Origin: Adhaeribacter terrigena
Lineage (GTDB): Bacteria > Bacteroidota > Bacteroidia > Cytophagales > Hymenobacteraceae
Reading direction: 5' to 3'
Length of the DNA stretch: 64,000 bases
Assembly (NCBI RefSeq): GCF_016623615.1
Contig: NZ_JAEHFX010000002.1
Span: forward strand, 310,001 to 374,000
The notes beneath the pieces were generated by a model. It worked only from the letters and a program-made list of their open reading frames with translations, was not told the DNA's origin and searched no databases. The first letter of the stretch is position 1; every line of letters starts with the position of its first letter. Made by a program: the position numbers and the translations under genes. Positions 1 through 64,000 of this stretch are shown piece by piece.

Positions 1-1590
1 ACTGTTCGGCGCGATTTTCTCAGCAGCAATGGCTTGTGCATAGTGCGGTTCACCAATTAGCGGGAAGTCTAAGAGCATTTTCATTTTCTCCCCGCTGATA
101 TCGATCAGCTGGCCAGCCTGGGCTAACTCCGGGCCGGTTGGCAGATAACGGTCTTTGGTGATCTTGTTCATGGCCAGCAGGTATTTACTGCTCGGGTCTT
201 TGGTATCGCCACCCGGAATCAGTAAGTGACCAATAGAGTAGTAAACCGGAATCCGGTCTTTTACTTTAAAGTCTTTCAGGCTCCATTTTACTACCTCAGA
301 AGATACGAACATAGAAGAATACGCATTACCTTTACCATCGAACTCGGTGTGCAACGGACCTAAGCCCGGCTCTTTCACTTCTGCTCTTAGTACTGATTCG
401 TATTTCAGCACCGGAATGCCGTTAATGTCGCCGATATAATCTTTGTTCTTAATAGCAGTCTGCATTTTAGAAAAAGAGTGAACCGGAATTACGGAAGCCA
501 GTTTACCAGAGATCACAATGTTCTCACCGCTTGGGTCCACGTCAACTCCGTGCGGCGATTTTGGTACCGGCACCAGGTAAAGCATATCCGGGCATTCTTC
601 CGGCAATAAGATCCGCACCGTTTTCTTCATGGTAGAAGTAGCCTGGTTCGTTTCGTGGTTCATTTTGTTGTGCGCGTAGTTGGCGGGAATTTCGCGGGCT
701 TTGCCTTCCGCAGCGTATTTAGCCGCTAATTTCCAGTTCACGCACAGCAGGTAATCTTTGTCGTTCTGAGAAGCACCAACTTCTTTCAGCGTACCGGCTT
801 TTTCGGTATTGTAAGAAGTAAAGAAGATCCAGTCAGAAGATGGGCCTTTACCGCCGTTCGCTAAGTCGTAGTCAAAACCAGGTACCATGATCTGGAAATC
901 CAGGTTCATATCGCCATGGTCTTTGTCTACTTTCAGGAAGGAAATGGTACCGCGGAATTTGTCTTTATATTCTTTCAAAGATATGTCCTGCAGTTTGCCT
1001 TCGGCCGTTACCGGTACCGAGAAACGCGTACCCGCCACTACATATTCGTTGTTGTTGGTTGGGTAAGGCGAACAGTGGTTACCGGCTGAGTTGGGAATTT
1101 CCACGATCTCTACGGTCTCAAACGTTTTCAGGTCGATCCGGGCAATGCGCGGCGTATTATTACCATTCACGAATAACCAGCGGCCATCGGTGGTCTCATT
1201 GGCGCGCGAAAGTTTCGGGTGGTGCAGATCGTCCCAAGGCACAAAACCGAAAGACGTGTTCAGCATGGGCTTGGTATTTTCGTTATAGCCATAGCCATTT
1301 TCCGGGTTCTGCGAGAAGACCGGGATCACTTTCAGTAATCGGCCGGATGGAAGTCCGTAAACCGCAACCTGCCCGCTGAAACCGCCGGAAAGGAAAGAAT
1401 AATATTCATCGTGCTTGCCGGGCGCAACGTAAACGGCCGAAGCGGCATCCGAAGAAAGGGCCGAACTGGAAGAGCCGCCGGCAGCTTTATTATCGGTTTT
1501 GCTGCAGCTCTGCAAGCCAGGCATTACTGCCAGTGCTGCCACAAAAGCTGCGGCTGGCAGTAGTTTTTTGAAAGTGGATCTAGGGTCCAT
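1..1590 (-). CDS. nosZ: Nitrous oxide reductase, Sec-dependent clade II type, 3' end outside window
   Basis: Catalyses the last denitrification step, N2O to N2, outside the cytoplasmic membrane. The frame is open from an ATG at 1590 to the window edge, so 530 codons are seen and the C-terminal CuA domain is missing. The N-terminus is a Sec lipoprotein signal (LQSC, Cys29) rather than a twin-arginine signal, as in clade II enzymes. The seven-bladed propeller carries the expected CuZ histidine motifs: DLHHPKLS (His123/124), GNHCSPYP, SPHGVDVDPSGE, GPLHTEFDGKGNAY, SIGHLLIPGG and GEPHYAQ. It follows a cytochrome c gene by 45 bp on the same strand, which suggests co-transcription with its likely electron donor. 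The identification is very secure; lipid anchoring is inferred from the lipobox, whose -2 Gln is unusual. Confidence 0.97.
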   Translation of the reverse strand, partial: MDPRSTFKKLLPAAAFVAALAVMPGLQSCSKTDNKAAGGSSSSALSSDAASAVYVAPGKHDEYYSFLSGGFSGQVAVYGLPSGRLLKVIPVFSQNPENGYGYNENTKPMLNTSFGFVPWDDLHHPKLSRANETTDGRWLFVNGNNTPRIARIDLKTFETVEIVEIPNSAGNHCSPYPTNNNEYVVAGTRFSVPVTAEGKLQDISLKEYKDKFRGTISFLKVDKDHGDMNLDFQIMVPGFDYDLANGGKGPSSDWIFFTSYNTEKAGTLKEVGASQNDKDYLLCVNWKLAAKYAAEGKAREIPANYAHNKMNHETNQATSTMKKTVRILLPEECPDMLYLVPVPKSPHGVDVDPSGENIVISGKLASVIPVHSFSKMQTAIKNKDYIGDINGIPVLKYESVLRAEVKEPGLGPLHTEFDGKGNAYSSMFVSSEVVKWSLKDFKVKDRIPVYYSIGHLLIPGGDTKDPSSKYLLAMNKITKDRYLPTGPELAQAGQLIDISGEKMKMLLDFPLIGEPHYAQAIAAEKIAPNS

Positions 1591-1635
1591 GGTCTTAACT
1601 ATTTATAGTTATTAAAGAAAGTTAAATGGGTTCTA

Positions 1636-2169
1636 CTATTTCGCTCCGTCGTTCTGACGCATGAATTCCAGCAGCGCGCGGGCATCCGGTTCGGAGATAT
1701 CCTGATTTGTCATCTGGGTTAAGTGTTCGGCCAGAAGTTTTTTAGCCTGCGGATCTTTCTGAGTCATTTCTACCGGGTTAATAATCATGTTCATGATCCA
1801 TTCCGGTTTGCGGCGTTCCGTTACACCAGCCAGTCCAGGTCCTACAATTTTCTGATCGGAAAGCTGATGGCAGGCTGAACATTTTCCTTCGAAGACGGAT
1901 TTACCTTTAGCAGCTAAGGCGGCATCGAACTTGGAAACGTCTACTGATTTTACCGGGCCAACTCCTAAACCATTGTCCTCGGCAGGGGCACCTGGATCGT
2001 CGGCAAGTTCTACGGTGGGTTCTTCGGAAGAGGCTTGTTCCTGTTTTGCTGAGTCGCCGCCGCAGCTAACTAAAAAAAGGCAGCCGGCACCCAACAGGGC
2101 ATTTCTAAACCAGGCAGGCACGCCGGCCAGGTTTCTGAATTGTGCGGGAGTTGTTTGTTGTTTTTTCAT
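1636..2169 (-). CDS. Cytochrome c lipoprotein upstream of nosZ
   Basis: Monohaem class I-like cytochrome c of 177 residues, likely the electron donor to NosZ. The start at 2169 is preferred over the longer frame from 2217 because MKKQQTTP begins a lipoprotein signal peptide ending LFLVSC (Cys36). A Glu/Asp-rich linker follows (about residues 40-75), then the haem site CSACH (Cys97, Cys100, His101). The Met in NPVEMTQKDP is a candidate sixth ligand. It is transcribed before nosZ, with 45 bp between them. Periplasmic haem attachment follows from the motif; the specific NosZ partnership is inferred from position. Confidence 0.9.
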   Translation of the reverse strand: MKKQQTTPAQFRNLAGVPAWFRNALLGAGCLFLVSCGGDSAKQEQASSEEPTVELADDPGAPAEDNGLGVGPVKSVDVSKFDAALAAKGKSVFEGKCSACHQLSDQKIVGPGLAGVTERRKPEWIMNMIINPVEMTQKDPQAKKLLAEHLTQMTNQDISEPDARALLEFMRQNDGAK

Positions 2170-2258
2170 TTGTTCTGTGAAATTGGTTAAGGATGTTCTG
2201 TGGTTTATGGGCCTCAAAACGTTTTGTTAACAATACAAAGTAACCGGGTAAATGTTCG

Positions 2259-2288
2259 TTATTAAAAGACCTTAATCTCTTTTAATAA
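2259..2288. promoter_or_regulatory. Perfect 11-bp inverted repeat upstream of cytochrome c/nosZ
   Basis: Arms TTATTAAAAGA (2259-2269) and TCTTTTAATAA (2278-2288) are perfect complements around an 8-base spacer, about 90 bp upstream of the cytochrome c start. The dyad has no T-run after it on the minus strand, so an operator is somewhat more likely than a terminator for the lipoprotein gene further upstream. A 10-bp palindrome TTGTTAACAA (2224-2233) lies nearer the gene. Neither matches the TTGAT-N4-ATCAA Fnr box. Confidence 0.4.
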
Positions 2289-2462
2289 TGACTATTGTCA
2301 GCTTTTTTATGTAAGCTTTAAATTCCTGCTTGTTCGCTTATAAGAAGAATAAAGCTGTAGTAAAACAGCTTTTTAAATTTGTTTTCTGTAGAAGAGGGAA
2401 AAGAGAGAAGGGCCGGATCTTTTAAACCGGATGTAAAGGAAAAGGTAAGTAAAATCGGACGA

Positions 2463-2711
2463 TTATCGGGCCCGTTGGGCATCCTGCGAGGAAGAAATGG
2501 TATCTACCTTTAACCGGGTGGCAGAATCTTCAATGCCTTCCAGTTGGGGCGAAATTTCGGAACCAGCGCCTTCCTGAACAGATTGGTTTGAATTATCTTC
2601 TGAAGAGGTGTTTTCAACGCCGGCGGCATTTTCAGAAGTTTCGGAATTTTTTTGTGCGTTATCGCAACCAAAGACAAGCAAGCCGAAGGCCAGGAGAAAA
2701 ATTCTATTCAT
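2463..2711 (-). CDS. Small acidic lipoprotein, function unknown
   Basis: 82-residue protein with a clear lipoprotein signal peptide (MNRIFLLAFGLLVFGC, Cys16) followed by a low-complexity Ser/Asn/Glu-rich tail with no recognisable domain. It lies 246 bp upstream of the cytochrome c gene on the same strand and could belong to the nos transcription unit, though the gap holds an inverted repeat. I do not recognise the family. The reading frame is supported mainly by the signal peptide and lipobox. Confidence 0.65.
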   Translation of the reverse strand: MNRIFLLAFGLLVFGCDNAQKNSETSENAAGVENTSSEDNSNQSVQEGAGSEISPQLEGIEDSATRLKVDTISSSQDAQRAR

Positions 2712-2985
2712 AGTTTCCGGGTTTAGACTGATTTAAGGTTCTTACGAACTGTTAAATATAAGGTTATTCCTATCTATTTAATAGCAAAGCTTTTACCTTA
2801 CACAATTTCTTAAATGATGCCGGAAATATTTGTTAGTATTGAACCAGATATTAAATTCCTTGTATTGGGTATGTTTACCTGATACAGGTTGTAATAACGC
2901 GTGATTTTTCAGGTCAGTACTAAGGAACTAACTAAAAGTAAAAAGCGCGCTTCGAAAATTTGCAGAAATTATGCTGTTTTTCACT

Positions 2986-3015
2986 TACTTTTTTCGCAGT
3001 AAAGCCTACCGTTTC
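2986..3015 (-). repeat. Dispersed 30-bp motif copy; only element in the 2712-3108 gap
   Basis: Minus-strand copy with core GAAACGGTAG, one mismatch from AAAACGSTAK, with the distal A-tract AAAAAA at the right distance. Nothing else convincing is visible in the surrounding 397-base gap between the small lipoprotein and the stress protein. Confidence 0.7.
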
Positions 3016-3108
3016 TGCATGAAAATTCAGCAGATTTAAACTTTGTGGTGGCCGCGCCAAAGATCAGTTTTAAACCTGGTTGTATGAAATACCTGGCTGA
3101 AAAAGTAC

Positions 3109-3663
3109 TTAAGCGGTTTTCAAAAGATTGGTTTGGGCCAGGTCGGCAACAATTTTTTTGTAAGCTTCTGTTCCGGCAGTATTGCCAAGTAACTGGCTGT
3201 TTGGCGGATCAAGTAAAAGCGTTGCGTATTGGGCAGGTGTGGTATTTGGCGGTAAACAAATAACCGGCATTTCGGCTTTTTTTAGAACTTCCTGACAGAT
3301 TTTACCCGGACCATTTTTAGCTCTTTTGCCGGCGCCTTCGGTACCAATAATAAGTAGATCTGCTTTTATTTTTTTGCCTACTGCCAGCATTTCATCTACT
3401 GCAAACCCGGGTTTAAGCACGCGCGTAACCGAAAGACCAAACGTTTTATGAAGCTCATGCGCCAATTGGTCGATTCTTTCCTGAACTTCTTTTTCGAGCA
3501 AGCCGGTGTCGGCCCAGATCGTTTCTTCTTCCAGCAAAATGGCCGGATGATAAGCATGAAATAAGATCAGGCGGGCATTGGTTTGCCGGGCCAGCTCCGC
3601 TGCAAAAAAAGCTGCCGCATAAGCCGGCTGCGAAAAATCCGTAGAAACCAGTATATTCTTCAT
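3109..3663 (-). CDS. Universal stress protein (UspA family)
   Basis: 184 residues with one UspA domain. It opens with MKNILVSTDFSQPA (strand 1 and the adenine-contact Asp) and carries a G-rich nucleotide-binding stretch (IIGTEGAGKRAKNGPGK) followed by MPVICLPP. The start at 3663 is chosen because it gives the canonical Usp N-terminus; the frame extends 35 codons upstream without similarity. A roughly 40-residue C-terminal extension does not form a second domain, so this is shorter than the tandem-Usp proteins common in Bacteroidota. It is divergent from the kinase at 3907. ATP binding is likely from the motif; the cellular role is unknown. Confidence 0.9.
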   Translation of the reverse strand: MKNILVSTDFSQPAYAAAFFAAELARQTNARLILFHAYHPAILLEEETIWADTGLLEKEVQERIDQLAHELHKTFGLSVTRVLKPGFAVDEMLAVGKKIKADLLIIGTEGAGKRAKNGPGKICQEVLKKAEMPVICLPPNTTPAQYATLLLDPPNSQLLGNTAGTEAYKKIVADLAQTNLLKTA

Positions 3664-3873
3664 CGTAGGCAATCTTTTGGGTTCGGAGGCAAAGCAACAC
3701 TTTCCGATAAAATTCTGTAATTTTAATCCGTTGCGTTTGTGGTTCGCCTCAGTATAATTCCGGGACATACAAAATTACCAGCCCGGCCCGGCAAACCGAA
3801 TGACCAACTACAACCACGCAAATGATATTTATCATGAATCTAAATTTGGTGTACAGTATCTTTGCTGGTTCAT

Positions 3874-3903
3874 AAAACGCTATCATTTTAAGCTAAAAAA
3901 GTA
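3874..3903 (+). repeat. Dispersed 30-bp motif copy ending 3 nt before a TTG start
   Basis: Exact core AAAACGCTAT at 3874-3883, T-tract at 3886-3889 and A-tract at 3895-3900. It occupies the leader of the PAS kinase and ends just before its start codon. Confidence 0.8.
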
Positions 3904-3906
3904 AAC

Positions 3907-5448
3907 TTGGAACAAAACCTCGATAACCAGCAGCGGCTCAAGGCCATCATCGAAACTGCAATAGACGGCATTATTACGATAGATGCCCGCGGCAATATTG
4001 AAACCGTAAACCCGGCCGCGGCGCGTATTTTTGGTTATCAGCCCGAAGAAATGATCGGCAATAACGTAAAAATGCTGATGCCCGAGCCTGATCACAGCCA
4101 GCACGACGGTTACATTGAAAATTACCATCGCACAGGCGTAGGCAAGATCATTGGTATTGGACGCGAAGTTACCGGCCTGAAAAAAGACGGTACCCGGTTT
4201 CCGTTTCTGCTCAGCATTTCGGAAGTGAAGCTTAAAGATAAGCAGATCTTTACCGGCATTGTACACGATATTTCTACGCTTAAAAAAGCCGAAGATGCCC
4301 TGCGCGAAAGCGAAAACAAGATCAATTCCATTATCCAGGCGGCGGTAGACGGCATCATTACCATCGATTCCTACGGCATCATGGAAATGATAAATCCTTC
4401 GGCGGCCAGGCTTTTTGGCTACGAAATTGATGAGCTGATCGGCAAAAGCATCAACATGCTCATGCCCGAGCCCGACAAAAGCCGCCACGACGGCTACATT
4501 CACAACTACGAAACCACCGGTCGCGAACGCATTATCGGCATTGGGCGCGAGGTAACCGGTCTGAAAAAAGACGGCACCACTTTTCCGTTCTTCCTGAGCG
4601 TGAGCGAAGTAAAAACGCAAGGCAAGCGCATTTACACGGGTTTTGTGCATGACATTACCCAGCAGAAATTAAACGAAGAACGCCTGCGCCGTTACGCCGC
4701 CGAACTGGAACGCAGCAATTTAGAACTTCAGGATTTTGCCTACGTTTCGTCGCACGACCTGCAGGAACCTTTGCGCAAGATCCAGGCTTTTGGCGACCGC
4801 TTGCAGCACAAAGAGCGCGAAAGCCTGAGCGAGCAGGGGAAAGATTACGTAGACCGGATGCTGAACGCGGCTAACCGGATGCAGAACCTAATCAACGACC
4901 TGCTTTCATTTTCGCGGCTCACTACCCAAAGCAAACCCTTCGTACCTACCGATCTGGACCAAGTGTTAAGTGAGGTTATATCAGATCTGGAAATTACCAT
5001 CGAGCAGACGCACGCCGAAATCATCCGGTCGCCGCTGCCAACCATAGAGGCCGAACCGACCCAGATGCGCCAGCTTTTCCAGAACCTGATCAGCAACGCC
5101 ATTAAATTCCGGAAGGAAAACGAAAATCCGGTCATTAACATTTACGCCAAGCACCACCAGAAAAAAGCACATTTAACGGCCACGCCTGGCGACGAAATAA
5201 CCGAAATTTACATCGAAGACAACGGCATCGGGTTCGACGAAAAATACCTGGACCGGATCTTTAATATTTTCCAGCGCCTGGAAGGGCAGAAGTACGAAGG
5301 CAGCGGTATTGGCCTGGCAATTTGCCGCAAAATTGCCATCCGCCACGGCGGCGACATTACGGCCAACAGTCAGCCCGGCGTAGGCACCCGCTTTATAATT
5401 ACTTTGGCCCTGAAACAACCTAAACAAGAACAAACTCCTGCATTATGA
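3907..5448 (+). CDS. Tandem FixL-like PAS sensor histidine kinase
   Basis: 513-residue soluble kinase. Two near-duplicate PAS domains (about 8-125 and 135-252) both carry the FixL haem-PAS signature: MLMPEPD, then HDGYI with His66 and His194 at the proximal haem-ligand position, and GIGRE with Arg86 and Arg214 where FixL has its O2-sensing arginine. A dimerisation/phosphotransfer segment follows (SSHDLQEPLRK, His283), then a HATPase domain (NLISNAIKFRK, DNGIGFDE, GSGIGLAICRK). The start is TTG: an in-frame TAA at 3889 leaves no other start before PAS1. The stop overlaps the next gene by 4 nt (ATGA). No membrane segment is present. Kinase identity is certain; haem/O2 sensing is inferred from motifs. 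Confidence 0.93.
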   Translation: MEQNLDNQQRLKAIIETAIDGIITIDARGNIETVNPAAARIFGYQPEEMIGNNVKMLMPEPDHSQHDGYIENYHRTGVGKIIGIGREVTGLKKDGTRFPFLLSISEVKLKDKQIFTGIVHDISTLKKAEDALRESENKINSIIQAAVDGIITIDSYGIMEMINPSAARLFGYEIDELIGKSINMLMPEPDKSRHDGYIHNYETTGRERIIGIGREVTGLKKDGTTFPFFLSVSEVKTQGKRIYTGFVHDITQQKLNEERLRRYAAELERSNLELQDFAYVSSHDLQEPLRKIQAFGDRLQHKERESLSEQGKDYVDRMLNAANRMQNLINDLLSFSRLTTQSKPFVPTDLDQVLSEVISDLEITIEQTHAEIIRSPLPTIEAEPTQMRQLFQNLISNAIKFRKENENPVINIYAKHHQKKAHLTATPGDEITEIYIEDNGIGFDEKYLDRIFNIFQRLEGQKYEGSGIGLAICRKIAIRHGGDITANSQPGVGTRFIITLALKQPKQEQTPAL

Positions 5449-5897
5449 GCCAGAAACAAAAATCCATCGTAATTCTGATCGCCGACGACGACGCCGAAGA
5501 CCGCATGCTGGTAAAAGACGCCCTGGACGAAGGCCGCCTGAAAAACGACATTCACTTTGTTGAGAACGGCGAAGAACTGGTAGATTACCTCCATAACCGC
5601 GGCCGCTTCGCAGACAAAGAAAAATTCCCGACGCCCGGCCTGATTTTGCTCGATCTGAACATGCCTAAAAAGGACGGTCGCGAAGCGTTAAAAGAAATCA
5701 AAAACGACCCGCATCTGCGCCTGATTCCGGTAGTAGTTTTAACCACTTCCAAAGCTGAAGAAGACATTCTGCGTACTTACAACATGGGCGTAAGTTCTTT
5801 CATCACCAAACCGGTTACGTTCACGGCACTGGTAGACGTGATGAAAACCTTAAGTAAATACTGGTTTGAAATTGTAGAACTTCCGAAGATCGATTAA
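5445..5897 (+). CDS. CheY/Rcp1-like single-domain response regulator
   Basis: 150-residue receiver domain without an output domain. The acidic pocket is Asp14-16, the phosphoacceptor is Asp70 (LILLDLNMP), and the signalling residues include Thr100/Thr101 and Lys122 (ITKP). It resembles the Rcp1-type partners of phytochrome-class kinases, which matches the HisKA subtype of the gene it overlaps by 4 nt. It probably shuttles phosphate from the FixL-like kinase to another protein. The downstream target is not shown by the sequence. Confidence 0.92.
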   Translation: MSQKQKSIVILIADDDAEDRMLVKDALDEGRLKNDIHFVENGEELVDYLHNRGRFADKEKFPTPGLILLDLNMPKKDGREALKEIKNDPHLRLIPVVVLTTSKAEEDILRTYNMGVSSFITKPVTFTALVDVMKTLSKYWFEIVELPKID

Positions 5898-5935
5898 TGT
5901 GCTGATGTGCTAATTTGAAGATTTGGAAATGAGTT

Positions 5936-5965
5936 AAAACGCTAGGGGTTCAAGCCGAAAAAGTC
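5936..5965 (+). repeat. Dispersed 30-bp motif copy
   Basis: Exact core AAAACGCTAG, then GTT, GCC and the A-tract AAAAAGTC at the standard spacing. It lies 39 bp after the response regulator stop, next to a TGCTGATGTGCTAATTTG-like low-complexity string. Confidence 0.8.
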
Positions 5966-6110
5966 AGCGCTGTATTGTCTGAAATAGGATTTATAAGCGC
6001 TTTAAAAACTTTCAGATTTCAATATATCGCCAGTGCAGCATCAGTTGAAACGCTACAGGAGATAAAAAATCAACTACGAAGTACAGAATGACACCAGTTT
6101 CTGCGTGTGC

Positions 6111-6181
6111 GGCCTCCTATGGTTGCGTTCGGCCCGTTAAGGGCCAGCAAGTATAGAAGACGTGAACGCAGAAACGAGGCC
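6111..6181. other. Possible structured RNA: three nested stems
   Basis: Within the 474-base gap between two signalling genes, three stems nest: GGCCTC/GAGGCC (6111-6116 with 6176-6181), TGCGTTC/GAACGCA (6124-6130 with 6164-6170) and hairpin GGCCC-gttaa-GGGCC (6131-6145). A competing stem GTTTCTGCGT/ACGCAGAAAC (6097-6106 with 6166-6175) would exclude the second stem. This could be a leader or small RNA, or a decayed repeat. I recognise no known family, and the coding strand is unclear. Confidence 0.35.
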
Positions 6182-6325
6182 ACCCGGCTTGAGGGAGAAA
6201 GTTAATTAGAAATCGAGAATTACGAATTAGGAATGGACATCATTTGAAAACCCTAGGCTTTCAAACTTCAAAAGTCAGCTTCACTGCCAACCCGATGCGA
6301 TCTCTCCTGGCGTCGAGATGACCAA

Positions 6326-6355
6326 AAAACGCTATCCTTTTCACCCGAAAAACCG
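6326..6355 (+). repeat. Dispersed 30-bp motif copy in the leader of the REC-kinase
   Basis: Exact core AAAACGCTAT, CTTTT at the T-tract position and AAAAA at the A-tract position. It lies in the apparent N-terminal extension of the downstream frame, which argues that translation begins after it, at 6372. Confidence 0.8.
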
Positions 6356-6371
6356 CCAGAAAAAAAAACGC

Positions 6372-7598
6372 ATGCCCGACAAAATAAAAATTCTGCTGGT
6401 CGACGACGACGAAGATGATTACATCATTACCAAGGAAATTATCGACGATATTCCGGCGCGCCAATATCATTTAGACTGGACCCCATCGTTCAGAGAAGCC
6501 CTGGAACTGATCGCCCAGAAAAAGCACGACATTTACCTGGTAGATTACCGCCTTGGGGCGCACGATGGCCTGGAACTCATTACCAAAGCCATTGAAATGG
6601 GTTGCACTGCGCCGCTCATTTTACTTACCGGCCAAAGCGACCGCGAAACCGACGAACGCGCGATGCGGCTGGGAGCTTCTGATTACCTGGTGAAAGGCGC
6701 TATCAGCCCGAACGAACTGGAACGATCCATTCGCTACAGCATTGAGCACAGCCTGAACTTGCAGGAAATTCAAACGCTGAACAGCGAACTGGAAGAACGG
6801 GTGGAAAAGCGCACGAACCAGCTGGCCGAAGCCATTAAAAAGCTCGAGAAAACCAACCGCAGTTTGCAGGAAGCCCAGCTGGAAATCCGCAAAGCGCTGC
6901 AGAAAGAAAAAGAACTGAACGAACTCAAAAGCCGCTTCGTAACTATTGCTTCGCACGAATTCCGCACCCCGCTGGCTACCGTACTTTCTTCGGCCAGTCT
7001 GATAGGCAAATACAAGAACACCGAAGATGACGACAAACGTCAGAAACACGTAGACCGGATCAAATCCGCAGTCAGTAATTTAACGGCCATCCTGAACGAT
7101 TTCCTGAGCATCAGCCGCATTGAGGAAGGGAAAATTTACAACGTGCCTTGCAGCTTTAACCTGGAGGTTTTCTGCCTTGAAATTACCGAAGAACTGCAGG
7201 GTTTTGTAAAAGACGGGCAGCAGATCCAGTATCAGCATTTCGGAGCGCAGAAAACGGTGAATTTAGACAAGCAGCTTATGAAAAATATTCTGCTGAATTT
7301 GCTTTCGAATGCCAGTAAATATTCCGCCGAAAACAAGCTCATTTATTTTACCACCGAAATAAGGAACGGCGCGCTTACCATTACAGTAAAAGACGAAGGC
7401 ATTGGCATTCCGGACGCCGACAAAGTGCATTTATTCGATCCTTTTTTCCGGGCGCAGAACGTAACCAACATTCAGGGAACGGGCCTTGGTTTGAACATTG
7501 TGAAAAAATATGTCGATATTATGGGCGGAACCCTGGCCTATGAAAGTGCGCTTGACCAGGGAACTACCTTTATTGTTAATTTTCCGCACACCGCATAA
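6372..7598 (+). CDS. Receiver-histidine kinase hybrid (REC-coiled coil-HisKA-HATPase)
   Basis: 408 residues, soluble. The receiver domain covers about 1-120 (KILLVDDDEDD, phosphoacceptor Asp58, YLVKG). A charged coiled coil covers about 130-185. HisKA follows with FVTIASHEFRTPL (His195), then HATPase with NLLSNASKYS, DEGIGIPD, FDPFFRAQNV and GTGLGLNIVKKYV. The frame opens at 6318, but 6372 is preferred because MPDKIKILLV is a typical REC start and the longer version translates a dispersed repeat. Being input- and output-modified by phosphorelay, it may take phosphate from the upstream regulator. It is followed after 3 bp by the REC-Crp regulator, so the two are an operon. Confidence 0.92.
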   Translation: MPDKIKILLVDDDEDDYIITKEIIDDIPARQYHLDWTPSFREALELIAQKKHDIYLVDYRLGAHDGLELITKAIEMGCTAPLILLTGQSDRETDERAMRLGASDYLVKGAISPNELERSIRYSIEHSLNLQEIQTLNSELEERVEKRTNQLAEAIKKLEKTNRSLQEAQLEIRKALQKEKELNELKSRFVTIASHEFRTPLATVLSSASLIGKYKNTEDDDKRQKHVDRIKSAVSNLTAILNDFLSISRIEEGKIYNVPCSFNLEVFCLEITEELQGFVKDGQQIQYQHFGAQKTVNLDKQLMKNILLNLLSNASKYSAENKLIYFTTEIRNGALTITVKDEGIGIPDADKVHLFDPFFRAQNVTNIQGTGLGLNIVKKYVDIMGGTLAYESALDQGTTFIVNFPHTA

Positions 7599-7601
7599 CC
7601 T

Positions 7602-8663
7602 ATGAAAAAGATCCTCCTGATAGAAGACAGCCAGGAAATCCGCGAAAACATTGCCGAAATTCTGAGCCTGGCCAATTACGAAGTAAGCGAAGCCGAAAAC
7701 GGTAAAGTGGGCGTGGAGAAAGCCAAAAAAGAACACCCCGACCTGATCATCTGTGATATCATGATGCCGCAACTGGATGGCTACGGCGTATTGCACATGC
7801 TCAGCAAAGATCCGCAAACCTCCAGTATTCCGTTCATTTTCCTGACCGCCAAATCCGAGAAAGACGATTTCCGCAAAGGGATGAACTTAGGTGCGGACGA
7901 TTACCTGGTAAAACCGTTCGACGATCTGGAACTGCTGGATGCCGTGGAAATGCGGTTGAAAAAGAACGAAATCCTGAAAGCGGAATTTCAGAAAAATGCC
8001 GAAGGCCTGAACAACTTTATGGAAGAAGCGCGTGGTCTGGAAGAGCTGAATAAACACCTTTCTACGGACCGCAAACTGACCGTTTTTAAAAAGAAGCAAC
8101 TGCTTTTCTCCGAAGGAAATTACCCCAACGCGGTTTATTTTCTCAACAAAGGCAAGATCAAAACTTTTAAAACCAACGAAGATGGCCGCGAACTGATCAC
8201 GGATCTCTATAAAGACGGCGATTTTATTGGATACCTCGACCTGCTGGAAGACAAAACCTACCGCGAATCGGCGATGGCGCTGGAAGATTCCGAAGTGATC
8301 ATCATTCAGAAAGACGACTTTAATGTCCTGCTGCACAACAACCGCGACGTAGCCAATAAATTCATCAAGATCCTGAGCGGCAACTTAGCCGACCGTGAAG
8401 AACGTTTGCTGAAATTGGCCTATAATTCGGTGCGTAAACGCGTTTCTGAAGCCTTGCTTTTGGTGGTAAAACAGTTCCAGGAACAACACGGCAACAACAC
8501 CGAGATCTCCATCTCCCGCGAAAATTTAGCCAGCATTGTAGGCGCTTCCAAAGAAGCCGTTATCCGCACCCTTTCCGATTTTAAAGACGAAAAACTCATT
8601 GATCTGAAAGGCGGAAAAATTACCATTCTGAACTTAGAGAAACTGCAGAAAATGCGGAATTAA
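7602..8663 (+). CDS. REC-cNMP-HTH_Crp transcriptional regulator
   Basis: 353 residues. The N-terminal receiver (phosphoacceptor Asp52 in ICDIMMP, Lys104 in YLVKPF) is followed by a linker, a cyclic-nucleotide/effector jelly roll (about 150-265: FLNKGKIKTF, DGDFIGYLDLL) and a Crp-type winged helix (about 275-350: SRENLASIVGASKEAVIRTLSDF). No cysteine cluster is present, so it is not a classical Fe-S Fnr. The fusion means that phosphorylation, not only a ligand, is expected to control DNA binding. It is translationally close (3 bp) to the REC-kinase. Targets are unknown; respiratory genes are plausible given the FixL-like kinase and nosZ nearby. Confidence 0.92.
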   Translation: MKKILLIEDSQEIRENIAEILSLANYEVSEAENGKVGVEKAKKEHPDLIICDIMMPQLDGYGVLHMLSKDPQTSSIPFIFLTAKSEKDDFRKGMNLGADDYLVKPFDDLELLDAVEMRLKKNEILKAEFQKNAEGLNNFMEEARGLEELNKHLSTDRKLTVFKKKQLLFSEGNYPNAVYFLNKGKIKTFKTNEDGRELITDLYKDGDFIGYLDLLEDKTYRESAMALEDSEVIIIQKDDFNVLLHNNRDVANKFIKILSGNLADREERLLKLAYNSVRKRVSEALLLVVKQFQEQHGNNTEISISRENLASIVGASKEAVIRTLSDFKDEKLIDLKGGKITILNLEKLQKMRN

Positions 8664-8668
8664 GTTGT

Positions 8669-8698
8669 GAGTTTTTCGGGTTGAAACGGTAGCGTTTT
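8669..8698 (-). repeat. Dispersed 30-bp motif copy
   Basis: Minus-strand copy starting 5 bp after a stop codon. The core is AAAACGCTAC (last base off consensus) with CGTTT and AAAAACTC tracts at standard spacing. Confidence 0.75.
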
Positions 8699-8728
8699 TA
8701 CTGAAAAACCCAAATGTTGATTCGATTT

Positions 8729-8784
8729 AAAATGTTAGCGCCGTAGCGTAGGATTTAAGCCCTACGCTACGGCGCTAACATTTT
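8729..8784. terminator. Perfect 24-bp stem-loop, terminator-like or REP-like
   Basis: Arms 8729-8752 and 8761-8784 are perfectly complementary over 24 bp around an 8-base loop (atttaagc). The stem starts AAAATGTTAGCG and is followed by TTTTTG. It would end transcription of the signalling operon and could act from both sides. The arms are longer and more perfect than in an ordinary terminator, which suggests a recently formed repeat. Confidence 0.7.
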
Positions 8785-8786
8785 TG

Positions 8787-8816
8787 TGTCATCCTTCGCT
8801 TTCGTTCAGGATGACA
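8787..8816. repeat. Second palindrome adjoining the 24-bp hairpin
   Basis: TGTCATCCT (8787-8795) pairs perfectly with AGGATGACA (8808-8816) around a 12-base loop rich in TTCG. It starts 2 bases after the T-run of the preceding hairpin. It looks like a palindromic intergenic repeat unit rather than a second terminator, since no T-run follows. Confidence 0.55.
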
Positions 8817-8922
8817 ATACTTGAAGCTTCGGGGTTGCCTGCACAATAAATTCGCCAATTCAGAGTAGTTATTTCTGAAATCAATGCCTAACTTCGGGAA
8901 ATAATTTAGTAAATAGTTTTAA

Positions 8923-10515
8923 ATGAATAAGTTGAAATTTAAGCAGTTAGCGTTTGCTTTTCTGTTCGTAGCCGGCAGCAGTACGCTGCACGTGCAGGCG
9001 CAAATGTCTTCTAAAAAGATCGATCAGCTGGTAGAAAACACCATGAAAACCTTCGACGTGCCGGGCATTGCGGTTTCGGTGGTGAAAGATAGCAAAGTGG
9101 TTTATTCCAAAGGCCACGGCGTGCGTTCCTTGAACACCAAACAGCCCGTGGATGAAAATACCTTGTTCGGGATTGCCTCCAATTCCAAAGCGTTTCTCAC
9201 GGCTTCCATTGCCATGCTGGTAGACGAAAAAAAGCTGAAGTGGGACGATAAAGTTACCGACCATATTCCGGAATTCCGGATGTACAACCCCTACGTAACC
9301 GAAGAATTCACGATCCGCGACCTGGTTACGCACCGCAGCGGTTTGGGCCTAGGTGCCGGCGACCTGATGGCTTTTCCGGATTCGAATTCCTTTACCATGC
9401 CCGAAATTATTCATAACCTGCGTTACTTAAAACCGGTTTCGGGCTTCCGCACCAAGTACGATTACGACAACCTGCTGTACATGGTAGCCGGCGAAGTAGT
9501 AGCCAAAGTGAGCGGACAGCCCTGGGAAGTTTTCGTGGAAGAACGCATGATGAAACCGCTGCAAATGAATGCCAGCGCGGCTACGCATAAACGCCTGAAA
9601 GACAAGACGAACGTGATCGATCCGCACGCGCCGGTGGACGGAAAAGTGGCCGTAGTTGACCGCTTCAACAGTCAGATCGGGCCGGCGGCCTGGGGTTTAT
9701 ATTCGAATTTAACCGATATGAACAAATGGGTTTTGATGCAGCTGAACGAAGGCAAGTACGGCGAAAGCGGGAAAAATAAACTTTTCAGCGAAGCGGCGCA
9801 AAACGAAATGTGGAGCGCGCAAACGTTGCTGCCGCTGAGTTCTTATAATCCTTATAACAGTCATTTTCGGGCGTATGGTTTGGGCTGGTTTGTAACTGAT
9901 GTGAAAGGCACGAAAGAAGTATCGCACACGGGCGGTATGCCGGGCATGGTGACGCAGGTTACCTTGCTGCCGGAAAAAGAACTGGCTATTATTGTACTTA
10001 CCAACCAGCAATCGGGTTCGGCGTTTACGGCCATCACCAACCAGATCAAAGATTCTTACCTGGGCATTAAAAATACCGACCGGGTAAAAGAATACAACGA
10101 ACGCCGCCTGGCGGGAGAAAAATATGCGGCCGGAATTGTAGCAAAAGTGGAAACCGAAATCAAAGAGCAGCAGGCTAAAAAACTTCCGGTGCTGGAAACG
10201 GCCGCCATTCTGGGAACTTACAAAGACAACTGGTTCGGTGAAGTGGATATATTCGAGAAAGACGGCAAAACGTGGTTCCGTTCCGCACGTTCGCCCAAAC
10301 TGATCGGGGAGATGGTGCCCTACAAAGCCAGTACCTACCTGGTAAAATGGCGTGACCGCAGTCAGGATGCCGATGCCTTTGTGATGTTCAGCCTGGATAA
10401 CGAAGGCAAAGCGACCGGCATTAAAATGAAACCGATCTCGCCGCTAACCGACTTCAGCTTCGATTTTCAGGATCTGGATCTGTACCGGATAGAACCGGCC
10501 AAAAAAGCTTCCTGA
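8923..10515 (+). CDS. Secreted serine hydrolase (beta-lactamase/class C-like) with DUF3471-like C-terminus
   Basis: 530 residues with a signal peptide (about 1-27, ending HVQAQ). The penicillin-binding fold shows SxxK as SNSK (Ser86, Lys89), YxN as YDN (Tyr181, Asn183) and the KTG-equivalent HTG in SHTGGMPG. Residues after about 400 fit the small beta domain often fused to such enzymes. It probably acts in the periplasm or outside the cell on a peptide, D-amino acid or ester substrate; beta-lactam hydrolysis cannot be concluded. It stands alone between a long hairpin and a structured intergenic region. Confidence 0.9.
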   Translation: MNKLKFKQLAFAFLFVAGSSTLHVQAQMSSKKIDQLVENTMKTFDVPGIAVSVVKDSKVVYSKGHGVRSLNTKQPVDENTLFGIASNSKAFLTASIAMLVDEKKLKWDDKVTDHIPEFRMYNPYVTEEFTIRDLVTHRSGLGLGAGDLMAFPDSNSFTMPEIIHNLRYLKPVSGFRTKYDYDNLLYMVAGEVVAKVSGQPWEVFVEERMMKPLQMNASAATHKRLKDKTNVIDPHAPVDGKVAVVDRFNSQIGPAAWGLYSNLTDMNKWVLMQLNEGKYGESGKNKLFSEAAQNEMWSAQTLLPLSSYNPYNSHFRAYGLGWFVTDVKGTKEVSHTGGMPGMVTQVTLLPEKELAIIVLTNQQSGSAFTAITNQIKDSYLGIKNTDRVKEYNERRLAGEKYAAGIVAKVETEIKEQQAKKLPVLETAAILGTYKDNWFGEVDIFEKDGKTWFRSARSPKLIGEMVPYKASTYLVKWRDRSQDADAFVMFSLDNEGKATGIKMKPISPLTDFSFDFQDLDLYRIEPAKKAS

Positions 10516-10521
10516 TCTGAA

Positions 10522-10551
10522 AAAACGGTAGGGAATTTACCTCAAAAACTG
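10522..10551 (+). repeat. Dispersed 30-bp motif copy
   Basis: Exact core AAAACGGTAG 7 bp after the hydrolase stop, with the A-tract AAAAACTG in place. The T-tract is weakened to AATTT. Confidence 0.75.
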
Positions 10552-10562
10552 CTTTCACTGCT

Positions 10563-10665
10563 TTCCAGTGGAAACAGCTTTTCATTGCTGTTACTGGTAT
10601 TTTCCTGAGAAACTATTTTTGCCTCCTGAAGGAAATAGGTTGTACAATACCAGCAACAGCTGGAA
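10563..10665. other. Long imperfect inverted repeat, possible structured RNA
   Basis: GCTGTTACTGGTATT (10587-10601) pairs with AATACCAGCAACAGC (10646-10660) over 15 positions with one mismatch. The stem is enclosed by TTCCAG/CTGGAA (10563-10568 with 10660-10665) and contains CTATTT/AAATAG (10613-10618 with 10633-10638). It lies in the 459-base gap before hemA and is followed by a terminator-like hairpin at 10716. It could be a 3' UTR structure, a small RNA or a decayed element. I recognise no known family. Confidence 0.35.
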
Positions 10666-10715
10666 TGGCTTGGCATTGAAATTTATTTTATAGCGGTTCG
10701 CGATCTGAAATTATT

Positions 10716-10766
10716 AAAAACCTGCTTCAGCCGGTAGTTTTCCGGGTTGAGCAGGTTTTTATTTTT
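10716..10766 (+). terminator. Rho-independent terminator-like hairpin
   Basis: AAAAACCTGCT (10716-10726) pairs perfectly with AGCAGGTTTTT (10750-10760), followed by ATTTTTT on the plus strand. It lies 200 bp after the hydrolase stop, so it may end a longer 3' UTR or a separate small transcript. Confidence 0.6.
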
Positions 10767-10784
10767 TAAGCGGACCAGGTTTAT

Positions 10785-10925
10785 TTAGTTTACAATAGCC
10801 TCAGGTGCCCAAATGGTATGATCTAAATCCTGAAAAGTTTTGCCCGGAGGATGCAGGCAGCTAATTTTGTGGAGCAGATCATGTGGAACCTGATAACAAT
10901 CTGCCACGAAAATGACTTTGGTCAT
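10785..10925 (-). CDS. Small ORF of 46 residues, unknown
   Basis: ATG at 10925 and TAA at 10785 enclose a 46-codon frame beginning MTKVIFVADCYQVPHD and ending PEAIVN. It has no signal peptide or membrane segment. The sequence is compositionally ordinary for a protein (Val, Asp, Pro, Trp, two Cys) and fills the part of the hemA upstream gap that has no hairpins. No family is recognised; it may be a small protein, a gene remnant or chance. Confidence 0.3.
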   Translation of the reverse strand: MTKVIFVADCYQVPHDLLHKISCLHPPGKTFQDLDHTIWAPEAIVN

Positions 10926-10974
10926 CTTTTTTCGGGGGCTATCTTCGGAAATTTGTAAGGTATTTTAAAGCGTT

Positions 10975-12237
10975 ATGAAAGACCAGTTTAAAGCAATTAC
11001 TTTATCGTATAAAAATGCACCGATCGCCATTCGCGAAGCCGTAGCTTTGAACGAAGCCGGTTGCCGCAGCCTTTTGCATAAGATAAAGGAGTTTACCGGC
11101 GTGCAGGATGCTATGGTGCTTTCTACCTGCAACCGCACCGAAGTTTATTACGCTTCCGGTCAGGAACTTTCTACCGAAATAATCAAGCTGATCGCGATCG
11201 AAAAAGGCTTTATTGCAACCAAAAATATTCAGCCTTTCTTCCGGGTTTTAAACCATGCCGAAGAAGCGTATAAGCATTTATTTCACGTGGCCTTAGGGCT
11301 GGAAAGCCAGGTTACCGGCGATGTTCAGATCCTGAACCAGGTGAAAATTGCGTATAAGTGGGCGGCGGAAGAAAACATGGCGGGTCCGGTTTTGCACCGC
11401 CTTTTGCATACCATTTTTGCCACCAACAAACGCGTAGTAAATGAAACGGCTTTCCACGATGGGGCAGCTTCGGTTTCTTATGCCACGCTAGAGTTGGTGG
11501 AGGAACTTACGCGCCAGATCGAAAACCCGCGGGTGCTCATGATCGGGGTGGGAGAGATCGGCGCGGATGTTTGCCGCAATTTTAAAAAATCGAAGCTCGA
11601 AAATATTATTATTACCAACCGCACGTATTCCAAAGCCGAAGCGCTGGCCGAAGAATGTATGGCTACCGCCGCGCCTTACGAAAACCTGTGGGAAGAGATC
11701 AATAAAGCTGACGTGGTTATTTCTTCGGTACCCGGCGATTGCCTTTTTGTAAGCAAAGCCGAAATTGAAAAAATGGGCCAGCCGGTGTATAAATTTTTCA
11801 TTGACTTGAGCATGCCGCGCAGCATCGATCCGGCTTTGGAAACCATGCCGGGCGTGTTTGTTTACAACGTTGACAGCATCCGGAACAAAGCTACCGAAGC
11901 CCTGGAACGCCGCATGGCGGCCATTCCGGAAGTGAAAAATATTGTAGTAGAAGCCATTGCCGAGTTTCAGCAGTGGACCCGGGAAATGTCGGTTTCGCCG
12001 GCCATTCAGCAATTCAAGCAAAAGCTGGAAGATATCCGCAACCAGGAACTGGCGCGCTACGTGAAGAAAATGAACGACCAGGAGAAAGAACTGGTAGAAG
12101 CTGTAACCCGGAACATGCTGCAAAAAATCCTGAAAGCGCCGGTACTGGAACTGAAAGCGGCCTGTCTGCGCGGAGAATCGGAAACGCTGCTGGAAAGTTT
12201 AAGCGCGCTTTTCGATCTGGAAAAAGAAACGGTTTAA
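10975..12237 (+). CDS. hemA: Glutamyl-tRNA reductase
   Basis: 420 residues, full length. Reduces glutamyl-tRNA(Glu) to glutamate-1-semialdehyde with NADPH, the first committed step of C5-pathway tetrapyrrole synthesis. The catalytic domain has LSTCNRTEVYY with nucleophile Cys52 and LESQVTGDVQIL. The NADPH domain has VLMIGVGEIGADV (about 180-193), ITNRTYSKAEAL and the VISSVPGD region. The C-terminal dimerisation helix is present. It is a single gene with its own terminator. Haem supply links it functionally, though not transcriptionally, to the cytochrome and haem-PAS genes nearby. Confidence 0.97.
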   Translation: MKDQFKAITLSYKNAPIAIREAVALNEAGCRSLLHKIKEFTGVQDAMVLSTCNRTEVYYASGQELSTEIIKLIAIEKGFIATKNIQPFFRVLNHAEEAYKHLFHVALGLESQVTGDVQILNQVKIAYKWAAEENMAGPVLHRLLHTIFATNKRVVNETAFHDGAASVSYATLELVEELTRQIENPRVLMIGVGEIGADVCRNFKKSKLENIIITNRTYSKAEALAEECMATAAPYENLWEEINKADVVISSVPGDCLFVSKAEIEKMGQPVYKFFIDLSMPRSIDPALETMPGVFVYNVDSIRNKATEALERRMAAIPEVKNIVVEAIAEFQQWTREMSVSPAIQQFKQKLEDIRNQELARYVKKMNDQEKELVEAVTRNMLQKILKAPVLELKAACLRGESETLLESLSALFDLEKETV

Positions 12238-12265
12238 TTTCAAACCCCGGGAAATAAAATCTGGT

Positions 12266-12300
12266 AAAAGCTTCAGGCAATTTGTCTGGAGCTTTTTTTT
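12266..12300 (+). terminator. Rho-independent terminator of hemA
   Basis: AAAAGCTTCAG (12266-12276) pairs with CTGGAGCTTTT (12286-12296), with one T-G wobble, followed by an unbroken T-run to 12300. It starts 29 bp after the hemA stop. Confidence 0.85.
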
Positions 12301-12306
12301 ATGGAG

Positions 12307-12336
12307 CACTTTTTCAGTGTAAAACGCTACCGTTTT
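12307..12336 (-). repeat. Dispersed 30-bp motif copy
   Basis: Minus-strand copy directly after the hemA terminator. Exact core AAAACGGTAG, then CGTTTT and AAAAAGTG at standard spacing. Confidence 0.8.
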
Positions 12337-12366
12337 TTGGTGGAAATTGCTTGAATTAAATTAAGT

Positions 12367-13110
12367 ATGTCTTTTAGCGCAACATTTCTTTTTCACGGCC
12401 CTCTGAACGACTTTCTGGCGAAATCCAGGAAAGACGCGCTGATCGATTATTTGTTCGAAAGAAATCCCTCGGTGAAAGACGCCATCGAAGCGCTTGGCGT
12501 GCCGCATCCGGAAGTGGCCGGTGTGCTCATTAACGGCAAACCGGTGGATTTTCAGTATTTGCTGCAGACCGAAGATAAGGTAGAAGTTTTTCCGAAAACG
12601 GAAAATGCGCTTGATTTTAAAGCAAACACTCTACAGCCGCCGCTGCCGGAAACCATAAAATTTGTGCTGGATGTACACCTGGGTAAACTGGCCAAAACCT
12701 TGCGCATGCTGGGTTTCGATACGGTTTATCAGAACGATTATGCAGATAAAGTGATTGCGGCTTTGGCCCAAAATGAAGACCGGATCGTGCTGACCCGCGA
12801 TATAAATTTGCTGAAAATTAAGACCATAACCTGGGGCTACTGGCTGCGCTCGCAACATCTGGAAGAACAGTTAACCGAAGTAATAAGGTATTTTGAGCTG
12901 GAAGAGAAATTTGCTCCTTTCACGCGTTGCCTCGAATGCAATGGTTTAATACTTCCGGTTGAGAAGCAAGAGGTTTTAAACGAACTTCCCCCCAATACCA
13001 GAAAGTATTTTCAGGAATTTTACCTGTGCGAAAACTGCCGGAAAGTTTACTGGAAAGGCTCGCATTTTGAACGCATGCAACAATTTATACAACGTTTCAG
13101 CCTAAAATAA
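12367..13110 (+). CDS. Ubiquitin-like/Mut7-C RNase-fold protein
   Basis: 247 residues in two parts. The N-terminal part (about 1-80) is a Mut7-C-associated ubiquitin-fold domain (FHGPLNDFL, VAGVLINGKPVDF, DKVEVFP). The C-terminal part (about 95-245) is a Mut7-C PIN-like domain with acidic FVLDVHLGKLAK and IVLTRDINLL and a four-cysteine zinc ribbon (TRCLECNG and YLCENCRKVYWKGSH). The family is predicted to act as an endoribonuclease, but the substrate is not known. It is preceded by the hemA terminator and ends in a convergent terminator. The domain call is strong; biological function is inferred from fold only. Confidence 0.88.
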   Translation: MSFSATFLFHGPLNDFLAKSRKDALIDYLFERNPSVKDAIEALGVPHPEVAGVLINGKPVDFQYLLQTEDKVEVFPKTENALDFKANTLQPPLPETIKFVLDVHLGKLAKTLRMLGFDTVYQNDYADKVIAALAQNEDRIVLTRDINLLKIKTITWGYWLRSQHLEEQLTEVIRYFELEEKFAPFTRCLECNGLILPVEKQEVLNELPPNTRKYFQEFYLCENCRKVYWKGSHFERMQQFIQRFSLK

Positions 13111-13160
13111 TTCGCTTAGCCCAACTGGAATTCTGCGAACATTCTGCGGATTCTATCCTG

Positions 13161-13190
13161 AAAACGGTAGTGTTTCCGGCGTAAAAAGTG
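13161..13190 (+). repeat. Dispersed 30-bp motif copy, near consensus
   Basis: Exact core AAAACGGTAG, GTTTCCGGC and AAAAAGTG, all at standard positions. It lies between two genes that converge, 11 bp before their shared terminator. Confidence 0.85.
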
Positions 13191-13200
13191 GCGGGCATAA

Positions 13201-13236
13201 AAAAGGCCTGCAAAATAACTTGCAGGCCTTTTTTTG
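13201..13236. terminator. Bidirectional terminator between convergent genes
   Basis: AAAAGGCCTGCAA (13201-13213) pairs perfectly over 13 bp with TTGCAGGCCTTTT (13220-13232), with a T-run on each strand. It serves the Mut7-C gene (+) and the OmpH-like gene (-). Confidence 0.9.
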
Positions 13237-13247
13237 GGGTTTAGAAA

Positions 13248-13898
13248 TTATTTCAGGCCCAGTTTCTTTTTTACCAGCGGCGTTACGTCGTGGCTTTCTT
13301 TGGAATAAATAAAAGCGCCAGAATTGGTATCGAAAATATAATCGTAACCATTTTCTTTACCCACCGCTTTTACGGCTTTCTCAGCTTTGTCCAGAATGGG
13401 TTTGAAAAGTTCGGCGCGTTTGTCAGCCACTTTCTGCTGACCGGCCATCTGCGATTCCTGCATTTGCATTTCCAGTTCCTGAATGGCCTGGATCTTGGTT
13501 TGTTTCACCACATCAGCCATGCTTTTTTCCTGGGTCTGGAATTCGGTAACTTTTCGCTGATAATCTGCCTGCATGCCGCCCAGGTCTTTTTCCAGCGTTT
13601 TTACATAGGCTTTCAGGCTGGCTTCTGCACGTTTGGTTTCCGGCATGATCTCGATCAGGTCGGCGCTGTTTATGTAACCGAATTTCTGGCCCGAGGTAGC
13701 TTCAGTGGCAGTGGTTGTTTCGGAAGTGATTACGGTCGTATCGGTTACTGCGGCGGCGGTATCGGCGGCAATTTCAGTTGGCTTTTCCGGTTCTTCGGTT
13801 TTGGCCGGCGTTTTTTCTACCGTTTTTGGTTTGTTATCGCAAGCCGAAAAAAGGCCCAGGGCAAACGGGAACGCGGCAAATAAGATAAGCTTCTTCAT
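13248..13898 (-). CDS. OmpH/Skp-like periplasmic lipoprotein
   Basis: 216 residues with a lipoprotein signal (GLFSAC, Cys20), a Thr/Ala/Glu-rich linker (about 25-70) and an OmpH/Skp-type domain opening FGYINSADLIEIMPETKRAE. It continues as a long charged coiled coil (about 95-175) and closes with YDYIFDTNSGAFIYSK. Skp-like proteins are trimeric chaperones for outer-membrane proteins; here the lipid anchor and linker set it apart from soluble Skp. It is a single gene ending at the bidirectional terminator. Chaperone function is inferred from the fold. Confidence 0.88.
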   Translation of the reverse strand: MKKLILFAAFPFALGLFSACDNKPKTVEKTPAKTEEPEKPTEIAADTAAAVTDTTVITSETTTATEATSGQKFGYINSADLIEIMPETKRAEASLKAYVKTLEKDLGGMQADYQRKVTEFQTQEKSMADVVKQTKIQAIQELEMQMQESQMAGQQKVADKRAELFKPILDKAEKAVKAVGKENGYDYIFDTNSGAFIYSKESHDVTPLVKKKLGLK

Positions 13899-14040
13899 GA
13901 TGCGGAAGGGGTTTGTAATTTTTCCAGTTACAAAGAAGCTATATTTCAGCGCGAAATCCTATTGGTTTTTTGAGTTTCCGGCGCGCGTTACTTTTCCGGC
14001 TCCAAACCTGATCTCGGATGAAGCGGATTTTAGGATTGCG

Positions 14041-14070
14041 CAGATTCTGGGTTGAAAAGGATAGCGTTTT
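14041..14070 (-). repeat. Dispersed 30-bp motif copy, distal tract decayed
   Basis: Exact core AAAACGCTAT with CTTTT, but the distal A-tract is replaced by CAGAATCTG. It lies in the leader of the T9SS protein. Confidence 0.55.
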
Positions 14071-14119
14071 AGGCTTATGCCATTCTTTTCGCACATTTCA
14101 AAAATAGTATGTTTAAATT

Positions 14120-14139
14120 TTGTTAATTTGATAACAAAT
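14120..14139. promoter_or_regulatory. Candidate Crp/Fnr-family site TTTGTTA-N6-TAACAAA
   Basis: A perfect 7-bp dyad with a 6-base spacer, TTTGTTA (14120-14126) and TAACAAA (14133-14139). Its inner half-sites TGTTA-N6-TAACA have the geometry of Crp-family operators. It lies 29 bp upstream of the T9SS cargo gene. The REC-Crp regulator of this window is one possible binder; that link is speculative. Confidence 0.35.
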
Positions 14140-14167
14140 TGATAAATAGTGGAATCGGAATTTAGCT

Positions 14168-15670
14168 ATGAAAAAAATAATACTCTCCTTTTTAACCTTC
14201 GGCTTGGGGTTTCAGGCTCAAGCTCAACAGACAATTTTGCAAGAACGAAATTATTTGCCTCAACCTAATTATACCCAGATTGGAGCCAGCGCTGTAGATA
14301 AAAACGGCAACATATTTTACTCAGGCGCTACCACCGTTAGTGGGGGGAATTACTCTAATAGGTTTCTATTGGTAAAGCCCAATGCAGATACGCTTTGGAC
14401 CAAAAGAAATCCGGTTACTCTTGTTTTGCCGAATCAATCCGTTCTTACGCTTAAGTCAGGGCAATATGTTGCCGGGGGAAATAGATTGAATCAATCTACT
14501 CCTGCAATTACTCTGCAGCAACTCGATCAATTTGGTTCTTTTGTTCGGACTAACCTTTTTACCAAACCAACTATGGTTAATATTATGCTGGCTCTCCCTA
14601 ATAAAAGCATGTATTTGGGAGGTGGCAGTGGGAGATTTATGGAATTTTCATTTATGCATACCGATAGCTTGGGCAATCTATTATGGGACAAAGATTATTC
14701 CTGGCACATTAATGACAGATTTGTGGACATGAAGTTTGCCCGTAACGGCGATATTGTTGGGGCTGGGAATACTCCTTATCCGGTTGGACCTTATCATATT
14801 AAATTAATGCGGGTAAACCAGCAAGGAGATTCCTTAGATGCCAAACAGCTTATAGTTACAAACCCCAGTAGAAATGAAAGCATGAGTCCAAATTTTAACA
14901 GCATTACTGCTCTTACGGATAGCGGGTTTTTAATAACGGCTGCAACTGATACGACCACTGCAACAGCTTCAGTGAGTATGGGTATGGTAGTAAAAGTTGA
15001 TAGCGCGTTCAATGTTCAGTGGCATTACGTGCATCGTACGCCAGCTTTAGAAACCTACGTTTTTACGAAAGCCAGGGAACTGACCGATGGCAGCGTTTTG
15101 GTATTAGGCTTTAAGCAAGCGCCTATTTCCGGCGCTAACCTCAACGGTTTTCAGCTGTATCATTTCGATCAGCAGGGGCAACTGATAAATACTTATCCCT
15201 TTACCAGTAATATCTGCTCGCAGGTTTGGGGGCTTACGTTCGATAACCTGGCCGACGGCAGCTTTATGATCGGAGGTCGGTGCGGCAATAATCCGCCGGT
15301 CAGTTTTGGGTTCTATGTCGCTAATGTAAAGGTCGCCGGTTTACCGCCGGTTGTTCCACCCTTCAACGTTCCTGCTATTACCGGCATGAAAGAGGAAACC
15401 TTTTTAGCCGGAATTACTCTAGGTCAAAGCTACCCGAACCCAACTACTTCCGAAGCCATCATTCCTTATTCCTTGCCAAAAAATTACAACAAAGCCAGTA
15501 TTATTGTTCAAGAAATTGCTTCCGGCCGGGAAATAAGGAAATACGAGCTGAAACGGAATAGCAGCAGCTTAACTGTAGACTTGAGCAATCTGAACAGCGG
15601 TTTGTATTTGTACAGTCTGGTAGTAGATGATAGACCGTTGGCTACGAAGAAGCTGGCCGTAATGAAGTAA
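14168..15670 (+). CDS. Secreted protein with type IX secretion sorting domain
   Basis: 500 residues with a signal peptide (about 1-20, ending QAQAQ) and repeated beta-strand-rich segments containing GQYVAGGNRL, DGSVLVLGFK and DGSFMIGGRCG, reminiscent of a beta-propeller. It ends in a T9SS type A C-terminal domain (about 415-500: LGQSYPNPTTSEAIIPYSLP, LNSGLYLYSLV, KKLAVMK). It is expected to cross the outer membrane through the type IX system and be surface-anchored or released. The cargo function is unknown. The gene is more AT-rich than its neighbours, as often seen in fast-evolving surface proteins. Confidence 0.88.
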   Translation: MKKIILSFLTFGLGFQAQAQQTILQERNYLPQPNYTQIGASAVDKNGNIFYSGATTVSGGNYSNRFLLVKPNADTLWTKRNPVTLVLPNQSVLTLKSGQYVAGGNRLNQSTPAITLQQLDQFGSFVRTNLFTKPTMVNIMLALPNKSMYLGGGSGRFMEFSFMHTDSLGNLLWDKDYSWHINDRFVDMKFARNGDIVGAGNTPYPVGPYHIKLMRVNQQGDSLDAKQLIVTNPSRNESMSPNFNSITALTDSGFLITAATDTTTATASVSMGMVVKVDSAFNVQWHYVHRTPALETYVFTKARELTDGSVLVLGFKQAPISGANLNGFQLYHFDQQGQLINTYPFTSNICSQVWGLTFDNLADGSFMIGGRCGNNPPVSFGFYVANVKVAGLPPVVPPFNVPAITGMKEETFLAGITLGQSYPNPTTSEAIIPYSLPKNYNKASIIVQEIASGREIRKYELKRNSSSLTVDLSNLNSGLYLYSLVVDDRPLATKKLAVMK

Positions 15671-15671
15671 G

Positions 15672-15701
15672 CACTTTTCCGCCACCAAACCCTACCGTTT
15701 C
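15672..15701 (-). repeat. Dispersed 30-bp motif copy directly after the T9SS gene
   Basis: Begins 2 bp after the stop codon. Core GAAACGGTAG, one mismatch, with GGGTTT and GGAAAAGTG. Confidence 0.7.
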
Positions 15702-15733
15702 TGATCACGGGGGAATCGGATTTTAGGATTGTG

Positions 15734-15763
15734 GAGTTTTCAGGGCGAAAAGGATAGCGTTTT
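15734..15763 (-). repeat. Second dispersed 30-bp motif copy, same orientation
   Basis: Exact core AAAACGCTAT with CTTTT and GAAAACTC, 62 bp after the previous copy. It is followed by an AATCCTG/AAATCCCG-type low-complexity string (about 15787-15822) up to the next gene. Confidence 0.8.
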
Positions 15764-15823
15764 AGCTCTTGAAACTGAGCTTCTAATGTCCTGAAAATCC
15801 TTAAATCCCGAAAATCCTGATCC

Positions 15824-16549
15824 TTAATTCTGGGCGTTCAGGTTGCTTACATATTTGAGTAAAATGCGTTTGGCCACCGGCAGCAACGATTGTTCGAACG
15901 GGCAGGGCACTTTGGCAATTACCGCAAACGTGGCCGGGTTCGGCAGCAACTTATCCTTTTTTACCAGCTCCAGTTTCAGGTTTTCGTAGGTATCGGTCAG
16001 GCGACGGTGTTTGCTTTCCAGGAAATCTAGATGCAGGCCGCGGTATTTTTCAAAGGAATTCTGAAACACCGAAAGCTGGTAACGGTAAAGCCGCGTTTCT
16101 TTCTGCGGAAACGTTTCCAGGAATAAATAACCGGTATCGTGGTAAATGGGCGTGATACCAACCGGCGTAATTTCCAGGTTATTCTCGATGAATTCGTAGA
16201 TTTCTTTTCCTTCCGAAAGCGCATTGGAAAAACGGGGCGCGGCAAACTCCATGATCTCTTCTATCTGTTGCATGGTTTCGTCGTCCTGCACGATTTTCTC
16301 GTACATCAGCTCCAGTTTTTCAAAATCAGCGCGGGTTATGCGTTGCGGAAATTGTTCGTAAACCAGTTTTTTATGCTCGCGCACTTGCTGTAAATTCTGG
16401 TAATGCAGGATCAGATCGGAGAAAACCGGGTAGAGGCGCTGGCCTTCAAATTCTTTTTTTACGCTGGTCAGGTAATCGAGCAGCAAATATTTTTTGTATT
16501 CAAAATCTATCAGGCCGTTGGTAAGCCAGTTTTCAGGTAAATTTTTCAT
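15824..16549 (-). CDS. Conserved hypothetical protein, helical
   Basis: 241 residues from the ATG at 16549 (MKNLPENWLTNGLIDFEYKK). A longer frame to 16582 would translate part of a dispersed repeat and is rejected. It is predicted to be mainly helical and soluble, with charged segments (FEKLELMYEKIVQDDETMQQIEE) and no signal peptide. Near the C-terminus is AKVPCPFEQSLLPVAKRILLKYV. I do not recognise a named domain. It stands alone between the repeat-rich T9SS tail and the DUF1801 gene. Confidence 0.75.
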   Translation of the reverse strand: MKNLPENWLTNGLIDFEYKKYLLLDYLTSVKKEFEGQRLYPVFSDLILHYQNLQQVREHKKLVYEQFPQRITRADFEKLELMYEKIVQDDETMQQIEEIMEFAAPRFSNALSEGKEIYEFIENNLEITPVGITPIYHDTGYLFLETFPQKETRLYRYQLSVFQNSFEKYRGLHLDFLESKHRRLTDTYENLKLELVKKDKLLPNPATFAVIAKVPCPFEQSLLPVAKRILLKYVSNLNAQN

Positions 16550-16566
16550 GATGTAAGGGTGTTCAG

Positions 16567-16596
16567 TAGTTTTTGGCTTCAAATGCCTAGCGTTTT
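16567..16596 (-). repeat. Dispersed 30-bp motif copy
   Basis: Exact core AAAACGCTAG with ATTT, AAGCC and AAAAACTA. It sits just upstream of the hypothetical gene and marks its likely 5' boundary. Confidence 0.8.
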
Positions 16597-16750
16597 TTTA
16601 ACGGTATACTGGTTTTTTACGCAAACCGCCGGCTTAAAAGATTCAAAACCGTACAAATTTCTGCCTATATTAATAACGTAAGGCAAGCCCAAAAACGGTA
16701 TTAAAATCAGACTAAAAACTATAAGCCTTTCGGAAAGCCGGCACTTTGCG

Positions 16751-16758
16751 TATTTTTG
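16751..16758 (+). promoter_or_regulatory. Candidate Bacteroidota -7 box TATTTTTG
   Basis: Fits TAnnTTTG, 22 bp upstream of the DUF1801 start. No good -33 TTTG/TTG is visible at the usual distance. Confidence 0.35.
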
Positions 16759-16780
16759 CAGCTTTCTAAATATCTGACCC

Positions 16781-17128
16781 ATGGCCGATTTAACCGTAGA
16801 ACAATACATCTCGCAGCAAACCGAACCGCAGCAAATGCTTTTAAATGCTTTGCATCAGTTCATTAAAAAAACGGCGCCCGAATTACAGGAAAGCATAAAA
16901 TGGGGCTTTCCATCGTATGCCGGCAAGAGCAATGTGTGTTACTTGGCGGCGCAGAAAAATCATGTGAACCTGGGCTTTTACGAAGGCGGTTTGTTGCCGG
17001 ATGCCGGCAAGTTGCTGGAAGGTACCGGCGCCAAAATGCGGCACGTAAAGGTCCGTAGCCTGAATGAAATCGCAGAAAAACCGCTGGCGGAACTGATCCG
17101 CGAAGCCGTAGCTTTTCAGCATAAATAA
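16781..17128 (+). CDS. DUF1801 (YdhG/YjbR-like) protein
   Basis: 115 residues, single DUF1801 domain. It shows ELQESIKWGFPSYAGKSNVCYLAAQKNHVNLGF and GAKMRHVKVRSLNEI, split here across the conserved beta core. The family adopts a frataxin-like fold and has no settled biochemical role. The gene is 31 bp upstream of the OmpR-type regulator and may be co-transcribed with it. Domain call is good; function unknown. Confidence 0.85.
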   Translation: MADLTVEQYISQQTEPQQMLLNALHQFIKKTAPELQESIKWGFPSYAGKSNVCYLAAQKNHVNLGFYEGGLLPDAGKLLEGTGAKMRHVKVRSLNEIAEKPLAELIREAVAFQHK

Positions 17129-17159
17129 AACCAAATTTCCCGGAAGCGGTTAGCGGCAT

Positions 17160-17837
17160 ATGAAAATCTTACTCGTTGAAGACGAACCCAAAGTAGCAGC
17201 CTTTATTAAAAAAGGCCTCGAAGAGCAGGCTTACGAAGTAGACCAGGCCTTTGATGGTTTGTTCGGTAAAAAGCTGGCTTTGCAGAATGAATATGACCTG
17301 ATCATTCTGGACGTAATTCTGCCGCACGCCAGCGGGCTGGAAGTTTGCCGCGAGATCCGCAAGCATAATACCACCGTGTCTATTTTAATGCTCACAGCAT
17401 TGGGCGCTACCGACGATAAAATTCTGGGCCTCGATTCCGGCGCCGACGATTATCTGGTAAAACCCTTCGAATTTAAAGAACTCCTGGCCCGCATCCGGGC
17501 GTTAACCCGCCGTACTTCCGATGCGCCAACCGGTGAAATCCTGAAAATGGCCGACCTGGAAATGGACCTGGCCAAGAAAACCGTTACCCGGGCCGGCCAG
17601 CCCATAAACCTCACCGCCCGCGAATTTGCTTTGCTGCATTATTTAATGCGCAACCGCGAACGCGTGGTAAGCCGGGTTGATATTATTGAGCAGGTCTGGG
17701 AAACTTCCTTCGATACGGGCAGCAACGTGATCGATGTGTATATTAATTTCCTGCGGAAAAAAATCGATAAAGATTATACCCCCAAACTTATTCATACGCT
17801 GGTAGGCATGGGTTACGTGATGAAAGAAACCGAATAA
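17160..17837 (+). CDS. OmpR-family response regulator
   Basis: 225 residues: receiver domain (about 1-120: KILLVEDEP, phosphoacceptor Asp51 in IILDVILP, Lys in YLVKPFEFKELLARI) and an OmpR winged helix (about 130-222: LTAREFALLHYLMRNRERVV, VDVYINFLRKKIDK, HTLVGMGYVM). It resembles CusR/MprA-type regulators. Its stop codon is directly followed by the ATG of its kinase, so the pair is an operon. Targets are not shown; the SulP/carbonic anhydrase genes follow immediately downstream. Confidence 0.95.
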   Translation: MKILLVEDEPKVAAFIKKGLEEQAYEVDQAFDGLFGKKLALQNEYDLIILDVILPHASGLEVCREIRKHNTTVSILMLTALGATDDKILGLDSGADDYLVKPFEFKELLARIRALTRRTSDAPTGEILKMADLEMDLAKKTVTRAGQPINLTAREFALLHYLMRNRERVVSRVDIIEQVWETSFDTGSNVIDVYINFLRKKIDKDYTPKLIHTLVGMGYVMKETE

Positions 17838-19214
17838 ATGAGTATCCGCAACAAACTCACCATGCGTTTTGCCGGCATTTTTGCCCTTTTGCTGATCCTT
17901 TTTTCGCTTACGGTCTATTATTTTACTTCCGATTACCGGCAGCGCGAATTTTTTGACAGCACCCGCGAACGCGCCCTGATAGCGGCCCATTTAATGCTGG
18001 AAGCCGATGAAGTTTCCCAGGCCCGCCACGAGCAGGATCTGCGCCTTTTTTACCGCACCCTGCCCGAAGAAATCGTTCGCATTTACACCGAAGATGGCAA
18101 ACTTTATTTCGATGAAGGCAAAGGCGATCTGGTGATTACCCCCGAATTTATTGCCCGGGTGAAAGCTGAAAAACAGGTAGAACAGGAACAGGAAAACCGG
18201 CAGGTGGTGGGTATTTATTACCCCGATAACCAGGGCAATTTTATTATAGTAGCCTCCGATATAGACCGTTTTAGTTTACGCAAGCTCCGGAACCTGAAGA
18301 ACATCATGATGGTCGGCTTTTTTGCTTCTATGCTGGTGGTGTTGGTGGCGGGTTGGTTTTTTTCCAAATCGGTGTTGCAGCCTATTACCAAAATTGTTTC
18401 GGAGGTAGAAAAGATCAGCGCCCTGGATCTGCATTTACGTCTTACCGGCGCCAAAGGCCACGATGAACTTTCGCAGCTGGCCAATACCTTCAATAAAATG
18501 CTCGATCGCCTGGAAACCTCTTTCGAAATGCAAAGTACCTTTGTTTCCAGCGCCTCCCACGAATTACGCACCCCGCTCACGGCCATGATCGGGGAACTGG
18601 AAGTGGCCCTGATGCAGAATCGAGAGCCGGAAGAATACCAGCGCGTTTTGGCCAGTACCTTAGACGATGCCCGGATGCTGGCCCGCCTTTCCAACGGTTT
18701 GCTGCAAATTGCCCAGGCCAGTACCGATGTTTCCAAAATAAAACTAAAACCGCTGCGCTTCGACGAACTGATCCTTTCTGCGCAGCAGGAAGCAAAAAAA
18801 CGCCAGCCCGAGATCAAGTTTGAAGTAAATTTTGAAGCCTATCCCGAAGATGAAGAAGCCCTGATCCTGAACGGGAACGAATCGCTTTTAATGGTTGCGT
18901 TTCTGAACGTATTTGAAAATGCCGGTAAATTTTCGCGTAAAGGGCAAACGGTTTCGGCTACCATCGGTATTTCCAAAAAAGGATTTACCGTTTTGGTTAA
19001 AGACCGCGGCATTGGCATTCAGCAAAACGACCTGGTAAACGTGTTTGTGCCTTTTTTCCGGGCGCAGAACGTACGCGATATTTCCGGTCACGGCATCGGC
19101 CTGCCGCTCGCCGAACGTATCATTAAATTGCACCAGGGCACCATTCAGGTTAACTCTAAAATAGGGGAGGGAACTGAAGTTTTTGTTTATTTACCGGCGC
19201 GCCGTGCATTTTAA
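17838..19214 (+). CDS. Membrane sensor histidine kinase with HAMP domain
   Basis: 458 residues: transmembrane helix 1 (about 10-30), a periplasmic sensor of about 120 residues rich in charged residues, transmembrane helix 2 (about 155-175), HAMP (about 180-230), HisKA with SSASHELRTPL (His near 242) and HATPase with NVFENAGKF, KDRGIGI, VPFFRAQNV and GHGIGLPLAERI. It starts on the base after the regulator stop. The sensor domain has no recognised ligand signature, so the signal is unknown. Kinase identity and pairing are secure. Confidence 0.94.
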   Translation: MSIRNKLTMRFAGIFALLLILFSLTVYYFTSDYRQREFFDSTRERALIAAHLMLEADEVSQARHEQDLRLFYRTLPEEIVRIYTEDGKLYFDEGKGDLVITPEFIARVKAEKQVEQEQENRQVVGIYYPDNQGNFIIVASDIDRFSLRKLRNLKNIMMVGFFASMLVVLVAGWFFSKSVLQPITKIVSEVEKISALDLHLRLTGAKGHDELSQLANTFNKMLDRLETSFEMQSTFVSSASHELRTPLTAMIGELEVALMQNREPEEYQRVLASTLDDARMLARLSNGLLQIAQASTDVSKIKLKPLRFDELILSAQQEAKKRQPEIKFEVNFEAYPEDEEALILNGNESLLMVAFLNVFENAGKFSRKGQTVSATIGISKKGFTVLVKDRGIGIQQNDLVNVFVPFFRAQNVRDISGHGIGLPLAERIIKLHQGTIQVNSKIGEGTEVFVYLPARRAF

Positions 19215-19258
19215 TCTCATTTTAATTTCGTTTTAACGCCAGCTTAATTCCGCCCCTT

Positions 19259-19266
19259 TAAGTTTG
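19259..19266 (+). promoter_or_regulatory. Candidate -7 box TAAGTTTG for sulP
   Basis: Matches TAnnTTTG, 52 bp upstream of the transporter ATG. The upstream segment is T-rich (TTTTAATTTCGTTTTAA) but holds no clear -33 TTTG. Confidence 0.4.
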
Positions 19267-19318
19267 CATTGTGATTGAAAGAAACGTTTTCTTTTAAATG
19301 ATTAAGCAAATTTAAATT

Positions 19319-20881
19319 ATGGGTTTAAGCCTGGCAAAATATAGGAGTTCATTAAAAAAAGATCTGCCGGCAGGTTTGGTGGTTTTTCTGGTGGCATTGC
19401 CGCTTTGCCTCGGAATTGCCCTGGCCTCCGGTGCACCTGCTTTCTCCGGCCTCATTACCGGTATTATTGGTGGATTAGTAGTAGCCTTGCTAAGCGGCTC
19501 GGCACTTAGCGTAAGCGGCCCGGCAGCCGGCCTTACCATTATCGTGCTGAACGGAATTACCACCTTAGGCAGTTTCGAAGCATTTTTACTGGCTGTAGTG
19601 CTGGCCGGCGTTTTTCAGATCATTCTGGGCTATGCTAAAGCGGGAATCATTGGTTTGTTCTTTCCTTCTTCGGTTATCAGGGGTATGCTGGCGGCCATTG
19701 GTTTAACCCTTATCCTGAAGCAGATTCCACATTTTCTGGGCGCCGATAAAGATTTCTTCGGCGATATGAATTTCTTTCAGCCCGATGGTGAAACCACCTT
19801 TACCGAGATCTTTAAAGCGTTTGGCAATATTCAGATGGGCTCCCTGATCATCGGGGTTGTTTCGCTGGCCATTATCCTGATCTGGGACAGTGCCCGGCTG
19901 AAGCGCTATACTTTTTTCCGGCTGGTGCCTTCGGCGCTGATCGCAGTTATCGTGTCTATTGTGCTGGGTTCTCTTTTTGCCAATACGCCAACGTTGAATA
20001 TTACCTCGGAACATCTGGTCAATTTGCCGGTTATTCAGTCGGTAGACGATCTTTTGCGCGAACTTACGTTCCCGGATCTGAGCCAGTTTACCAATATTAA
20101 CGTTTATCTTGTAGCCATTACCATAGCCATTGTGGCCAGCCTCGAAACGCTGCTCAGCGTGGAAGCAGTAGATAAACTGGACCCCCAGAAACGGATTACC
20201 CCTGCAAACCGCGAACTGAAAGCTCAGGGCGTAGGCAATATTCTGAGCGGTTTACTGGGTGGTTTGCCCATGACAGCCGTAATTGTAAGAAGCTCAGCCA
20301 ACCTGAATGCCGGCGGCCAAACCCGGGTTTCTGCCATGGTTCACAGCGTATTTCTGTTGCTTAGCATTCTTTTTCTTGCAAATATTTTAAATCAGATACC
20401 TTTGTCGGCGCTGGCAGCGGTTTTGCTGGTAGTGGGTTTTAAGCTAACCAAACCGGCGCTATATAAAGGCCAGTTCCGTTTGGGCAAGGAGCAGTTCATT
20501 CCTTTCTTTGTAACCATTATTGCGATCTTGTTTTCTGATCTGCTGAAAGGAATTGGTATTGGAATGGTGATCGCGGTATTTTATATCCTGCGGGCTAATT
20601 ACCGTTCGCCTTATTTCTTTAAAAAGGAAAAGTATGCCGAAAAAGAAATTATCCGGCTTAAACTGAGCGAACACGTTTCGTTTTTAAACAAAGCCAGCAT
20701 TGTACTCACCCTCGACCATATACCGGCTAACAGCCACGTGGTTATAGATGGAACCCATTCGGAAGTAATAGACCACGACGTGCTGGAAGCGATCCAGGAA
20801 TTCAGAACCAAAGCCTACGAAAAAAATATTAAACTAGAGTTGCTCAACGTGCCGGCAGTGGAAATTGTAGCAGCTCACTAA
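19319..20881 (+). CDS. SulP-family anion (probable bicarbonate) transporter
   Basis: 520 residues with 10-12 membrane segments. The SulP N-terminus reads DLPAGLVVFLVALPLCLGIALASG with GLITGIIGG (split here), and the core has GPAAGLTIIVLNGI, ETLLSVEAVDKLDP and MTAVIVRSSANLNAGG. A short STAS-like cytoplasmic tail begins near residue 455 (SIVLTLDHIPANSHVVIDGTH). SulP proteins move sulfate, bicarbonate and other anions. A bicarbonate substrate is inferred because a carbonic anhydrase starts 22 bp downstream, an arrangement seen in other bacteria. Confidence 0.9.
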   Translation: MGLSLAKYRSSLKKDLPAGLVVFLVALPLCLGIALASGAPAFSGLITGIIGGLVVALLSGSALSVSGPAAGLTIIVLNGITTLGSFEAFLLAVVLAGVFQIILGYAKAGIIGLFFPSSVIRGMLAAIGLTLILKQIPHFLGADKDFFGDMNFFQPDGETTFTEIFKAFGNIQMGSLIIGVVSLAIILIWDSARLKRYTFFRLVPSALIAVIVSIVLGSLFANTPTLNITSEHLVNLPVIQSVDDLLRELTFPDLSQFTNINVYLVAITIAIVASLETLLSVEAVDKLDPQKRITPANRELKAQGVGNILSGLLGGLPMTAVIVRSSANLNAGGQTRVSAMVHSVFLLLSILFLANILNQIPLSALAAVLLVVGFKLTKPALYKGQFRLGKEQFIPFFVTIIAILFSDLLKGIGIGMVIAVFYILRANYRSPYFFKKEKYAEKEIIRLKLSEHVSFLNKASIVLTLDHIPANSHVVIDGTHSEVIDHDVLEAIQEFRTKAYEKNIKLELLNVPAVEIVAAH

Positions 20882-20903
20882 CCCTAAAAAAAAATCACAG
20901 CAT

Positions 20904-21557
20904 ATGTCATTAGATAAACTTTTAGAAAGAAACCGCCAGTGGGTTGCCGAAAAGACCGCTGAGAATCCTGACTTTTTTGAGCAATTCGCCAACGGCCAAA
21001 ACCCGAACTATTTGTTTATTGGTTGCTCCGACAGCCGCGTTTCGGCTAATACCATTTGCAATACCGGCCCGGGCGAAATGTTTGTGCATCGTAATATTGC
21101 CAACCTGGTAGTACATACCGATATCAATTTACTTTCGGTGCTGCAATATGCGGTAGAAGTATTAAAGGTGAAGCACGTAATTGTGTGCGGGCATTACGGT
21201 TGCGGCGGCGTGGCAGCAGCCATGAGCGATAAGCAATTCGGGTTAATAGATAACTGGCTGACCAATATCAAAGATGTGTTCCGTTTGCACGAAAGTGAGT
21301 TCACCTACATAAAAAACGATGAAGAACGTTTTAAGCGGATGGTTGAGTTGAACGTGATCGAGCAGATTCATAACCTGGCTAAAACCTCCATCATTCAGAA
21401 CGCCATGCGCACTGAAAACCCACCGCAGCTACACGGTTTGGTTTACGATATCCGGGAAGGTTTGCTCCGTGATCTGAAAGTAGATATCGGCGATTTTAAA
21501 CGTTTCGGTCATATCTACGATTCCAACCCCGCTGAAGAAAAAAAATGGCTCTCATAA
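20904..21557 (+). CDS. Beta-class carbonic anhydrase
   Basis: 217 residues; interconverts CO2 and bicarbonate in the cytoplasm. Zinc and catalytic residues are visible: CSDSRV (Cys and the Asp/Arg dyad, about 40-45), then HYGCGG with the second Cys and the His. MFVHRNIANLV is also typical. Length and motif order match the Can/CynT group. It forms a two-gene unit with the SulP transporter, which implies that imported or hydrated inorganic carbon is kept available for biosynthesis. A terminator follows within 70 bp. Confidence 0.95.
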   Translation: MSLDKLLERNRQWVAEKTAENPDFFEQFANGQNPNYLFIGCSDSRVSANTICNTGPGEMFVHRNIANLVVHTDINLLSVLQYAVEVLKVKHVIVCGHYGCGGVAAAMSDKQFGLIDNWLTNIKDVFRLHESEFTYIKNDEERFKRMVELNVIEQIHNLAKTSIIQNAMRTENPPQLHGLVYDIREGLLRDLKVDIGDFKRFGHIYDSNPAEEKKWLS

Positions 21558-21600
21558 TTCTTGCCACAATACCCTGCCGTTTAGGGTGATGATTAAAAAA

Positions 21601-21630
21601 TAACGGTAGGTTTACAAGCAAAAAAAGTCC
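21601..21630 (+). repeat. Dispersed 30-bp motif copy fused to a terminator
   Basis: Core read as TAACGGTAG (5' A-tract interrupted), then GGTTT and AAAAAAAGTCC. The distal A-tract is also the left arm of the terminator of the carbonic anhydrase gene. Confidence 0.65.
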
Positions 21631-21652
21631 CGAAACATTTCGGGACTTTTTT
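21621..21652. terminator. Bidirectional terminator
   Basis: AAAAAAGTCCCGAA pairs with TTCGGGACTTTTTT around the centre ACAT, with A/T runs on both sides. It lies between carbonic anhydrase (+) and the disordered repeat protein (-). Confidence 0.88.
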
Positions 21653-21683
21653 TTATGCTAAGCGATTATGTTTTTAATTGATC

Positions 21684-22565
21684 TTACCACTCATAATCGT
21701 CGCGGCGGGAAGAAGAGCCGTATTGGCCTGAACGGTTTCCGGAAGATTGATTGCCGGAGTTGCCATAACGGCTGCGCTGCTGGTAACGTCTTTCTTCGTC
21801 GCTGTCGTCTCCAACCCAACGGTCCCAGACATTGCTGATGCGGTTACCAAGGTGCTCAAAGAAGCCTTCGTCTTCGTTGCGATTATCGCGGTGCTCACCC
21901 CGGTTTTCGTAGCGGTTGCCGTACGAAGAGTTGCCGTAAGAAGAATTATCGTAGTTTTCTGAATAACGATTGGCGTTGGCATTGCCATGGCTATACGTTG
22001 GGTACTGCTCCGGATGATTCATCCAGTTCTGGCGCACGCGGTTGTCTTCATCGCCGGTCCAACGGTCCCAGGCATTGTTTATTTTATCGCCCCACTGTTC
22101 TATGCGGTCTTCGGCGCGGTCTGCCCAGTTTCCCATGCGGTTTCCGGTGCGGTCGGCCCAGTTCTCGTTCCGGTCCTGCCACGAACGGTTGTCGCCGCGG
22201 TACATATTAGAAGGGGAATTATAGGAATTATTGCTGTATTGTTCCCGCGAGTTCTGCTGGCTCCAGTTTCCACCCTGGCTTTGCGGACGTACCTGGCTGT
22301 AACGGTTATTTTCGTAACTGCCCGAGTGCTGATTTGATGGCTGCTGCTGCGATTGGTTTCTGCCGGAATAACCGCGGCCATAAAATCCTGGCTCGGTAGA
22401 ATAATTATGTTCCGAAGCATCTACATCGCGGCTGGAACGGCCGTAAACACTACGCCCGCCCCGCGCATTACTTTCGTGGCTTCCGTAATCGCTTCTTCTT
22501 GAACTTTCATCTCCTGAGCGATACGTATTGAACGCATCGTAACCAATATTCTCGTGTCTTCTCAT
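21684..22565 (-). CDS. Disordered Arg/Asn/Ser/Gly-rich protein with WDRW repeats
   Basis: 293 residues, strongly hydrophilic, no signal peptide. The middle holds a run of amphipathic repeats (ENWADRTGNRMGNWADRAED, then IEQWGDKINNAWDRWTGDED). A second copy of the WDRW unit lies near the C-terminus (GNRISNVWDRWVGDDSDEE). The N-terminal third is Ser/Arg/Tyr-rich with SGRNQSQQQPSNQ. Composition suggests an intrinsically disordered stress or nucleic-acid-binding protein. I do not recognise a curated family and give no function. Confidence 0.7.
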   Translation of the reverse strand: MRRHENIGYDAFNTYRSGDESSRRSDYGSHESNARGGRSVYGRSSRDVDASEHNYSTEPGFYGRGYSGRNQSQQQPSNQHSGSYENNRYSQVRPQSQGGNWSQQNSREQYSNNSYNSPSNMYRGDNRSWQDRNENWADRTGNRMGNWADRAEDRIEQWGDKINNAWDRWTGDEDNRVRQNWMNHPEQYPTYSHGNANANRYSENYDNSSYGNSSYGNRYENRGEHRDNRNEDEGFFEHLGNRISNVWDRWVGDDSDEERRYQQRSRYGNSGNQSSGNRSGQYGSSSRRDDYEW

Positions 22566-23075
22566 TTTGTGATGATTTTTAAAGTGAATGATAAACTTTA
22601 TTACTTCATGCTTAAAAAGCAGTGAGGAGGTTTACGGCACCTTCGGGTTTTAAGTTTAAGTTTTGCTTTGTTACGATTTGGTTTTAGGAGATTTCTTTCA
22701 GGTTTATAAATACTGCAAAACGCCACGAATTTTGAATTGTGCTTAAAATCTATAAACCTGCTGCCTTTTGAATGAAAATGAAGTGGTTTCGGTTAAAAAA
22801 ATATCAATACTTAATCAGGTAATTCTGAGAAGGCAAATCCGGAAGGTTTTTCGCTGAATAAGCACCGGTTTTCAGGGAAAGCATTTGGCCGGTTAAAATT
22901 ATTTTTGTTGTTGAAAGGCTGCAATTTTACGTAAACAGCCGCAAAAAAATTGTAAAACCACTGATTTTATTGATATATGGATATATCTACTTCTTAAAAT
23001 ACTAAACTATTCTGTAAAAGCAATGTGTTATAGGGGAGCAAAACGCAATAAGACTTTTATCACAAACCAGAAATT
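22566..23075. other. 510-base AT-rich gap with a 10-bp inverted repeat
   Basis: The only structure seen is CAGGTTTATA (22699-22708) and TATAAACCTG (22751-22760), a perfect dyad with a 42-base spacer. The rest is AT-rich leader sequence for the two divergent genes at its ends. No gene is convincing here. Confidence 0.4.
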
Positions 23076-23483
23076 ATGAAATTTACAAGCATAGCAATAT
23101 CATTTGCCATTTTGACTTTAACAGGTTGTAAAAACATTTTGGAACAAGAAGAAGTTAAAGTGGATGGATCAACTCCATATACAAAAGTAGCTGCACCGGC
23201 TGCTGAAAACGTTTATAAAGCCTCAGAAGGTTTTAAACTGCAAGGTAACTTTACCGATAAAGATAATATTAAGCAGTTAGACGTTAACCTGGTGCGCCTG
23301 GATGGCAATGCCGGTAGCGAAAACGTAGTATCGTTCCAGCGTAAGCCGGATGTACACTTTTATCAGTTAGATACCTTGCTGGCTCCCAATACGCTGGCCC
23401 CTGGTAATTACCAGCTTACGTTCCGTTCCGTAGACGGCCGTCAGAACGAAGGTACTACTGATATTAAATTCTCAGTAAATTAA
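23076..23483 (+). CDS. DUF4625-like lipoprotein
   Basis: 135 residues with a lipoprotein signal (LTLTGC, Cys18). The single beta-sandwich-like domain contains EGFKLQGNFTDKDNIKQLDV and APGNYQLTFRSVDGRQNEG, the layout of DUF4625-type proteins of Bacteroidota. It is probably at the outer membrane or periplasm; no function is known. It ends at a strong terminator. Confidence 0.75.
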   Translation: MKFTSIAISFAILTLTGCKNILEQEEVKVDGSTPYTKVAAPAAENVYKASEGFKLQGNFTDKDNIKQLDVNLVRLDGNAGSENVVSFQRKPDVHFYQLDTLLAPNTLAPGNYQLTFRSVDGRQNEGTTDIKFSVN

Positions 23484-23515
23484 TTCCGAAGGGAATTTGT
23501 CTTATATAAACCTAT

Positions 23516-23550
23516 AAAAAAGCGGTCTGCGTAAAGCAGGCCGCTTTTTT
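23516..23550 (+). terminator. Rho-independent terminator
   Basis: AAAAAAGCGGTCTGC (23516-23530) pairs with GCAGGCCGCTTTTTT (23536-23550), one wobble, 33 bp after the lipoprotein stop. The T-run is shared with a dispersed motif copy. Confidence 0.9.
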
Positions 23551-23571
23551 GGCTTTAAACCCTACCGTTTT
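23542..23571 (-). repeat. Dispersed 30-bp motif copy sharing a terminator T-run
   Basis: Exact core AAAACGGTAG, GGGTTT, AAGCC and AAAAAAGCG. Its distal tract is the terminator T-run read on the other strand. Confidence 0.8.
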
Positions 23572-23650
23572 TAAGGTTTTCAGAAAAGGAAAAGCCGGTT
23601 AAAAAACGTATATTTGTTAGTTTTTTAAGGTATAATTTAAAAGGTTCGAG

Positions 23651-26119
23651 TTGAAAGTCTGCATTGCCGAAAAGCCCAGCGTGGCCCGCGAAATCGCTAC
23701 GGTTTTGGGCGCCAAAACTAAAATGAATGGCTATTTTGAAGGAAACGGCTACCAGGTAACCTGGACGTTCGGGCACTTTTGCCAGCTCCGCGAACCGGAA
23801 GATTACCGCCCGGAGTGGAAACGCTGGACGCTGACCGAACTGCCAATGGTGCCGGAACGCTTCGGCATTAAGCTGATCGATAACAAAGGCGTGGCCCAGC
23901 AATTCAACGTAATAAAGAAGCTGCTTGAAAATGCTACCGAGGTAATAAACTGCGGGGATGCCGGGCAGGAAGGAGAGGTGATCCAACGCTGGGTTTTAAC
24001 CGAAGCCAAATTCACCAAACCGTTCAAACGCCTCTGGATCTCATCTTTAACCGAAGAAGCGATCCGACAGGGTTTTGCCAAACTCAAAGAAGGCAGCGAG
24101 TTCGACCTGCTTTACCAGGCCGGTAAAAGCCGCGCCATCGGCGACTGGCTGCTGGGTATTAATGCTACGCGCTTATTCACCATAAAATACGGCCAGAACC
24201 GGCAATTGCTTTCTTTAGGAAGGGTGCAAACGCCTACGCTGGCCATGATCGTGAACCGCTGGCACGAGATCCGGAATTTTAAACCCGAGCCTTTCTGGGA
24301 ACTTAAAACCCGCTACCGCGACACCAATTTCAGTTACGTAAAAGGCAAATTTCAGCAGGAAGAAAAGGCGCTGGTAATTCTGGAAGCCATTAAAACGGCG
24401 GAACTGGTGATCACCAACGTGGAAACCAAGAAAGGCATTGAAAGCGCACCGCGTTTGTTCGACCTTACTTCTTTGCAGATCGAATGCAACAACAAATTCG
24501 GGCTTTCGGCCGATGAAACGCTCAAAACGGTACAAAGTCTCTACGAGAAAAAAGCTGTAACCTATCCGCGCGTAGATACCACGTATTTACCAGACGATAT
24601 GTACCCGAAAATTCCGGGCGTACTGGAAGGGTTGCCGGGGCAATATCAGCAACTGGCTGCGCCACTTCTACAAACCAAGATCCGGAAATCGACCAAGGTT
24701 TTCAACAACAATAAAGTAACTGACCACCACGCCATTATTCCTACCGGCGCGTCAGCTACCAATTTATATGGCGCCGAAGGAAACGTGTACGATGTGATCA
24801 CCCGGCGTTTTCTGGCAGCTTTTTACCCCGATTGTCAGGTAAGCAATACCACCGTTGAGGCCGATGTGGCTACCCATCCGTTCCGGGTGAAGGGCAAGCA
24901 GATCCTGGAGCCAGGCTGGCGCGTGGTGTACGACAAAGACGAGCCGAAAAAAGAAACTACTCCCGATAAAGAAGGCGAAGAAGAACTGGCTATTTTACCG
25001 GCCTTTACGCAAGGCGAGAGCGGCCCGCATGAGCCGTGGCTGGATAGAAAAATGACCAGCCCGCCAAAGGATTTTACCGAAGCTACCTTGCTGCGCGCGA
25101 TGGAAACGGCGGGTAAACAAGTGGAAGACGATGAACTGAAAGAAGCGTTGAAAGAAAACGGCATCGGCCGGCCCTCTACCCGCGCCGCGATCATCGAAAC
25201 GCTTTACAAACGGCAGTACATTAAAAAAGATAAAAAGAAAATTATTCCTACCCAGGTGGGCATCGATTTGATCGGTGTAATTCAAAACCCTACGCTTACT
25301 TCGGTGGAACTTACCGGTCAGTGGGAAAAAAAGCTGCGTCAGATCGAAAGCGGGGCGGTGAAGCCGGAAGAATTTATGGCTGAATTGCAGCAACTGGTTC
25401 ATGAAGTAGCCAGCGAAGTAAAATACGACAACCGCAACCTGAAAATTGAAGCGCCGGCCGAAACTTCTGCCAAGTCTGCAACTTCAGCCAAACCAGTCGC
25501 TAAAAACGCTACCGAAAATGCTCCCAAAACTGCCAAACCCAAAACGGAAAAACCGGAAAAAGCTGCGGCCAGCGGCGAATTAGGAACCTGCCCGGCTTGC
25601 ACAAGCGGTAAAATTCTGAAAGGGAAGTCGGCCTTTGGCTGCTCCCGCTGGAAAGAAGGCTGTACGTTCAGATTACCGATGGAATGGCATCAGAAAACCC
25701 TGACGGATAAGCAGGTTGTAGCTATTCTGAAGAATAAGAAACCGGTGCTGAAAGGTTTGCTTGCTCAGAATAATGAAAAGTTCGATGCCGCTTTGTTTTT
25801 AGATGAAAAACACGAATTGCAGTTCGAAAAAATAGCCGCCGGGCCCAAAGCCGATCCGTTTGAAACCTGCCCGGCCTGCAAGCAAGGCAAAGTTTTGAAA
25901 GGCAATGCAGCTTACGGCTGCAGCCGTTTCCGGGAGGGTTGTACGCTGCGTTTGCCGTTTGAACTGGCCGGAAAAAACCTGAGCGAAAAACAAATTACGG
26001 AACTGCTCCTGAAAGGCAAAACAGCCAAGATCAAAGGCTTTACTTCGCCCAAAACCGGCAATAAATTCGAGGCGCAACTGGTGCTGAACGAAGAAGGCAA
26101 GGTTACTTTTTTGTTCTAA
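23651..26119 (+). CDS. topB: DNA topoisomerase III (type IA)
   Basis: 822 residues. The Toprim domain opens MKVCIAEKPSVAREIA and has NCGDAGQEGEVI. The type IA core has LSLGRVQTPTL and catalytic Tyr305 in VTYPRVDTTYL, where Val replaces the usual Thr of YPRTD. Two C-terminal Topo_C/zinc-type repeats start CPACTSGKILKG and CPACKQGKVLKG. The start codon is TTG at 23651, fixed by the conserved N-terminus. An Ala/Lys/Thr-rich linker (about 600-640) precedes the tail. It decatenates and relaxes DNA through single-strand passage. No mobile-element context is seen, so this is likely the chromosomal copy. Confidence 0.95.
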   Translation: MKVCIAEKPSVAREIATVLGAKTKMNGYFEGNGYQVTWTFGHFCQLREPEDYRPEWKRWTLTELPMVPERFGIKLIDNKGVAQQFNVIKKLLENATEVINCGDAGQEGEVIQRWVLTEAKFTKPFKRLWISSLTEEAIRQGFAKLKEGSEFDLLYQAGKSRAIGDWLLGINATRLFTIKYGQNRQLLSLGRVQTPTLAMIVNRWHEIRNFKPEPFWELKTRYRDTNFSYVKGKFQQEEKALVILEAIKTAELVITNVETKKGIESAPRLFDLTSLQIECNNKFGLSADETLKTVQSLYEKKAVTYPRVDTTYLPDDMYPKIPGVLEGLPGQYQQLAAPLLQTKIRKSTKVFNNNKVTDHHAIIPTGASATNLYGAEGNVYDVITRRFLAAFYPDCQVSNTTVEADVATHPFRVKGKQILEPGWRVVYDKDEPKKETTPDKEGEEELAILPAFTQGESGPHEPWLDRKMTSPPKDFTEATLLRAMETAGKQVEDDELKEALKENGIGRPSTRAAIIETLYKRQYIKKDKKKIIPTQVGIDLIGVIQNPTLTSVELTGQWEKKLRQIESGAVKPEEFMAELQQLVHEVASEVKYDNRNLKIEAPAETSAKSATSAKPVAKNATENAPKTAKPKTEKPEKAAASGELGTCPACTSGKILKGKSAFGCSRWKEGCTFRLPMEWHQKTLTDKQVVAILKNKKPVLKGLLAQNNEKFDAALFLDEKHELQFEKIAAGPKADPFETCPACKQGKVLKGNAAYGCSRFREGCTLRLPFELAGKNLSEKQITELLLKGKTAKIKGFTSPKTGNKFEAQLVLNEEGKVTFLF

Positions 26120-26132
26120 ACTATAGCGTTTT
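26103..26132 (-). repeat. Dispersed 30-bp motif copy overlapping the topB stop codon
   Basis: Exact core AAAACGCTAT with AGTTT and AAAAAAGTAA. It spans the last six codons of topB and its TAA. Confidence 0.8.
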
Positions 26133-26151
26133 ACCGGCCTGAACTGCAAAT

Positions 26152-26186
26152 AAAAACCTCAGGAACGCTTCCCCTTTGAGGTTTTT
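26152..26186 (+). terminator. Terminator of topB
   Basis: AAAAACCTCA (26152-26161) pairs perfectly with TGAGGTTTTT (26177-26186). Its right arm overlaps another dispersed motif copy. Confidence 0.8.
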
Positions 26187-26207
26187 CGTTTCAAAACGCT
26201 ATCGTTC
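26178..26207 (-). repeat. Dispersed 30-bp motif copy overlapping the terminator
   Basis: Core GAACGATAG, diverged at the 5' end, with CGTTTT and AAAAACCTC. Its A-tract is the terminator arm. Confidence 0.65.
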
Positions 26208-26273
26208 AGAAGATAAAAACTGTTTGCGGATTTTACGTAAGCAGCATTTCAGATCAATTATACTTCAATTACG

Positions 26274-26672
26274 ATGGAAAATACGCTTGATAAATTGAAA
26301 AAGGCTTCGGCCGGTTTACTTTTCATGAGCGAATCGGATTACCCTTTCGAAACGGTATCGTTTCCGGCCGGAAAACTCCTAGCCCTGGACGAAGAAAGCG
26401 TGAAGCAGGCCTTGAATTTACCGGCGGAAGCAGGAATTGAAAAGCAGGAGCTAACCTATTTCCTGCGCAACCAGACCCGCGAATTGCCCGAATTTTCCGA
26501 AGAAGATAAGGCCCGCGCGCAACGTTTCCGGGAACTGGAAAACGTGTTGAAGCAGGAATTGAAAGACGTGGCCGTTTTTCGTACCGGTCAGACGCAGATA
26601 GATGCTTATGTGCTGGGAAAAATGGCTGACGGCAGCACCGGCGGACTTAAAACCAGGCTGATAGAAACCTGA
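26274..26672 (+). CDS. Nuclease A inhibitor-like (NuiA) protein
   Basis: 132 residues, single domain. The family signature MSESDYPFE is at about residues 18-26, with later FREL, KDVAVFRTGQTQIDAYVLGK and GLKT. NuiA-fold proteins inhibit secreted or periplasmic nucleases and have a PR-1-like fold. No nuclease gene adjoins it here. Codons 26-35 (ETVSFPAGKL) coincide exactly with a dispersed 30-bp motif. A terminator lies 23 bp after the stop. Inhibitor activity is inferred from the family only. Confidence 0.8.
   Translation: MENTLDKLKKASAGLLFMSESDYPFETVSFPAGKLLALDEESVKQALNLPAEAGIEKQELTYFLRNQTRELPEFSEEDKARAQRFRELENVLKQELKDVAVFRTGQTQIDAYVLGKMADGSTGGLKTRLIET
26349..26378 (+). repeat. Dispersed 30-bp motif copy inside the NuiA-like gene
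   Basis: Core GAAACGGTAT, CGTTTCCGGC and GGAAAACTC at standard spacing, translated as ETVSFPAGKL. It differs from consensus at only a few positions. Confidence 0.75.
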
Positions 26673-26694
26673 TCTTTTTAATTCATTTTATTTT

Positions 26695-26725
26695 AAAAAC
26701 CCGGTCTGGATAAGGTCGGGTTTTT
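26695..26725 (+). terminator. Rho-independent terminator
   Basis: AAAAACCCG (26695-26703) pairs perfectly with CGGGTTTTT (26717-26725). A decayed dispersed motif (GAGTTTTAAATTATACCGTTTT, 26726-26747, 8 bases short) follows. Confidence 0.8.
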
Positions 26726-26950
26726 GAGTTTTAAATTATACCGTTTTTTAACTTTTTCCGGAATGGGCTGTTAATAAAATGAGTGAAAATTGAAAGCCCG
26801 TTGGCGCATATTATCCTGTTTTTGCAGCTAAATAAGGAAATATGTTGCTGAAATATAATGTTTTAAGAGATAGTTTGCGCTGGTTTGTAACTACATGGCT
26901 GCCGCAGCGGTATAGTGAATATAAAAGAATCCCTATTTATACTAAAAGCA

Positions 26951-27769
26951 ATGTACTTATCTTATTTCCGCAAGCTGGCCATTACGGTTTGCCTGCCTTT
27001 ATTGATTGGTGTTTCCGCCTGCGAAAAATTTGAATACAGCCCCAACGAAGTGCGGCTGGACGAAAGTGAACAAGACCTTACGCGCAAAAACCTCGAGAAG
27101 ATCCAGGCTCTGGATCTTGATAAAAGAACAACTTTCCGGTTTGCGGTTATTTCCGATACGCAACGTTTTTACGACGAACTCGATGACGCCGTAGATGCGC
27201 TCAATAACCGCAATGATCTCGATTTTGTAATCATTACCGGCGATATTACCGATTTTGGCCAAACCAAAGAGTACCGCTGGATAAACGACCGGATGCAAAA
27301 GCTGAAAATTCCTTTCCTGACCGTGATCGGCAACCACGATTGCGTGGGAAATGGCAAGAAAATTTACCAGGCCATGTACGGCCCTTACGATTATACCATG
27401 AATATCGGCCGCAACCGCTTTGTGTTCATCAATACCAACTCGCTCGAATTTGATGAACCGGTGCCGGACCTGGATTTCTTCCGCAAAGCCTTGCAAGATA
27501 CTGCCAATTTCGACCAGGCATTTGTGCTTTCGCATATCCCGCCCTTCGATGCAGATTTTGATAAAAGCATGGAAGAAGAATTTAACCGGATCTCGAACCA
27601 AAGTAAGGTAAAAGTTTCGATCCACGGGCACCAGCACGGCTACCGAGAACCCCGCAAGTATTATGGCGATGCGGTAGATTACCTGATCGTAGGAAGCGTG
27701 GAGAAACGTGGCTACGAAGAAATTGCCGTAACCGGCCGCCAGATAGAACTGAAACGCATCTTATTTTAA
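26951..27769 (+). CDS. Calcineurin-like metallophosphoesterase lipoprotein
   Basis: 272 residues from the ATG at 26951, which gives a proper lipoprotein signal (MYLSYFRK...LLIGVSAC). An upstream frame to 26915 adds residues without signal features. Two-metal site motifs are all present: VISDTQ, GDITDFG, GNHDC, SHIPP and HGHQHG. It is an extracytoplasmic phosphoesterase of unknown substrate. The next gene starts 13 bp later and is probably co-transcribed. Confidence 0.9.
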   Translation: MYLSYFRKLAITVCLPLLIGVSACEKFEYSPNEVRLDESEQDLTRKNLEKIQALDLDKRTTFRFAVISDTQRFYDELDDAVDALNNRNDLDFVIITGDITDFGQTKEYRWINDRMQKLKIPFLTVIGNHDCVGNGKKIYQAMYGPYDYTMNIGRNRFVFINTNSLEFDEPVPDLDFFRKALQDTANFDQAFVLSHIPPFDADFDKSMEEEFNRISNQSKVKVSIHGHQHGYREPRKYYGDAVDYLIVGSVEKRGYEEIAVTGRQIELKRILF

Positions 27770-27782
27770 GCTTAAATTCTGA

Positions 27783-28391
27783 ATGAAAACGTTTATAAAA
27801 TATTGCCTGCTGCTTTTCATTGCCAATGCATCTTTTGGCGCTTATGCTCAGGATTCACATACTTCCGATACCGACCGGAAATGGTACATTCCGGATCATG
27901 CCGTTGCCCAGTTTGCCGGGAATATCGGGTTGATTTCAGCGGGCGTTGGTTACAGTTATTTGCACGACAAAGTGCAGACTGATATTATGTATGGCTTTGT
28001 TCCGGCTTTTGAATCGAATACCAGCATTCACATTCTTACTGCTAAAACCGCCTGGCACCCCTGGTCGGTAGATCTGGAAAAAGGATATTTGTTAGAACCC
28101 TTGCGCCTTGGAACCGGCATTAGCTATTCTTACGGGCCCCAGTTTTTTACCAGTCTCCCCAAACGTTACCCGGATAAATATTACTGGTGGGCTTCCAGCC
28201 TGCGTTTTACCCCTTTTATTGGGACCGCAATCAGTAAAAAGATCGGCAGGGATGCTACCATGATTAAACGCGTGCAGCTTTACGGCGAACTGGGAACTAC
28301 GGATCTGGACGTAGTTAGTAAATTCGGAAACAAACACCTGCCAATCTGGGACATTCTGAACCTGGCCTTTGGTACCAAATTCATTTTTTAA
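27783..28391 (+). CDS. Probable outer-membrane beta-barrel protein
   Basis: 202 residues with a signal peptide (about 1-22, ending GAYAQ). The sequence has alternating aromatic/polar strands (GNIGLISAGVGYSYL, LRLGTGISYSYGPQFF) and ends in FGTKFIF, a C-terminal aromatic typical of barrel insertion. It is 13 bp after the phosphoesterase lipoprotein, so the two may work together at the outer membrane. No named family is recognised. Confidence 0.75.
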   Translation: MKTFIKYCLLLFIANASFGAYAQDSHTSDTDRKWYIPDHAVAQFAGNIGLISAGVGYSYLHDKVQTDIMYGFVPAFESNTSIHILTAKTAWHPWSVDLEKGYLLEPLRLGTGISYSYGPQFFTSLPKRYPDKYYWWASSLRFTPFIGTAISKKIGRDATMIKRVQLYGELGTTDLDVVSKFGNKHLPIWDILNLAFGTKFIF

Positions 28392-28427
28392 CCGTATTGG
28401 CAAAAACGGCAATTAAACCTGGAAGAT

Positions 28428-28790
28428 ATGGTAATTCATCACTTAGAATGGGCGCTTATTTTTTTCGGTTTAGCTGCTTTGGTGGGCTTGTATATGTTAA
28501 GCCGGGTGTTTAAAAAGAAACCCCGGCAGAACAGTGCCATGCTGCTGCATGGTTTATTTGCCGGTTTTGCCATCGGGATTTTGTTTTACTTCAGTGCGCA
28601 GGAAACTAATTCGGAAATACCCTACGCCAGCATTTTCTTTTTTATTGTTGCCATATTTGGCGGGGCGTTTATGGCCACCTGGGATAAAATCATGAACCGC
28701 GAAATGCCCCGTTACTTCCCCCTTCTGCACGCCAGTGCCGCCGTAACCGGTATTGTGCTTTTAATCCTTTTTGTAATAAAACACAATTAG
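28428..28790 (+). CDS. Small integral membrane protein
   Basis: 120 residues with four predicted membrane helices (about 7-25, 42-58, 67-87, 100-117) joined by short loops; one contains RVFKKKPRQNS and another DKIMNREMPRYFP. It starts 36 bp after the barrel gene on the same strand. I do not recognise the family. Confidence 0.7.
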   Translation: MVIHHLEWALIFFGLAALVGLYMLSRVFKKKPRQNSAMLLHGLFAGFAIGILFYFSAQETNSEIPYASIFFFIVAIFGGAFMATWDKIMNREMPRYFPLLHASAAVTGIVLLILFVIKHN

Positions 28791-28930
28791 GCCCAGATTT
28801 ACCTGTAGAAGAATCGGGCGCTGCAAGGTTTATCTTGCTACCTAAAACGCGGGCCTGTTCGGGGTTTCATTTAAAAAGTCAGGTGATTATCTTCGTGAAT
28901 TGATTTTAAAGGCTCTAAAGACAGAATAAA

Positions 28931-29152
28931 ATGCCCGGTCTCGGAAAAATACTGGTGCTGGCCGGAATCGGTTTAGCGCTGCTTGGTCTGCTTATCTGGC
29001 TTCTTGGCGATAAATTGCATTGGTTTGGCAACCTGCCCGGCGATGTGCGCTACGAAAGTAAAAATGTGCGCGTTTATTTTCCGTGGGTAACCATGCTGCT
29101 GCTCAGTATTTTAATAAGCGTGATCATGTGGCTGGTGCGCCGCTTTTTCTGA
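28931..29152 (+). CDS. DUF2905 small membrane protein
   Basis: 73 residues. DUF2905 layout: an N-terminal helix (ILVLAGIGLALLGLLIWL), the loop WFGNLPGDVRYE, then FPWVTMLLLSILISVIMWLVRRFF. The family is widespread and uncharacterised. It is followed by a tandem pair of dispersed motifs. Confidence 0.88.
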   Translation: MPGLGKILVLAGIGLALLGLLIWLLGDKLHWFGNLPGDVRYESKNVRVYFPWVTMLLLSILISVIMWLVRRFF

Positions 29153-29166
29153 TCTTCAAGTCTTTA

Positions 29167-29229
29167 AAAACGCTATGGGTTCGGGCTTAAAAAGTCTGGA
29201 AAACGCTATGAGTTTCAGGTTAAAAACTA
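29167..29229 (+). repeat. Tandem pair of the dispersed 30-bp motif
   Basis: Copies at 29167-29196 (AAAACGCTAT, GGGTTCGGGC, AAAAAGTC) and 29200-29229 (AAAACGCTAT, GAGTTTCAGG, AAAAACTA) lie head to tail with a 3-base spacer, period 33. This is the only direct tandem of the family in the window. Confidence 0.88.
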
Positions 29230-29336
29230 CCTGCCGTTCCTTTCCGTAAGGCGCGTTTGTTTGCCAATAATTTAGAGCTTATCTTCCAACATTCATCGGT
29301 ACGTCTGTACCTTTTTTGCCACACCATCCAATTTCT

Positions 29337-31112
29337 ATGCGAACACGGGTTTTATATTTACTGCTTTTCCTGCTTGTTACCGGCGGCTTATTTTCCTGTT
29401 CTTCAGAAAGAGCAAAAGAAGAAAAGGCTGATGAAACGCCTGATCATAAATTCGACGAATACAAAAAAAGCTGGGTAGAAAAACTCTGGCGCATGAACCC
29501 CGAATGGGCCAGCGCTATGGGCTATCATAAATACGACAGTGTGCTTGTAATACCCACCGTACAGCGCCGCGCCGGAGTAATAAGAACCTACAAAACCCGG
29601 CTGGCAGAAATGGCTGCAATGGACTTAAAAGCGCTATCGGCTAATAACCAAACCGATCACCGCATGATGGAAAATTTTATGGAGTACGCCATCTGGCAAG
29701 ACAGCGTGTTGCGGCCTCATGAGTGGGATCCTTCCGCGTATAATATCGGGAACAGTGTAGCAGAAATCCTGAATGGCCGATACGATAAGCTGAACGTGCG
29801 TTTACGGGCCCTTTCGCATAAACTCGACAAAGCCCCGCTTTATTACGAAACCGCCATTGCCAGCCTTAAGAATCCTACCGTAGAACATACGCAACTGGCC
29901 ATTGTGCAGAACAAAGGCACCGCGGAAATTTTCGGCAAAGCCATGCTCGATTCGGTAGAAATTTCCGGTTTAAAACCCGAAGAAAAAGACGTGCTGCGCC
30001 AGCGGATTGCCACGGCCAAAATGGCTGTGAACGGTTATGCCCGCTACCTCGAAAATAGTTTGTTGCCGCAACTAAAGAATAGTAAAAATCCCCGTAGTTT
30101 CCGGATCGGGAAAGCAATGTTTGCCCAGAAATTCCGCTACGAAATTCAGGCCAGCAACTCGTCAGAAGAAATTTACCGGAAAGCCCTGGCGCGCAAAAAA
30201 ATGCTGCACAGCCAGATGATAAAATTAAGCCGCCAGCTCTGGCCCAAATATTTTACCGAAGCAGCCCCGGCAGACAGCCTGGAAATGGTAGGGAAAATGA
30301 TCTCAAAACTCTCTGAAAAACACGTTCCCCGCGAGAATTTTGTAAATGCGATCCGCAACCAGATACCGGAACTTGTAAAGTTTGTGAACGAAAAAAAGCT
30401 GCTTACCCAGGACCCGAGCCGGCCGCTGGTGGTGCGCGAAACGCCGCTTTACATGCGTGGCGGAGGGGCCGGAGCATCGGTTTCCGCCCCCGGCCCTTAC
30501 GACCAGAAAGCCGATACGTATTACAACGTTACGCCGCTGGATGGATATTCGGAGAAAGAAGCGGAAAGCTACCTGCGGGAATACAACAATTATACGCTTC
30601 AGATCCTGAATATTCACGAAGCCATTCCTGGCCATTACACGCAGCTGGTTTACAGCAACAAAGCGCCCTCAATCATAAAAGCAATTTTAGGCAACGGGGC
30701 CATGATAGAAGGTTGGGCGGTTTACGCCGAAATCATGATGCTGGAAAATGGCTACCAGAACAGTCCGGAAATGTGGCTGATGTACAACAAATGGAACCTA
30801 CGGGTAACGCTGAACGCCATTCTGGATTACAGCGTACACGTGCTGGGAATTTCTGAAAAAGAGGCCATGAACCTGCTGCGGAAAGAAGGATTCCAGGAGG
30901 AAATTGAAGCCCGCGAAAAATGGACGCGTGCCAAACTCAGCCAGGTACAGTTAAGCAGTTACTTTACCGGTTTTTCTGAGATCTACGACCTGCGCGAAGA
31001 ACTCAAAAAGAAACAAGGCAAAGCATTCGATCTGAAAGAATTCCACGAGCAGTTTTTAAGTTACGGCAGCGCGCCGGTAAAATACATCCGCGAACTGATG
31101 CTGGCGGAATAA
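29337..31112 (+). CDS. DUF885 lipoprotein, putative metallopeptidase
   Basis: 591 residues from the ATG at 29337, which begins a lipoprotein signal (MRTRVLYLLLF...GGLFSC). The DUF885 family is a gluzincin-like group; here the zinc motif is HEAIPGH in NIHEAIPGHYTQLVY, with a downstream Glu in MIEGWAVYAE as third ligand. The N-terminal helical region matches the family. It is probably attached to the membrane facing the periplasm. Substrate is unknown. The frame to 29316 adds seven residues and is less likely. Confidence 0.88.
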   Translation: MRTRVLYLLLFLLVTGGLFSCSSERAKEEKADETPDHKFDEYKKSWVEKLWRMNPEWASAMGYHKYDSVLVIPTVQRRAGVIRTYKTRLAEMAAMDLKALSANNQTDHRMMENFMEYAIWQDSVLRPHEWDPSAYNIGNSVAEILNGRYDKLNVRLRALSHKLDKAPLYYETAIASLKNPTVEHTQLAIVQNKGTAEIFGKAMLDSVEISGLKPEEKDVLRQRIATAKMAVNGYARYLENSLLPQLKNSKNPRSFRIGKAMFAQKFRYEIQASNSSEEIYRKALARKKMLHSQMIKLSRQLWPKYFTEAAPADSLEMVGKMISKLSEKHVPRENFVNAIRNQIPELVKFVNEKKLLTQDPSRPLVVRETPLYMRGGGAGASVSAPGPYDQKADTYYNVTPLDGYSEKEAESYLREYNNYTLQILNIHEAIPGHYTQLVYSNKAPSIIKAILGNGAMIEGWAVYAEIMMLENGYQNSPEMWLMYNKWNLRVTLNAILDYSVHVLGISEKEAMNLLRKEGFQEEIEAREKWTRAKLSQVQLSSYFTGFSEIYDLREELKKKQGKAFDLKEFHEQFLSYGSAPVKYIRELMLAE

Positions 31113-31204
31113 GATTCTGAAAAGCCGCTGGCAGCAATGATTTTTGGCTTTAATTGTGAACCGTTTTTTGCTGCGACAGTTTAAATGCGGCAGAAACTTC
31201 TTGC

Positions 31205-31234
31205 GAGTTTTCAGGCCTGAAACCATAGCGTTTT
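31205..31234 (-). repeat. Dispersed 30-bp motif copy, near consensus
   Basis: Exact core AAAACGCTAT, GGTTTCAGGC and GAAAACTC. It lies between the DUF885 and YdcF-like genes. Confidence 0.85.
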
Positions 31235-31283
31235 TGCTGCCGGAACCGGAATTGTTACCTTCGCAGGAAATCTGTCTGACCGT

Positions 31284-32048
31284 ATGTTTTTCTACCTTTC
31301 CAAGCTGCTTGATTTTCTGCTGTTGCCCATTATCTGGATCTTTGTTTTGCTGCTGCTGGGGCTTATCCTGAAGAATCCCCTTTATCGCAAACGCTTCCTG
31401 ATGGCAGCGATCGGGTTGCTGCTTTTATTATCGAACCCGTTTCTGATTAACGAAGCATTCCTTGCCTGGGAAAAGCCGCCAGTACCCATCAAAGAACTGC
31501 CGGTTTACGATGCCGGCATAGTGCTTACCGGCATTACTTCCGGCGATAAATCGCCGCACGACCGGGTTTATTTAAATAAAGGCGCCGACCGCATTATGCA
31601 CGCTTTACATTTGTATCGTGCCGGCAAAATAAAGAAGATCATCATCAGTGGCGGTTCGGGTGCCATATTAGAAAGATACGCCACCGAAGCCGACGAACTG
31701 CATAAAATTCTGCAAATGGCCAACGTTCCGGAAAACGATATTCTGGTAGAAGACCAAAGCCGCAATACCCGCGAAAATGCCCTTTATACCAAAGAATTGC
31801 TCGGTAAACACCCGGAACTGAAAAGTACTTTGCTCATCACTTCTGCTTTTCACATGCGCCGTTCCGAAGGCTGTTTTAAGAAAGCGGGCTTACAACCCGA
31901 TATTTTTCCGGCTGATTTTTACTCCGTAGACCGCAGTTTTACGCCCGACGATCTTTTGCTGCCCCAGGAATATTGCCTGCATTACTGGTCGGTTTTAGTG
32001 CACGAAATGGTAGGGTTTTTTTTGTATAAAGTGCTTGGCTATATTTAA
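31284..32048 (+). CDS. YdcF/ElyC-family (DUF218) membrane-linked protein
   Basis: 254 residues. Two N-terminal membrane helices (about 9-28 and 36-52) precede a DUF218 domain with AGIVLTGI, KKIIISGGSGAILERYATEADELH (split here), EDQSRNTRENALYTKELL and LLITSAFHMRRSEGCF. ElyC/SanA/YdcF proteins are linked to envelope integrity, with unclear chemistry. It is monocistronic as far as can be seen and ends before a MITE-like element. Confidence 0.9.
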   Translation: MFFYLSKLLDFLLLPIIWIFVLLLLGLILKNPLYRKRFLMAAIGLLLLLSNPFLINEAFLAWEKPPVPIKELPVYDAGIVLTGITSGDKSPHDRVYLNKGADRIMHALHLYRAGKIKKIIISGGSGAILERYATEADELHKILQMANVPENDILVEDQSRNTRENALYTKELLGKHPELKSTLLITSAFHMRRSEGCFKKAGLQPDIFPADFYSVDRSFTPDDLLLPQEYCLHYWSVLVHEMVGFFLYKVLGYI

Positions 32049-32084
32049 CTGCCTTACCCAAAAATCGGATGATCATTCCGCCAG

Positions 32085-32316
32085 TTTAGGCGCAGCCGTA
32101 ACTTGTAGGAACGTAATTTTTCAGTTTGCACCTGAATTGCCTGCAAGGCAACCGACACAGTAGGTTTTGAAAACGGTAGGTTTTTGCCATAGAAAAGTCG
32201 CACTGCTCTCACCAGTTTTAAACTGGTTAATAGTACCATGTCACAAGTTACGGCTGCGCTTAAACTTGCGACATGGTGTAGTAAAAGTATCCCATGCCGT
32301 TGACTTCAGTCAACGG
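32085..32316. mobile_element. MITE/REP-like element with inverted repeats and hairpins
   Basis: A 22-base inverted repeat (32085-32106 and 32243-32264, one mismatch; core GCGCAGCCGTAACTTGT) bounds about 136 bp. The right copy sits in a further hairpin, ACCATGTCACAAGTT/AACTTGCGACATGGT (32235-32249 with 32263-32277, one mismatch). A third hairpin CCGTTGAC-TTCA-GTCAACGG (32297-32316) ends 2 bp before the ALDH stop. No transposase is encoded. A dispersed motif copy lies inside. Confidence 0.55.
32170..32199 (+). repeat. Dispersed 30-bp motif copy inside the MITE-like element
   Basis: Exact core AAAACGGTAG, then GTTTTTGCC and GAAAAGTC. Confidence 0.75.
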
Positions 32317-32318
32317 AT

Positions 32319-33683
32319 CTAAGCCAGCCAGATGGTTTTCTGATTCACGAATTCGCGGATGCCAATATAGGAAAGCTCGCGGCCGTACCCCGATTTTTTT
32401 ATTCCGCCAAAGGGCATTTCCGGGTGCGAAGCCACCAGCGCATTGATGAAAACTGCTCCCGATTCCATTTGCCGGGCCAGTTTCTGCCCTTTCGCATGGT
32501 CCTGCGTCCAGATAGAGCCTCCCAAACCGAAGCGGGAATTATTAGCTAAAAGCAGGGCTTCTTCTTCGTCGCTGGCAACAATAACGGCTGCAACCGGGCC
32601 AAATAATTCTTCGTCGAAAGCCGGCATGCCGGGTTTTACCTTATGAAGGATCATCGGTTGGAAATAAGCCGTTTCTTTGTCTTTTTGCCCACCTTCCAGC
32701 ACAATTTCGGCCCCGGCCGCTACCGACCTTTTTACCTGATCGGCCAGGGTTTCGGCCAGGTCTTTACGTGCCAGCGGACCGTATTGAATATCTTCCGAAG
32801 CCGGATCGCCGGTTTTCAGCGCAGCCATTTTCGTTTTCATTTTCTGGATAAATTCTTCGGCTACCGGCTTTTCCACGATAAAGCGTTTGGCGGCAATGCA
32901 GCTCTGCCCGGTATTGATCATGCGCGATTTTACGGCGGTTTCTGCAGCGGTTTCCAGATCTGCATCTTTTAAAACCACGAAGGCATCGGAACCGCCTAAT
33001 TCCAGCACCGTTTTCTTGATCTCTTTGCCCGCCACGCTGGCTACGTGCGCGCCTGCGCCTTCGCTGCCGGTAAGCGTTACAGCTTTCACCCGGTCGTCTT
33101 TAATAAGCGGATCCACGCCATCAGATTCCACCAAAACGGTTTGAAAAACGCCTTTAGGGAAACCGGCTTTCAGGAAAATTTCTTCTATGGCCAGCGCGCA
33201 CTGTGGCACGTTGGAAGCGTGTTTCAGAATGCCTACGTTGCCGGCCATAATTGCGGGCGCCGCAAACCGGAAAACCTGCCAGAACGGAAAATTCCAGGGC
33301 ATTACGGCTAAAATAATGCCCAGCGGATCGTAGGCAATGTAGCTGCGGGTGGCTCCGGTTTTTATTTGTTCGTCGGCTAAAAAAGCTTCGGCGTGGGCGG
33401 CGTAATATTCGCAGGCCGCGGCGCATTTTTTTACTTCGGCACGCGCTTCCTGAATCGGTTTGCCCATTTCCAGGGTAATGATCTGGGCGTATTTCTCCGT
33501 ATTGCCGCTTAGTTCGCCCACGCAAAAACGCATCAGTTCGGCGCGGTGCGTAAAATTGGTTTTCCGCCACTGCTGAAACGTTTTTTCACCCTGCTGCAGC
33601 AGCTTTTCAATTTCCGCGGCTGTATGCGGTTCGAAGGTTTTTTCCACTTTGCCGGTAGCCGGGTTCAACGATTGTATAGCCAT
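32319..33683 (-). CDS. Aldehyde dehydrogenase, succinate-semialdehyde type
   Basis: 454 residues, full length. NAD(P)-dependent oxidation of an aldehyde to its acid, most likely succinate semialdehyde to succinate (Sad/GabD group). Motifs: MPWNFPFWQVFRFAAPA, LTGSEGAG, catalytic Glu in LELGGSDAFV, catalytic Cys in NTGQSCIAAKR and PFGGIKKSGYGREL at the C-terminus. No GABA aminotransferase or other pathway gene adjoins it, so the substrate is not fixed by context. It is flanked by repeats on both sides. Confidence 0.9.
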   Translation of the reverse strand: MAIQSLNPATGKVEKTFEPHTAAEIEKLLQQGEKTFQQWRKTNFTHRAELMRFCVGELSGNTEKYAQIITLEMGKPIQEARAEVKKCAAACEYYAAHAEAFLADEQIKTGATRSYIAYDPLGIILAVMPWNFPFWQVFRFAAPAIMAGNVGILKHASNVPQCALAIEEIFLKAGFPKGVFQTVLVESDGVDPLIKDDRVKAVTLTGSEGAGAHVASVAGKEIKKTVLELGGSDAFVVLKDADLETAAETAVKSRMINTGQSCIAAKRFIVEKPVAEEFIQKMKTKMAALKTGDPASEDIQYGPLARKDLAETLADQVKRSVAAGAEIVLEGGQKDKETAYFQPMILHKVKPGMPAFDEELFGPVAAVIVASDEEEALLLANNSRFGLGGSIWTQDHAKGQKLARQMESGAVFINALVASHPEMPFGGIKKSGYGRELSYIGIREFVNQKTIWLA

Positions 33684-33704
33684 AGTTTTATTTTCAGGTT
33701 TTAA

Positions 33705-33862
33705 GAATGATTGAATGAGTGAATTGGTGAATGAGTGAGTTTTTGAGTTAGGGAATGATTTTTATTTTTCACCCGGGCACGCATTTGCTCATCGAATTTA
33801 TAAATTTCTGAATTATCTCATTTTTATATTTCCACATTCAATAATTCACTCATTCAATAATT
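33705..33862. repeat. Inverted heptad arrays (GAATGA-type), intergenic
   Basis: The left array (33705-33739) is made of 7-8 base units around GAATGA/TGAATGAG. The right array (33835-33862) is its inverse. Positions 33706-33733 match the reverse complement of 33835-33862 at 25 of 28. The 100-base centre is AT-rich without an ORF. It separates the aldehyde dehydrogenase from the arsenosugar-type genes. Confidence 0.7.
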
Positions 33863-33865
33863 ATA

Positions 33866-33895
33866 AAAAGAGTACCGTTTCGGGCACAAAAAGTT
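33866..33895 (+). repeat. Dispersed 30-bp motif copy with a diverged core
   Basis: Core AAAAGAGTAC is altered, but CGTTTCGGGC and AAAAAGTT fit well. Confidence 0.6.
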
Positions 33896-33936
33896 TATGC
33901 TTATCTTTAAGACGTACTTTAAACCGACTCACGCGC

Positions 33937-34272
33937 ATGGAAAACAGCTATTATAACCCCGCCGACTTACCGAAATTTGGCAGCATAACCGATCTGCAGC
34001 CGGAAATGGGCAAGAAATTCTTCAGTTATTACGCCGAAGTTTTTAAGGAAGGGGCCCTGACGGAGCGGGAAAAATCGCTGATCGCGCTGGCGGTGGCTCA
34101 CGCGGTGCAGTGCCCGTATTGCATCGATGCGTATACCACCGATTCGCTGGAAAAAGGCGCCGACGAAAACCAGATGATGGAAGCCATTCACGTAGCGGCG
34201 GCCATAAAAGGCGGGGCTACGCTGGTGCATGGTGTGCAGATGATGAATAAGATTAAAGAAGTGAGCATGTAA
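33937..34272 (+). CDS. Carboxymuconolactone decarboxylase-family protein of the arsenosugar cassette
   Basis: 111 residues, AhpD/CMD fold with the CxxC pair in AVQCPYCIDAY (Cys59, Cys62) and the helical tail IKGGATLVHGVQMMNKI. This subgroup is typically encoded next to ArsS in arsenosugar-associated loci and is described as peroxidase-like. Its TAA overlaps the ATG of arsS by one base, so translation is coupled. A redox or organoarsenical handling role is inferred from context. Confidence 0.88.
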   Translation: MENSYYNPADLPKFGSITDLQPEMGKKFFSYYAEVFKEGALTEREKSLIALAVAHAVQCPYCIDAYTTDSLEKGADENQMMEAIHVAAAIKGGATLVHGVQMMNKIKEVSM

Positions 34273-35327
34273 TGTTGAAAAAATCGTTACAAGCCCAGGC
34301 CTTGCCTTTGGCAACGCCCGAATTTCAGCTTACCGTTTTAAACCAGCGTTCGAATTCCGGAAAAGAATTTCCCTTTTTCGGCGAAAAGCTGGCGCAACAC
34401 GAACTTTTTCCGCTGAAACCAACCGGCATCCAGATTTTTCAGGTAAATGTGGGCAAAATGTGCAACCAGATTTGCCGCCATTGCCACGTAGATGCCGGCC
34501 CGGACCGCAAAGAGATCATGACGCGCGAAACCATGCTGGAATGCCTGGTTATTCTGGCCACCACCAGCATCGATACCGTAGATATTACCGGCGGCGCGCC
34601 CGAAATGAACCCGGATTTCCGGTGGTTTGTGGAAGAGATTTCGAAACTCGGTAAAAAGATCATGGTGCGCTGCAACCTCACCATTTTGCTGGCTAACCCG
34701 AAATATTACGACCTGCCGGAGTTTTTTAAAGCGCACAACGTACACGTGGTTTCGTCGCTGCCTTATTTTGCGGCTTCGCGTACGGATGCGCAGCGGGGCG
34801 AAGGTGTTTTTGAAAAGTCCATCAAGGCTTTGCAGATGCTGAACGCGGTGGGCTACGGACAGGAAAATTCGGGCTTGCAGCTGGATCTGGTATATAACCC
34901 GGCCGGCGCTTTTTTACCGGGGAGCCAAAGCAGTTTAGAAAAAGAATTCAAGCGCCGCCTGAAAACCGGTTACCATATCGAATTCAATAACCTGCTTGCC
35001 ATCACTAATTTACCCGTTAGCCGTTTCCTGGATTATTTGCTGGAAAGCAGAAATTACGAAGCGTACATGGAAAAACTGGTAAACGCTTTCAACCCGATAG
35101 CCGCCGCCAAGGTCATGTGCCGGAATACGATCTCGGTGGGTTGGGACGGTTTTTTATACGACTGCGATTTCAACCAGATGCTGGATTTGAAAGTAGCGGC
35201 CAAACATTCGCAACACATCCGCGATTTCGACCTGGAAAAACTCAGCACGCGCCATATTGTTTTGAACCAGCATTGCTACGGTTGCACAGCCGGCGCGGGC
35301 TCTAGCTGCGGGGGCGAAACGGTATAG
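34272..35327 (+). CDS. arsS: Arsenosugar biosynthesis radical SAM protein
   Basis: 351 residues. Radical SAM cluster motif CxxxCxxC as KMCNQICRHCH (Cys64, Cys68, Cys71), followed by AGPDRKEIMT and DITGGAPEMNPDF. The C-terminal Cys-rich tail (CRNTISVGWDGF, DCDFNQ, HCYGCTAGAGSSCGG) is typical of ArsS. The enzyme attaches a 5-deoxyadenosyl-derived moiety to a methylated arsenical in arsenosugar formation. It is coupled to the upstream CMD gene by a 1-base overlap and followed by a DUF2064 transferase. No ArsM methyltransferase is found in the window. Confidence 0.93.
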   Translation: MLKKSLQAQALPLATPEFQLTVLNQRSNSGKEFPFFGEKLAQHELFPLKPTGIQIFQVNVGKMCNQICRHCHVDAGPDRKEIMTRETMLECLVILATTSIDTVDITGGAPEMNPDFRWFVEEISKLGKKIMVRCNLTILLANPKYYDLPEFFKAHNVHVVSSLPYFAASRTDAQRGEGVFEKSIKALQMLNAVGYGQENSGLQLDLVYNPAGAFLPGSQSSLEKEFKRRLKTGYHIEFNNLLAITNLPVSRFLDYLLESRNYEAYMEKLVNAFNPIAAAKVMCRNTISVGWDGFLYDCDFNQMLDLKVAAKHSQHIRDFDLEKLSTRHIVLNQHCYGCTAGAGSSCGGETV

Positions 35328-35372
35328 AAAAGGCCATAAAAAGTCGGGCATTCAATCATAAAAAGTTAAAAT

Positions 35373-35987
35373 ATGCAGGCAGAACAAGCGCTCATCATTT
35401 TCATCCGGAATCCGGAACTGGGCAAAGTGAAAACCCGGCTGGCCGCTACTGTGGGCAATGAAAACGCCTTGCGGATATACGAAGAATTGCTTCGGTTTAC
35501 GCAGGAAATAACCGAAAATCTGCCGGTAAGAAAAATGCTTTTTTACGCTGATAAAATTGCTGAAAATGATACCTGGCCCACCGCCGTTTTTGAGAAATTC
35601 CTTCAACCGCCCGGCGATTTGGGACAGAAAATGGAAGCTGCTTTCGGGCAGGCTTTTTCGGAAGGTGCCAAACAGGTAATGATCATTGGAAGTGACTGTT
35701 ACGAGCTTTCGGAAGGTATTATAAACGAGGCGTTTGAGCAGTTGGAGAAGCACGACGCGGTGATTGGCCCGGCGGCCGATGGCGGCTATTACCTGCTGGG
35801 TTTTTCGCGCCTAAATCCTGGTGTTTTTCAGCATAAGAACTGGAGTACCGCTTCGGTTTTTCAGGATACGGTGCAGGATCTGGAAAAGGAGAATTTCAGT
35901 TACTTCGTGCTACCGGTTTTAAACGACGTAGACGAAGAAAAAGACCTGGGCGAATTGCGGAAACTATTGTTTGTAAAAGCTGAATAA
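35373..35987 (+). CDS. DUF2064 / TIGR04282-type transferase
   Basis: 204 residues with a GT-A-like nucleotidyl/glycosyltransferase fold: IIFIRNPELGKVKTRLA, IGSDCYEL, VIGPAADGGYYLLGF and LNDVDEEKDL. This family (rSAM/selenodomain-associated transferase 1) often accompanies ArsS-like radical SAM genes. It starts 45 bp after arsS and overlaps the acetyltransferase gene by one base. It probably adds or activates the sugar part of an arsenosugar-like product, which is inferred from context. Confidence 0.88.
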   Translation: MQAEQALIIFIRNPELGKVKTRLAATVGNENALRIYEELLRFTQEITENLPVRKMLFYADKIAENDTWPTAVFEKFLQPPGDLGQKMEAAFGQAFSEGAKQVMIIGSDCYELSEGIINEAFEQLEKHDAVIGPAADGGYYLLGFSRLNPGVFQHKNWSTASVFQDTVQDLEKENFSYFVLPVLNDVDEEKDLGELRKLLFVKAE

Positions 35988-36517
35988 TGGGAAAGATGAT
36001 ATTAGAAACCGAAAGGCTTTGGCTGCGCGAGATCACGCCGGAAGATGCGCCGGCGATGTATGCTTTAAACCTGGATCCGGAGGTAATAAAATACACCGGC
36101 GACCCGCCTTTTGAAAGCGTGGAAGCAACTGAAATATTCATCAGAAATTATCCCGATTACCATAAAAATGGCTACGGTCGCTGGCTGGTCGTGCGCAAAA
36201 CCGATGCAGAGATCCTGGGCTGGTGCGGCCTGAAATTTTTGCCGGAAACGCAGGAAACCGACGTAGGCTACCGCTTTTTTAAGAAGTTCTGGGGAATGGG
36301 TTATGCCACGGAAGCGGCTGAAGCCTGCCTGCGATACGGTTTCGAAAAGCTTGGTTTGCAAACGATCGTTGCCCGCGCCATGCACGAAAATCCGGCTTCC
36401 GTTCAGGTGATGAAAAAGATCGGGATGACGTATTGGAAAGAAACTGAATGCGGAGATGAGCCTGGAGTTTGCTATAAAATTTCGAAAGCAGATTTTGCCG
36501 GAAAGAAGCCGGAATAA
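35987..36517 (+). CDS. GNAT acetyltransferase (RimJ/RimL type)
   Basis: 176 residues. N-terminal LETERLWLREITPEDAPAMY is typical of the RimJ/RimL group. The acetyl-CoA site is at FKKFWGMGYATEAAEACLRYGF and the C-terminal motif at HENPASVQVMKKIGM. It transfers an acetyl group to an unknown amine. Its ATG overlaps the transferase stop, so it is part of the arsS operon by position; whether it acts in that pathway is unknown. Confidence 0.9.
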   Translation: MGKMILETERLWLREITPEDAPAMYALNLDPEVIKYTGDPPFESVEATEIFIRNYPDYHKNGYGRWLVVRKTDAEILGWCGLKFLPETQETDVGYRFFKKFWGMGYATEAAEACLRYGFEKLGLQTIVARAMHENPASVQVMKKIGMTYWKETECGDEPGVCYKISKADFAGKKPE

Positions 36518-36575
36518 AAGAACTTTAGCGGGGCCAAAACTTGTTTCACCACTGTAAAAAGCACCTCCCAAAAGC

Positions 36576-37271
36576 ATGAAAAAAAGACTGACGCAAGCCA
36601 CGCTTGATTTTATAAAAGACCTGCAGCAAAACAACCAGCGCGATTGGTTTCAGGAAAATAAAGCCCGTTACGAAGCCGCCAAAGATGATTTCCTGGAGTT
36701 TGTGCAGCACCTGATCGAAGGCGCTTCGCAATTTGAACCCGCCTTGCAGGACCAGCAGGCCAAAGACACCATGTTCCGCATTTACCGCGACGTACGTTTT
36801 TCCAACGATAAGCGGCCGTACAAAGATCATCTGTGTGCGTATATGGCCGAAGGCGGCCGGAAAACCATTAACCCGGGATATTACCTGCACATCAATCCGA
36901 ACAATCAGTCTTTTCTGGCCTGCGGGCTCTGGATGCCGCCGGCACCGGAACTAAAAGCGGTACGCCAGGAAATTGATTACAACCTGGAGGAATTCAAAAA
37001 CATTATCGAAGCGCCGGATTTTAAAAAGAAATTCGGTAAAATTCAGGGCGAAAAGCTGAAAACCAACCCCAAAGGCTACGATGCCGAAAACCCGGCCATT
37101 GACTTGTTGCGCCATAAAAGCTGGAACGCCAGCTACCAGATCCCGGATGAATTACTGCTCAGCGACCAACTCTACGATACATTGCTGGGCCTGATGAAAA
37201 CGGTAAAACCCATGCTCGATTTCCTGATCCGGCCGCTGCACGATCTGGCCATAGCAGAAAAAGAAAAGTAG
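36576..37271 (+). CDS. DUF2461 (TIGR02453) family protein
   Basis: 231 residues, single DUF2461 domain: FIKDLQQNNQRDWFQENKARYE (split: NNQRDWF then KARYE), FRIYRDVRFSNDKRPYKDH, YYLHINPNNQSFLACGLW and LRHKSW. The family is widespread, with no settled function. It lies 58 bp downstream of the acetyltransferase and may be the last gene of that unit. A strong terminator follows. Confidence 0.9.
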   Translation: MKKRLTQATLDFIKDLQQNNQRDWFQENKARYEAAKDDFLEFVQHLIEGASQFEPALQDQQAKDTMFRIYRDVRFSNDKRPYKDHLCAYMAEGGRKTINPGYYLHINPNNQSFLACGLWMPPAPELKAVRQEIDYNLEEFKNIIEAPDFKKKFGKIQGEKLKTNPKGYDAENPAIDLLRHKSWNASYQIPDELLLSDQLYDTLLGLMKTVKPMLDFLIRPLHDLAIAEKEK

Positions 37272-37283
37272 AAATAAATAACC

Positions 37284-37320
37284 AAACCGGTAAAGCTTAA
37301 ACGTTTTACCGGTTTTTTTG
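37284..37320 (+). terminator. Rho-independent terminator
   Basis: AAACCGGTAAA (37284-37294) pairs perfectly with TTTACCGGTTT (37305-37315), followed by T-run. The right arm includes the stop codon of the convergent glycosyltransferase gene. Confidence 0.85.
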
Positions 37321-38652
37321 TGCGGAAAGTTCCGGGTTTTTCAGCCCAAAAGCATAGCGTTTTTCAAGCAAAATTGCCGTGAACAAACCGCCGTATTCCA
37401 GCGCCAGCAGCCACGGGTTTTCGGTGTGGGCATTGGTTTGGTAAGCTGCGTAGGAGAGTATGGCCAGGCCCGACCAAACAATAGCGTACCGCGAATTGGC
37501 CAGCACCGAAAGCGCAACCAGCGTGGTGAGGTACCAGGGGTGCACAATGGTTGCCAAAAGGAAATGCACGGTTAACGCCAGCAGAAAAAGCTTCGGGAGG
37601 TTAGAAAATGCCGGTTCTTTTTCGCGGAAGGCCAGGTATAAAACAGTGCCGAACGTGGCAAAAGAAAGCAGCGGCCCCAGGTTGGCGATCTGGTTATAGC
37701 CGTAAAAATACCAGCCAAATTCGCGCAGCACATAATACACACCCGCATTAAATTCAAACTTCTGAAAATACAGATTCAGGCTGTTGGAAAAATGAGCAAT
37801 GAGCTCCGGATTTACAAATGGGAGAAATAAAACCAGGCACGTAATTCCGGTAATTCCGCAGTATAATGACCAGTTTTTAAGGCCAAGCCGTTTGAAAAGA
37901 AATGGTAAAACAATGAGCGGTAAAAGCTTGGAGCAAACCGCGAACCCTAAAGCCACCGCTGAAAAAGGGTAGCGTTTCTGGTGGAAAAAGTAAAAAGCCA
38001 GTAAACTGAAAAAGATCATCAGCGCTTCGAAGTGCAGGTTGCCGGTCAGCTCCATGATTACGAGCGGATTGAGTGCGTACCAAAGCACTTTTCTGGCTTC
38101 CAGGCCTACCGTTTTTATAAGCTTTAGCAGCAGCCAGATTGTACCTGCCTCGGCTAGTAAAATAAAGCCGCGCATCAGAATAATTCCGAGCAGGTTATTT
38201 CCCGGATCTATGAAAGCGGGCAGGGCAAAAATGAACTGGCAAACCGGCGGGTAAACCGAAAAATAATGCGGCGAATTCAGGCTTTGGTAAAGCGCTGTGT
38301 TCAGGCCCGGAATGTTTTGAAAATTATTTCCGGCATAAAAATCGGGCAGGTGCAGAAACGGGTTTTGAACGGCGGAGATCAGGCGGCCATCCCAGAGAAA
38401 GCGGAAATAATCGTCGGAAAGCGCGGGGACGGAAAACAGCAGAAGCAGCCGGAAAACGAAGGCAAAGGTTAAGCCGGTTTTCAGGGAAATTTCGCTGCGC
38501 AGCAAGTAAAAATAAATGCTGAAAAGTAAACCAAATAAAGTCGTTAATGCCAGGAAATTTTCGCGCGGAACGCTGTAGCCCAAAGCCAGATACGCCAGCG
38601 CGGAAACCAGCAACAGCAAACTGAATAGCGGTTTTTGCCCGGAGATTTTCAT
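37306..38652 (-). CDS. Polytopic GT87/DUF2029-like glycosyltransferase
   Basis: 448 residues with about 10-12 membrane helices. After helix 2-3 it has FAFVFRLLLLFSVPALSDDYFRFLWDGR (the acidic DDYFRFLWDG loop is the likely catalytic site of GT-C enzymes), then SVYPPVCQF and PLVIMELTGNLHFEALM. It is a polyprenol-phosphate-dependent mannosyl/glucosyltransferase of the GT-C class by architecture. Its ATG overlaps the upstream CESA-like gene by 4 nt. Three dispersed motifs lie inside it and are translated. Confidence 0.85.
   Translation of the reverse strand: MKISGQKPLFSLLLLVSALAYLALGYSVPRENFLALTTLFGLLFSIYFYLLRSEISLKTGLTFAFVFRLLLLFSVPALSDDYFRFLWDGRLISAVQNPFLHLPDFYAGNNFQNIPGLNTALYQSLNSPHYFSVYPPVCQFIFALPAFIDPGNNLLGIILMRGFILLAEAGTIWLLLKLIKTVGLEARKVLWYALNPLVIMELTGNLHFEALMIFFSLLAFYFFHQKRYPFSAVALGFAVCSKLLPLIVLPFLFKRLGLKNWSLYCGITGITCLVLFLPFVNPELIAHFSNSLNLYFQKFEFNAGVYYVLREFGWYFYGYNQIANLGPLLSFATFGTVLYLAFREKEPAFSNLPKLFLLALTVHFLLATIVHPWYLTTLVALSVLANSRYAIVWSGLAILSYAAYQTNAHTENPWLLALEYGGLFTAILLEKRYAFGLKNPELSAQKNR
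37334..37363 (-). repeat. Dispersed motif inside the GT87-like gene, C-terminal codons
   Basis: Exact core AAAACGCTAT, GCTTTTGGGC and GAAAAACCC, read by the gene as EKRYAFGLKNP. Confidence 0.75.
37963..37992 (+). repeat. Dispersed motif inside the GT87-like gene
   Basis: Core AAAAGGGTAG (one mismatch), CGTTTCTGG and AAAAAGTA, opposite the coding strand, which reads YFFHQKRYPFS. Confidence 0.7.
38086..38115 (-). repeat. Dispersed motif inside the GT87-like gene
   Basis: Exact core AAAACGGTAG, then GCC and GAAAAGTG; the T-tract is lost. Read as KTVGLEARKV. Confidence 0.6.
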
Positions 38653-40127
38653 TTAACCAAACTGTGTTTCAGGGAATAGAAAAATACGAGGCTATAGCCC
38701 AGCGCCAGCATGAAATGAAAATACAGCATCCGGAAATCCTGCAGCCAGAAGGCAGCGAAAAGGGCCAGCCAGAAAAGCAGCGCGAGCATTCCTTCCACGA
38801 TAGTAAAACCGGAAGTTCCGGATAAAGTATACGCCGTTTTTTGCCAGCTTTTTTGCTCGTTTGTCAGGTTATATTTAGGCGTGCGGATGAACGGGGTTTT
38901 CCTTCCCAGGTACCCCTCCAAAACCGCAATGGCATTGTAAAAAGCCAAGCCCATGGAAACGGTTAAAAACAAAAAAAACTGCGGCAGAAAATTCCACCAT
39001 CGGGCATTGTTGTTCGTTTCGCGGTAAGCCAGCCAGTAAAAGAAAGCCAGCACCAGAAAACCGCTCAGAAAAACGGCCGAAACCCGGAAAAAAGCTGCGG
39101 AAAACGGTAGGGTTTTGCCGGCAAAAAGTAAGGCTACGCTGATCAGGGAAGCCAGAAAAACGCATAAGTAAACGCTGCTGTTGAGCAAATGGAACCAGGC
39201 GTGCAGTTTGGTTTCAAGGCCGGTTTTGGTGTTCCAGAGCAGGCTGCGGTGTTTTCTGGCGGTTTCGGCGGCGCCTTTGGTCCAGCGGTATTGCTGTTGT
39301 TTCAGGGCGGGCATGGCAGCGGGTAATTCGGCCGGCACCACTACATTTTGCAGGTAGCGGAACTGCCAGCCTTTTAACTGCGCACGGTAACTCAGGTCCA
39401 GGTCTTCGGTTAACGTATCAGCTTCCCAACCGCCCGCCGATGCGATGCAGGTTTTGCGCCAAACGCCGGCCGTGCCGTTAAAATTGATGAAATGTTTGCC
39501 AAAATTCCGGCCGCTTTGCTCTACGGTAAAATGCGCGTTCAGCCCGAAAGCCTGCAGTCTGGTGAGCATGGAATTTTGCGCGTTCAGGTGGCCCCAGCGG
39601 GTTTGCACCACGCCAATTTCAGGGGAAGTAAAAGCTGGAATGGTTTGCTGCAGAAAATCGGCTTCGGGTACAAAATCGGCATCGAAAATACAGATGAATT
39701 CTCCTGTAGCCTGTTGCAAACCATATTGCAAAGCGCCCGCCTTAAAACCGGTCCTTTCCGGCCGGCAAATGTGTACGATATTGATTCCCAGCTTTTGAAA
39801 GGCCGCGACTTTTTGGGCAATAATGCCTACCGTTTCGTCGGTAGAATCGTCGAGTACCTGGATCTGGAGTTTTTCCTTCGGGTAATCGAAAGCGCAAACG
39901 GCATCGAGCAGGCGTGCTACCACATAGCGTTCGTTGTAAACAGGAAGCTGAACCGTTACGTCGGGCCAGGTTTCAGGTGCCGGATAAACGGGTCTGGCTT
40001 GCTGCAGCGATCTTCGGAACAGGAACGTGAGGTGCAGTTGCATGAGGCTGTAGCAGAAAATAAACAGCAGACAGGCAAAATAGACCCCTAACAACAGCAC
40101 CAGAAAAACTTGCAAAGCCATGAGCAA
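38649..40127 (-). CDS. Cellulose synthase-like family 2 glycosyltransferase
   Basis: 492 residues. An N-terminal helix (about 5-28) precedes a processive GT2 domain with VTVQLPVYNER, LDDSTDET, FIFDADF split as FICIFDADFVPEAD, TLTEDLDLSYRA and the QQQYRW motif (QxxRW) of processive synthases. Four further helices follow (about 310-480). Most similar in layout to bacterial CESA/CelA-like beta-glycosyltransferases. It sits in a three-gene unit with a GT2 DPM-type enzyme upstream and a GT-C enzyme downstream, which points to lipid-linked or cell-surface glycan synthesis. One dispersed motif lies inside. Confidence 0.88.
   Translation of the reverse strand: MLMALQVFLVLLLGVYFACLLFIFCYSLMQLHLTFLFRRSLQQARPVYPAPETWPDVTVQLPVYNERYVVARLLDAVCAFDYPKEKLQIQVLDDSTDETVGIIAQKVAAFQKLGINIVHICRPERTGFKAGALQYGLQQATGEFICIFDADFVPEADFLQQTIPAFTSPEIGVVQTRWGHLNAQNSMLTRLQAFGLNAHFTVEQSGRNFGKHFINFNGTAGVWRKTCIASAGGWEADTLTEDLDLSYRAQLKGWQFRYLQNVVVPAELPAAMPALKQQQYRWTKGAAETARKHRSLLWNTKTGLETKLHAWFHLLNSSVYLCVFLASLISVALLFAGKTLPFSAAFFRVSAVFLSGFLVLAFFYWLAYRETNNNARWWNFLPQFFLFLTVSMGLAFYNAIAVLEGYLGRKTPFIRTPKYNLTNEQKSWQKTAYTLSGTSGFTIVEGMLALLFWLALFAAFWLQDFRMLYFHFMLALGYSLVFFYSLKHSLVK
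39101..39130 (+). repeat. Dispersed motif inside the CESA-like gene, near consensus
   Basis: Exact core AAAACGGTAG, GGTTTTGCCGGC and AAAAAGTA, opposite the coding strand, which reads LFAGKTLPFS in a loop/helix region. Confidence 0.8.
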
Positions 40128-40158
40128 ATATCGGAAGAAAAAGGCAGGTTGGGGGAAG

Positions 40159-40188
40159 AAAACGCTATGGTTTAAGGCACAAAAACTC
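40159..40188 (+). repeat. Dispersed 30-bp motif copy between two glycosyltransferase genes
   Basis: Exact core AAAACGCTAT, GGTTTAAGGC and AAAAACTC. Its last two bases touch the stop codon of the GT2 gene. Confidence 0.82.
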
Positions 40189-40879
40189 AGCGGTAGCGGA
40201 AAAGCGTGTATAGAATTTTATATCCGGCTAAAACTGCCCCTTTTATCGTGCCCGAAATTTTAGATCTGCCAATGCGGCGGCGGTAGGGAACAGCAACTTC
40301 GGTGCAGCGGAGTTTGTGTTTGGCAGCTTTCAATTGCATTTCTACCGTCCAGCCGTAGGTTTTGTCCTGCATGTTCAGTTTCTCCAGGCTGTCGTAACGA
40401 ATAGCGCGGAAGGGACCCAGATCGGTGAATTTTACCTTATAAAAGCGTTTCAGGAGTCTGGTTGCCAGCCAGTTGCCAAATACTTGCGGAATGGTCATCG
40501 AGCCTTTTTCCGCTTCGCCCAGCGTCCGGGAGCCGATCACCAGATCCGCATCGTTGTTCAGGATCGGGTAAAGCAGTTCGGGCATTTTCTCCGGATAATC
40601 GGAATAATCACCATCCAGAAAAATCACGATATTCGGTTTTTCTTCCGCCGGTTTTGTTCGCAGGTAAGCCAGGCCTTCCAGACAGGCATTGCCGTAACCG
40701 CGTTCCGGCTGAAATAGAACGGTAGCGCCGTTTTCTTTTGCCACTTTTGCCGTATCGTCGGAAGAATTATTATCTACTACAATTATTTCCGAAACCAGGC
40801 CGCCGGGGATATCGCGCAGTACGGGGCCGATAGAACTGGCTTCGTTGTAAGCGGGAATAATGACGGCGATCCTGGGCAT
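40187..40879 (-). CDS. DPM-type family 2 glycosyltransferase
   Basis: 230 residues, GT-A fold: VIIPAYNEASSIGPVL, IIVVDNNSSDDT, ERGYGNACLEGL, FLDGDYSDYP and GPFRAIR. Resembles polyprenyl-phosphate glucosyl/mannosyltransferases that make the lipid-linked donor used by GT-C enzymes. No membrane helix is present. It is the first gene of a minus-strand set of three glycosyltransferases and would supply donor substrate for the last one. Sugar identity is unknown. Confidence 0.9.
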   Translation of the reverse strand: MPRIAVIIPAYNEASSIGPVLRDIPGGLVSEIIVVDNNSSDDTAKVAKENGATVLFQPERGYGNACLEGLAYLRTKPAEEKPNIVIFLDGDYSDYPEKMPELLYPILNNDADLVIGSRTLGEAEKGSMTIPQVFGNWLATRLLKRFYKVKFTDLGPFRAIRYDSLEKLNMQDKTYGWTVEMQLKAAKHKLRCTEVAVPYRRRIGRSKISGTIKGAVLAGYKILYTLFRYR

Positions 40880-40963
40880 TTGCTGACGGTTGGGTTAAAC
40901 AAATATGCTGATTTTTTTTTATTATTTTAACCCGAACGTAAACCAAATTTGCCCGGAACAGTT

Positions 40964-40971
40964 TAGCTTTG
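40964..40971 (+). promoter_or_regulatory. Candidate -7 box TAGCTTTG for bcp
   Basis: Perfect TAnnTTTG, 34 bp upstream of the peroxiredoxin ATG. A TTTG lies only 13 bases earlier, short of the usual spacing. Confidence 0.4.
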
Positions 40972-41005
40972 AGAAAATAAAGTATTCTTTCAGTTCTGTG
41001 AACCT

Positions 41006-41470
41006 ATGTTGCAACCCGGAGATAAAGCCCCTGATTTTAAATTACTGACCACTACCGGTGAATTGTTCCAGCTTTCCGATAAATTGCGCGAGGCTGCGGT
41101 TGTGCTTTATTTTTACCCGAAAGATGAAACCAGGGGTTGTACGGCGCAGGCTTGTTCGTTCCGTGACCAATATGAGGTTTTTAAAGAGCACGGCGCCGAA
41201 GTTGTGGGCATCAGTTCCGATAGTATGGCTTCCCATCAGGAGTTTACGAGCAAACACCAGCTTCCGTTTATTTTGCTGAGCGACAACGAAGGTCAGGTGC
41301 GGAAAAAGTATAAAGTGCCGCGCACCCTGGGCTTAATTCCCGGTCGCGTAACCTACGTCATCGATCAGCAGGGCGTGATTCGGTATGCTTTTAATTCGCT
41401 TATGAAACCGCTGGAACACGTAAACGGCGCCCTGAACTGCCTGAATGAATTGCAAAACCAGCAACGCTAA
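41006..41470 (+). CDS. bcp: Peroxiredoxin, bacterioferritin comigratory protein type
   Basis: 154 residues. Thiol peroxidase that reduces hydrogen peroxide and organic peroxides in the cytoplasm. N-terminal GDKAPDFKLL, peroxidatic Cys45 and resolving Cys50 in RGCTAQACSFRD, then GISSDS and RVTYVIDQQGVIRY. The Thr of the usual PxxT(P)GC motif is retained as ETRGC. It stands alone, and its stop overlaps the stop of the convergent lipoprotein gene by 4 bp. Confidence 0.95.
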   Translation: MLQPGDKAPDFKLLTTTGELFQLSDKLREAAVVLYFYPKDETRGCTAQACSFRDQYEVFKEHGAEVVGISSDSMASHQEFTSKHQLPFILLSDNEGQVRKKYKVPRTLGLIPGRVTYVIDQQGVIRYAFNSLMKPLEHVNGALNCLNELQNQQR

Positions 41471-41958
41471 TTCCGGGTTTTCTTCAGGTAATATTCGCTT
41501 TTTTTTACCTTGTTTTTAACAACTCCTTCAATCTGAACCAGCACAGAGTCTGGCCCGGCCTTTTGGTAGGTAATTTTCTGCGGAAAGTCGTGCTCCGGAT
41601 TTTCAAAAATTAATTCGCTACCTGAATTTCCGGTAAGTTTAAACGCTACCGGTTTGCCGTTATTCTGGTCCGGTATGGTTACGGTGTAAAAGATATTTCT
41701 TTTTTTTGAAGCCACTTTTATGCTTTCGGCAAAGAGCGTATCGGTTCCTTCCAGCATAAAACCGCGCACCTGAAATTCATCGACCGGTTTTCTTTCCCAG
41801 ATCTCTACCGTTTTTATTCCTTCACGCTGGTTTTCCCAACGCCCGGTCAGCCAATTCATTTTATTGAATTCCGTTTTAGTATTCTGGCAGGCTGAGGTCA
41901 TAAAACCAAGGGCAGTAAAAAGCAGCAGTCCGGTAAGGTAATATTTAAGGGCAATCAT
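41467..41958 (-). CDS. DUF6265-like lipoprotein
   Basis: 163 residues from ATG 41958 (MIALKYYLTGLLLF...TSAC), giving a lipoprotein signal peptide; the frame to 42024 is less likely. The beta-rich domain has MNWLTGRWENQREG, EIWERKP, FRVRGFM-like QVRGFMLEG and NPEHDFPQKITY, the conserved features of DUF6265. Function unknown. It overlaps the bcp stop and is divergent from the hydrolase at 42058. A motif copy lies inside at 41785. Confidence 0.82.
   Translation of the reverse strand: MIALKYYLTGLLLFTALGFMTSACQNTKTEFNKMNWLTGRWENQREGIKTVEIWERKPVDEFQVRGFMLEGTDTLFAESIKVASKKRNIFYTVTIPDQNNGKPVAFKLTGNSGSELIFENPEHDFPQKITYQKAGPDSVLVQIEGVVKNKVKKSEYYLKKTRN
41785..41814 (-). repeat. Dispersed motif inside the DUF6265-like gene
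   Basis: Exact core AAAACGGTAG; distal tract GAAAACCG; the T-tract is lost. Read as KTVEIWERKP. Confidence 0.5.
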
Positions 41959-42057
41959 CCTAAAAGTATTCTGAAGCCAAATCAGCCGAGAAACTGTGCC
42001 GGCAACTATTTGAAAAATAACCAAGTAAATGCTGGTAGATCGTTTAATTCTGAAACC

Positions 42058-43068
42058 ATGAAGCTACGTATAATTTTTCTTTTATTGCTGGTCGCAAGCT
42101 TTTTTTCATTTGTTACCAGTGCCCAGATCAAGCAAAACATTAACCCGAGTTACGATGCCGAACTGACCCATTATAATTATCCGTTCGCGGTAAAGTTTAT
42201 GCCGCTGCAATTAGAAAACCAGCTTTTAAAAATGGCATATATGGATGTGGCCCCAACCGGGAATAATCTGCAGCCACCGGTAATAATGCTGCTTCACGGC
42301 AAGAATTTTTTCGGGGCTTACTGGAAGCAAACCATTCAGTTTTTAACCGGTAAAGGCTACCGGGTAATCGTGCCCGACCAGGTCGGTTTCGGAAAGTCGA
42401 GCAAAGCCGATCTGCATTACAGTTTTCACCAGCTGGCGCAAAACACCAAAAAGCTGCTCGATACTTTAGGCGTAAAAAAAGTAGTGGTTGTGGGGCACTC
42501 TATGGGTGGCATGCTGGCTACCCGGTTTGCGCTGATGTACCCGGAAACCACCGAAAAACTGATCCTGGAAAATCCGATCGGGCTGGAAGATTACCGCCGG
42601 GGTGTTCCTTTTCAGAGCGTAGAGGAAGTTTATGCGAATGAACTGAAAAATTCAGAAAGCGCTATCCGCAATTATCATAATACTTATTACCCCGCCTGGA
42701 AACCGGAATACGACGAATGGGTACGGGTACCGGCCGCCCAGATCCCGCATTCCGATTATCCGAAAGTGGCCCTGGCTTCGGCTTTAACTTTCCAGATGAT
42801 CTACCAGCAACCCGTTTCATACGAATTTCCTGATATTAAAGTACCAACTTTGCTTATAATTGGCCAGGAAGACCGCACCATTGTGGGGAAAGGGCTGATA
42901 AAAGACCCGGAAAAACTTAAACAGATGGGCCAGTACCCGAAATTAGGCAAGCAGGTAGCCAAAGCCATTCCCAAAGGCAGCCTGGTGGAATTGAAAGGCA
43001 TTGGTCATATTCCGCACCTGGAAGCCCCGGATAAATTCCACGACGCGCTGCTGAAGTTTTTGAAGTAG
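42058..43068 (+). CDS. Secreted alpha/beta hydrolase
   Basis: 336 residues from ATG 42058, giving a signal peptide (MKLRIIFLLLL...TSAQ). The canonical fold shows the oxyanion HGKNFFGAYW, nucleophile elbow VVGHSMGGMLA, acid residue region IIGQEDRTIVG and catalytic His in KGIGHIPHLEAP. It resembles hydrolases of the epoxide/haloalkane hydrolase-like branch; the substrate is unknown. The stop lies directly at the edge of a heptad repeat array. Confidence 0.9.
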   Translation: MKLRIIFLLLLVASFFSFVTSAQIKQNINPSYDAELTHYNYPFAVKFMPLQLENQLLKMAYMDVAPTGNNLQPPVIMLLHGKNFFGAYWKQTIQFLTGKGYRVIVPDQVGFGKSSKADLHYSFHQLAQNTKKLLDTLGVKKVVVVGHSMGGMLATRFALMYPETTEKLILENPIGLEDYRRGVPFQSVEEVYANELKNSESAIRNYHNTYYPAWKPEYDEWVRVPAAQIPHSDYPKVALASALTFQMIYQQPVSYEFPDIKVPTLLIIGQEDRTIVGKGLIKDPEKLKQMGQYPKLGKQVAKAIPKGSLVELKGIGHIPHLEAPDKFHDALLKFLK

Positions 43069-43330
43069 GAATGAGGAAATGATTGAATAATTGAATAATA
43101 GAATGAGAGAGTAGTTTTGATTTTGGTATCTGAATATTGGTATCTGGATTTTTAAATAATTTAAAGCTCAAAACAATTTCGTTAGTCGCGTTCTTTATGC
43201 AATTGTAGTTTCCGAAATCTTTTGGCTGTTTGAATTTGCTACAAAAGATTTCGGGTTGTTCATTCACTTATTCCATAACCCAATAACTCACTCATTCTCT
43301 CATTCAAACATTCACTAATTCAATCATTCC
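43069..43330. repeat. Inverted heptad arrays with an internal 13-bp hairpin
   Basis: The left array (43069-43111) and right array (43261-43330) contain GAATGAGA/TTGAATAA-like heptads in opposite orientation. Between them CCGAAATCTTTTG (43212-43224) pairs perfectly with CAAAAGATTTCGG (43242-43254). The right array includes the TGA of the Fe-S protein gene. Same type as the element at 33.7 kb, but the centres differ, so only the ends are shared. Confidence 0.65.
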
Positions 43331-44649
43331 AAAATTCTAAGATTCTCGGCGTGGAAGAATGGGGTAGGGGCGTGGCGGTTTTCGGGCTTTTTGTTTTCGA
43401 GTTTCAGGACGCCGCGCGGGCAAACGGTGGCGCACATACCGCAGCCCACGCAGGCCGCCCGGATAATGGGTTTTCCCTGTTGGGCATATTGTTTTACGTC
43501 GATGCCCATTTCGCAATACGTGGAACAATTGCCGCAGGAAATGCATTGGCCGCCGTTGGTAGTGATCCGGAAGCGGGAAAAATGTTTCTGGAGTAAACCT
43601 AAATACGCGGCCATCGGGCAACCAAAGCGACACCAGACCCGCGAACCGAAGATCGGGTAGAAGCCTACGCCAATTACGCCCGAAAAAATAATGCCGATAA
43701 AGAAACCATAACTGCGCGCAAAGCCCCCGGAAAGCGAACCCAGCAAACCACCTTGTAAATACGAATTCAGCCAAAGCAACGCGGTAGTTACAATTACAAA
43801 ACCTAAAACCGGGTACACAATAGCCACTTCCAGTTGCCAGGCTTTTCGACTTTTATCCGATAAATGCCGGAACGGATCGCCGGCGGTTTCGGCCAGGGCG
43901 CCGCAGCCGCAAACCCAGCTGCAATACCAGCGTTTGCCCCAGAAATATGTAAGGACCGGCGTAACCACAAACGAAAGCAAAACGCTCCAGAAAATCATGA
44001 AAACCGGTAATCCGCCGGGGTGGGCCAGTATGTGGTGAATGGTATCGGGGAAAAGATATTCGAATTTAAGCGGCCAGAAATAAGAGAAATAAAATTCCGG
44101 CTGGTTGAAAAACACCAGGATATGCGGGAGCAAAAACGCGAAAACCAGCTGGAAGAAAATATTAACCGATGTCCGGAGTAAATGATGCTTGCTGTGGCGG
44201 TATTTCAGCAATGCACGGATTCCCATGATGATCACGGCCAGCGTGTAAAATGCCCCGTACAAAAACCACTGATCCGCTTTTTTATTTCGGAGCAACTGGC
44301 TCAAACCATCGAATTCCCGGATCAGAAATTCCAGCGTGTGGGGAAACCAGTAAAGAACCACGTAAAAACCGGTGAGTACCACGCCCAATAACCAGGCTGC
44401 AATTCCCCGGCTGGCCAGGTTTCTGAACCAGGTTTGGTGTTGCAGGTTGGCGGCATTGGTTTTTTTGAAACGCTTGAAAATAAGCCACAAACCGCTGCTG
44501 ATGAATAGGAAAAAGCCAGCTTCGTTTAAAAACGGTATCCTTTCCGGAGTAAAAACTCCGATGCCAAGCAGCCCCAGACTAAGTAAAAGCAGCAAGCTCG
44601 CCGGCCTGACGCTTGGTTTGGATACCTGGGTTTTTGGTTCGAAAAACAT
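43324..44649 (-). CDS. FixG/NapH/YccM-like polytopic 4Fe-4S protein
   Basis: 441 residues from ATG 44649 (an upstream start at 44748 would overlap the previous gene). Six or more membrane helices; loop cysteines WYCSWVCGCGALAE and VWCRFGCPMAAY of the NapH/FixG fold; then two ferredoxin clusters, CISCGNCSTYCEMG and CVGCGMCATVCPRG. It moves electrons across or along the membrane. It is the last gene of a unit with a two-helix protein (7-bp gap) and an FAD oxidoreductase. The natural partner is unknown; nosZ-linked electron transfer is a possibility only. Confidence 0.88.
   Translation of the reverse strand: MFFEPKTQVSKPSVRPASLLLLLSLGLLGIGVFTPERIPFLNEAGFFLFISSGLWLIFKRFKKTNAANLQHQTWFRNLASRGIAAWLLGVVLTGFYVVLYWFPHTLEFLIREFDGLSQLLRNKKADQWFLYGAFYTLAVIIMGIRALLKYRHSKHHLLRTSVNIFFQLVFAFLLPHILVFFNQPEFYFSYFWPLKFEYLFPDTIHHILAHPGGLPVFMIFWSVLLSFVVTPVLTYFWGKRWYCSWVCGCGALAETAGDPFRHLSDKSRKAWQLEVAIVYPVLGFVIVTTALLWLNSYLQGGLLGSLSGGFARSYGFFIGIIFSGVIGVGFYPIFGSRVWCRFGCPMAAYLGLLQKHFSRFRITTNGGQCISCGNCSTYCEMGIDVKQYAQQGKPIIRAACVGCGMCATVCPRGVLKLENKKPENRHAPTPFFHAENLRILE
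44529..44558 (+). repeat. Dispersed motif inside the FixG-like gene
   Basis: Exact core AAAACGGTAT, CCTTTCCGG and AAAAACTC, opposite the coding strand, which reads VFTPERIPFL. Confidence 0.75.
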
Positions 44650-44657
44650 ACCGTTTT
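44628..44657 (-). repeat. Dispersed motif overlapping the FixG-like start codon
   Basis: Exact core AAAACGGTAT, GTTTTTCG and AAAAACCC. The ATG at 44649 is built from core bases, so the first codons read MFFEPKT. Confidence 0.7.
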
Positions 44658-44875
44658 TAATGATGATGATCGTCGTGGGGTTTGGCGTAGATATTCCGGA
44701 ACAAGCCGAAAACGTAAAGCGCGAGCCAGCAAGGGTAAAGCCATTCAAAATTCGGGATTTCTTTTTTCACCAGCACCAAAACCAGTTGGGCCAAAGCCGT
44801 CATGATCATTCCGGTAACGGCAATTACCTGGAAGGTGTGCATGTGGCGCGGGCTGTAAATTTTTCTCAGATCCAT
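44657..44875 (-). CDS. Small two-helix membrane protein with His-rich tail
   Basis: 72 residues from ATG 44875 (MDLRKIYSPRHMHTF). Two membrane helices (about 13-33 and 44-62) and a C-terminal HDDHHH that may bind metal. It lies 27 bp after the FAD oxidoreductase and 7 bp before the FixG-like gene, so it is likely a subunit or assembly factor of the same complex. No family is recognised. Confidence 0.65.
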   Translation of the reverse strand: MDLRKIYSPRHMHTFQVIAVTGMIMTALAQLVLVLVKKEIPNFEWLYPCWLALYVFGLFRNIYAKPHDDHHH

Positions 44876-44902
44876 AACGTTGTTTTTCCGGCAGGGCAAT
44901 TT

Positions 44903-46216
44903 TTAAAACCAGCGGAATTTCTTTTTTCGTTCCGGCAATTCCACTTCCGGATGCTGGGTTTTAAAGGCCTGCAAGATATCGTTTTCGTAGCGCCGCTGAA
45001 ACTCCGGATCAAAATTCGCCTCTTTTAAATGCAATAACCCGGAAGCCAGCGGACGTTCTTCTTTTATCCATTCTTCGCAGACTTCCTGCCGTAACCTGAT
45101 GCCCAACGCTACCAGTCCGGTAATGCTTCTGGCTTTATCGTTTACGTAATTCACTCTTAAACTGGCGGTGCCCTCCGGGTTTTGCCAGAAAAAGCTGGTT
45201 TCGTTTTTTGCCGGGTCCGGAACAACACGGCCGTAGGTCTGCAATTCCAGATCGAAGAATTTAGCCGAATTAAAGGGAATACCGCGTTCGTAAGGAATTT
45301 TCCGGCCGCAGATATTATGCGCGGCAATTTCACCCTGCATCCGGCCGGTGTACCAAAGCTGCTCTACTATGCCACCCTTAAAAGCAAGTTCGGTGCAATC
45401 GCCGGCGGCATACACATCCGGCTGGCTGGTTTCCAGGTATTCGTTTACCAAAATGCCCTGGTTGGTTTTGATACTGCAGGTTTTGGCCAGTTCCGTATTC
45501 GGGATTACGCCGGTGGCAATGCCGGTAAAGGTGCAGGGTATGCGTTCATTTTTATCTGTGATGGCCGCGCAAACGTTTCCGTTTTCGTCGCTTTCCAGTT
45601 CTTTTAAAGTGGTTTTCAGCCTGATTTCGATACCGTTTTTAGCAGCGCGTTTTTCAATCAGTCTGGCTTCTTCCGGCGGTAAATTCCGGCCCCAGTAATG
45701 CGCATCCCGAACCAGCATCGTAACTTTTATGCCGCGTGCGTGCAGCATTTCGGCCAGTTCTATGCCAATCAATCCGCCGCCTACAAGTACGGCCGCGCTG
45801 CAGTTTTCAGTAGCGGTTTCAATGTTTTGAAGGTCCTGCAGATGGTAAAAACCGTGCACGCCTTTTAAATTTTGCCCCGGCCAGTTCCGGAAATTAGTTT
45901 GGGAACCGGTAGCGAGCAATACTTTATCGTAGCTTATTTTTTCGCCGGAAGCCAGCATGGCAGTTTTCCGTTTAAAATCGATAGCGTTTACCCAGTCGTG
46001 TTTTAAAGCAATGTTATTTTCGGCCCAGAACCAGTCTTCGTAAGGTTTAATATCTGCGTAACGCATTTGTCCCAGGTATAAATACATCAGGGCGGTGCGG
46101 GCATAAAAATGCGCATTTTCGCCGGAAACGATCGTAACCTGGTACCCGGAAAGTTTGCGGATGGTAAGCGCTGCCGTAACGCCGGCAATGCCGTTGCCGA
46201 TAATTAAAATGTGCAT
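44903..46216 (-). CDS. NAD(P)/FAD-dependent oxidoreductase (NirB/rubredoxin reductase-like)
   Basis: 437 residues. Two Rossmann folds: FAD site ILIIGNGIAGVTAALTIR and NAD(P) site AVLVGGGLIGIELAEML. The FAD-contact DVYAAGDCTEL is present. The fold resembles the NAD(P)H-nitrite reductase/assimilatory reductase flavin domain, but no sirohaem or Fe-S part is attached. It heads the three-gene unit with the two-helix and FixG-like proteins, and so probably feeds NAD(P)H electrons into the membrane. A motif copy lies inside at 45960. Confidence 0.88.
   Translation of the reverse strand: MHILIIGNGIAGVTAALTIRKLSGYQVTIVSGENAHFYARTALMYLYLGQMRYADIKPYEDWFWAENNIALKHDWVNAIDFKRKTAMLASGEKISYDKVLLATGSQTNFRNWPGQNLKGVHGFYHLQDLQNIETATENCSAAVLVGGGLIGIELAEMLHARGIKVTMLVRDAHYWGRNLPPEEARLIEKRAAKNGIEIRLKTTLKELESDENGNVCAAITDKNERIPCTFTGIATGVIPNTELAKTCSIKTNQGILVNEYLETSQPDVYAAGDCTELAFKGGIVEQLWYTGRMQGEIAAHNICGRKIPYERGIPFNSAKFFDLELQTYGRVVPDPAKNETSFFWQNPEGTASLRVNYVNDKARSITGLVALGIRLRQEVCEEWIKEERPLASGLLHLKEANFDPEFQRRYENDILQAFKTQHPEVELPERKKKFRWF
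45960..45989 (-). repeat. Dispersed motif inside the FAD oxidoreductase gene, one base shorter
   Basis: Core AAACGCTAT (5' A lost), CGATTTT and GGAAAACTGC. Read as NAIDFKRKTA. Confidence 0.5.
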
Positions 46217-46285
46217 GGTTTGGTAGAAGCTACGCTGGTGAAGATAGCAGAAATTTATTTTCGGGCCGGCTTGAGCAAAAAATAA

Positions 46286-46321
46286 AAACGCCCGGAAGCT
46301 TTTCAGAACTTCAGGGCGTTT
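46286..46321 (-). terminator. Terminator of the first small exported protein gene
   Basis: AAACGCCCGGAAG (46286-46298) pairs with CTTCAGGGCGTTT (46309-46321), one mismatch. On the minus strand it is followed by TTATTTTTT. A TA dinucleotide run (46330-46342) lies just before it. Confidence 0.75.
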
Positions 46322-46351
46322 CAGGTAAAATATATATATATAAAGGAAGGT

Positions 46352-46735
46352 TTACTCTTTCGTTTGGGCTACCGTATTATTTTTCATAGTCAGTCCGGCA
46401 TACGTATAAGGTTGTTCTTTACGGTATTCTACGAAAGCACTGTATTGTTTGGTATTCAGGGTGTTGAAGATGCTGGCCGCATACTGCTCTTCTATCTGAT
46501 CGAGCCGTAGATCGAGGTAGCGGTTATCTTGTTCCCGAAGTTGAGCCAAAGCAGCAATTTTTTCCAGACGTTCCAGGTTCAGTTTTTTGATCTTCAGATA
46601 TTCGCCTTCGTTCAGATTCATCCGGCCGGCCATTTCCCGGGTTTCTTTCTCAGCCTGGCTTTGCAAGTCTTGGGCAGCAAGAGGAGTAACACTAATAAGG
46701 GCAAAACCGAGTAATAAAGTAAGCATTGTTTTCAT
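46352..46735 (-). CDS. Small exported helical protein, paralogue A
   Basis: 127 residues with a signal peptide (about 1-21, ending PLAAQ). The mature part is helical: LNEGEYLKIKKLNLERLEKI, LRLDQIEEQY, NTLNTKQYSAFVEYRK. It shares the LNE-x-E/D-Y-x-K and the L-x(2)-KQ-x(3)-Y positions with the genes at 47422 and 48124. The layout recalls Spy/CpxP-like periplasmic proteins but I see no firm LTxxQ pair. Function unknown. It has its own terminator. Confidence 0.75.
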   Translation of the reverse strand: MKTMLTLLLGFALISVTPLAAQDLQSQAEKETREMAGRMNLNEGEYLKIKKLNLERLEKIAALAQLREQDNRYLDLRLDQIEEQYAASIFNTLNTKQYSAFVEYRKEQPYTYAGLTMKNNTVAQTKE

Positions 46736-47031
46736 GGCAGGCTATTTTTAAAGGTTAAATCTGAACGTTTGAATTGCTGTTTTTTACGCCTTGATTTGGG
46801 TCTTGTTCCTTTAAATGCGGCCTTTTAGGACTATTTTGGCGGGTTTTGAAGGTGTTGTTGGCAGAGTGCTATGCATAGATAATTTTAGTGCAATTCAGCA
46901 ATTGCCCGTTTCTGAATTGGCGCAGGAAATGTTTAAACCCAAGTGATAAAATCAGCCTGAAACATTACCTGGCTAAAGAACGGGCACCTGACAAATGCGT
47001 ATAAAGAGTTTTACTTTAAAAATAAAACCGT

Positions 47032-47367
47032 ATGAAAAACGAGGAAAAAAATCCTGAACACGAAAGCCGCAGAAATAAATCTGAAACTGAATATAAACGC
47101 GATCAGGCCAATGGAAATATTGGTCATCCGGGTTCAAAACGCAATATTGGTCTGGGGGGAGAAATGCAGCGGGCCGATCAGAAAGATGAACTCGAAAACC
47201 TGCATATCTCCGGAAACGAAGTAAGTGGTTATGGCGCTACCAATCATACCGATGCCGGCGAAAATGCGGCTGGCCCTGGTTTTGAAGCTGAAGGAAGTGA
47301 ATACAGCAATGACAATCCGGTAAAAGATGACGATGATATCATTGATAAATCAAATGAATGCCAATAA
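47032..47367 (+). CDS. Hydrophilic stress-type protein, unknown
   Basis: 111 residues, very hydrophilic, rich in Asn, Glu, Asp, Lys and Gly, without hydrophobic segments. Segments include NIGHPGSKRNIGLGGEMQRADQK, here split as NIGHPGSKRN and GLGGEMQRADQK, and NPVKDDDDIID. It is probably disordered and cytoplasmic. It lies between paralogues A and B on the opposite strand and ends in a strong terminator. I do not recognise a family. Confidence 0.65.
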   Translation: MKNEEKNPEHESRRNKSETEYKRDQANGNIGHPGSKRNIGLGGEMQRADQKDELENLHISGNEVSGYGATNHTDAGENAAGPGFEAEGSEYSNDNPVKDDDDIIDKSNECQ

Positions 47368-47398
47368 AAAAAGCCCCGTGGAGTCGGGGCTTTTTTTT
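47366..47398. terminator. Bidirectional terminator
   Basis: AAAAAAAGCCCCG (47366-47378) pairs perfectly with CGGGGCTTTTTTT (47385-47397). It serves the hydrophilic protein (+) and paralogue B (-). Confidence 0.9.
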
Positions 47399-47421
47399 AT
47401 TCTAAGGCAGCAGGAAGAGTG

Positions 47422-47793
47422 CTACTTTAATGCTTCAGCCGAGAAGGCAGTGTAATTACTCTTGTTTTCTTTGTAGGCAGCGTAAGCTTCCATTTGTTTG
47501 GAATTCAGGATGGAACGTAACTGGTTTTCATAATCCGCCTGCAATTCGGTGATTTTCATTTCCCGCACGGTGGCATTATTGGAATACATGGAGTTAATTT
47601 CCGCAGCCTTGGCCATGTGGTCGTAGTTGACCATTCTTAATTTGATGTAATCCATTTCATTCAAACCCAATTGGGCCGACATGCTGCGGGTTACCGTGGT
47701 AACGCGGGCATCCAGGTTTCCGCCAGGCTGGGCGAAACAGATACCGGTTGAGCACAAAAATGTAAATGCCAGGAAGATTGGTAGATTTTTCAT
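47422..47793 (-). CDS. Small exported helical protein, paralogue B
   Basis: 123 residues with a signal peptide (about 1-22, ending ICFAQ). The mature helical part has LGLNEMDYIKLRMVNYDHM, VREMKITELQADYENQL and ILNSKQMEAYAAYKEN. It aligns along its length with paralogues A and C. It ends at the bidirectional terminator. The 330-base AT-rich gap that separates it from paralogue C holds no ORF. Function unknown. Confidence 0.75.
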   Translation of the reverse strand: MKNLPIFLAFTFLCSTGICFAQPGGNLDARVTTVTRSMSAQLGLNEMDYIKLRMVNYDHMAKAAEINSMYSNNATVREMKITELQADYENQLRSILNSKQMEAYAAYKENKSNYTAFSAEALK

Positions 47794-48123
47794 AATAGGA
47801 AGTTTTAAGGTGTAAAGGTCAGATTGAGGTTAAAATAACAATTTTGATATATAATTGCATTTGTCAGTCTTAACGGCACACGCGAAAAGAAGTTTCATAT
47901 TTTGAAAAATAGTAATAAAAAAAGTTTTATTTGGAATTATTATAAGAAAGACAGGCGTTTAAATTAAAAATTTCACACAAAAATTCAAAATATACTATTT
48001 ATAATATTAGGAATTGAAATTGTATTATGGAAATTTTATCTGCAGAATTGCCGCTAGAATTTTATTTATTACTTTTCGCAGAAAAAGCCTACTGTAAGCT
48101 TTAAATGGGAAGAAAAGGTTTTT

Positions 48124-48489
48124 TTATTCGCTAACAGCAATAATGTTCAGGTTCGTTTTATAGCTGTTATACAGCGTGGCATAGGTTTCAAATTGTTTAG
48201 CGGTTAAAAGATTCTGGATCCGGTGGGTGTAAGCAGATTCTTCTTCCATGATCTTTTTGGTCATCATGTCGCGGTCGTTGCTGTACATATCCAGGATCTG
48301 AGCCACGCGAACAAGTTTTTCGGCAGTATACTTTTTCACCTGAATGTATTCCATTTCATTCAGTTCAACCTGGTTAGCCATGCGGCGGGCAATATCGGAG
48401 GCCTGGCTGTTTATATCATTAATATTGTTAGAAGCGCTGGCAGTTAAAACGGCAAAAGCAAAGAAGGCGGAAGTAATAAATTTTTTCAT
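48124..48489 (-). CDS. Small exported helical protein, paralogue C
   Basis: 121 residues with a signal peptide (about 1-19, ending TASAS). The mature part has VELNEMEYIQVKKYTAEKLVRVAQ (shown split: LNEMEYIQVKKY, AEKLVRVAQ), MMTKKIMEEESAYTHRIQNLL and TAKQFETYATLYN. It is most similar to paralogue B (LNEMxYI, MYSN, TKKI/MKIT). Its 5' flank (48490-48983) is AT-rich with one dispersed motif. Function unknown. Confidence 0.75.
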   Translation of the reverse strand: MKKFITSAFFAFAVLTASASNNINDINSQASDIARRMANQVELNEMEYIQVKKYTAEKLVRVAQILDMYSNDRDMMTKKIMEEESAYTHRIQNLLTAKQFETYATLYNSYKTNLNIIAVSE

Positions 48490-48849
48490 ATTAGCGGTTT
48501 TTAAGGATGCTGTAAGGTTGATTAGGAATGCTTTTTTAAGTAGTATTTCTGTTTTGTAGCTTTAACGGGCTTATATGGCCTCCAGTTGTTGAAAATGCGA
48601 TTAAAAATATGATTATTTTGTTTTTGCTCTTGCATTAAAGCAGGTTAACTTTATGAGGCATCCTAAATTAAAGCTCATGCTGGAAATATGCCGGGCATTT
48701 TTAATATAGATTTTGTACTATTTAATCCAAAAAGGCTAAAGCTTGATTTTTATTTCCGTTTACTTTTAATTTCATGTTCCGCTGTGCCGCTTCCTTATTT
48801 CTATATGGCTTAAAAAAACCTCGGTATAAACCGAAACGGCAGCAATAAA

Positions 48850-48879
48850 CAGTTTTATGGGTAAAAACGATAGCGTTTT
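48850..48879 (-). repeat. Dispersed 30-bp motif copy; main element in the 48490-48983 gap
   Basis: Exact core AAAACGCTAT, CGTTTTTACCC and AAAACTG. No gene is seen in the rest of the 494-base gap. Confidence 0.8.
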
Positions 48880-48983
48880 AGTTTTGTAGCAAATCTTGGT
48901 GATAAAGAACCGGCTGAAATCCTGAAGGAGGCGGTTTTCGTAAAGGGTATTCCGTAATGCTGCGGACTTTAAGCTTAACTTCT

Positions 48984-50003
48984 ATGAACAAGCAATACCG
49001 TTCTCTCTTCTGGCTGGGTGCCGGTGCCGGCGCTTTATTGGCGCTTCGGGCTGTAACCAAAAAAATAAATGCTTATTCCTTTCAGGGCAAAGTAGTGATT
49101 ATTACCGGCGGTTCGCGCGGTATTGGATTAGCCATAGCCCGGATCTTAGCCGAAGAAGGTGCCCGGCTGGCCATTTGTGCCCGTACTGCCCATCAGCTTA
49201 AAACCGCCAGCGAAGCATTAACCGACCTGGGCGCCGAAGTACTGGCTGTTCCCTGCGATCTGACGGACAGAAAGCAAGCCGAAGCCTTTATACAGCGGGT
49301 TAAAACGCATTACGGCCAGGTAGATGTACTCATAAACAATGCCGGTATTATCCAGGCCGGACCTTTGGAAGCCATGGCATTGCCAGATTTTGAGAACGCC
49401 ATGAGCACCCATTTCTGGGCGCCTTTATATACCATGCTCAGCGTAATTCCGGAAATGAAAGCCCGGGGTACCGGCCGGATCGTGAATATTGCTTCGGTGG
49501 GGGGGAAAGTGAGTGTGCCCCATATTGTGCCTTACAGCGCCAGTAAATTTGCGTTGGTAGGTTTATCCCGCGGTTTCCGGCACGAATTAAAGAAAGATGG
49601 CATAAAAGTTACCACTATCAATCCCGGTTTAACCCGTTCGGGAAGCAACGTAAATATTCTGGTGAAAGGGCAGGCCGAAAAGGAATATGCCTGGTTCACG
49701 ACCATGGGCAGCAGTTTACTTACTTCTTCCAGTGTAGAAAATACTGCCCGCCAGATCGTGGAAGCCTGCCGCTACGGCGAAGCCGAAATAGTAACCAATT
49801 TACCGGCCCGTTTGCTGATCCTGGCTAACGACCTTTTCCCGGAGCTAACTTCCGATATTCTAAGTCTTTCCAGCCAATATATTTTACCCGATCCTTCCGA
49901 TAATAAATCCGAAAAAACCGGCCTGGAAAGCGATTCTAAATTGGTGCCGGAGCATTTACGGAAACGATCCTTTAAAGCAGCTCTTGAGAATAACGAATTC
50001 TAA
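48984..50003 (+). CDS. Short-chain dehydrogenase/reductase with N-terminal membrane anchor
   Basis: 339 residues from ATG 48984 (frame continues to 48957). An N-terminal hydrophobic segment (about 8-24) precedes a classical SDR: NAD(P) motif TGGSRGIGLAIA, NNAG, catalytic Ser in VNIASVGGKV and YSASK with Tyr and Lys. NPGLTRSGSN follows. Substrate unknown. The C-terminal 40 residues are polar and lack similarity to SDR. It is probably membrane-attached, facing the cytoplasm. Confidence 0.9.
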   Translation: MNKQYRSLFWLGAGAGALLALRAVTKKINAYSFQGKVVIITGGSRGIGLAIARILAEEGARLAICARTAHQLKTASEALTDLGAEVLAVPCDLTDRKQAEAFIQRVKTHYGQVDVLINNAGIIQAGPLEAMALPDFENAMSTHFWAPLYTMLSVIPEMKARGTGRIVNIASVGGKVSVPHIVPYSASKFALVGLSRGFRHELKKDGIKVTTINPGLTRSGSNVNILVKGQAEKEYAWFTTMGSSLLTSSSVENTARQIVEACRYGEAEIVTNLPARLLILANDLFPELTSDILSLSSQYILPDPSDNKSEKTGLESDSKLVPEHLRKRSFKAALENNEF

Positions 50004-50007
50004 ACCA

Positions 50008-50037
50008 GACTTTTTAAGCCTGAAACCCTACCATTTT
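50008..50037 (-). repeat. Dispersed 30-bp motif copy, 4 bp after a stop codon
   Basis: Core AAAATGGTAG (one mismatch), GGTTTCAGGC and TTAAAAAGTC, otherwise perfect. Confidence 0.8.
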
Positions 50038-50045
50038 TACAGATC

Positions 50046-50075
50046 AAAGCCCGGCTCAGCAAACCGGGCTTTTTT
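50046..50075. terminator. Terminator between convergent genes
   Basis: AAAGCCCGG (50046-50054) pairs perfectly with CCGGGCTTT (50064-50072), followed by T-run. It lies after the SDR gene and before the MORN/TonB gene. Confidence 0.82.
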
Positions 50076-50112
50076 ATGATGCCATTGTAATTGGGCCCGA
50101 TAATAAAACTGC

Positions 50113-50838
50113 TTAATTGAAACGAATAGGCAAAGTGAATAATACTTTAACCGGAATGCCTTCCTGTTTGCCGGGTTGCCAGCGGGGCATTTTATAGATC
50201 ATTTTCAGCATTTCCTTTTCAAGTTTCTTGTTAACGCTTTTGGCAATTTTAGCATTAGTAACGGTGCCATCTTTTTCTACGGCAAAAGTGATGATCGTGC
50301 GGCCATAAGTACGTTTCATTAACAGCGCATCCTTTTTTGCCAGTTTTTTTAAGTTGGTTTTCAGGTAGCTGTAAAACTCCCGGTTTCCGCCCGGAAAAAC
50401 GGGTGGGGTTTCGAAAGCATAAAAAGCGGTGTCTTTCCCGGTTCTGGTGTAGCATTTGCCATCGACCAGTTTTCCTTTTTTATACAGTTCCTCTCTGCGA
50501 AGCCGGCCGTTCGAGAAATACGTTCTGAAAGCGCCGTTCAATTTACCGGCTTTATAATTAGCTTCCAGCCGGCGCTTACCGGTAGCTTCATACCATTCTT
50601 TCCAGGGGCCGTTGCGGGTGTGGTTTTCAGGGGTTACAGATTCTTCTGAAACAAGGCGGCCGTTTTGCAGAAATATTTGTTTAAGTACCTGGTTTTGATT
50701 TATAGGTTTGGTTACCAGATAATACCGGGCGCTTACAGAATCTGCCGTGGGATTAAGCTTTTTATCGAAATACGTGCGTTTTTGAGCGTGGGCGGTGAAA
50801 AGAAAAAAGGAAAGTATAAAAAGCAGGAAGAATTTCAT
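50113..50838 (-). CDS. MORN-repeat protein with TonB-like C-terminal domain
   Basis: 241 residues with a signal peptide (about 1-18, ending TAHAQ). The middle has MORN/YwqK-type repeats (NGPWKEWYEATGKRRLEANY, GKLNGAFRTYFSNGRLRREELY). The C-terminal 90 residues resemble the TonB energy-transducer domain: IITFAVEKDGTVTNAKIAKS, MPRWQPGKQEGIPV and KVLFTLPIRFN. Unlike TonB it has no N-terminal membrane anchor. The periplasmic role is unknown. Domain calls are good. Confidence 0.85.
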   Translation of the reverse strand: MKFFLLFILSFFLFTAHAQKRTYFDKKLNPTADSVSARYYLVTKPINQNQVLKQIFLQNGRLVSEESVTPENHTRNGPWKEWYEATGKRRLEANYKAGKLNGAFRTYFSNGRLRREELYKKGKLVDGKCYTRTGKDTAFYAFETPPVFPGGNREFYSYLKTNLKKLAKKDALLMKRTYGRTIITFAVEKDGTVTNAKIAKSVNKKLEKEMLKMIYKMPRWQPGKQEGIPVKVLFTLPIRFN

Positions 50839-50900
50839 TGCGCTGTAAAAGCCTTCTCTACTCGCATAAACTATGCCGTTTTTGCTTTTTTAAAATTCAT

Positions 50901-50930
50901 AAAACGCTATGTTTTAACCCTTAAAAAGTA
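50901..50930 (+). repeat. Dispersed 30-bp motif copy; weaker inverted copy just upstream
   Basis: Exact core AAAACGCTAT, GTTTTAACCC and AAAAAGTA. A weaker inverted copy (core AAAACGGCATAG-like) lies at about 50853-50882, giving an inverted pair. Confidence 0.78.
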
Positions 50931-50938
50931 TGATGCCG

Positions 50939-53473
50939 TTATTTGGGTTTTCGTTTTACGCCCCGTACCGGGTCGGCTTTCAGCGGATCTTCGGGCCAGT
51001 GGTGTTTGGGGTAGCGGCCGCGCAGGTCTTTGCGCACTTCAAAATAGCCGCTGTTCCAGAAGCTGCGCAGATCTTTGGTAACCTGCACGGGCCGGTGCGC
51101 CGGCGAAAGCAGATGCATGAGCAAAGGCACTTTGCCGCCGCCAATTTTCGGGGTTTCCAGCATCCCGAAAACTTCCTGTAACCTTACGGCTAAAACCGGT
51201 GCCTCTGGTTTGGTGTAATCCAGCGGGATGTTGGAACCGGTCGGGACTTCCAGGTGCGTAGGCGCAAGGCGATCCATTTCGGTTCGTCTTTCCCAGCTAA
51301 GCTCAGTTAGTAACAATTCATTAAAATCAAGCCGGGAAACATCGTTCCAGCTGCGCAAGCCGGTTAAATGCGGTAATAGCCAGTTTTCCAGTTCGGAAGT
51401 TAAAAATGCCTCTGAAAGATCGGGCCAGTTTTCCGGATCGAGGTGGTGCAGGAAGGCTAAACGCTGGCGGGTTTTAATTGCTTTTTCGCTCCAGGGTAAG
51501 CGCGCAAGGCCTTTTTCCCGGATTACTCCCAGCAACACTTCCGCCATTTTATCGGGATCGGGCTTTGATAAAGTATTTTCTTCCAGAATCAGGGCACCGA
51601 GCCTGGTAATTTGCCGGGCTACGATCCGTTCCGCATTTGCTTCCCACTTTATTTCCTGGATCTTTTCGGTCTGGGCAGCAAAATGCTGCAGCAATTCGGT
51701 TTTGCTTAAAGGCGCCGCCAGCAAAACGCGGGGTTGTTGACCGGTCTCCAGGTGCGCGATTCCGTAAAATTCAGCTTCGGAAAAAAGTTCGGTGGCCAGG
51801 CGCGCTTTCTGGCCGGTAGCCAACCGCACCAGGCCCGAATGTTCGCGCTGGGCTATGCGCTCCGGATAAGCCAGGGCCGTGAGCAACCCGGCGGCATCGG
51901 GATCTAGGGTGTTTTGTTTTTCACCGAGGCGCTGTTTTAGCTGGCCGGCCTGATCTTTAATTCTCCGTAGGGCGTTTTCATCCGTTTGAAAACCAGGCGT
52001 GTGGGGCCTTTTACCGGATAGAATTTCCAGACGCAGATGCAGGTCCGGGTTTGGTTCGGAACGCTCCGCGGAAACAGATTTCAGGATGTCGCGTTCGGCC
52101 AGCAGCGAAGCCAAAGCGCAGGCGGTAGCTCCCAGGTTTTGTTCGTGCCCGCGCATCACCAAATGCCCCAGCCGCGGATTCAGTCCTAACCTGGCCAGCG
52201 CGCGTCCGTGTGCAGTTGGCTGGTTGTTTTCTGAAATTGCCTCGAGGCGGAATAGCAGGTCGCGGGCCTGAGCCAGGGCGGCAGCGGGGGGCACGTCGAG
52301 CCATTTCAGGTCCATGATGTTTTTTACGCCCCAAACTGCCAGTTCTAAAGCCACATTACTCAGATCAGCTTCACAAATTTCTGGCGAAAGCTGGGTTGGT
52401 AATTGTAACTGATCGGCGGCGGACCACAAGCGGTAACAAATTCCGGGTCCTAAACGACCGGCGCGTCCTCTTCGCTGATCGGCGGCGGCTTGCGAAACCG
52501 GCACCGTTACGAGCGTGGTAAGACCGGTGCGGGGCATGAATTTCGGAACGCGGGCGAAACCACCGTCTATAACCATGCGCACGCCCTCTAAAGTCAAACT
52601 GGTTTCAGCAATGCTGGTGGCCAGTACTACTTTTCTTCTGCCGGCGGGCGCGGGTTTAATAGCGGCTTGTTGCTGTTGCAAAGTCAGTTCGCCATGGAGT
52701 AAATGCAAATCGGTGTTTTCCGGCAGGCTGTTTTGCAGCATTTCGGAAACGCGCCGCATTTCGCCCAGGCCCGGCAGGAAAACCAGGATATCGCCTTCCG
52801 GATGTTCTTTTAAAGCTTTGCGGATGGCTTTAGGCACCAGCTCGGTTAAGCGTTTGGCAGGCTGATTTCCGGCGGCAGCCACTTCGGCAGGAAGCAGATA
52901 ATGCGTTTCGATGGGGAATTGCCGGCCTGCGCTGGTAATTACCGGCGCTTCGAGCCAATCGCCGATGAAAGCGGCATCCAAAGTGGCACTCATTAAAACT
53001 AACCGGAGATCCGGGCGCAGCACATTTTGCGCATCAAGGGCCAGAGCCAAACTCAGATCGGCCTGCAAACTACGTTCGTGAAATTCATCGAAAAGGATAG
53101 CCGAAACGTTTTCCAGCGTTGGGTCATCCTGCAACATGCGCGTTAAAATGCCCTCGGTAACCACTTCGATCTTCGTTTCCGCCGATACGGCTTTTTCCAT
53201 GCGCACGCGGTAACCCACGGTTTGGCCGGGTTTTTCAGAAAGCAGGTCGGCCATGCGTTGGGCGGCGGCTTTGGCGGCTAATCTTCGCGGTTCGAGCATG
53301 ATGATCTTGCCCTTGCCCAGCCAGTTACTTTGCAGCAGCGCCAGTGGCACAAGCGTGGTTTTACCGGCGCCGGGCGGCGCTTCCAGAACCAGGCGCGGAT
53401 TGTTTTCCAGGCTTTTGAGTAGTTCAGGCAATACCGTTTTTACCGGCAGATCAGGCAACTTGTCGAGAATCAT
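50939..53473 (-). CDS. hrpB: ATP-dependent helicase HrpB
   Basis: 844 residues, full-length DEAH-box helicase. Walker A EAPPGAGKTT (about 31-40), DEFHER in place of DEAH, SAT motif LMSATLD, helicase C motifs including QRRGRAGRLGPG, and an HrpB-type C-terminal domain. The biological role of HrpB is not settled; it is a 3'-5' RNA helicase by family. It runs as a single gene opposite to the MORN/TonB gene. Codons 9-20 hold a partial dispersed motif (KTVLPELLKS), at a place where E. coli HrpB reads AAVLPELL. Confidence 0.95.
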   Translation of the reverse strand: MILDKLPDLPVKTVLPELLKSLENNPRLVLEAPPGAGKTTLVPLALLQSNWLGKGKIIMLEPRRLAAKAAAQRMADLLSEKPGQTVGYRVRMEKAVSAETKIEVVTEGILTRMLQDDPTLENVSAILFDEFHERSLQADLSLALALDAQNVLRPDLRLVLMSATLDAAFIGDWLEAPVITSAGRQFPIETHYLLPAEVAAAGNQPAKRLTELVPKAIRKALKEHPEGDILVFLPGLGEMRRVSEMLQNSLPENTDLHLLHGELTLQQQQAAIKPAPAGRRKVVLATSIAETSLTLEGVRMVIDGGFARVPKFMPRTGLTTLVTVPVSQAAADQRRGRAGRLGPGICYRLWSAADQLQLPTQLSPEICEADLSNVALELAVWGVKNIMDLKWLDVPPAAALAQARDLLFRLEAISENNQPTAHGRALARLGLNPRLGHLVMRGHEQNLGATACALASLLAERDILKSVSAERSEPNPDLHLRLEILSGKRPHTPGFQTDENALRRIKDQAGQLKQRLGEKQNTLDPDAAGLLTALAYPERIAQREHSGLVRLATGQKARLATELFSEAEFYGIAHLETGQQPRVLLAAPLSKTELLQHFAAQTEKIQEIKWEANAERIVARQITRLGALILEENTLSKPDPDKMAEVLLGVIREKGLARLPWSEKAIKTRQRLAFLHHLDPENWPDLSEAFLTSELENWLLPHLTGLRSWNDVSRLDFNELLLTELSWERRTEMDRLAPTHLEVPTGSNIPLDYTKPEAPVLAVRLQEVFGMLETPKIGGGKVPLLMHLLSPAHRPVQVTKDLRSFWNSGYFEVRKDLRGRYPKHHWPEDPLKADPVRGVKRKPK
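53411..53440 (-). repeat. Partial dispersed motif inside hrpB
   Basis: Exact core AAAACGGTAT; later tract CAAAAGC. Read as KTVLPELLKS without any insertion relative to the family. Confidence 0.5.
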
Positions 53474-53506
53474 GAGGCAAAGATAAGCAGGTGGGATTGG
53501 GGATTT

Positions 53507-53536
53507 GAGTTTTTAGGGGGAAAAGCATAGCGTTTT
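53507..53536 (-). repeat. Dispersed 30-bp motif copy upstream of hrpB
   Basis: Exact core AAAACGCTAT, GCTTTTCC and AAAAACTC, 34 bp from the hrpB start codon. Confidence 0.8.
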
Positions 53537-53614
53537 TGAGAAGAAATTATGGACTTGCTTCGCTACGAGCGGCTTTTTATGCTTCAGAAGACTATTGAAT
53601 TACATTGCTGAAAC

Positions 53615-53804
53615 GTCAACCACCCCCACCCCCTCCTGTCCAGGCGGGGAGCAGATTCCTAGCCAGATTATAGTTTAATAGAAACTCTATGAGCTGTTTT
53701 CTCATAATTCACCAATTGATAAACGCAATAGAAAAGCATCAAGAATTCAAAGAAGCAGTAAAAAAAGCTCCTTCCTTAACAAGAAGTGGCGGAGGGTGGT
53801 TGAC
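53615..53804. mobile_element. MITE-like element with GTCAACCACCC ends
   Basis: GTCAACCACCC (53615-53625) and its inverse GGGTGGTTGAC (53794-53804) bound 190 bp, and the homology extends imperfectly inward (CCTCCTGTCC and TCCTTAACAAGAAG regions). A 42-codon ORF (ATG 53688, TAA 53815) beginning MSCFLIIHQ runs into the right end. No transposase motif. Likely a non-autonomous transposon remnant in the 463-base hrpB-pepD gap. Confidence 0.5.
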
Positions 53805-53874
53805 TTCAGGAAAGTAATCTCTACTTGCCATGCTATCGGTTACCAGAAACACCAAGCCCGTTTCCAAAATAAAA

Positions 53875-53904
53875 AAAAGCCACAACCAACAGGCTGCGGC
53901 TTTT
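53875..53904 (-). terminator. Terminator of pepD
   Basis: AAAAGCCACA (53875-53884) pairs with TGCGGCTTTT (53895-53904), one wobble; on the minus strand it is followed by a T-run. Confidence 0.75.
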
Positions 53905-53906
53905 GA

Positions 53907-53936
53907 AAAACGGTATCGTTTCCGGCTTAAAAAGTC
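53907..53936 (+). repeat. Dispersed 30-bp motif copy, best consensus match
   Basis: Core AAAACGGTAT, CGTTTCCGGC and AAAAAGTC, all exact. It ends on the base before the pepD stop codon and begins 2 bp after the terminator. Confidence 0.9.
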
Positions 53937-55394
53937 TTAAGCCGGAATGCGTTTGAGGGTTTCCAGCAGGAAGTTCCAGTATTTCTGTACCGAGCTGATC
54001 TGCACTTTTTCGTCGGGTGAGTGTGCGCCCGTAATGTTGGGGCCGAAGGAGATCATTTCCATTTCCGGGTAATTGCCGCCCACAATGCCACATTCCAGAC
54101 CAGCGTGGCAAGCGTTTACGTGCGGCTCTTCTTTATACATTTCGCGGTACAGGTCAGCCATCAGTTTTACAATGGAAGAACCCGGGCGCGGCGTCCAGCC
54201 GGGGTAAGCGCCTTTGAAATCTACCTTCGCGCCGGCCAGTTCGAAAGTACTTTGAATGGCCTGGGCCAGGTCCATTTTTTCGGAATCTACGGAGCTGCGG
54301 GTGAGGCATTGCAGGGAATACGTGCCGTCTTTCACCAGCACGCGCGCCAGGTTGTTGGAAGTTTGCACCAGACCGGCAATATCCGGGCTCATGCGGTAAA
54401 TCCCGTTCGGGCAGGCATAAATGGCGCGTACCAGTTTTTGCTGCAGTTCTTTGCTTAAAACCTGCGCCGGAGTTTCAGTGTATTCCAGAACCAGTTCGAA
54501 TTTTGGATCGGTAGTGGCGTGTTCGCTTTTCAGGATTTCGCGTTGCGCTTCGATGAAGGTTTTGAAAGCAGCTTCCTGATCTTCCGGAACGGCAACCATA
54601 GCAAAAGATTCGCGCGGAATGGCGTTGCGCAAACTACCGCCGTCAATAGAGCCGATCTGCAAACCAAACTGCGAAGTTGCCAAGAATAAAACGCGGTTCA
54701 TAATCTTGTTGGCGTTGCCGCGGCCCAGGTGAATATCCATGCCGGAGTGTCCGCCGGTCAGGCCTTTCACGCTGATCTTGTAGCCTTTGGCCTTACCGGA
54801 AACGGCTTCCGTTTGGTAAGAACCAATAGCGGTAATATCCACGCCGCCGGCGCAACCAATGGTCAGTTCACGGTCGTCTTCGGTATCAAGGTTCAGCATG
54901 ATATCGGCTTTCAGCAAACCGCCTTTCAAACCCAGCGCGCCGGTCATGCCGGTTTCTTCGTCGATGGTGAAAAGCGCTTCGATGGCCGGATGCTCAATTT
55001 CTTTCGATTCCAGAATGGCCATGATACTGGCAACACCAATGCCGTTATCGGCACCCAGCGTGGTGCCTTTGGCCTTCACGAAATCGCCTTCCACGAACAT
55101 ATCGATGCCCTGGGTGTTGAAATCGAAATCGGTATCGGCGTTTTTCTGGTGCACCATATCGAGGTGGCTTTGCAGCAGCACGGTTTTGCGGTTTTCCATG
55201 CCCGGCGTGGCCGGCTTTTTAATGATCACGTTGCCGATCTCATCTTTGATCGTTTCCAGGCCAAGTTTCTTTCCGAAATCGAGGATGAACTGGATCACGC
55301 GTTCTTCTTTTTTAGAAGGGCGCGGCACGGCGTTCAGGTCGGCAAAATTACGCCACATTTCCTGCGGCTCCAGGTTTCTAACTTCTGTACTCAT
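53937..55394 (-). CDS. pepD: Aminoacyl-histidine dipeptidase (Xaa-His dipeptidase)
   Basis: 485 residues from ATG 55394; the frame extends 84 codons further but these translate dispersed repeats and are rejected. M20 metallopeptidase: QSHLDMVHQK (metal His and Asp), LGADNGIGVA, IDEETGMTGA (bridging Asp/Glu), GLTGGHSGMDIH and HAGLECG. It cleaves dipeptides such as Xaa-His in the cytoplasm with two metal ions. It is monocistronic with its own terminator. The start codon overlaps a dispersed motif copy. Confidence 0.95.
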   Translation of the reverse strand: MSTEVRNLEPQEMWRNFADLNAVPRPSKKEERVIQFILDFGKKLGLETIKDEIGNVIIKKPATPGMENRKTVLLQSHLDMVHQKNADTDFDFNTQGIDMFVEGDFVKAKGTTLGADNGIGVASIMAILESKEIEHPAIEALFTIDEETGMTGALGLKGGLLKADIMLNLDTEDDRELTIGCAGGVDITAIGSYQTEAVSGKAKGYKISVKGLTGGHSGMDIHLGRGNANKIMNRVLFLATSQFGLQIGSIDGGSLRNAIPRESFAMVAVPEDQEAAFKTFIEAQREILKSEHATTDPKFELVLEYTETPAQVLSKELQQKLVRAIYACPNGIYRMSPDIAGLVQTSNNLARVLVKDGTYSLQCLTRSSVDSEKMDLAQAIQSTFELAGAKVDFKGAYPGWTPRPGSSIVKLMADLYREMYKEEPHVNACHAGLECGIVGGNYPEMEMISFGPNITGAHSPDEKVQISSVQKYWNFLLETLKRIPA

Positions 55395-55423
55395 TGTTTT
55401 TATGCTTAAAATGCTAGCGTTTT
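55394..55423 (-). repeat. Dispersed 30-bp motif copy overlapping the pepD start
   Basis: Exact core AAAACGCTAG, CATTTTAAGC and AAAAACAA. Its end touches the ATG at 55394. Confidence 0.75.
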
Positions 55424-55534
55424 TACTGCTGGAAGTATGGTTATTCAATTTCAGGTTAAAGGTAAGCAGGTTGATAGATTTATAGAAGTTCCGGGGGAAA
55501 TAAGTGACAGAAATTGCTGAAAAGAATTTATAAG

Positions 55535-55564
55535 CAGTTTTATTGTTTGGAAACCTACCGTTTT
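55535..55564 (-). repeat. Dispersed 30-bp motif copy in the pepD upstream region
   Basis: Exact core AAAACGGTAG, GGTTTCC and AAAACTG. Confidence 0.75.
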
Positions 55565-55612
55565 TGCAATTATCCCGAGCGAAGTAGACGGAACTTATAA
55601 GGCTGCGTTCCC

Positions 55613-55642
55613 GAGTTTTTATGCCTGAAACGATACCGTTTT
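55613..55642 (-). repeat. Dispersed 30-bp motif copy, near-perfect
   Basis: Exact core AAAACGGTAT, CGTTTCAGGC and AAAAACTC. It is the third copy within 250 bp upstream of pepD. Confidence 0.88.
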
Positions 55643-55727
55643 TCATAGCTGGCTTTGCTCCTTTTATTAAAGGCTAAAGCTGTTTTATAGCTTACTTCTG
55701 TGTTCTTTTTGTCCCCGAAAGGGTTCA

Positions 55728-55779
55728 GGACGTGCCGTTTGATACAAAAAAAAAACAACGGAAGTCAAGCGGCACGTCC
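55728..55779. repeat. Inverted repeat GGACGTGCCGTTTGA
   Basis: GGACGTGCCGTTTGA (55728-55742) and TCAAGCGGCACGTCC (55765-55779) match over 15 bp with one mismatch around an A10-containing spacer. It starts the gene-free zone 55643-56364. Confidence 0.65.
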
Positions 55780-55935
55780 AGAATCATTTCGGAAGCAAGC
55801 GCAAACTTCCCGCAAGCCTGCGGGACAGGCGCTGACCGCTCAAACAACGCTTTGACATTGGCCATTGTGATACATTTGCTACCCTGTAGAGAATTGACCA
55901 GTGCCTGGATAGTAAACGTCTCTGCTCTGGCAGGC

Positions 55936-55968
55936 GGCATAATTTGCTACCGTAAGCCAAATTATGCC
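55936..55968. repeat. Perfect 11-bp hairpin GGCATAATTTG
   Basis: GGCATAATTTG (55936-55946) and CAAATTATGCC (55958-55968), loop 11 bases. It is followed by AATCCTG/ATTCTG low-complexity strings to about 56320. No gene is convincing in the 55.4-56.5 kb zone; a 71-codon minus-strand frame (55725-55940) looks like repeat sequence. Confidence 0.65.
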
Positions 55969-56364
55969 GGTATTTCTTCGCTCTTCCTTGATCGTACTCC
56001 GCTATCGCGTTTGAGTGAAATCTCTTAAATATTCAATTCTGAAATTCTTTAATTGGCTACGCCGAACTTCATTTCTGAAAATTCTGATTCCGACAATAAT
56101 CTGATCAATTCCTGAATCCGACAAATCCCAATTCAGACAAATTTCATAGCCGTCTACCTCAGCTGACAGATACTAAACGAGCAAGGAGGGGTTGAAGGAT
56201 TGACCTGCTCCGGTGATTTCTAAATCTGAAGCAGAATAATTAAAGAGGAAAATCCTGCTAATCCCTAAAATCCTGAAAATCGTGTTCAGATTTCATCGCT
56301 GTCCGCTTTAGCTGACGGATTGCATGATCCAGGCTATTAAAGTAACCGGCGTGGAACGGCTTGG

Positions 56365-56394
56365 TACTTTTTCGGCCGCAAACCATAGCGTTTG
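56365..56394 (-). repeat. Dispersed 30-bp motif copy
   Basis: Core CAAACGCTAT, GGTTTGCGGC and GAAAAAGTA. A second, weaker copy (CTTTTTACCTGAAACGCTATG) lies at about 56483-56503 and overlaps the next start codon. Confidence 0.7.
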
Positions 56395-56447
56395 GCTTTC
56401 CTAAGTTTGTTAGGTTTAGACTGAAAACCGCATTTCGAAATTAAACT

Positions 56448-56455
56448 TATCTTTG
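56448..56455 (+). promoter_or_regulatory. Candidate -7 box TATCTTTG
   Basis: Matches TAnnTTTG, 46 bp upstream of the ATP-grasp-like gene. No clear -33 box. Confidence 0.35.
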
Positions 56456-56501
56456 CTTTGGCGTAAGCGGTTTTTGGTTTGCGCTTTTTACCTGAAACGC
56501 T

Positions 56502-57404
56502 ATGTACTTTCTGCCAAAATACCGCCGGGGAATCAAGAATAAATACCGCAAAGGCATGCCGGTTTTCGAAATGATCACCAAAGACCTCGGCTATGTTTTT
56601 ACCGGATCGCTGAATTTTCTGAAAAACGGCTTTAAGGAAAAAACCATCGTTGCGTTTCCGCATTACCCGAGCCGGGGCGCTACGCTTTATAAAATTGCCA
56701 AACATCTGAACTACAACCTCACCAACCGGCTCGATGCAAATGCGGAGGCTACGGTTTTCTGGGAATATTTAACGTTCCGGCAGGAATTCGGGCCTTTGGA
56801 TGAAAAGGCCGCTCAGGGATTGAAAGTGATTAACCTGAACAGTCGCGACATCAGCAAGTTGTACGTAGACGAGGCGTTTACCAGCGTTTTCGGTTACGGC
56901 ACGCGCATCGATCCCACAACGTTCCAGGGTAAATATGTGCAGAAAAACGATACCAATGCGCTGCACGACGGAAAGGTTTTAACGCAGCCGCTGAAACAGG
57001 CCGAACCCGGATTTATTTACCAGATCCTGATCAATAACCAACACAACGACACGCAGGTAGAAGATATCCGGGTGCCCATTGTAAAGGAAGTGGTACCGTT
57101 CGTTTACCTGAAATACCGCGATATTAACGAACGCTTTAAGAATACGACCGTGAAAACGCTGGTGGTTCCGACCGAGAAAGTATTCAACCCCGAGGAAATT
57201 GCCAAGATCAATGCGTTTTGCCAGAAAGTGAACCTGGAATTTGGCGAGCTGGACGTTTTAAGAAACAAAGACGACGGTAAAATTTACATTGTAGACGTAA
57301 ACAATACGCCGCAGGGCCCGCCGGCCAATACCAGCAAAGCCGATCAGGAATACGCCATTTCAGTGTTGGCCAAACAATTCAGTAAAGCGTTCCTGAAATC
57401 TTAA
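56502..57404 (+). CDS. ATP-grasp-like protein
   Basis: 300 residues, no signal peptide. The C-terminal half fits an ATP-grasp fold: YVQKNDTNALHDGKV (lysine-bearing), FVYLKYRDINERF, and LEFGELDVLRNKDDGKIYIVDVNNTPQGPP (shown: GELDVLRNKDDGK, IYIVDVNNTPQGPP) with metal ligands Glu/Asp/Asn. The N-terminal part is unassigned. It would couple ATP hydrolysis to joining a carboxylate with a nucleophile; substrate unknown. The ArsC-like gene follows after 24 bp. Confidence 0.75.
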   Translation: MYFLPKYRRGIKNKYRKGMPVFEMITKDLGYVFTGSLNFLKNGFKEKTIVAFPHYPSRGATLYKIAKHLNYNLTNRLDANAEATVFWEYLTFRQEFGPLDEKAAQGLKVINLNSRDISKLYVDEAFTSVFGYGTRIDPTTFQGKYVQKNDTNALHDGKVLTQPLKQAEPGFIYQILINNQHNDTQVEDIRVPIVKEVVPFVYLKYRDINERFKNTTVKTLVVPTEKVFNPEEIAKINAFCQKVNLEFGELDVLRNKDDGKIYIVDVNNTPQGPPANTSKADQEYAISVLAKQFSKAFLKS

Positions 57405-57428
57405 TTTAACTCGTAGAGAATTAAAAAT

Positions 57429-57770
57429 ATGCTCAAGATCTACCATAATACCATGTGCAGCAAAAGCCGTTGCACGCTCGATCTTTTAAAAGAAAGCGGC
57501 CAGCCTTACGAACTGGTAGAATACCTGAAAAATGCGCCTTCGGAAACGGAACTGAAAGAAATTCTGCAGAAACTGCACCTGAAACCGGAACAATTACTGC
57601 GCAAAGGAGAGAAGTTATTCAAAGAAAAATTTGCCGGCCAAACTTATTCCGACGAAGAATGGATCAAGATTATGGCCCAAAATCCGGTGCTCATTGAACG
57701 CCCCATTGTGATAAACGGCGACAAAGCAGTTATCGGACGGCCACCTGAGCGTATCCTTTCGATACTGTAA
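57429..57770 (+). CDS. arsC: ArsC-family arsenate reductase-like protein
   Basis: 113 residues, thioredoxin-fold ArsC/Spx group. Catalytic Cys10 is in NTMCSKSRC; RPIVINGDKAVIGRPPERIL matches the ArsC C-terminus. Glutaredoxin-linked arsenate reductases convert arsenate to arsenite in the cytoplasm, though some members (YfgD-like) have other roles. It lies 24 bp after the ATP-grasp-like gene, far (22 kb) from the arsS cassette, so a shared pathway is only possible. Confidence 0.82.
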   Translation: MLKIYHNTMCSKSRCTLDLLKESGQPYELVEYLKNAPSETELKEILQKLHLKPEQLLRKGEKLFKEKFAGQTYSDEEWIKIMAQNPVLIERPIVINGDKAVIGRPPERILSIL

Positions 57771-57945
57771 GGGTCTTGGCTACCGGTTGTTCGGTAGAAA
57801 AGGAATTTCTGGCTTTGGGTTTGGTTATTTGCTGGTGTTGCACGAAGGCTACTACAGCGGCCAGGCAAAGCGCCACCACAAACATTAACAAATGGGAGGC
57901 CGGAGGTATTGGAAGAATCAGCTGGGGTTTAGAAGCGTTTAGCAT
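57730..57945 (-). CDS. Possible small single-helix membrane protein
   Basis: 71-codon frame with one clear membrane helix (LLMFVVALCLAAVVAFV, about 19-36) and a polar tail. It overlaps the last 41 bp of the ArsC-like gene on the other strand. It may be real, but the overlap and lack of family recognition leave it uncertain. The gap up to 58258 otherwise holds one dispersed motif and no gene. Confidence 0.35.
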   Translation of the reverse strand: MLNASKPQLILPIPPASHLLMFVVALCLAAVVAFVQHQQITKPKARNSFSTEQPVAKTLTVSKGYAQVAVR

Positions 57946-58208
57946 AACGTTTTTTTTAGGGTTTACGGGAAGCAGGGGCTCCTGAGTTTCAGTTAGTATT
58001 CTAATTTAACCAAACTTTAACAAACCAATTGAGCCTCAGTTGTGAACAGCCCGGAATTCTACGTAAGCTGCTGTGCTTTGAGAGGGAAGGGTGCCGTTAT
58101 TCTGGCGAAAGTTCAAAAAAAGCCGGCCTTTAAATTTTCAGGAGGAAGATTTTTAATTGCACTGTATTTGAAGCTTTATGAAAAAGGCGGGAAGTAAAGC
58201 CTGTTAAT

Positions 58209-58238
58209 GACTTTTAAGGCCGAAAACGATACCGTTTT
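58209..58238 (-). repeat. Dispersed 30-bp motif copy
   Basis: Exact core AAAACGGTAT, CGTTTTCGGCC and TTAAAAGTC. It lies 20 bp after the end of the ferredoxin reductase gene (minus strand). Confidence 0.85.
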
Positions 58239-58258
58239 CAGAAAAAAGCTACAAGCTA

Positions 58259-59320
58259 TTATATTTCCAAAGTTACATTGCCGCCCACAGGGTATGCCGT
58301 GCAGGTTAGGGTTAGTCCGGCGGCAGTTTCTTTTTCGGTTAGTACTTCGTTGTAGCTCATCCAGGTTTGGCCGGCGGTGCAGCGCGCAGCACAATTCCCG
58401 CATTTTCCGGCTTCGCAACTATAAGGAAGACTGAGGCCGGCTTTTTTTGCTGCCTGTAAAATGGTGTCCGGAAAGCGGCTTTCGAACCTGAATTCCTGGT
58501 TTTTGAATTTCAGCGTTACCAGGTGCGGATCGGTATCAGGCGGCTCTACTTTCATAGGTACTTTCCGGGTGCTGAAATTCTCTTTCCGGATATTTTCGAG
58601 GCGTACGCCGGCCACGTGCAAGCCGTACGTGCACATGCGCATGTAATTTTCGGGTCCGCAAACGTAAGCTAAAATTTCTGCGGGCGGCGCCACGGCCAAC
58701 ACTTTTACAAACGTTTGCAACAGCCCTTTATAAAGCCTGGCTTTAGCCAGATCGGCGGCATTGCTGAACAGGAATTCTACTTTAAACCGTTGCGGGAACT
58801 GATCGGCCAGCTGAACCAGTTCTTCCCGGAAAATGGCGTGATCGTGGGTTTTGTTGCTGTAAATTAACACCACCGGCAGTTTTGGGTACGCAAACAATAC
58901 CGTTTTTATAAGCGAAAAAATGGGCGTGATGCCGCTGCCGGCCGCCAGGAAAAATAATTGTTTGTATTGGTCCAGGTTTTCGGGAAGGGTAAAAAAACCG
59001 GCCGCGCCGGTGGTTATTAATTGGTCGCCAACCCGGACTTGATCTATTAAATAGCGCGAAAATATGCCGTTTTCCATCCGCTTCACGCCAATAGCCAGCG
59101 GTTCGTTTAAAACAGAAGCCGAAATAATGGAATACGATCGCCGGACTTCCGGCTGGTGATGCGGTAAAAGAAAAGTTAGGTACTGACCCGCCTGGTATGC
59201 AATAGAACTGGCATCCGGACCTTCGAAGTAAAACGTTTTCACATCCGGCGCTTCGGTTTTTATGGCCGTAATGGTAAGCGTTTTAAACAGATCGTTGTTT
59301 TCCGGCGCGGAAGCATTCAT
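58259..59320 (-). CDS. PaaE/Hmp-like ferredoxin-NAD(P)H reductase with 2Fe-2S domain
   Basis: 353 residues: FAD domain (about 1-110: AGQYLTFLLPHH, RRSYSIIS), NAD(P) domain (about 115-235: LFFLAAGSGITPIFSLIK, VCGPENYMRMC) and C-terminal plant-type 2Fe-2S ferredoxin with CEAGKCGNCAARC and a final Cys in LTLTCTAYP. It passes electrons from NAD(P)H via FAD to the 2Fe-2S centre and on to an oxygenase or similar partner. No oxygenase subunit is adjacent. A motif copy lies inside at 58877 (KTVLFAYPKL). Confidence 0.93.
   Translation of the reverse strand: MNASAPENNDLFKTLTITAIKTEAPDVKTFYFEGPDASSIAYQAGQYLTFLLPHHQPEVRRSYSIISASVLNEPLAIGVKRMENGIFSRYLIDQVRVGDQLITTGAAGFFTLPENLDQYKQLFFLAAGSGITPIFSLIKTVLFAYPKLPVVLIYSNKTHDHAIFREELVQLADQFPQRFKVEFLFSNAADLAKARLYKGLLQTFVKVLAVAPPAEILAYVCGPENYMRMCTYGLHVAGVRLENIRKENFSTRKVPMKVEPPDTDPHLVTLKFKNQEFRFESRFPDTILQAAKKAGLSLPYSCEAGKCGNCAARCTAGQTWMSYNEVLTEKETAAGLTLTCTAYPVGGNVTLEI
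58877..58906 (-). repeat. Dispersed motif inside the PaaE-like gene
   Basis: Exact core AAAACGGTAT, TGTTTGCG and AAAACTG. Read as KTVLFAYPKL. Confidence 0.65.
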
Positions 59321-59362
59321 GGATTCAGGTAGTTTGGGTTTCAGGCTTGCATACGCAGGTTT

Positions 59363-59800
59363 TTACTTTTGGCTTTCAGCAAAGGCCTTGAATTTATCGA
59401 GGTATTGCTGGCTTTGCTTTTTAAAAACGCCTGGCATAAGCCAACCCATCAGTTTCATGAAACCACTGAACTCGAATTCGGTATCGGAGATCCATTTGGT
59501 TTGATTTTCGGAAAGGGGAATGAACCGGTTGAACATCAGGTTATGAACTCCTTTGGCTTCGTAAATGCCATCAAAGGAATCGGGCAGGTTGTTTCTGGTG
59601 ATCGTTTCGATCATTTCAATTTCCCGACTGCCCATTTTATACTTCAACCGCGATTTGGCACCTTCCTGACCGGGGGTGCCGCTGATATGCTCCATGCTCT
59701 GAAAACCGGGCTGCCAGTGTTTCATATTGGCTGGGTCTTCAAACAACGCTATTACGCGCGGGCGCGGCAGGTTTATAATAATTTCGTTCGTGTATTTCAT
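59363..59800 (-). CDS. SRPBCC/START-like ligand-binding protein
   Basis: 145 residues, single SRPBCC domain: EIIINLPRPRVIALFEDPAN, GSREIEMIETITRNNLPD and TEFEFSGFMKLMGWLMPGVFKKQ. Proteins of this fold bind hydrophobic ligands or act as cyclase-like enzymes. It lies upstream of the PaaE-like gene on the same strand (42 bp), so the two may be co-transcribed. Substrate unknown. Confidence 0.85.
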   Translation of the reverse strand: MKYTNEIIINLPRPRVIALFEDPANMKHWQPGFQSMEHISGTPGQEGAKSRLKYKMGSREIEMIETITRNNLPDSFDGIYEAKGVHNLMFNRFIPLSENQTKWISDTEFEFSGFMKLMGWLMPGVFKKQSQQYLDKFKAFAESQK

Positions 59801-59871
59801 GGGTTCTGGAGCGGGTCATTATTTATGCAGAAGTAAGAAATAAAAAACCGGCCGCATTACCAAATTATCCA

Positions 59872-59901
59872 CTCTTTTGGCGGGAATTTGCATAGCGTTT
59901 G
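59872..59901 (-). repeat. Dispersed 30-bp motif copy, middle decayed
   Basis: Core CAAACGCTAT and distal CCAAAAGAG; the T-tract is lost. Confidence 0.55.
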
Positions 59902-59934
59902 GCTGATTATTTTCCTGAAACTGACCGGCTCTTT

Positions 59935-60300
59935 TTAGGCTACCACGGGTTTTTCTTCGGGGTGCAGCATGCGTTCGCGGTGTTTCAGGCCCCAGTCGCG
60001 GAGCGCGTAAATTACCGGGTTCAGGCTGAGGCCGTATTCGGTAACGGCATATTCCACGCTTACCGGCGTAGTGTCATAGACGGTACGCTTTACCAAGCCG
60101 TTCACTTCCAGGTCTTTGAGTTCTTTCGAAAGCATTTTGGCCGTAATTCCCGGCACATCACGATGCAATTCTTTAAATCTACGTTTATGGATACATAAGG
60201 CGCTGATGATGGGAATTTTCCACTTGCCGCTGATCAGGTCGAGTGCGTCGCGGATGGGCAGAATATGGTTGATGCAAAGGTCGCTTTTGTGGTCTTTCAT
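59935..60300 (-). CDS. HxlR-family transcriptional regulator
   Basis: 121 residues from ATG 60300 (MKDHKSDLCINHILPIRDAL); a 36-codon upstream extension would include the operator and is rejected. The HxlR winged helix is clear: LISGKWKIPIISALC, RRFKELHRDVPGITAKMLSKEL, LVKRTVYDTTPVSVEYAVTEYG. Cys9 and Cys31 could be redox-active, as in HypR/YodB-type members. It is divergent from the nitroreductase at 60416, with a palindrome between them, so it probably controls that gene and itself. Confidence 0.9.
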   Translation of the reverse strand: MKDHKSDLCINHILPIRDALDLISGKWKIPIISALCIHKRRFKELHRDVPGITAKMLSKELKDLEVNGLVKRTVYDTTPVSVEYAVTEYGLSLNPVIYALRDWGLKHRERMLHPEEKPVVA

Positions 60301-60324
60301 GGCGGTGGTTTCCTGAAGGTAACC

Positions 60325-60362
60325 GGTATACTTTGGTATAGTGGTTACTAATGTATACCAAA
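60325..60362. promoter_or_regulatory. Candidate HxlR operator, palindromic
   Basis: TTTGGTATA (60332-60340) and TATACCAAA (60354-60362) form a perfect 9-bp dyad with a 13-base spacer; GGTATAC/GTATACC (60325-60331 and 60353-60359) gives a second overlapping dyad. It lies 24 bp from the regulator start and 53 bp from the nitroreductase start. Confidence 0.55.
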
Positions 60363-60415
60363 TATAGGTAATTTTGCTTCGAAAAAAAACACTTTTAAAA
60401 ACAAACACTCACGAA

Positions 60416-61048
60416 ATGAATGTAATAGAAAGCCTGAACTGGCGCTACGCCTGCAAACGAATGACGGGTGCCAAAGTGCCACCGGAAAAAATAGATACTA
60501 TTCTGGAAGCCATGCGCTTATCGGCTTCTTCTATGGGCCTGCAGCCCTATACTATCCTGGTAATCAGCAACGATAACCTGAAGCAGGAATTGTTTGAGAA
60601 AGCCATCAAACAACCGCAGATAAAAGAAGCGTCGCACGTGGTGATCTTTGCGGCCTGGGCTAAAATTTCGGAAGCGCAGATCTCGGAATACATCAACCAC
60701 GTGGCCGAAGAACGCGGCGTAAACCCGGAAACGTTGGTGGATTTTAAAAGCAATATTGTGAACCTGGTAAAAAGCCGGTCCGACGAAGCAAACTTTAACT
60801 GGGCTGCGCGGCAGGCTTACATTGCCCTAGGTACCGGTTTGGTTGCCGCCGCCGCCGAAGCAGTAGATGCCACGCCCATGGAAGGCTTTAACCCTGCCGA
60901 TGTGGATGCCGTTTTAGGGCTGGCGGAAATGAACCTGCGCACCGTAGTGGCCATGCCTTTAGGTTACCGCGACGAAGCCAACGATTTTCTGGCTAAGGTT
61001 AAAAAGGTGCGCCGCCAGAAAGAAAAACTGTTCATTCAATTGGATTAA
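60416..61048 (+). CDS. NAD(P)H-dependent nitroreductase-family oxidoreductase
   Basis: 210 residues from ATG 60416 (MNVIESLNWRYACKRMTGAK), typical of the family; the frame to 60374 is less likely. FMN-binding features: RLSASSMGLQPY, FNWAARQAYIALGTGLVAAAAEA, MPLGYRDEAND. It reduces nitroaromatics or quinone-like compounds with NAD(P)H. A divergent HxlR regulator and an operator-like dyad lie upstream, which suggests induction by electrophiles; that is inferred. Confidence 0.9.
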   Translation: MNVIESLNWRYACKRMTGAKVPPEKIDTILEAMRLSASSMGLQPYTILVISNDNLKQELFEKAIKQPQIKEASHVVIFAAWAKISEAQISEYINHVAEERGVNPETLVDFKSNIVNLVKSRSDEANFNWAARQAYIALGTGLVAAAAEAVDATPMEGFNPADVDAVLGLAEMNLRTVVAMPLGYRDEANDFLAKVKKVRRQKEKLFIQLD

Positions 61049-61071
61049 AACGGTTAAGATCGGAAGAAAAG

Positions 61072-61165
61072 CCTTCTTTTGGAGGAAGGAAGGGGAGGCC
61101 CCGTATTGCTGATTATTAATGAACAGATAATGGGAATCTTCTCCCTAGCCCCTCCAGAGGAGGAC
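61072..61165. mobile_element. MITE-like inverted repeat element
   Basis: CTTTTGGAGGAAGGAAGGGGAGG on the left is imperfectly inverted as CCCTAGCCCCTCCAGAGGAGG on the right, bounding about 90 bp without an ORF. The ends resemble each other in purine-rich composition only, so the assignment is weak. Confidence 0.35.
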
Positions 61166-61201
61166 TAAAAACGAACAATCGAACATTCTAAAATAAAAAC
61201 T

Positions 61202-62149
61202 ATGGAAAAAAGAAAACTAGGGAATTCCGGACTTGAGATTGCGCCTTTGGTTTTTGGCGGAAACGTTTTTGGCTGGACGATCGATGAAACCACCTCTTTC
61301 GAAATATTGGACGCTTTTACCCGGGCCGGTTTTAACTGCATCGATACGGCCGACGTTTATTCGAACTGGAAACCGGGAAATACTGGTGGCGAATCGGAAA
61401 CCATTATTGGAAACTGGCTGAAGCAACGCGGCAACCGGGAACAAGTTATTATTGCCACCAAAGTGGGCGGCGATATGGGCCAGGGCAAAAACCTGAAAAA
61501 GGAATACATTGTGAAAGCCGCCGAAGATTCGCTGAAACGTTTGCAAACCGATTACATCGATCTCTACCAATCGCACTACGACGACCCGGCTACGCCATTG
61601 GATGAAACCCTGGAAGCGTACCAAACCCTCATTAACGCCGGGAAAGTGCGCGCCATCGGGGCTTCCAATTATAGTGCAGAACGCCTGGCCGAAGCCTTGA
61701 AAACCAGCGATGAAATGAATTTGCCGCGCTACCAGACCCTGCAACCCGAATACAATTTATACGCCCGCGAAGGCTTTGAAAAAGCCCTGGAACCGCTTTG
61801 CGTAAATAATAATATCGGGGTAATTCCTTATTATTCTCTGGCCAGCGGTTTCCTTACCGGTAAATACCGTTCCGAAGCCGATCTGGGTAAAAGTCAGCGG
61901 GGTGGCGGCATTCAGAAATACCTGAACGATCGCGGTTTCCGGATCCTGAACGCTTTAGACGAAGTTGCAGCGGAATTGAACGCTACACCGGCGCAGGTTG
62001 CGTTGAGCTGGCTCATGCACCGCCCCGGCATTACGGCCCCGATTGCCAGTGCTACCAGCCTGAACCAATTAAACGAACTGCTAAAAGCCGCGGAACTGAA
62101 ACCTGGAAAAGACGCAATAGAAAAATTAAACCGGGCCAGTGCTTATTAA
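61202..62149 (+). CDS. Aldo/keto reductase
   Basis: 315 residues, TIM-barrel AKR. Catalytic Asp/Tyr region FNCIDTADVYSNW, then NREQVIIATKVGG (Lys), the His in YQSHYDDP, GASNYSAERL and LSWLMHRPGITAPIASATS (shown split) in the NADP-binding end. It reduces aldehydes or ketones with NADPH. It resembles the general-stress/YhdN-like group. It starts 36 bp after a MITE-like element. Substrate unknown. Confidence 0.93.
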   Translation: MEKRKLGNSGLEIAPLVFGGNVFGWTIDETTSFEILDAFTRAGFNCIDTADVYSNWKPGNTGGESETIIGNWLKQRGNREQVIIATKVGGDMGQGKNLKKEYIVKAAEDSLKRLQTDYIDLYQSHYDDPATPLDETLEAYQTLINAGKVRAIGASNYSAERLAEALKTSDEMNLPRYQTLQPEYNLYAREGFEKALEPLCVNNNIGVIPYYSLASGFLTGKYRSEADLGKSQRGGGIQKYLNDRGFRILNALDEVAAELNATPAQVALSWLMHRPGITAPIASATSLNQLNELLKAAELKPGKDAIEKLNRASAY

Positions 62150-62183
62150 TTTCCGGGGAAATAAAATCTGGCATCATTTTCCT

Positions 62184-62213
62184 GGGTTTTAGGGCCGGGA
62201 ACCATAGCGTTTT
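62184..62213 (-). repeat. Dispersed 30-bp motif copy in the aldo/keto reductase-pirin gap
   Basis: Exact core AAAACGCTAT, GGTTCCCGGCC and AAAACCC. Confidence 0.75.
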
Positions 62214-62243
62214 TTTAGCGCAAACTTTCAACATTTTCAGGAA

Positions 62244-63098
62244 ATGAAAAAAATTAAAAAGATTCATAAGGCCGTTTCTGCCCCTGTTGCCGATCTGACT
62301 ACTTTTCGTGCCTTGCCCACCGGCTCGGTAAATCACCTAGATCCGTTTTTGTTTCTCAATCACCACGGTCCGCAACAATATGGTCCGGAGAACCGCGGCT
62401 TGCCTTTCGGGCCGCATCCGCACCGGGGTTTCGAAACGCTCACGTTTATTTTGCAGGGCGATATTGTACATCAGGATTCCGGCGGCGGAAAAGATACCAT
62501 TCAGGCTGGCGGGGTGCAATGGATGACGGCCGGACGCGGCGTGATCCATACCGAAATTTCTTCGGAGGAATTCAAAGAAAAAGGGGGCATGGAAGAAGTG
62601 ATCCAGCTCTGGCTCAACCTGCCAGCCAACCTGAAAATGACGCAGCCGGCCTATACCGGTTTGCAAAAAGATAAAATTCCGGCAGTTCCGGCTGATAATG
62701 GCAAGGTAATTATTCATCCGGTATCGGGAAACTGGGAAAACACGCAAGGCCCCATCCAATCGCTGACCGGAATAGAAATTGCGCGCCTTCAACTGAAAAA
62801 AGAGGCCCATTATACCCTGAGAATTCCGGCCGAGAGAAACATTTTATTTTATGTAGTAAACGGCGAAGTAAGGGTGAACGGCAGTTTGGCGGTTACCCAT
62901 AACCTGGTAGAATTTAGCAATGCCGGCGAAGAGATCCTGATCGTTGCCATGCAGGATTCGGAACTGATCCTGGGTCACGGGCAGCCATATAACGAACCCA
63001 TTGTAGCCCACGGACCTTTCGTAATGAACTCCGAAAAAGAAATTATGGAAGCCATGCGCGATTACCAGATGGGGAAAATGGGCATCTGGACGGAATAA
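62244..63098 (+). CDS. Pirin family protein
   Basis: 284 residues, bicupin. The metal-binding cupin has FGPHPHRGFETLTFILQG (His-x-His) and HTEISSEEF. The second cupin has ERNILFYVVNGEVRVNG. Bacterial pirins act as redox-sensing cofactors or quercetinase-like enzymes. The initial MKKIKKIHKAVSAP start is supported by the cupin N-terminus. It precedes an LLM monooxygenase gene; the two may be co-regulated. Confidence 0.92.
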   Translation: MKKIKKIHKAVSAPVADLTTFRALPTGSVNHLDPFLFLNHHGPQQYGPENRGLPFGPHPHRGFETLTFILQGDIVHQDSGGGKDTIQAGGVQWMTAGRGVIHTEISSEEFKEKGGMEEVIQLWLNLPANLKMTQPAYTGLQKDKIPAVPADNGKVIIHPVSGNWENTQGPIQSLTGIEIARLQLKKEAHYTLRIPAERNILFYVVNGEVRVNGSLAVTHNLVEFSNAGEEILIVAMQDSELILGHGQPYNEPIVAHGPFVMNSEKEIMEAMRDYQMGKMGIWTE

Positions 63099-63268
63099 TT
63101 GCTGATTGTTGATTGCTGATTGTTTATTCATTCATGAGAATGAAAAGAATTGGTGATTTCGGGCGGCGCAATATATTTCCATTAACGATCAGCTTTGCAT
63201 ATTCTCAAATACTAAAAACACGCAACCAACAACCAACAACCAACAATCAACTATTAACATCAGCAATT
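63097..63268. repeat. Inverted heptad arrays (ATTGCTG/ATTGTTG type)
   Basis: The left array (63097-63124) repeats ATTGCTG/ATTGTTG; the right array (63223-63268) repeats CAACCAA/CAACAAC and ends ATCAGCAATT, the inverse of the left end. The centre has no ORF. Same design as the GAATGA-type arrays at 33.7 and 43.1 kb, with a different heptad. Confidence 0.6.
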
Positions 63269-63274
63269 AAAAAA

Positions 63275-64000
63275 ATGTCCAGCATGAAACTCAGTGTATT
63301 AGACCAGTCGCCGGTGCGCAAAGGCGGCACGGCGCAGCAGGCTCTGAAGGAAACGACCGATCTGGCAAAATTCACAGAAAAACTGGGTTTTACGCGTTTT
63401 TGGGTTTCGGAGCATCATAATACGGCAAGTCTGGCGGGTTCTTCGCCCGAGGTGCTGATCGCGCATTTGGCAAACCAGACCACCCGCATAAAGTTGGGTT
63501 CCGGCGGAGTAATGTTGCCCAACCACAGCGCGCTGAAAGTGGCCGAAAATTTCCGGTTGCTCGAAACGCTTTTCCCGGGCCGCATTGATCTGGGTATGGG
63601 CCGCGCGCCGGGCACCGACCGGTACACCGCTTCGCTCCTGAACCCGAGCAATACCTTCAACGAAGATGATTTTACGCAGCAACTGGTAGATCTTACGCAT
63701 TTCCTCAACGATGGCATTACCGGCCCCAACCAAACCAAAATTAAAGCCTCGCCGCTGGCTCAAACCGTTCCGGAGCTCTGGTTGCTCAGTTCCAGCGGAC
63801 AAAGCGGCGTTTTTGCGGCGCATTTCGGCATGGGGTTTTCGTTTGCCCATTTCATAAACCCCAACAGCGGCGCGAAACTGATGAAACTATACAAAGAACA
63901 TTTTCAACCTTCGGAACATTTAAAAGCGCCCAAAGCCAACGTTGCCATTTTTATTATGGTAGCCGATACCGAAGAAAAAGCGCAGCAGTTACAGGCCGTA
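63275..64000 (+). CDS. Luciferase-like (LLM class) flavin monooxygenase, 3' end outside window
   Basis: 242 codons are seen. The start is ATG 63275 (MSSMKLSVLDQSPV) or ATG 63284. Motifs of bacterial luciferase-like FMN enzymes: KLSVLDQSPVRKGGT, FWVSEHHNTASLAGSSPEV (shown split), GSGGVMLPNHSAL, GRIDLGMGRAPGTD and PELWLLSSSGQS. Such enzymes oxidise small organic molecules with reduced flavin from a reductase; the PaaE-like and nitroreductase genes nearby are possible but unproven donors. The upstream leader consists of heptad repeats. Confidence 0.9.
   Translation, partial: MSSMKLSVLDQSPVRKGGTAQQALKETTDLAKFTEKLGFTRFWVSEHHNTASLAGSSPEVLIAHLANQTTRIKLGSGGVMLPNHSALKVAENFRLLETLFPGRIDLGMGRAPGTDRYTASLLNPSNTFNEDDFTQQLVDLTHFLNDGITGPNQTKIKASPLAQTVPELWLLSSSGQSGVFAAHFGMGFSFAHFINPNSGAKLMKLYKEHFQPSEHLKAPKANVAIFIMVADTEEKAQQLQAV

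Follow-up and report, generated by a model that had tools for sequence, protein, structure and literature searches.

Which process would be served by a compact set of genes for membrane electron transfer in Adhaeribacter terrigena? The genes lie in the stretch of 64,000 nucleotides analysed here (hereafter the window; contig NZ_JAEHFX010000002.1, positions 310,001 to 374,000), which has nosZ located at its left edge. They follow one another on the minus strand as FAD, encoding an NAD(P)H/FAD oxidoreductase, a 27 bp gap, MID, encoding a small two-helix protein with a His-rich tail, a 7 bp gap, and FES, encoding an Fe-S membrane protein. The original prediction had read the three as one membrane electron-transfer unit, and its description of the gene products and their spacing agrees with what is present.

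Results

The FAD gene (44903..46216, minus strand; 437 aa) was assigned from a Pyr_redox_2 match (4.6e-54), PDB relatives, and a 20-sequence alignment, in which the protein is of the NirB/rubredoxin-reductase type with no invariant CxxC; on the NirB model, it scores 158 bits against an equivalog cut-off of 578, which places it outside NirB/rubredoxin reductase proper. FES (43324..44649, minus strand) is 441 aa long when counted from its ATG, whereas an alternative longer in-frame start, TTG at 44748, would overlap MID. Its assignment as a NapH-like membrane protein draws on Pfam (Fer4_5, 5.3e-9; Fer4_7, 4.1e-8), NCBIfam, an alignment, a structure model, and topology, with eight predicted helices, a positive-inside arrangement, and 13 conserved Cys that face the cytosol. 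The best named family is NapH/MauN (TIGR02163), with which FES shares a membrane Fer4_5 domain together with a double 4Fe-4S domain, although the score of 61.8 bits (68.3 bits for the homologue in locus L143) is under the cut-off of 213.05 and FES is thus not a member. The extracytosolic FMN-binding domain of NosR/PceC-type proteins gave no Pfam match in the window FES, in that of L049, or in three fused proteins. The alignment comprised 115 of 127 clustered FES ORFs, after removal of ORFs shorter than 400 or longer than 640 aa, two duplicates, and a second window copy; modelling from these 115 sequences gave a usable structure (pLDDT 75.5, pTM 0.79), whereas modelling from 24 was poor (pLDDT 55.4). 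No structural relatives of the membrane part were found with the 115-sequence model (best Foldseek E-value 2.2, best VIA-align Z 4.0), and we therefore make no fold claim for FES, either way; PDB sequence searches returned relatives of the ferredoxin part only. We also rejected the identification of FES as CcoG, since the CcoG model (TIGR02745) is absent from the best 25 of its 61 family matches and the genome encodes a separate, true CcoG (TIGR02745 score 419), to which FES is 24% identical over 250 aligned columns (E 3e-9).

FAD and FES travel together. Both occur in 50 of the 52 genomes having either, among 194 genomes of one order (Fisher p 3e-44, relatedness ignored), and within seven mixed families their presence agrees in 82/84 genomes, compared with a permuted mean of 50.5 and a maximum of 66. 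FAD lies directly upstream of FES at 37/51 order loci, 76/80 named loci, and 15/20 phylum loci, and does not adjoin it at 14, 4, and 5, respectively; two of the five non-adjacent phylum loci (L177 and L178) have no FAD within the locus stretch. The named loci are the best 80 of 584 confirmed matches and therefore lean to close relatives. Adjacency was counted by tblastn with L084, a C-terminal FES fragment, excluded, and the three samples overlap (L093 and L035 are on one contig; the contigs of L181 and L182 equal those of L135 and L145 in length). Genes in the loci were called mechanically (longest non-overlapping ORFs), which makes gaps and lengths approximate; other ORFs shadow some of the FES, FAD, and MID genes. 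In another lineage (L165, L166, and L186), a different flavin domain, YpdA/thioredoxin-reductase-like, is fused to FES. The pair is widespread, and this pairing and fusion indirectly support a putative transfer of electrons from FAD to FES; the two appear to be a genuine pair for membrane electron transfer from NAD(P)H to Fe-S clusters. A search for the gene combination among open-licence papers found nothing.

MID (44657..44875, minus strand), a 72-aa protein ending in ...KPHDDHHH, has no family match in Pfam or NCBIfam. There are, however, 22 homologous stretches directly before FES (two of them, L035 and L093, from one genome), all with a tail of 3 to 11 His, which argues that MID is a real protein. 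Among the matches listed, it is seen only in Hymenobacteraceae (Hymenobacter and close kin), and we therefore rejected the triad as a conserved three-gene unit; what stands of the predicted electron-transfer unit is the FAD/FES pair, neighbours in most relatives examined and replaced elsewhere by a fused flavin-FES protein.

The strongest partners of FES had been overlooked in the original prediction: the glycosyltransferases at 37306-40879, a group of three membrane glycosyltransferase genes 2.4 kb beyond FES, and the TIGR04282 gene at 35373-35987. The AglJ-like GT2 enzyme (40187..40879, minus strand), a probable polyprenyl-phosphate sugar transferase, scores 135 bits on TIGR04182, under the AglJ equivalog cut-off of 325, and has an FES-like phyletic profile. 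The other two, likewise placed by phyletic profile, are a cellulose-synthase-like membrane GT2 (38649..40127, minus strand; Glyco_tranf_2_3, 4.6e-27) and a GT87-like membrane glycosyltransferase (37306..38652, minus strand), a putative polyprenol-phosphate-sugar user with weak TIGR03459 and MptB matches; the window protein has no Pfam match, and its homologue in L049 matches GT87. The TIGR04282 CofC-like transferase (35373..35987, plus strand) exceeds its cut-off of 134 bits with a score of 210. Within the seven mixed families, agreement with FES reaches 84/84 genomes for GT87, 83/84 for the AglJ-like gene, 79/84 for GT2, and 77/84 for TIGR04282, whereas the permuted maxima for these four genes and FAD are 63 to 66. 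This permutation, which uses hand-compiled lists with family labels, is fairer than the Fisher p-values over 194 genomes, in which relatedness is ignored.

All five genes (FES, FAD, AglJ-like, GT2, and GT87) are present in 47 of the 194 genomes, and any of them in 56. The pattern breakers, several of which are fragmented assemblies, include one genome with the three transferases and without FES and FAD (G002), three with GT2 only of the five (G029, G059, and G151), one with FAD only (G044), and others without GT2 and GT87 (G033), GT87 (G017), or GT2 (G193). In the phylum sample, FES and the AglJ-like gene are both found in 26 of the 28 genomes having either; the sole AglJ-only genome (G247) carries a fused FES beside AglJ, and G286 has FES with no AglJ-like match. 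Mirror-tree correlations are 0.71 for FES-FAD, 0.60 for FES-AglJ, and 0.92 for FES-GT2, values reached by 0/200 permutations and to which shared ancestry contributes. At L048, L049, L052, L053, L055, and L168-L174, operons join the pair and its partners. The AglJ-like gene is inside the FES locus stretch at 22/51 order, 23/80 named (best 80 of 584 matches), and 9/20 phylum loci, and at most FES loci the transferases lie outside the examined stretch. The link of FES to the glycosyltransferases is supported by operons in common, arsenosugar genes included.

Discussion

As far as sequence comparison goes, the pairing, fusion, co-inheritance, and operons of FAD-FES are demonstrated, and FAD and FES probably constitute a two-part, apparently haem-free membrane reductase dedicated to a lipid-linked or cell-surface glycoconjugate pathway with TIGR04282, AglJ-like, GT2, and GT87 enzymes. 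Cytosolic FAD would oxidise NAD(P)H and hand the electrons to FES, whose Fe-S clusters face the cytosol; FES would then pass them to an acceptor located within the inner membrane or on its far side. The TIGR04282 enzyme, the AglJ-like enzyme, the cellulose-synthase-like GT2, and the GT87-like protein would together build the glycoconjugate, and MID may be an accessory in Hymenobacteraceae, perhaps metal-binding. Both the direction in which electrons flow and the glycoconjugate product are inferred. The association with three transferases, and not with respiration, suggests a pathway of sugar building, apparently not described before, that depends on membrane electrons.

Could the pair instead be specific to arsenic? 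FAD-FES would then supply ArsS by reducing a pentavalent arsenical (e.g. dimethylarsinate) at the membrane, or would re-reduce an oxo-arsenosugar. The window encodes the arsenosugar radical SAM enzyme ArsS (34272..35327, plus strand; TIGR04167, 446 bits), which is found in 36/51 FES genomes versus 7/143 without FES, agrees with FES in 65/84 genomes within families (higher than every permutation), and belongs to arsenosugar clusters that have FAD-FES inside or beside them at L104, L135, L143, L145, L149, L150, L152, L157, L165, L166, L170, and L174. On the other hand, 15 of the 51 FES genomes have no ArsS match, seven ArsS genomes lack FES, and FES is tracked much more closely by the AglJ-like gene and GT87 than by ArsS, which is often linked to the FAD-FES/transferase module and is not required; we consider an arsenic-specific role improbable. 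TIGR04282 occurs in 50/51 FES genomes and 7/7 ArsS-only genomes, and its presence in 14 of the 15 FES genomes without ArsS suggests that this family does more than its current arsenosugar label implies. The proposed glycoconjugate pathway would have genes and loci in common with arsenosugar synthesis, yet occur without ArsS too.

A role of FES as a metal reductase, with MID handing over or storing the metal, is very improbable: the His-rich tail is kept in MID homologues, and CcoG, of the same broad class as FES, is reported as a cupric reductase (PMC8456105), but MID is lineage-limited and this genome has its own, only distantly similar CcoG, adjoining a ccoP-like gene and near ccoN. Least probable of all is a respiratory or general NAD(P)H:quinone oxidoreductase merely near sugar genes, for which speak the resemblance of FES to NapH, a quinol-linked protein, the nosZ gene in the window, and nosZ frequencies of 16/51 with FES versus 16/143 without (odds ratio 3.6, p 0.002; 194 genomes, relatedness ignored), since the co-occurrence with nosZ or cytochrome oxidases put forward as a check comes out within families at chance (nosZ 41/84, ccoN 40/84), leading us to reject a nosZ or cbb3 link, and the near-identical profiles of FES and the three transferases would be left unexplained.

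Within the glycoconjugate reading, a tentative and rather doubtful proposal is that FAD-FES reduces the polyprenyl-phosphate carrier, or its bound sugar, used or made by the AglJ-like enzyme, as a bacterial membrane-embedded counterpart of ferredoxin-fed archaeal dolichol phosphate saturation. If so, the pair would supply the redox reaction in a glycoconjugate pathway that is widespread, has no name, and has its TIGR04282 step in common with arsenosugar synthesis. NapH-like proteins of known role are mostly respiratory. Here, in roughly one in four of the order genomes sampled (51/194), near-identical profiles and operons tie a NapH-like protein to the three membrane glycosyltransferases; in several phyla, it is also tied to arsenosugar genes. 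This offers one testable pathway for a group of five or six genes whose functions are unknown.

Comparison with known systems

FAD has in common with the NirB N-terminal domain and with rubredoxin and ferredoxin reductases its fold and a likely NAD(P)H-to-Fe-S role, but it falls well under all equivalog cut-offs shown and has a dedicated membrane partner. Like NapH/MauN and the NosR/PceC-type NapH-like proteins, FES has several membrane helices and cytosolic Cys motifs ahead of a double 4Fe-4S domain; it differs in its eight predicted helices, its NirB-type flavoprotein partner, and the lack of a nosZ link within families. According to a 2021 survey (PMC8238504), most flavinylation-linked NapH-like systems carry out reactions that are still unknown. 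With CcoG/RdxA/FixG (TIGR02745), the likeness is that of a Fer4_5 membrane Fe-S protein of distant similarity. With AglJ and archaeal dolichol-phosphate glycosylation, the likeness is that of an AglJ-like enzyme adjoining an electron source, and ferredoxin can serve archaeal dolichol saturation (PMC10821996); the system described here, on the other hand, is bacterial, its AglJ-like enzyme is under the AglJ cut-off, and the scanned neighbours yielded no geranylgeranyl reductase. Finally, the arsenosugar gene cluster (ArsM, ArsS, TIGR04282, TIGR04283, and TIGR04169) has TIGR04282 and loci in common with the FAD-FES module, whose core, by contrast, would be FAD, FES, and the three transferases.

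The flavoprotein and the Fe-S membrane protein form an old pair

The three genes lie on the minus strand in the order FAD, MID, FES. FAD (46216-44903) encodes a flavoprotein of 437 aa with a Pyr_redox_2 domain, MID (44875-44657) a two-helix protein of 72 aa that matched none of the Pfam and NCBIfam families, and FES (44649-43324) an Fe-S membrane protein of 441 aa with a Fer4_5 membrane domain and a double 4Fe-4S domain at its C-terminus. The original prediction of this unit is confirmed in its genes and in its spacings, 27 bp between FAD and MID and 7 bp between MID and FES. The solved structures scoring best against FAD are a NirB-family protein, NADH oxidases or CoA-disulfide-type enzymes, and rubredoxin and ferredoxin reductases. 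The named family nearest to FES is NapH, with a score well under the NapH cut-off, and the closest named matches, among the best 80 of 584, are from Pontibacter, Rufibacter, Solirubrum and Hymenobacter. Upstream of FAD, a row of three genes (46352-46735, 47422-47793, and 48124-48489) encodes small paralogous proteins of 121-127 aa that look exported, and a relative of these lies near FES in L034.

Among the 194 genomes of the order sample, FES occurs in 51, FAD in 51, and both in 50. FAD lies directly upstream of FES on the same strand in 37/51 loci of the order sample, 15/20 of the phylum sample, and 76/80 of the named loci (the best 80 of 584 matches), which by their record titles include Bacteroidota, Ignavibacteria, Dadabacteria, Methylacidiphilum, Sulfidibacter, Planctomycetota, Gemmatimonadetes, Calditrichaceae, and a Myxococcales MAG, among others. 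Where FAD is not adjacent in the order sample (14 loci), it lies elsewhere in the genome, except in G155, where the contig carrying FES stops just upstream of it. The FAD-FES pair is thus real and old. The search recovered MID-like stretches in 22 loci, and each ends in a His-rich tail (3 to 11 His); the named carriers belong to Hymenobacter (including one Hymenobacter MAG), Rufibacter, and Solirubrum, and in all seven Pontibacter loci FAD and FES are only 2 to 15 bp apart. On this distribution, MID is an accessory of some Hymenobacteraceae. Of the triad expected as neighbors in relatives, therefore, FAD and FES adjoin in most loci, whereas MID is of limited distribution.

L165, L166, and L186 each carry a fusion of a YpdA/thioredoxin-reductase-like flavin domain with a FES domain, and the protein of L167, a candidate fusion, resembles these in length and N-terminus. 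The L166 protein is 34% identical to the window FES in its FES part, but its flavin part shows scant similarity to the window FAD. That FES shares one chain with a second, distinct flavin partner is good evidence that electrons would pass from flavin into FES.

Conserved features of FES and FAD

In an alignment of 115 FES homologues, all 13 cysteines of the window protein (C243, C247, and C249; C340 and C344; C369, C372, C375, and C379; C400, C403, C406, and C410) are invariant or nearly so, as is W192-P193-L194 in a predicted periplasmic loop. The residues conserved to this degree include no His, which makes a haem b site in FES unlikely. A second structure model (pLDDT 75.5, pTM 0.79) fits eight membrane helices. 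Across the family, the mean net charges of the inner loops (+2.4, +3.9, +2.6, and +6.2, with -0.3 for the short N-terminus) and of the outer loops (+0.1 to -1.7) obey the positive-inside rule, which puts every Cys motif in the cytosol. The segment between helices 1 and 2, periplasmic by predicted topology, is longer in many relatives. Among 20 aligned FAD sequences no CxxC is invariant, so FAD is no conventional disulfide reductase. R170 is invariant in these sequences and lies just after the second Rossmann strand, at the site where NADPH-specific enzymes such as glutathione reductase have an Arg (a lead only).

Glycosyltransferases are co-inherited with FES

Clustering of FES neighbors recovered three membrane glycosyltransferases (AglJ-like, cellulose-synthase-like GT2, and GT87-like), DUF547, rhodanese, the CofC-like transferase TIGR04282, and the arsenosugar radical SAM enzyme ArsS as recurrent. 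In the window, the three glycosyltransferases (40879-37306) are on the FES strand, 2.4 kb past FES with three other genes intervening; TIGR04282 occupies 35373-35987 and ArsS 34272-35327. In the order sample, AglJ-like is found in 51 genomes, GT2 in 52, and GT87 in 50, those in common with FES being 50/52, 48/55, and 49/52, respectively; 47 genomes have all five of FAD, FES, AglJ-like, GT2, and GT87, and 56 have any of them. Permutation within seven families (84 genomes), each with members that carry FES and members that lack it, served as the control for relatedness. Agreement with FES was 84 for GT87, 83 for AglJ-like, 82 for FAD, 79 for GT2, 77 for TIGR04282, and 65 for ArsS, against permuted maxima of 63 to 66 for these six partners. 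The phylum sample (124 genomes) has FES in 27, AglJ-like in 27, and both in 26; four of these genomes are in the order sample too. Its sole AglJ-only genome (G247) carries a fused FES immediately followed by AglJ and GT87, and G286 has FES without an AglJ-like match.

FES also shares operons with these partners. Five loci (L048, L049, L052, L053, and L055) read rhodanese, DUF547, FAD, FES, GT2, AglJ-like, a further gene, and GT87; the genes from FAD through AglJ-like are separated by -8 to +9 bp. L168, L170, and L174 have the order FAD-FES-AglJ-GT2-GT87, as do L171 and L172 with one small ORF following FES. In L165 (labeled by BLAST) and L166 (labeled by family scan), the fused FES is followed by a TIGR04283-TIGR04282 fusion, DUF547, a TIGR04169 peroxidase-like gene, ArsS, and AglJ-like. 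Since only 54, 32, and 19 of the 151 FES loci (three overlapping sets) contain AglJ-like, TIGR04282, and ArsS within the analyzed stretch, these partners lie elsewhere or past it in most loci. Rhodanese is present in 27/151 and DUF547 in 31/151 (e.g. L049:5918-6544 and L049:6596-7393), and GH113 glycoside hydrolases recur next to the unit, in 11/151 (e.g. L049:16242-17276 and L174:11187-12206). G115 has FES, FAD, AglJ-like, and ArsS in duplicate, with one set on contig C19 and the other on C34 (L035 and L036), as if by block duplication, and C-terminal FES fragments away from the full gene in G012 (L084:4513-4788) and G045 (L070:2340-2609) are possibly decayed copies.

A role for the FAD-FES unit

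A possible metal role like that of CcoG, for which excerpts of PMC8456105 report cupric reductase activity, would account for the MID-bearing lineage at most. The genome's own CcoG (L001:1228-2628, TIGR02745, 419 bits) is separate from FES; it adjoins a ccoP-like gene, with ccoN near. A respiratory role, for which co-occurrence with nosZ or cytochrome oxidases had been proposed as a check, is weakened: with kinship ignored, FES shows a modest association with nosZ across all 194 genomes (odds ratio 3.6, p 0.002) and none with ccoN (p 0.17), but within families agreement is at chance for both (41/84 and 40/84, respectively). A Sec-type nosZ (TIGR04246, 901 bits) occupies 1-1443 of the window on the minus strand and extends past its left edge. 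A role in arsenic metabolism only is weakened by 15 FES genomes without ArsS, although in L174 a same-strand run of ArsS, TIGR04282, PNP, an arsenosugar-type ArsM, DUF547, and TIGR04283 adjoins FAD-FES-AglJ-GT2-GT87, with an opposite-strand GH113 gene between. TIGR04282 is present in 50/51 FES genomes, in 7/7 genomes with ArsS only, and in 2/136 with neither, and so looks common to the FES-linked and arsenosugar pathways. The characterization of ArsS is cited in excerpts of PMC12159101; excerpts of PMC12608789 contain nothing on bacterial arsenosugar genes.

The best-supported account is that FAD-FES would be a dedicated NAD(P)H-fed membrane reductase serving a lipid-linked glycoconjugate pathway. 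Comparison shows gene order, fusion, and co-inheritance, whereas we infer both the direction of electron flow and the pathway product. No prior description of the FAD-FES-glycosyltransferase combination was found in the open-licence literature, and for NapH-like systems linked to flavinylation and respiration, most reactions are still unknown according to excerpts of PMC8238504. On the boldest reading, FAD-FES might reduce the polyprenyl carrier or a sugar bound to it, by analogy with the saturation of dolichol phosphate in archaea, which is carried out by geranylgeranyl reductases, one of them using ferredoxin for its lipid substrate (excerpts of PMC10821996).
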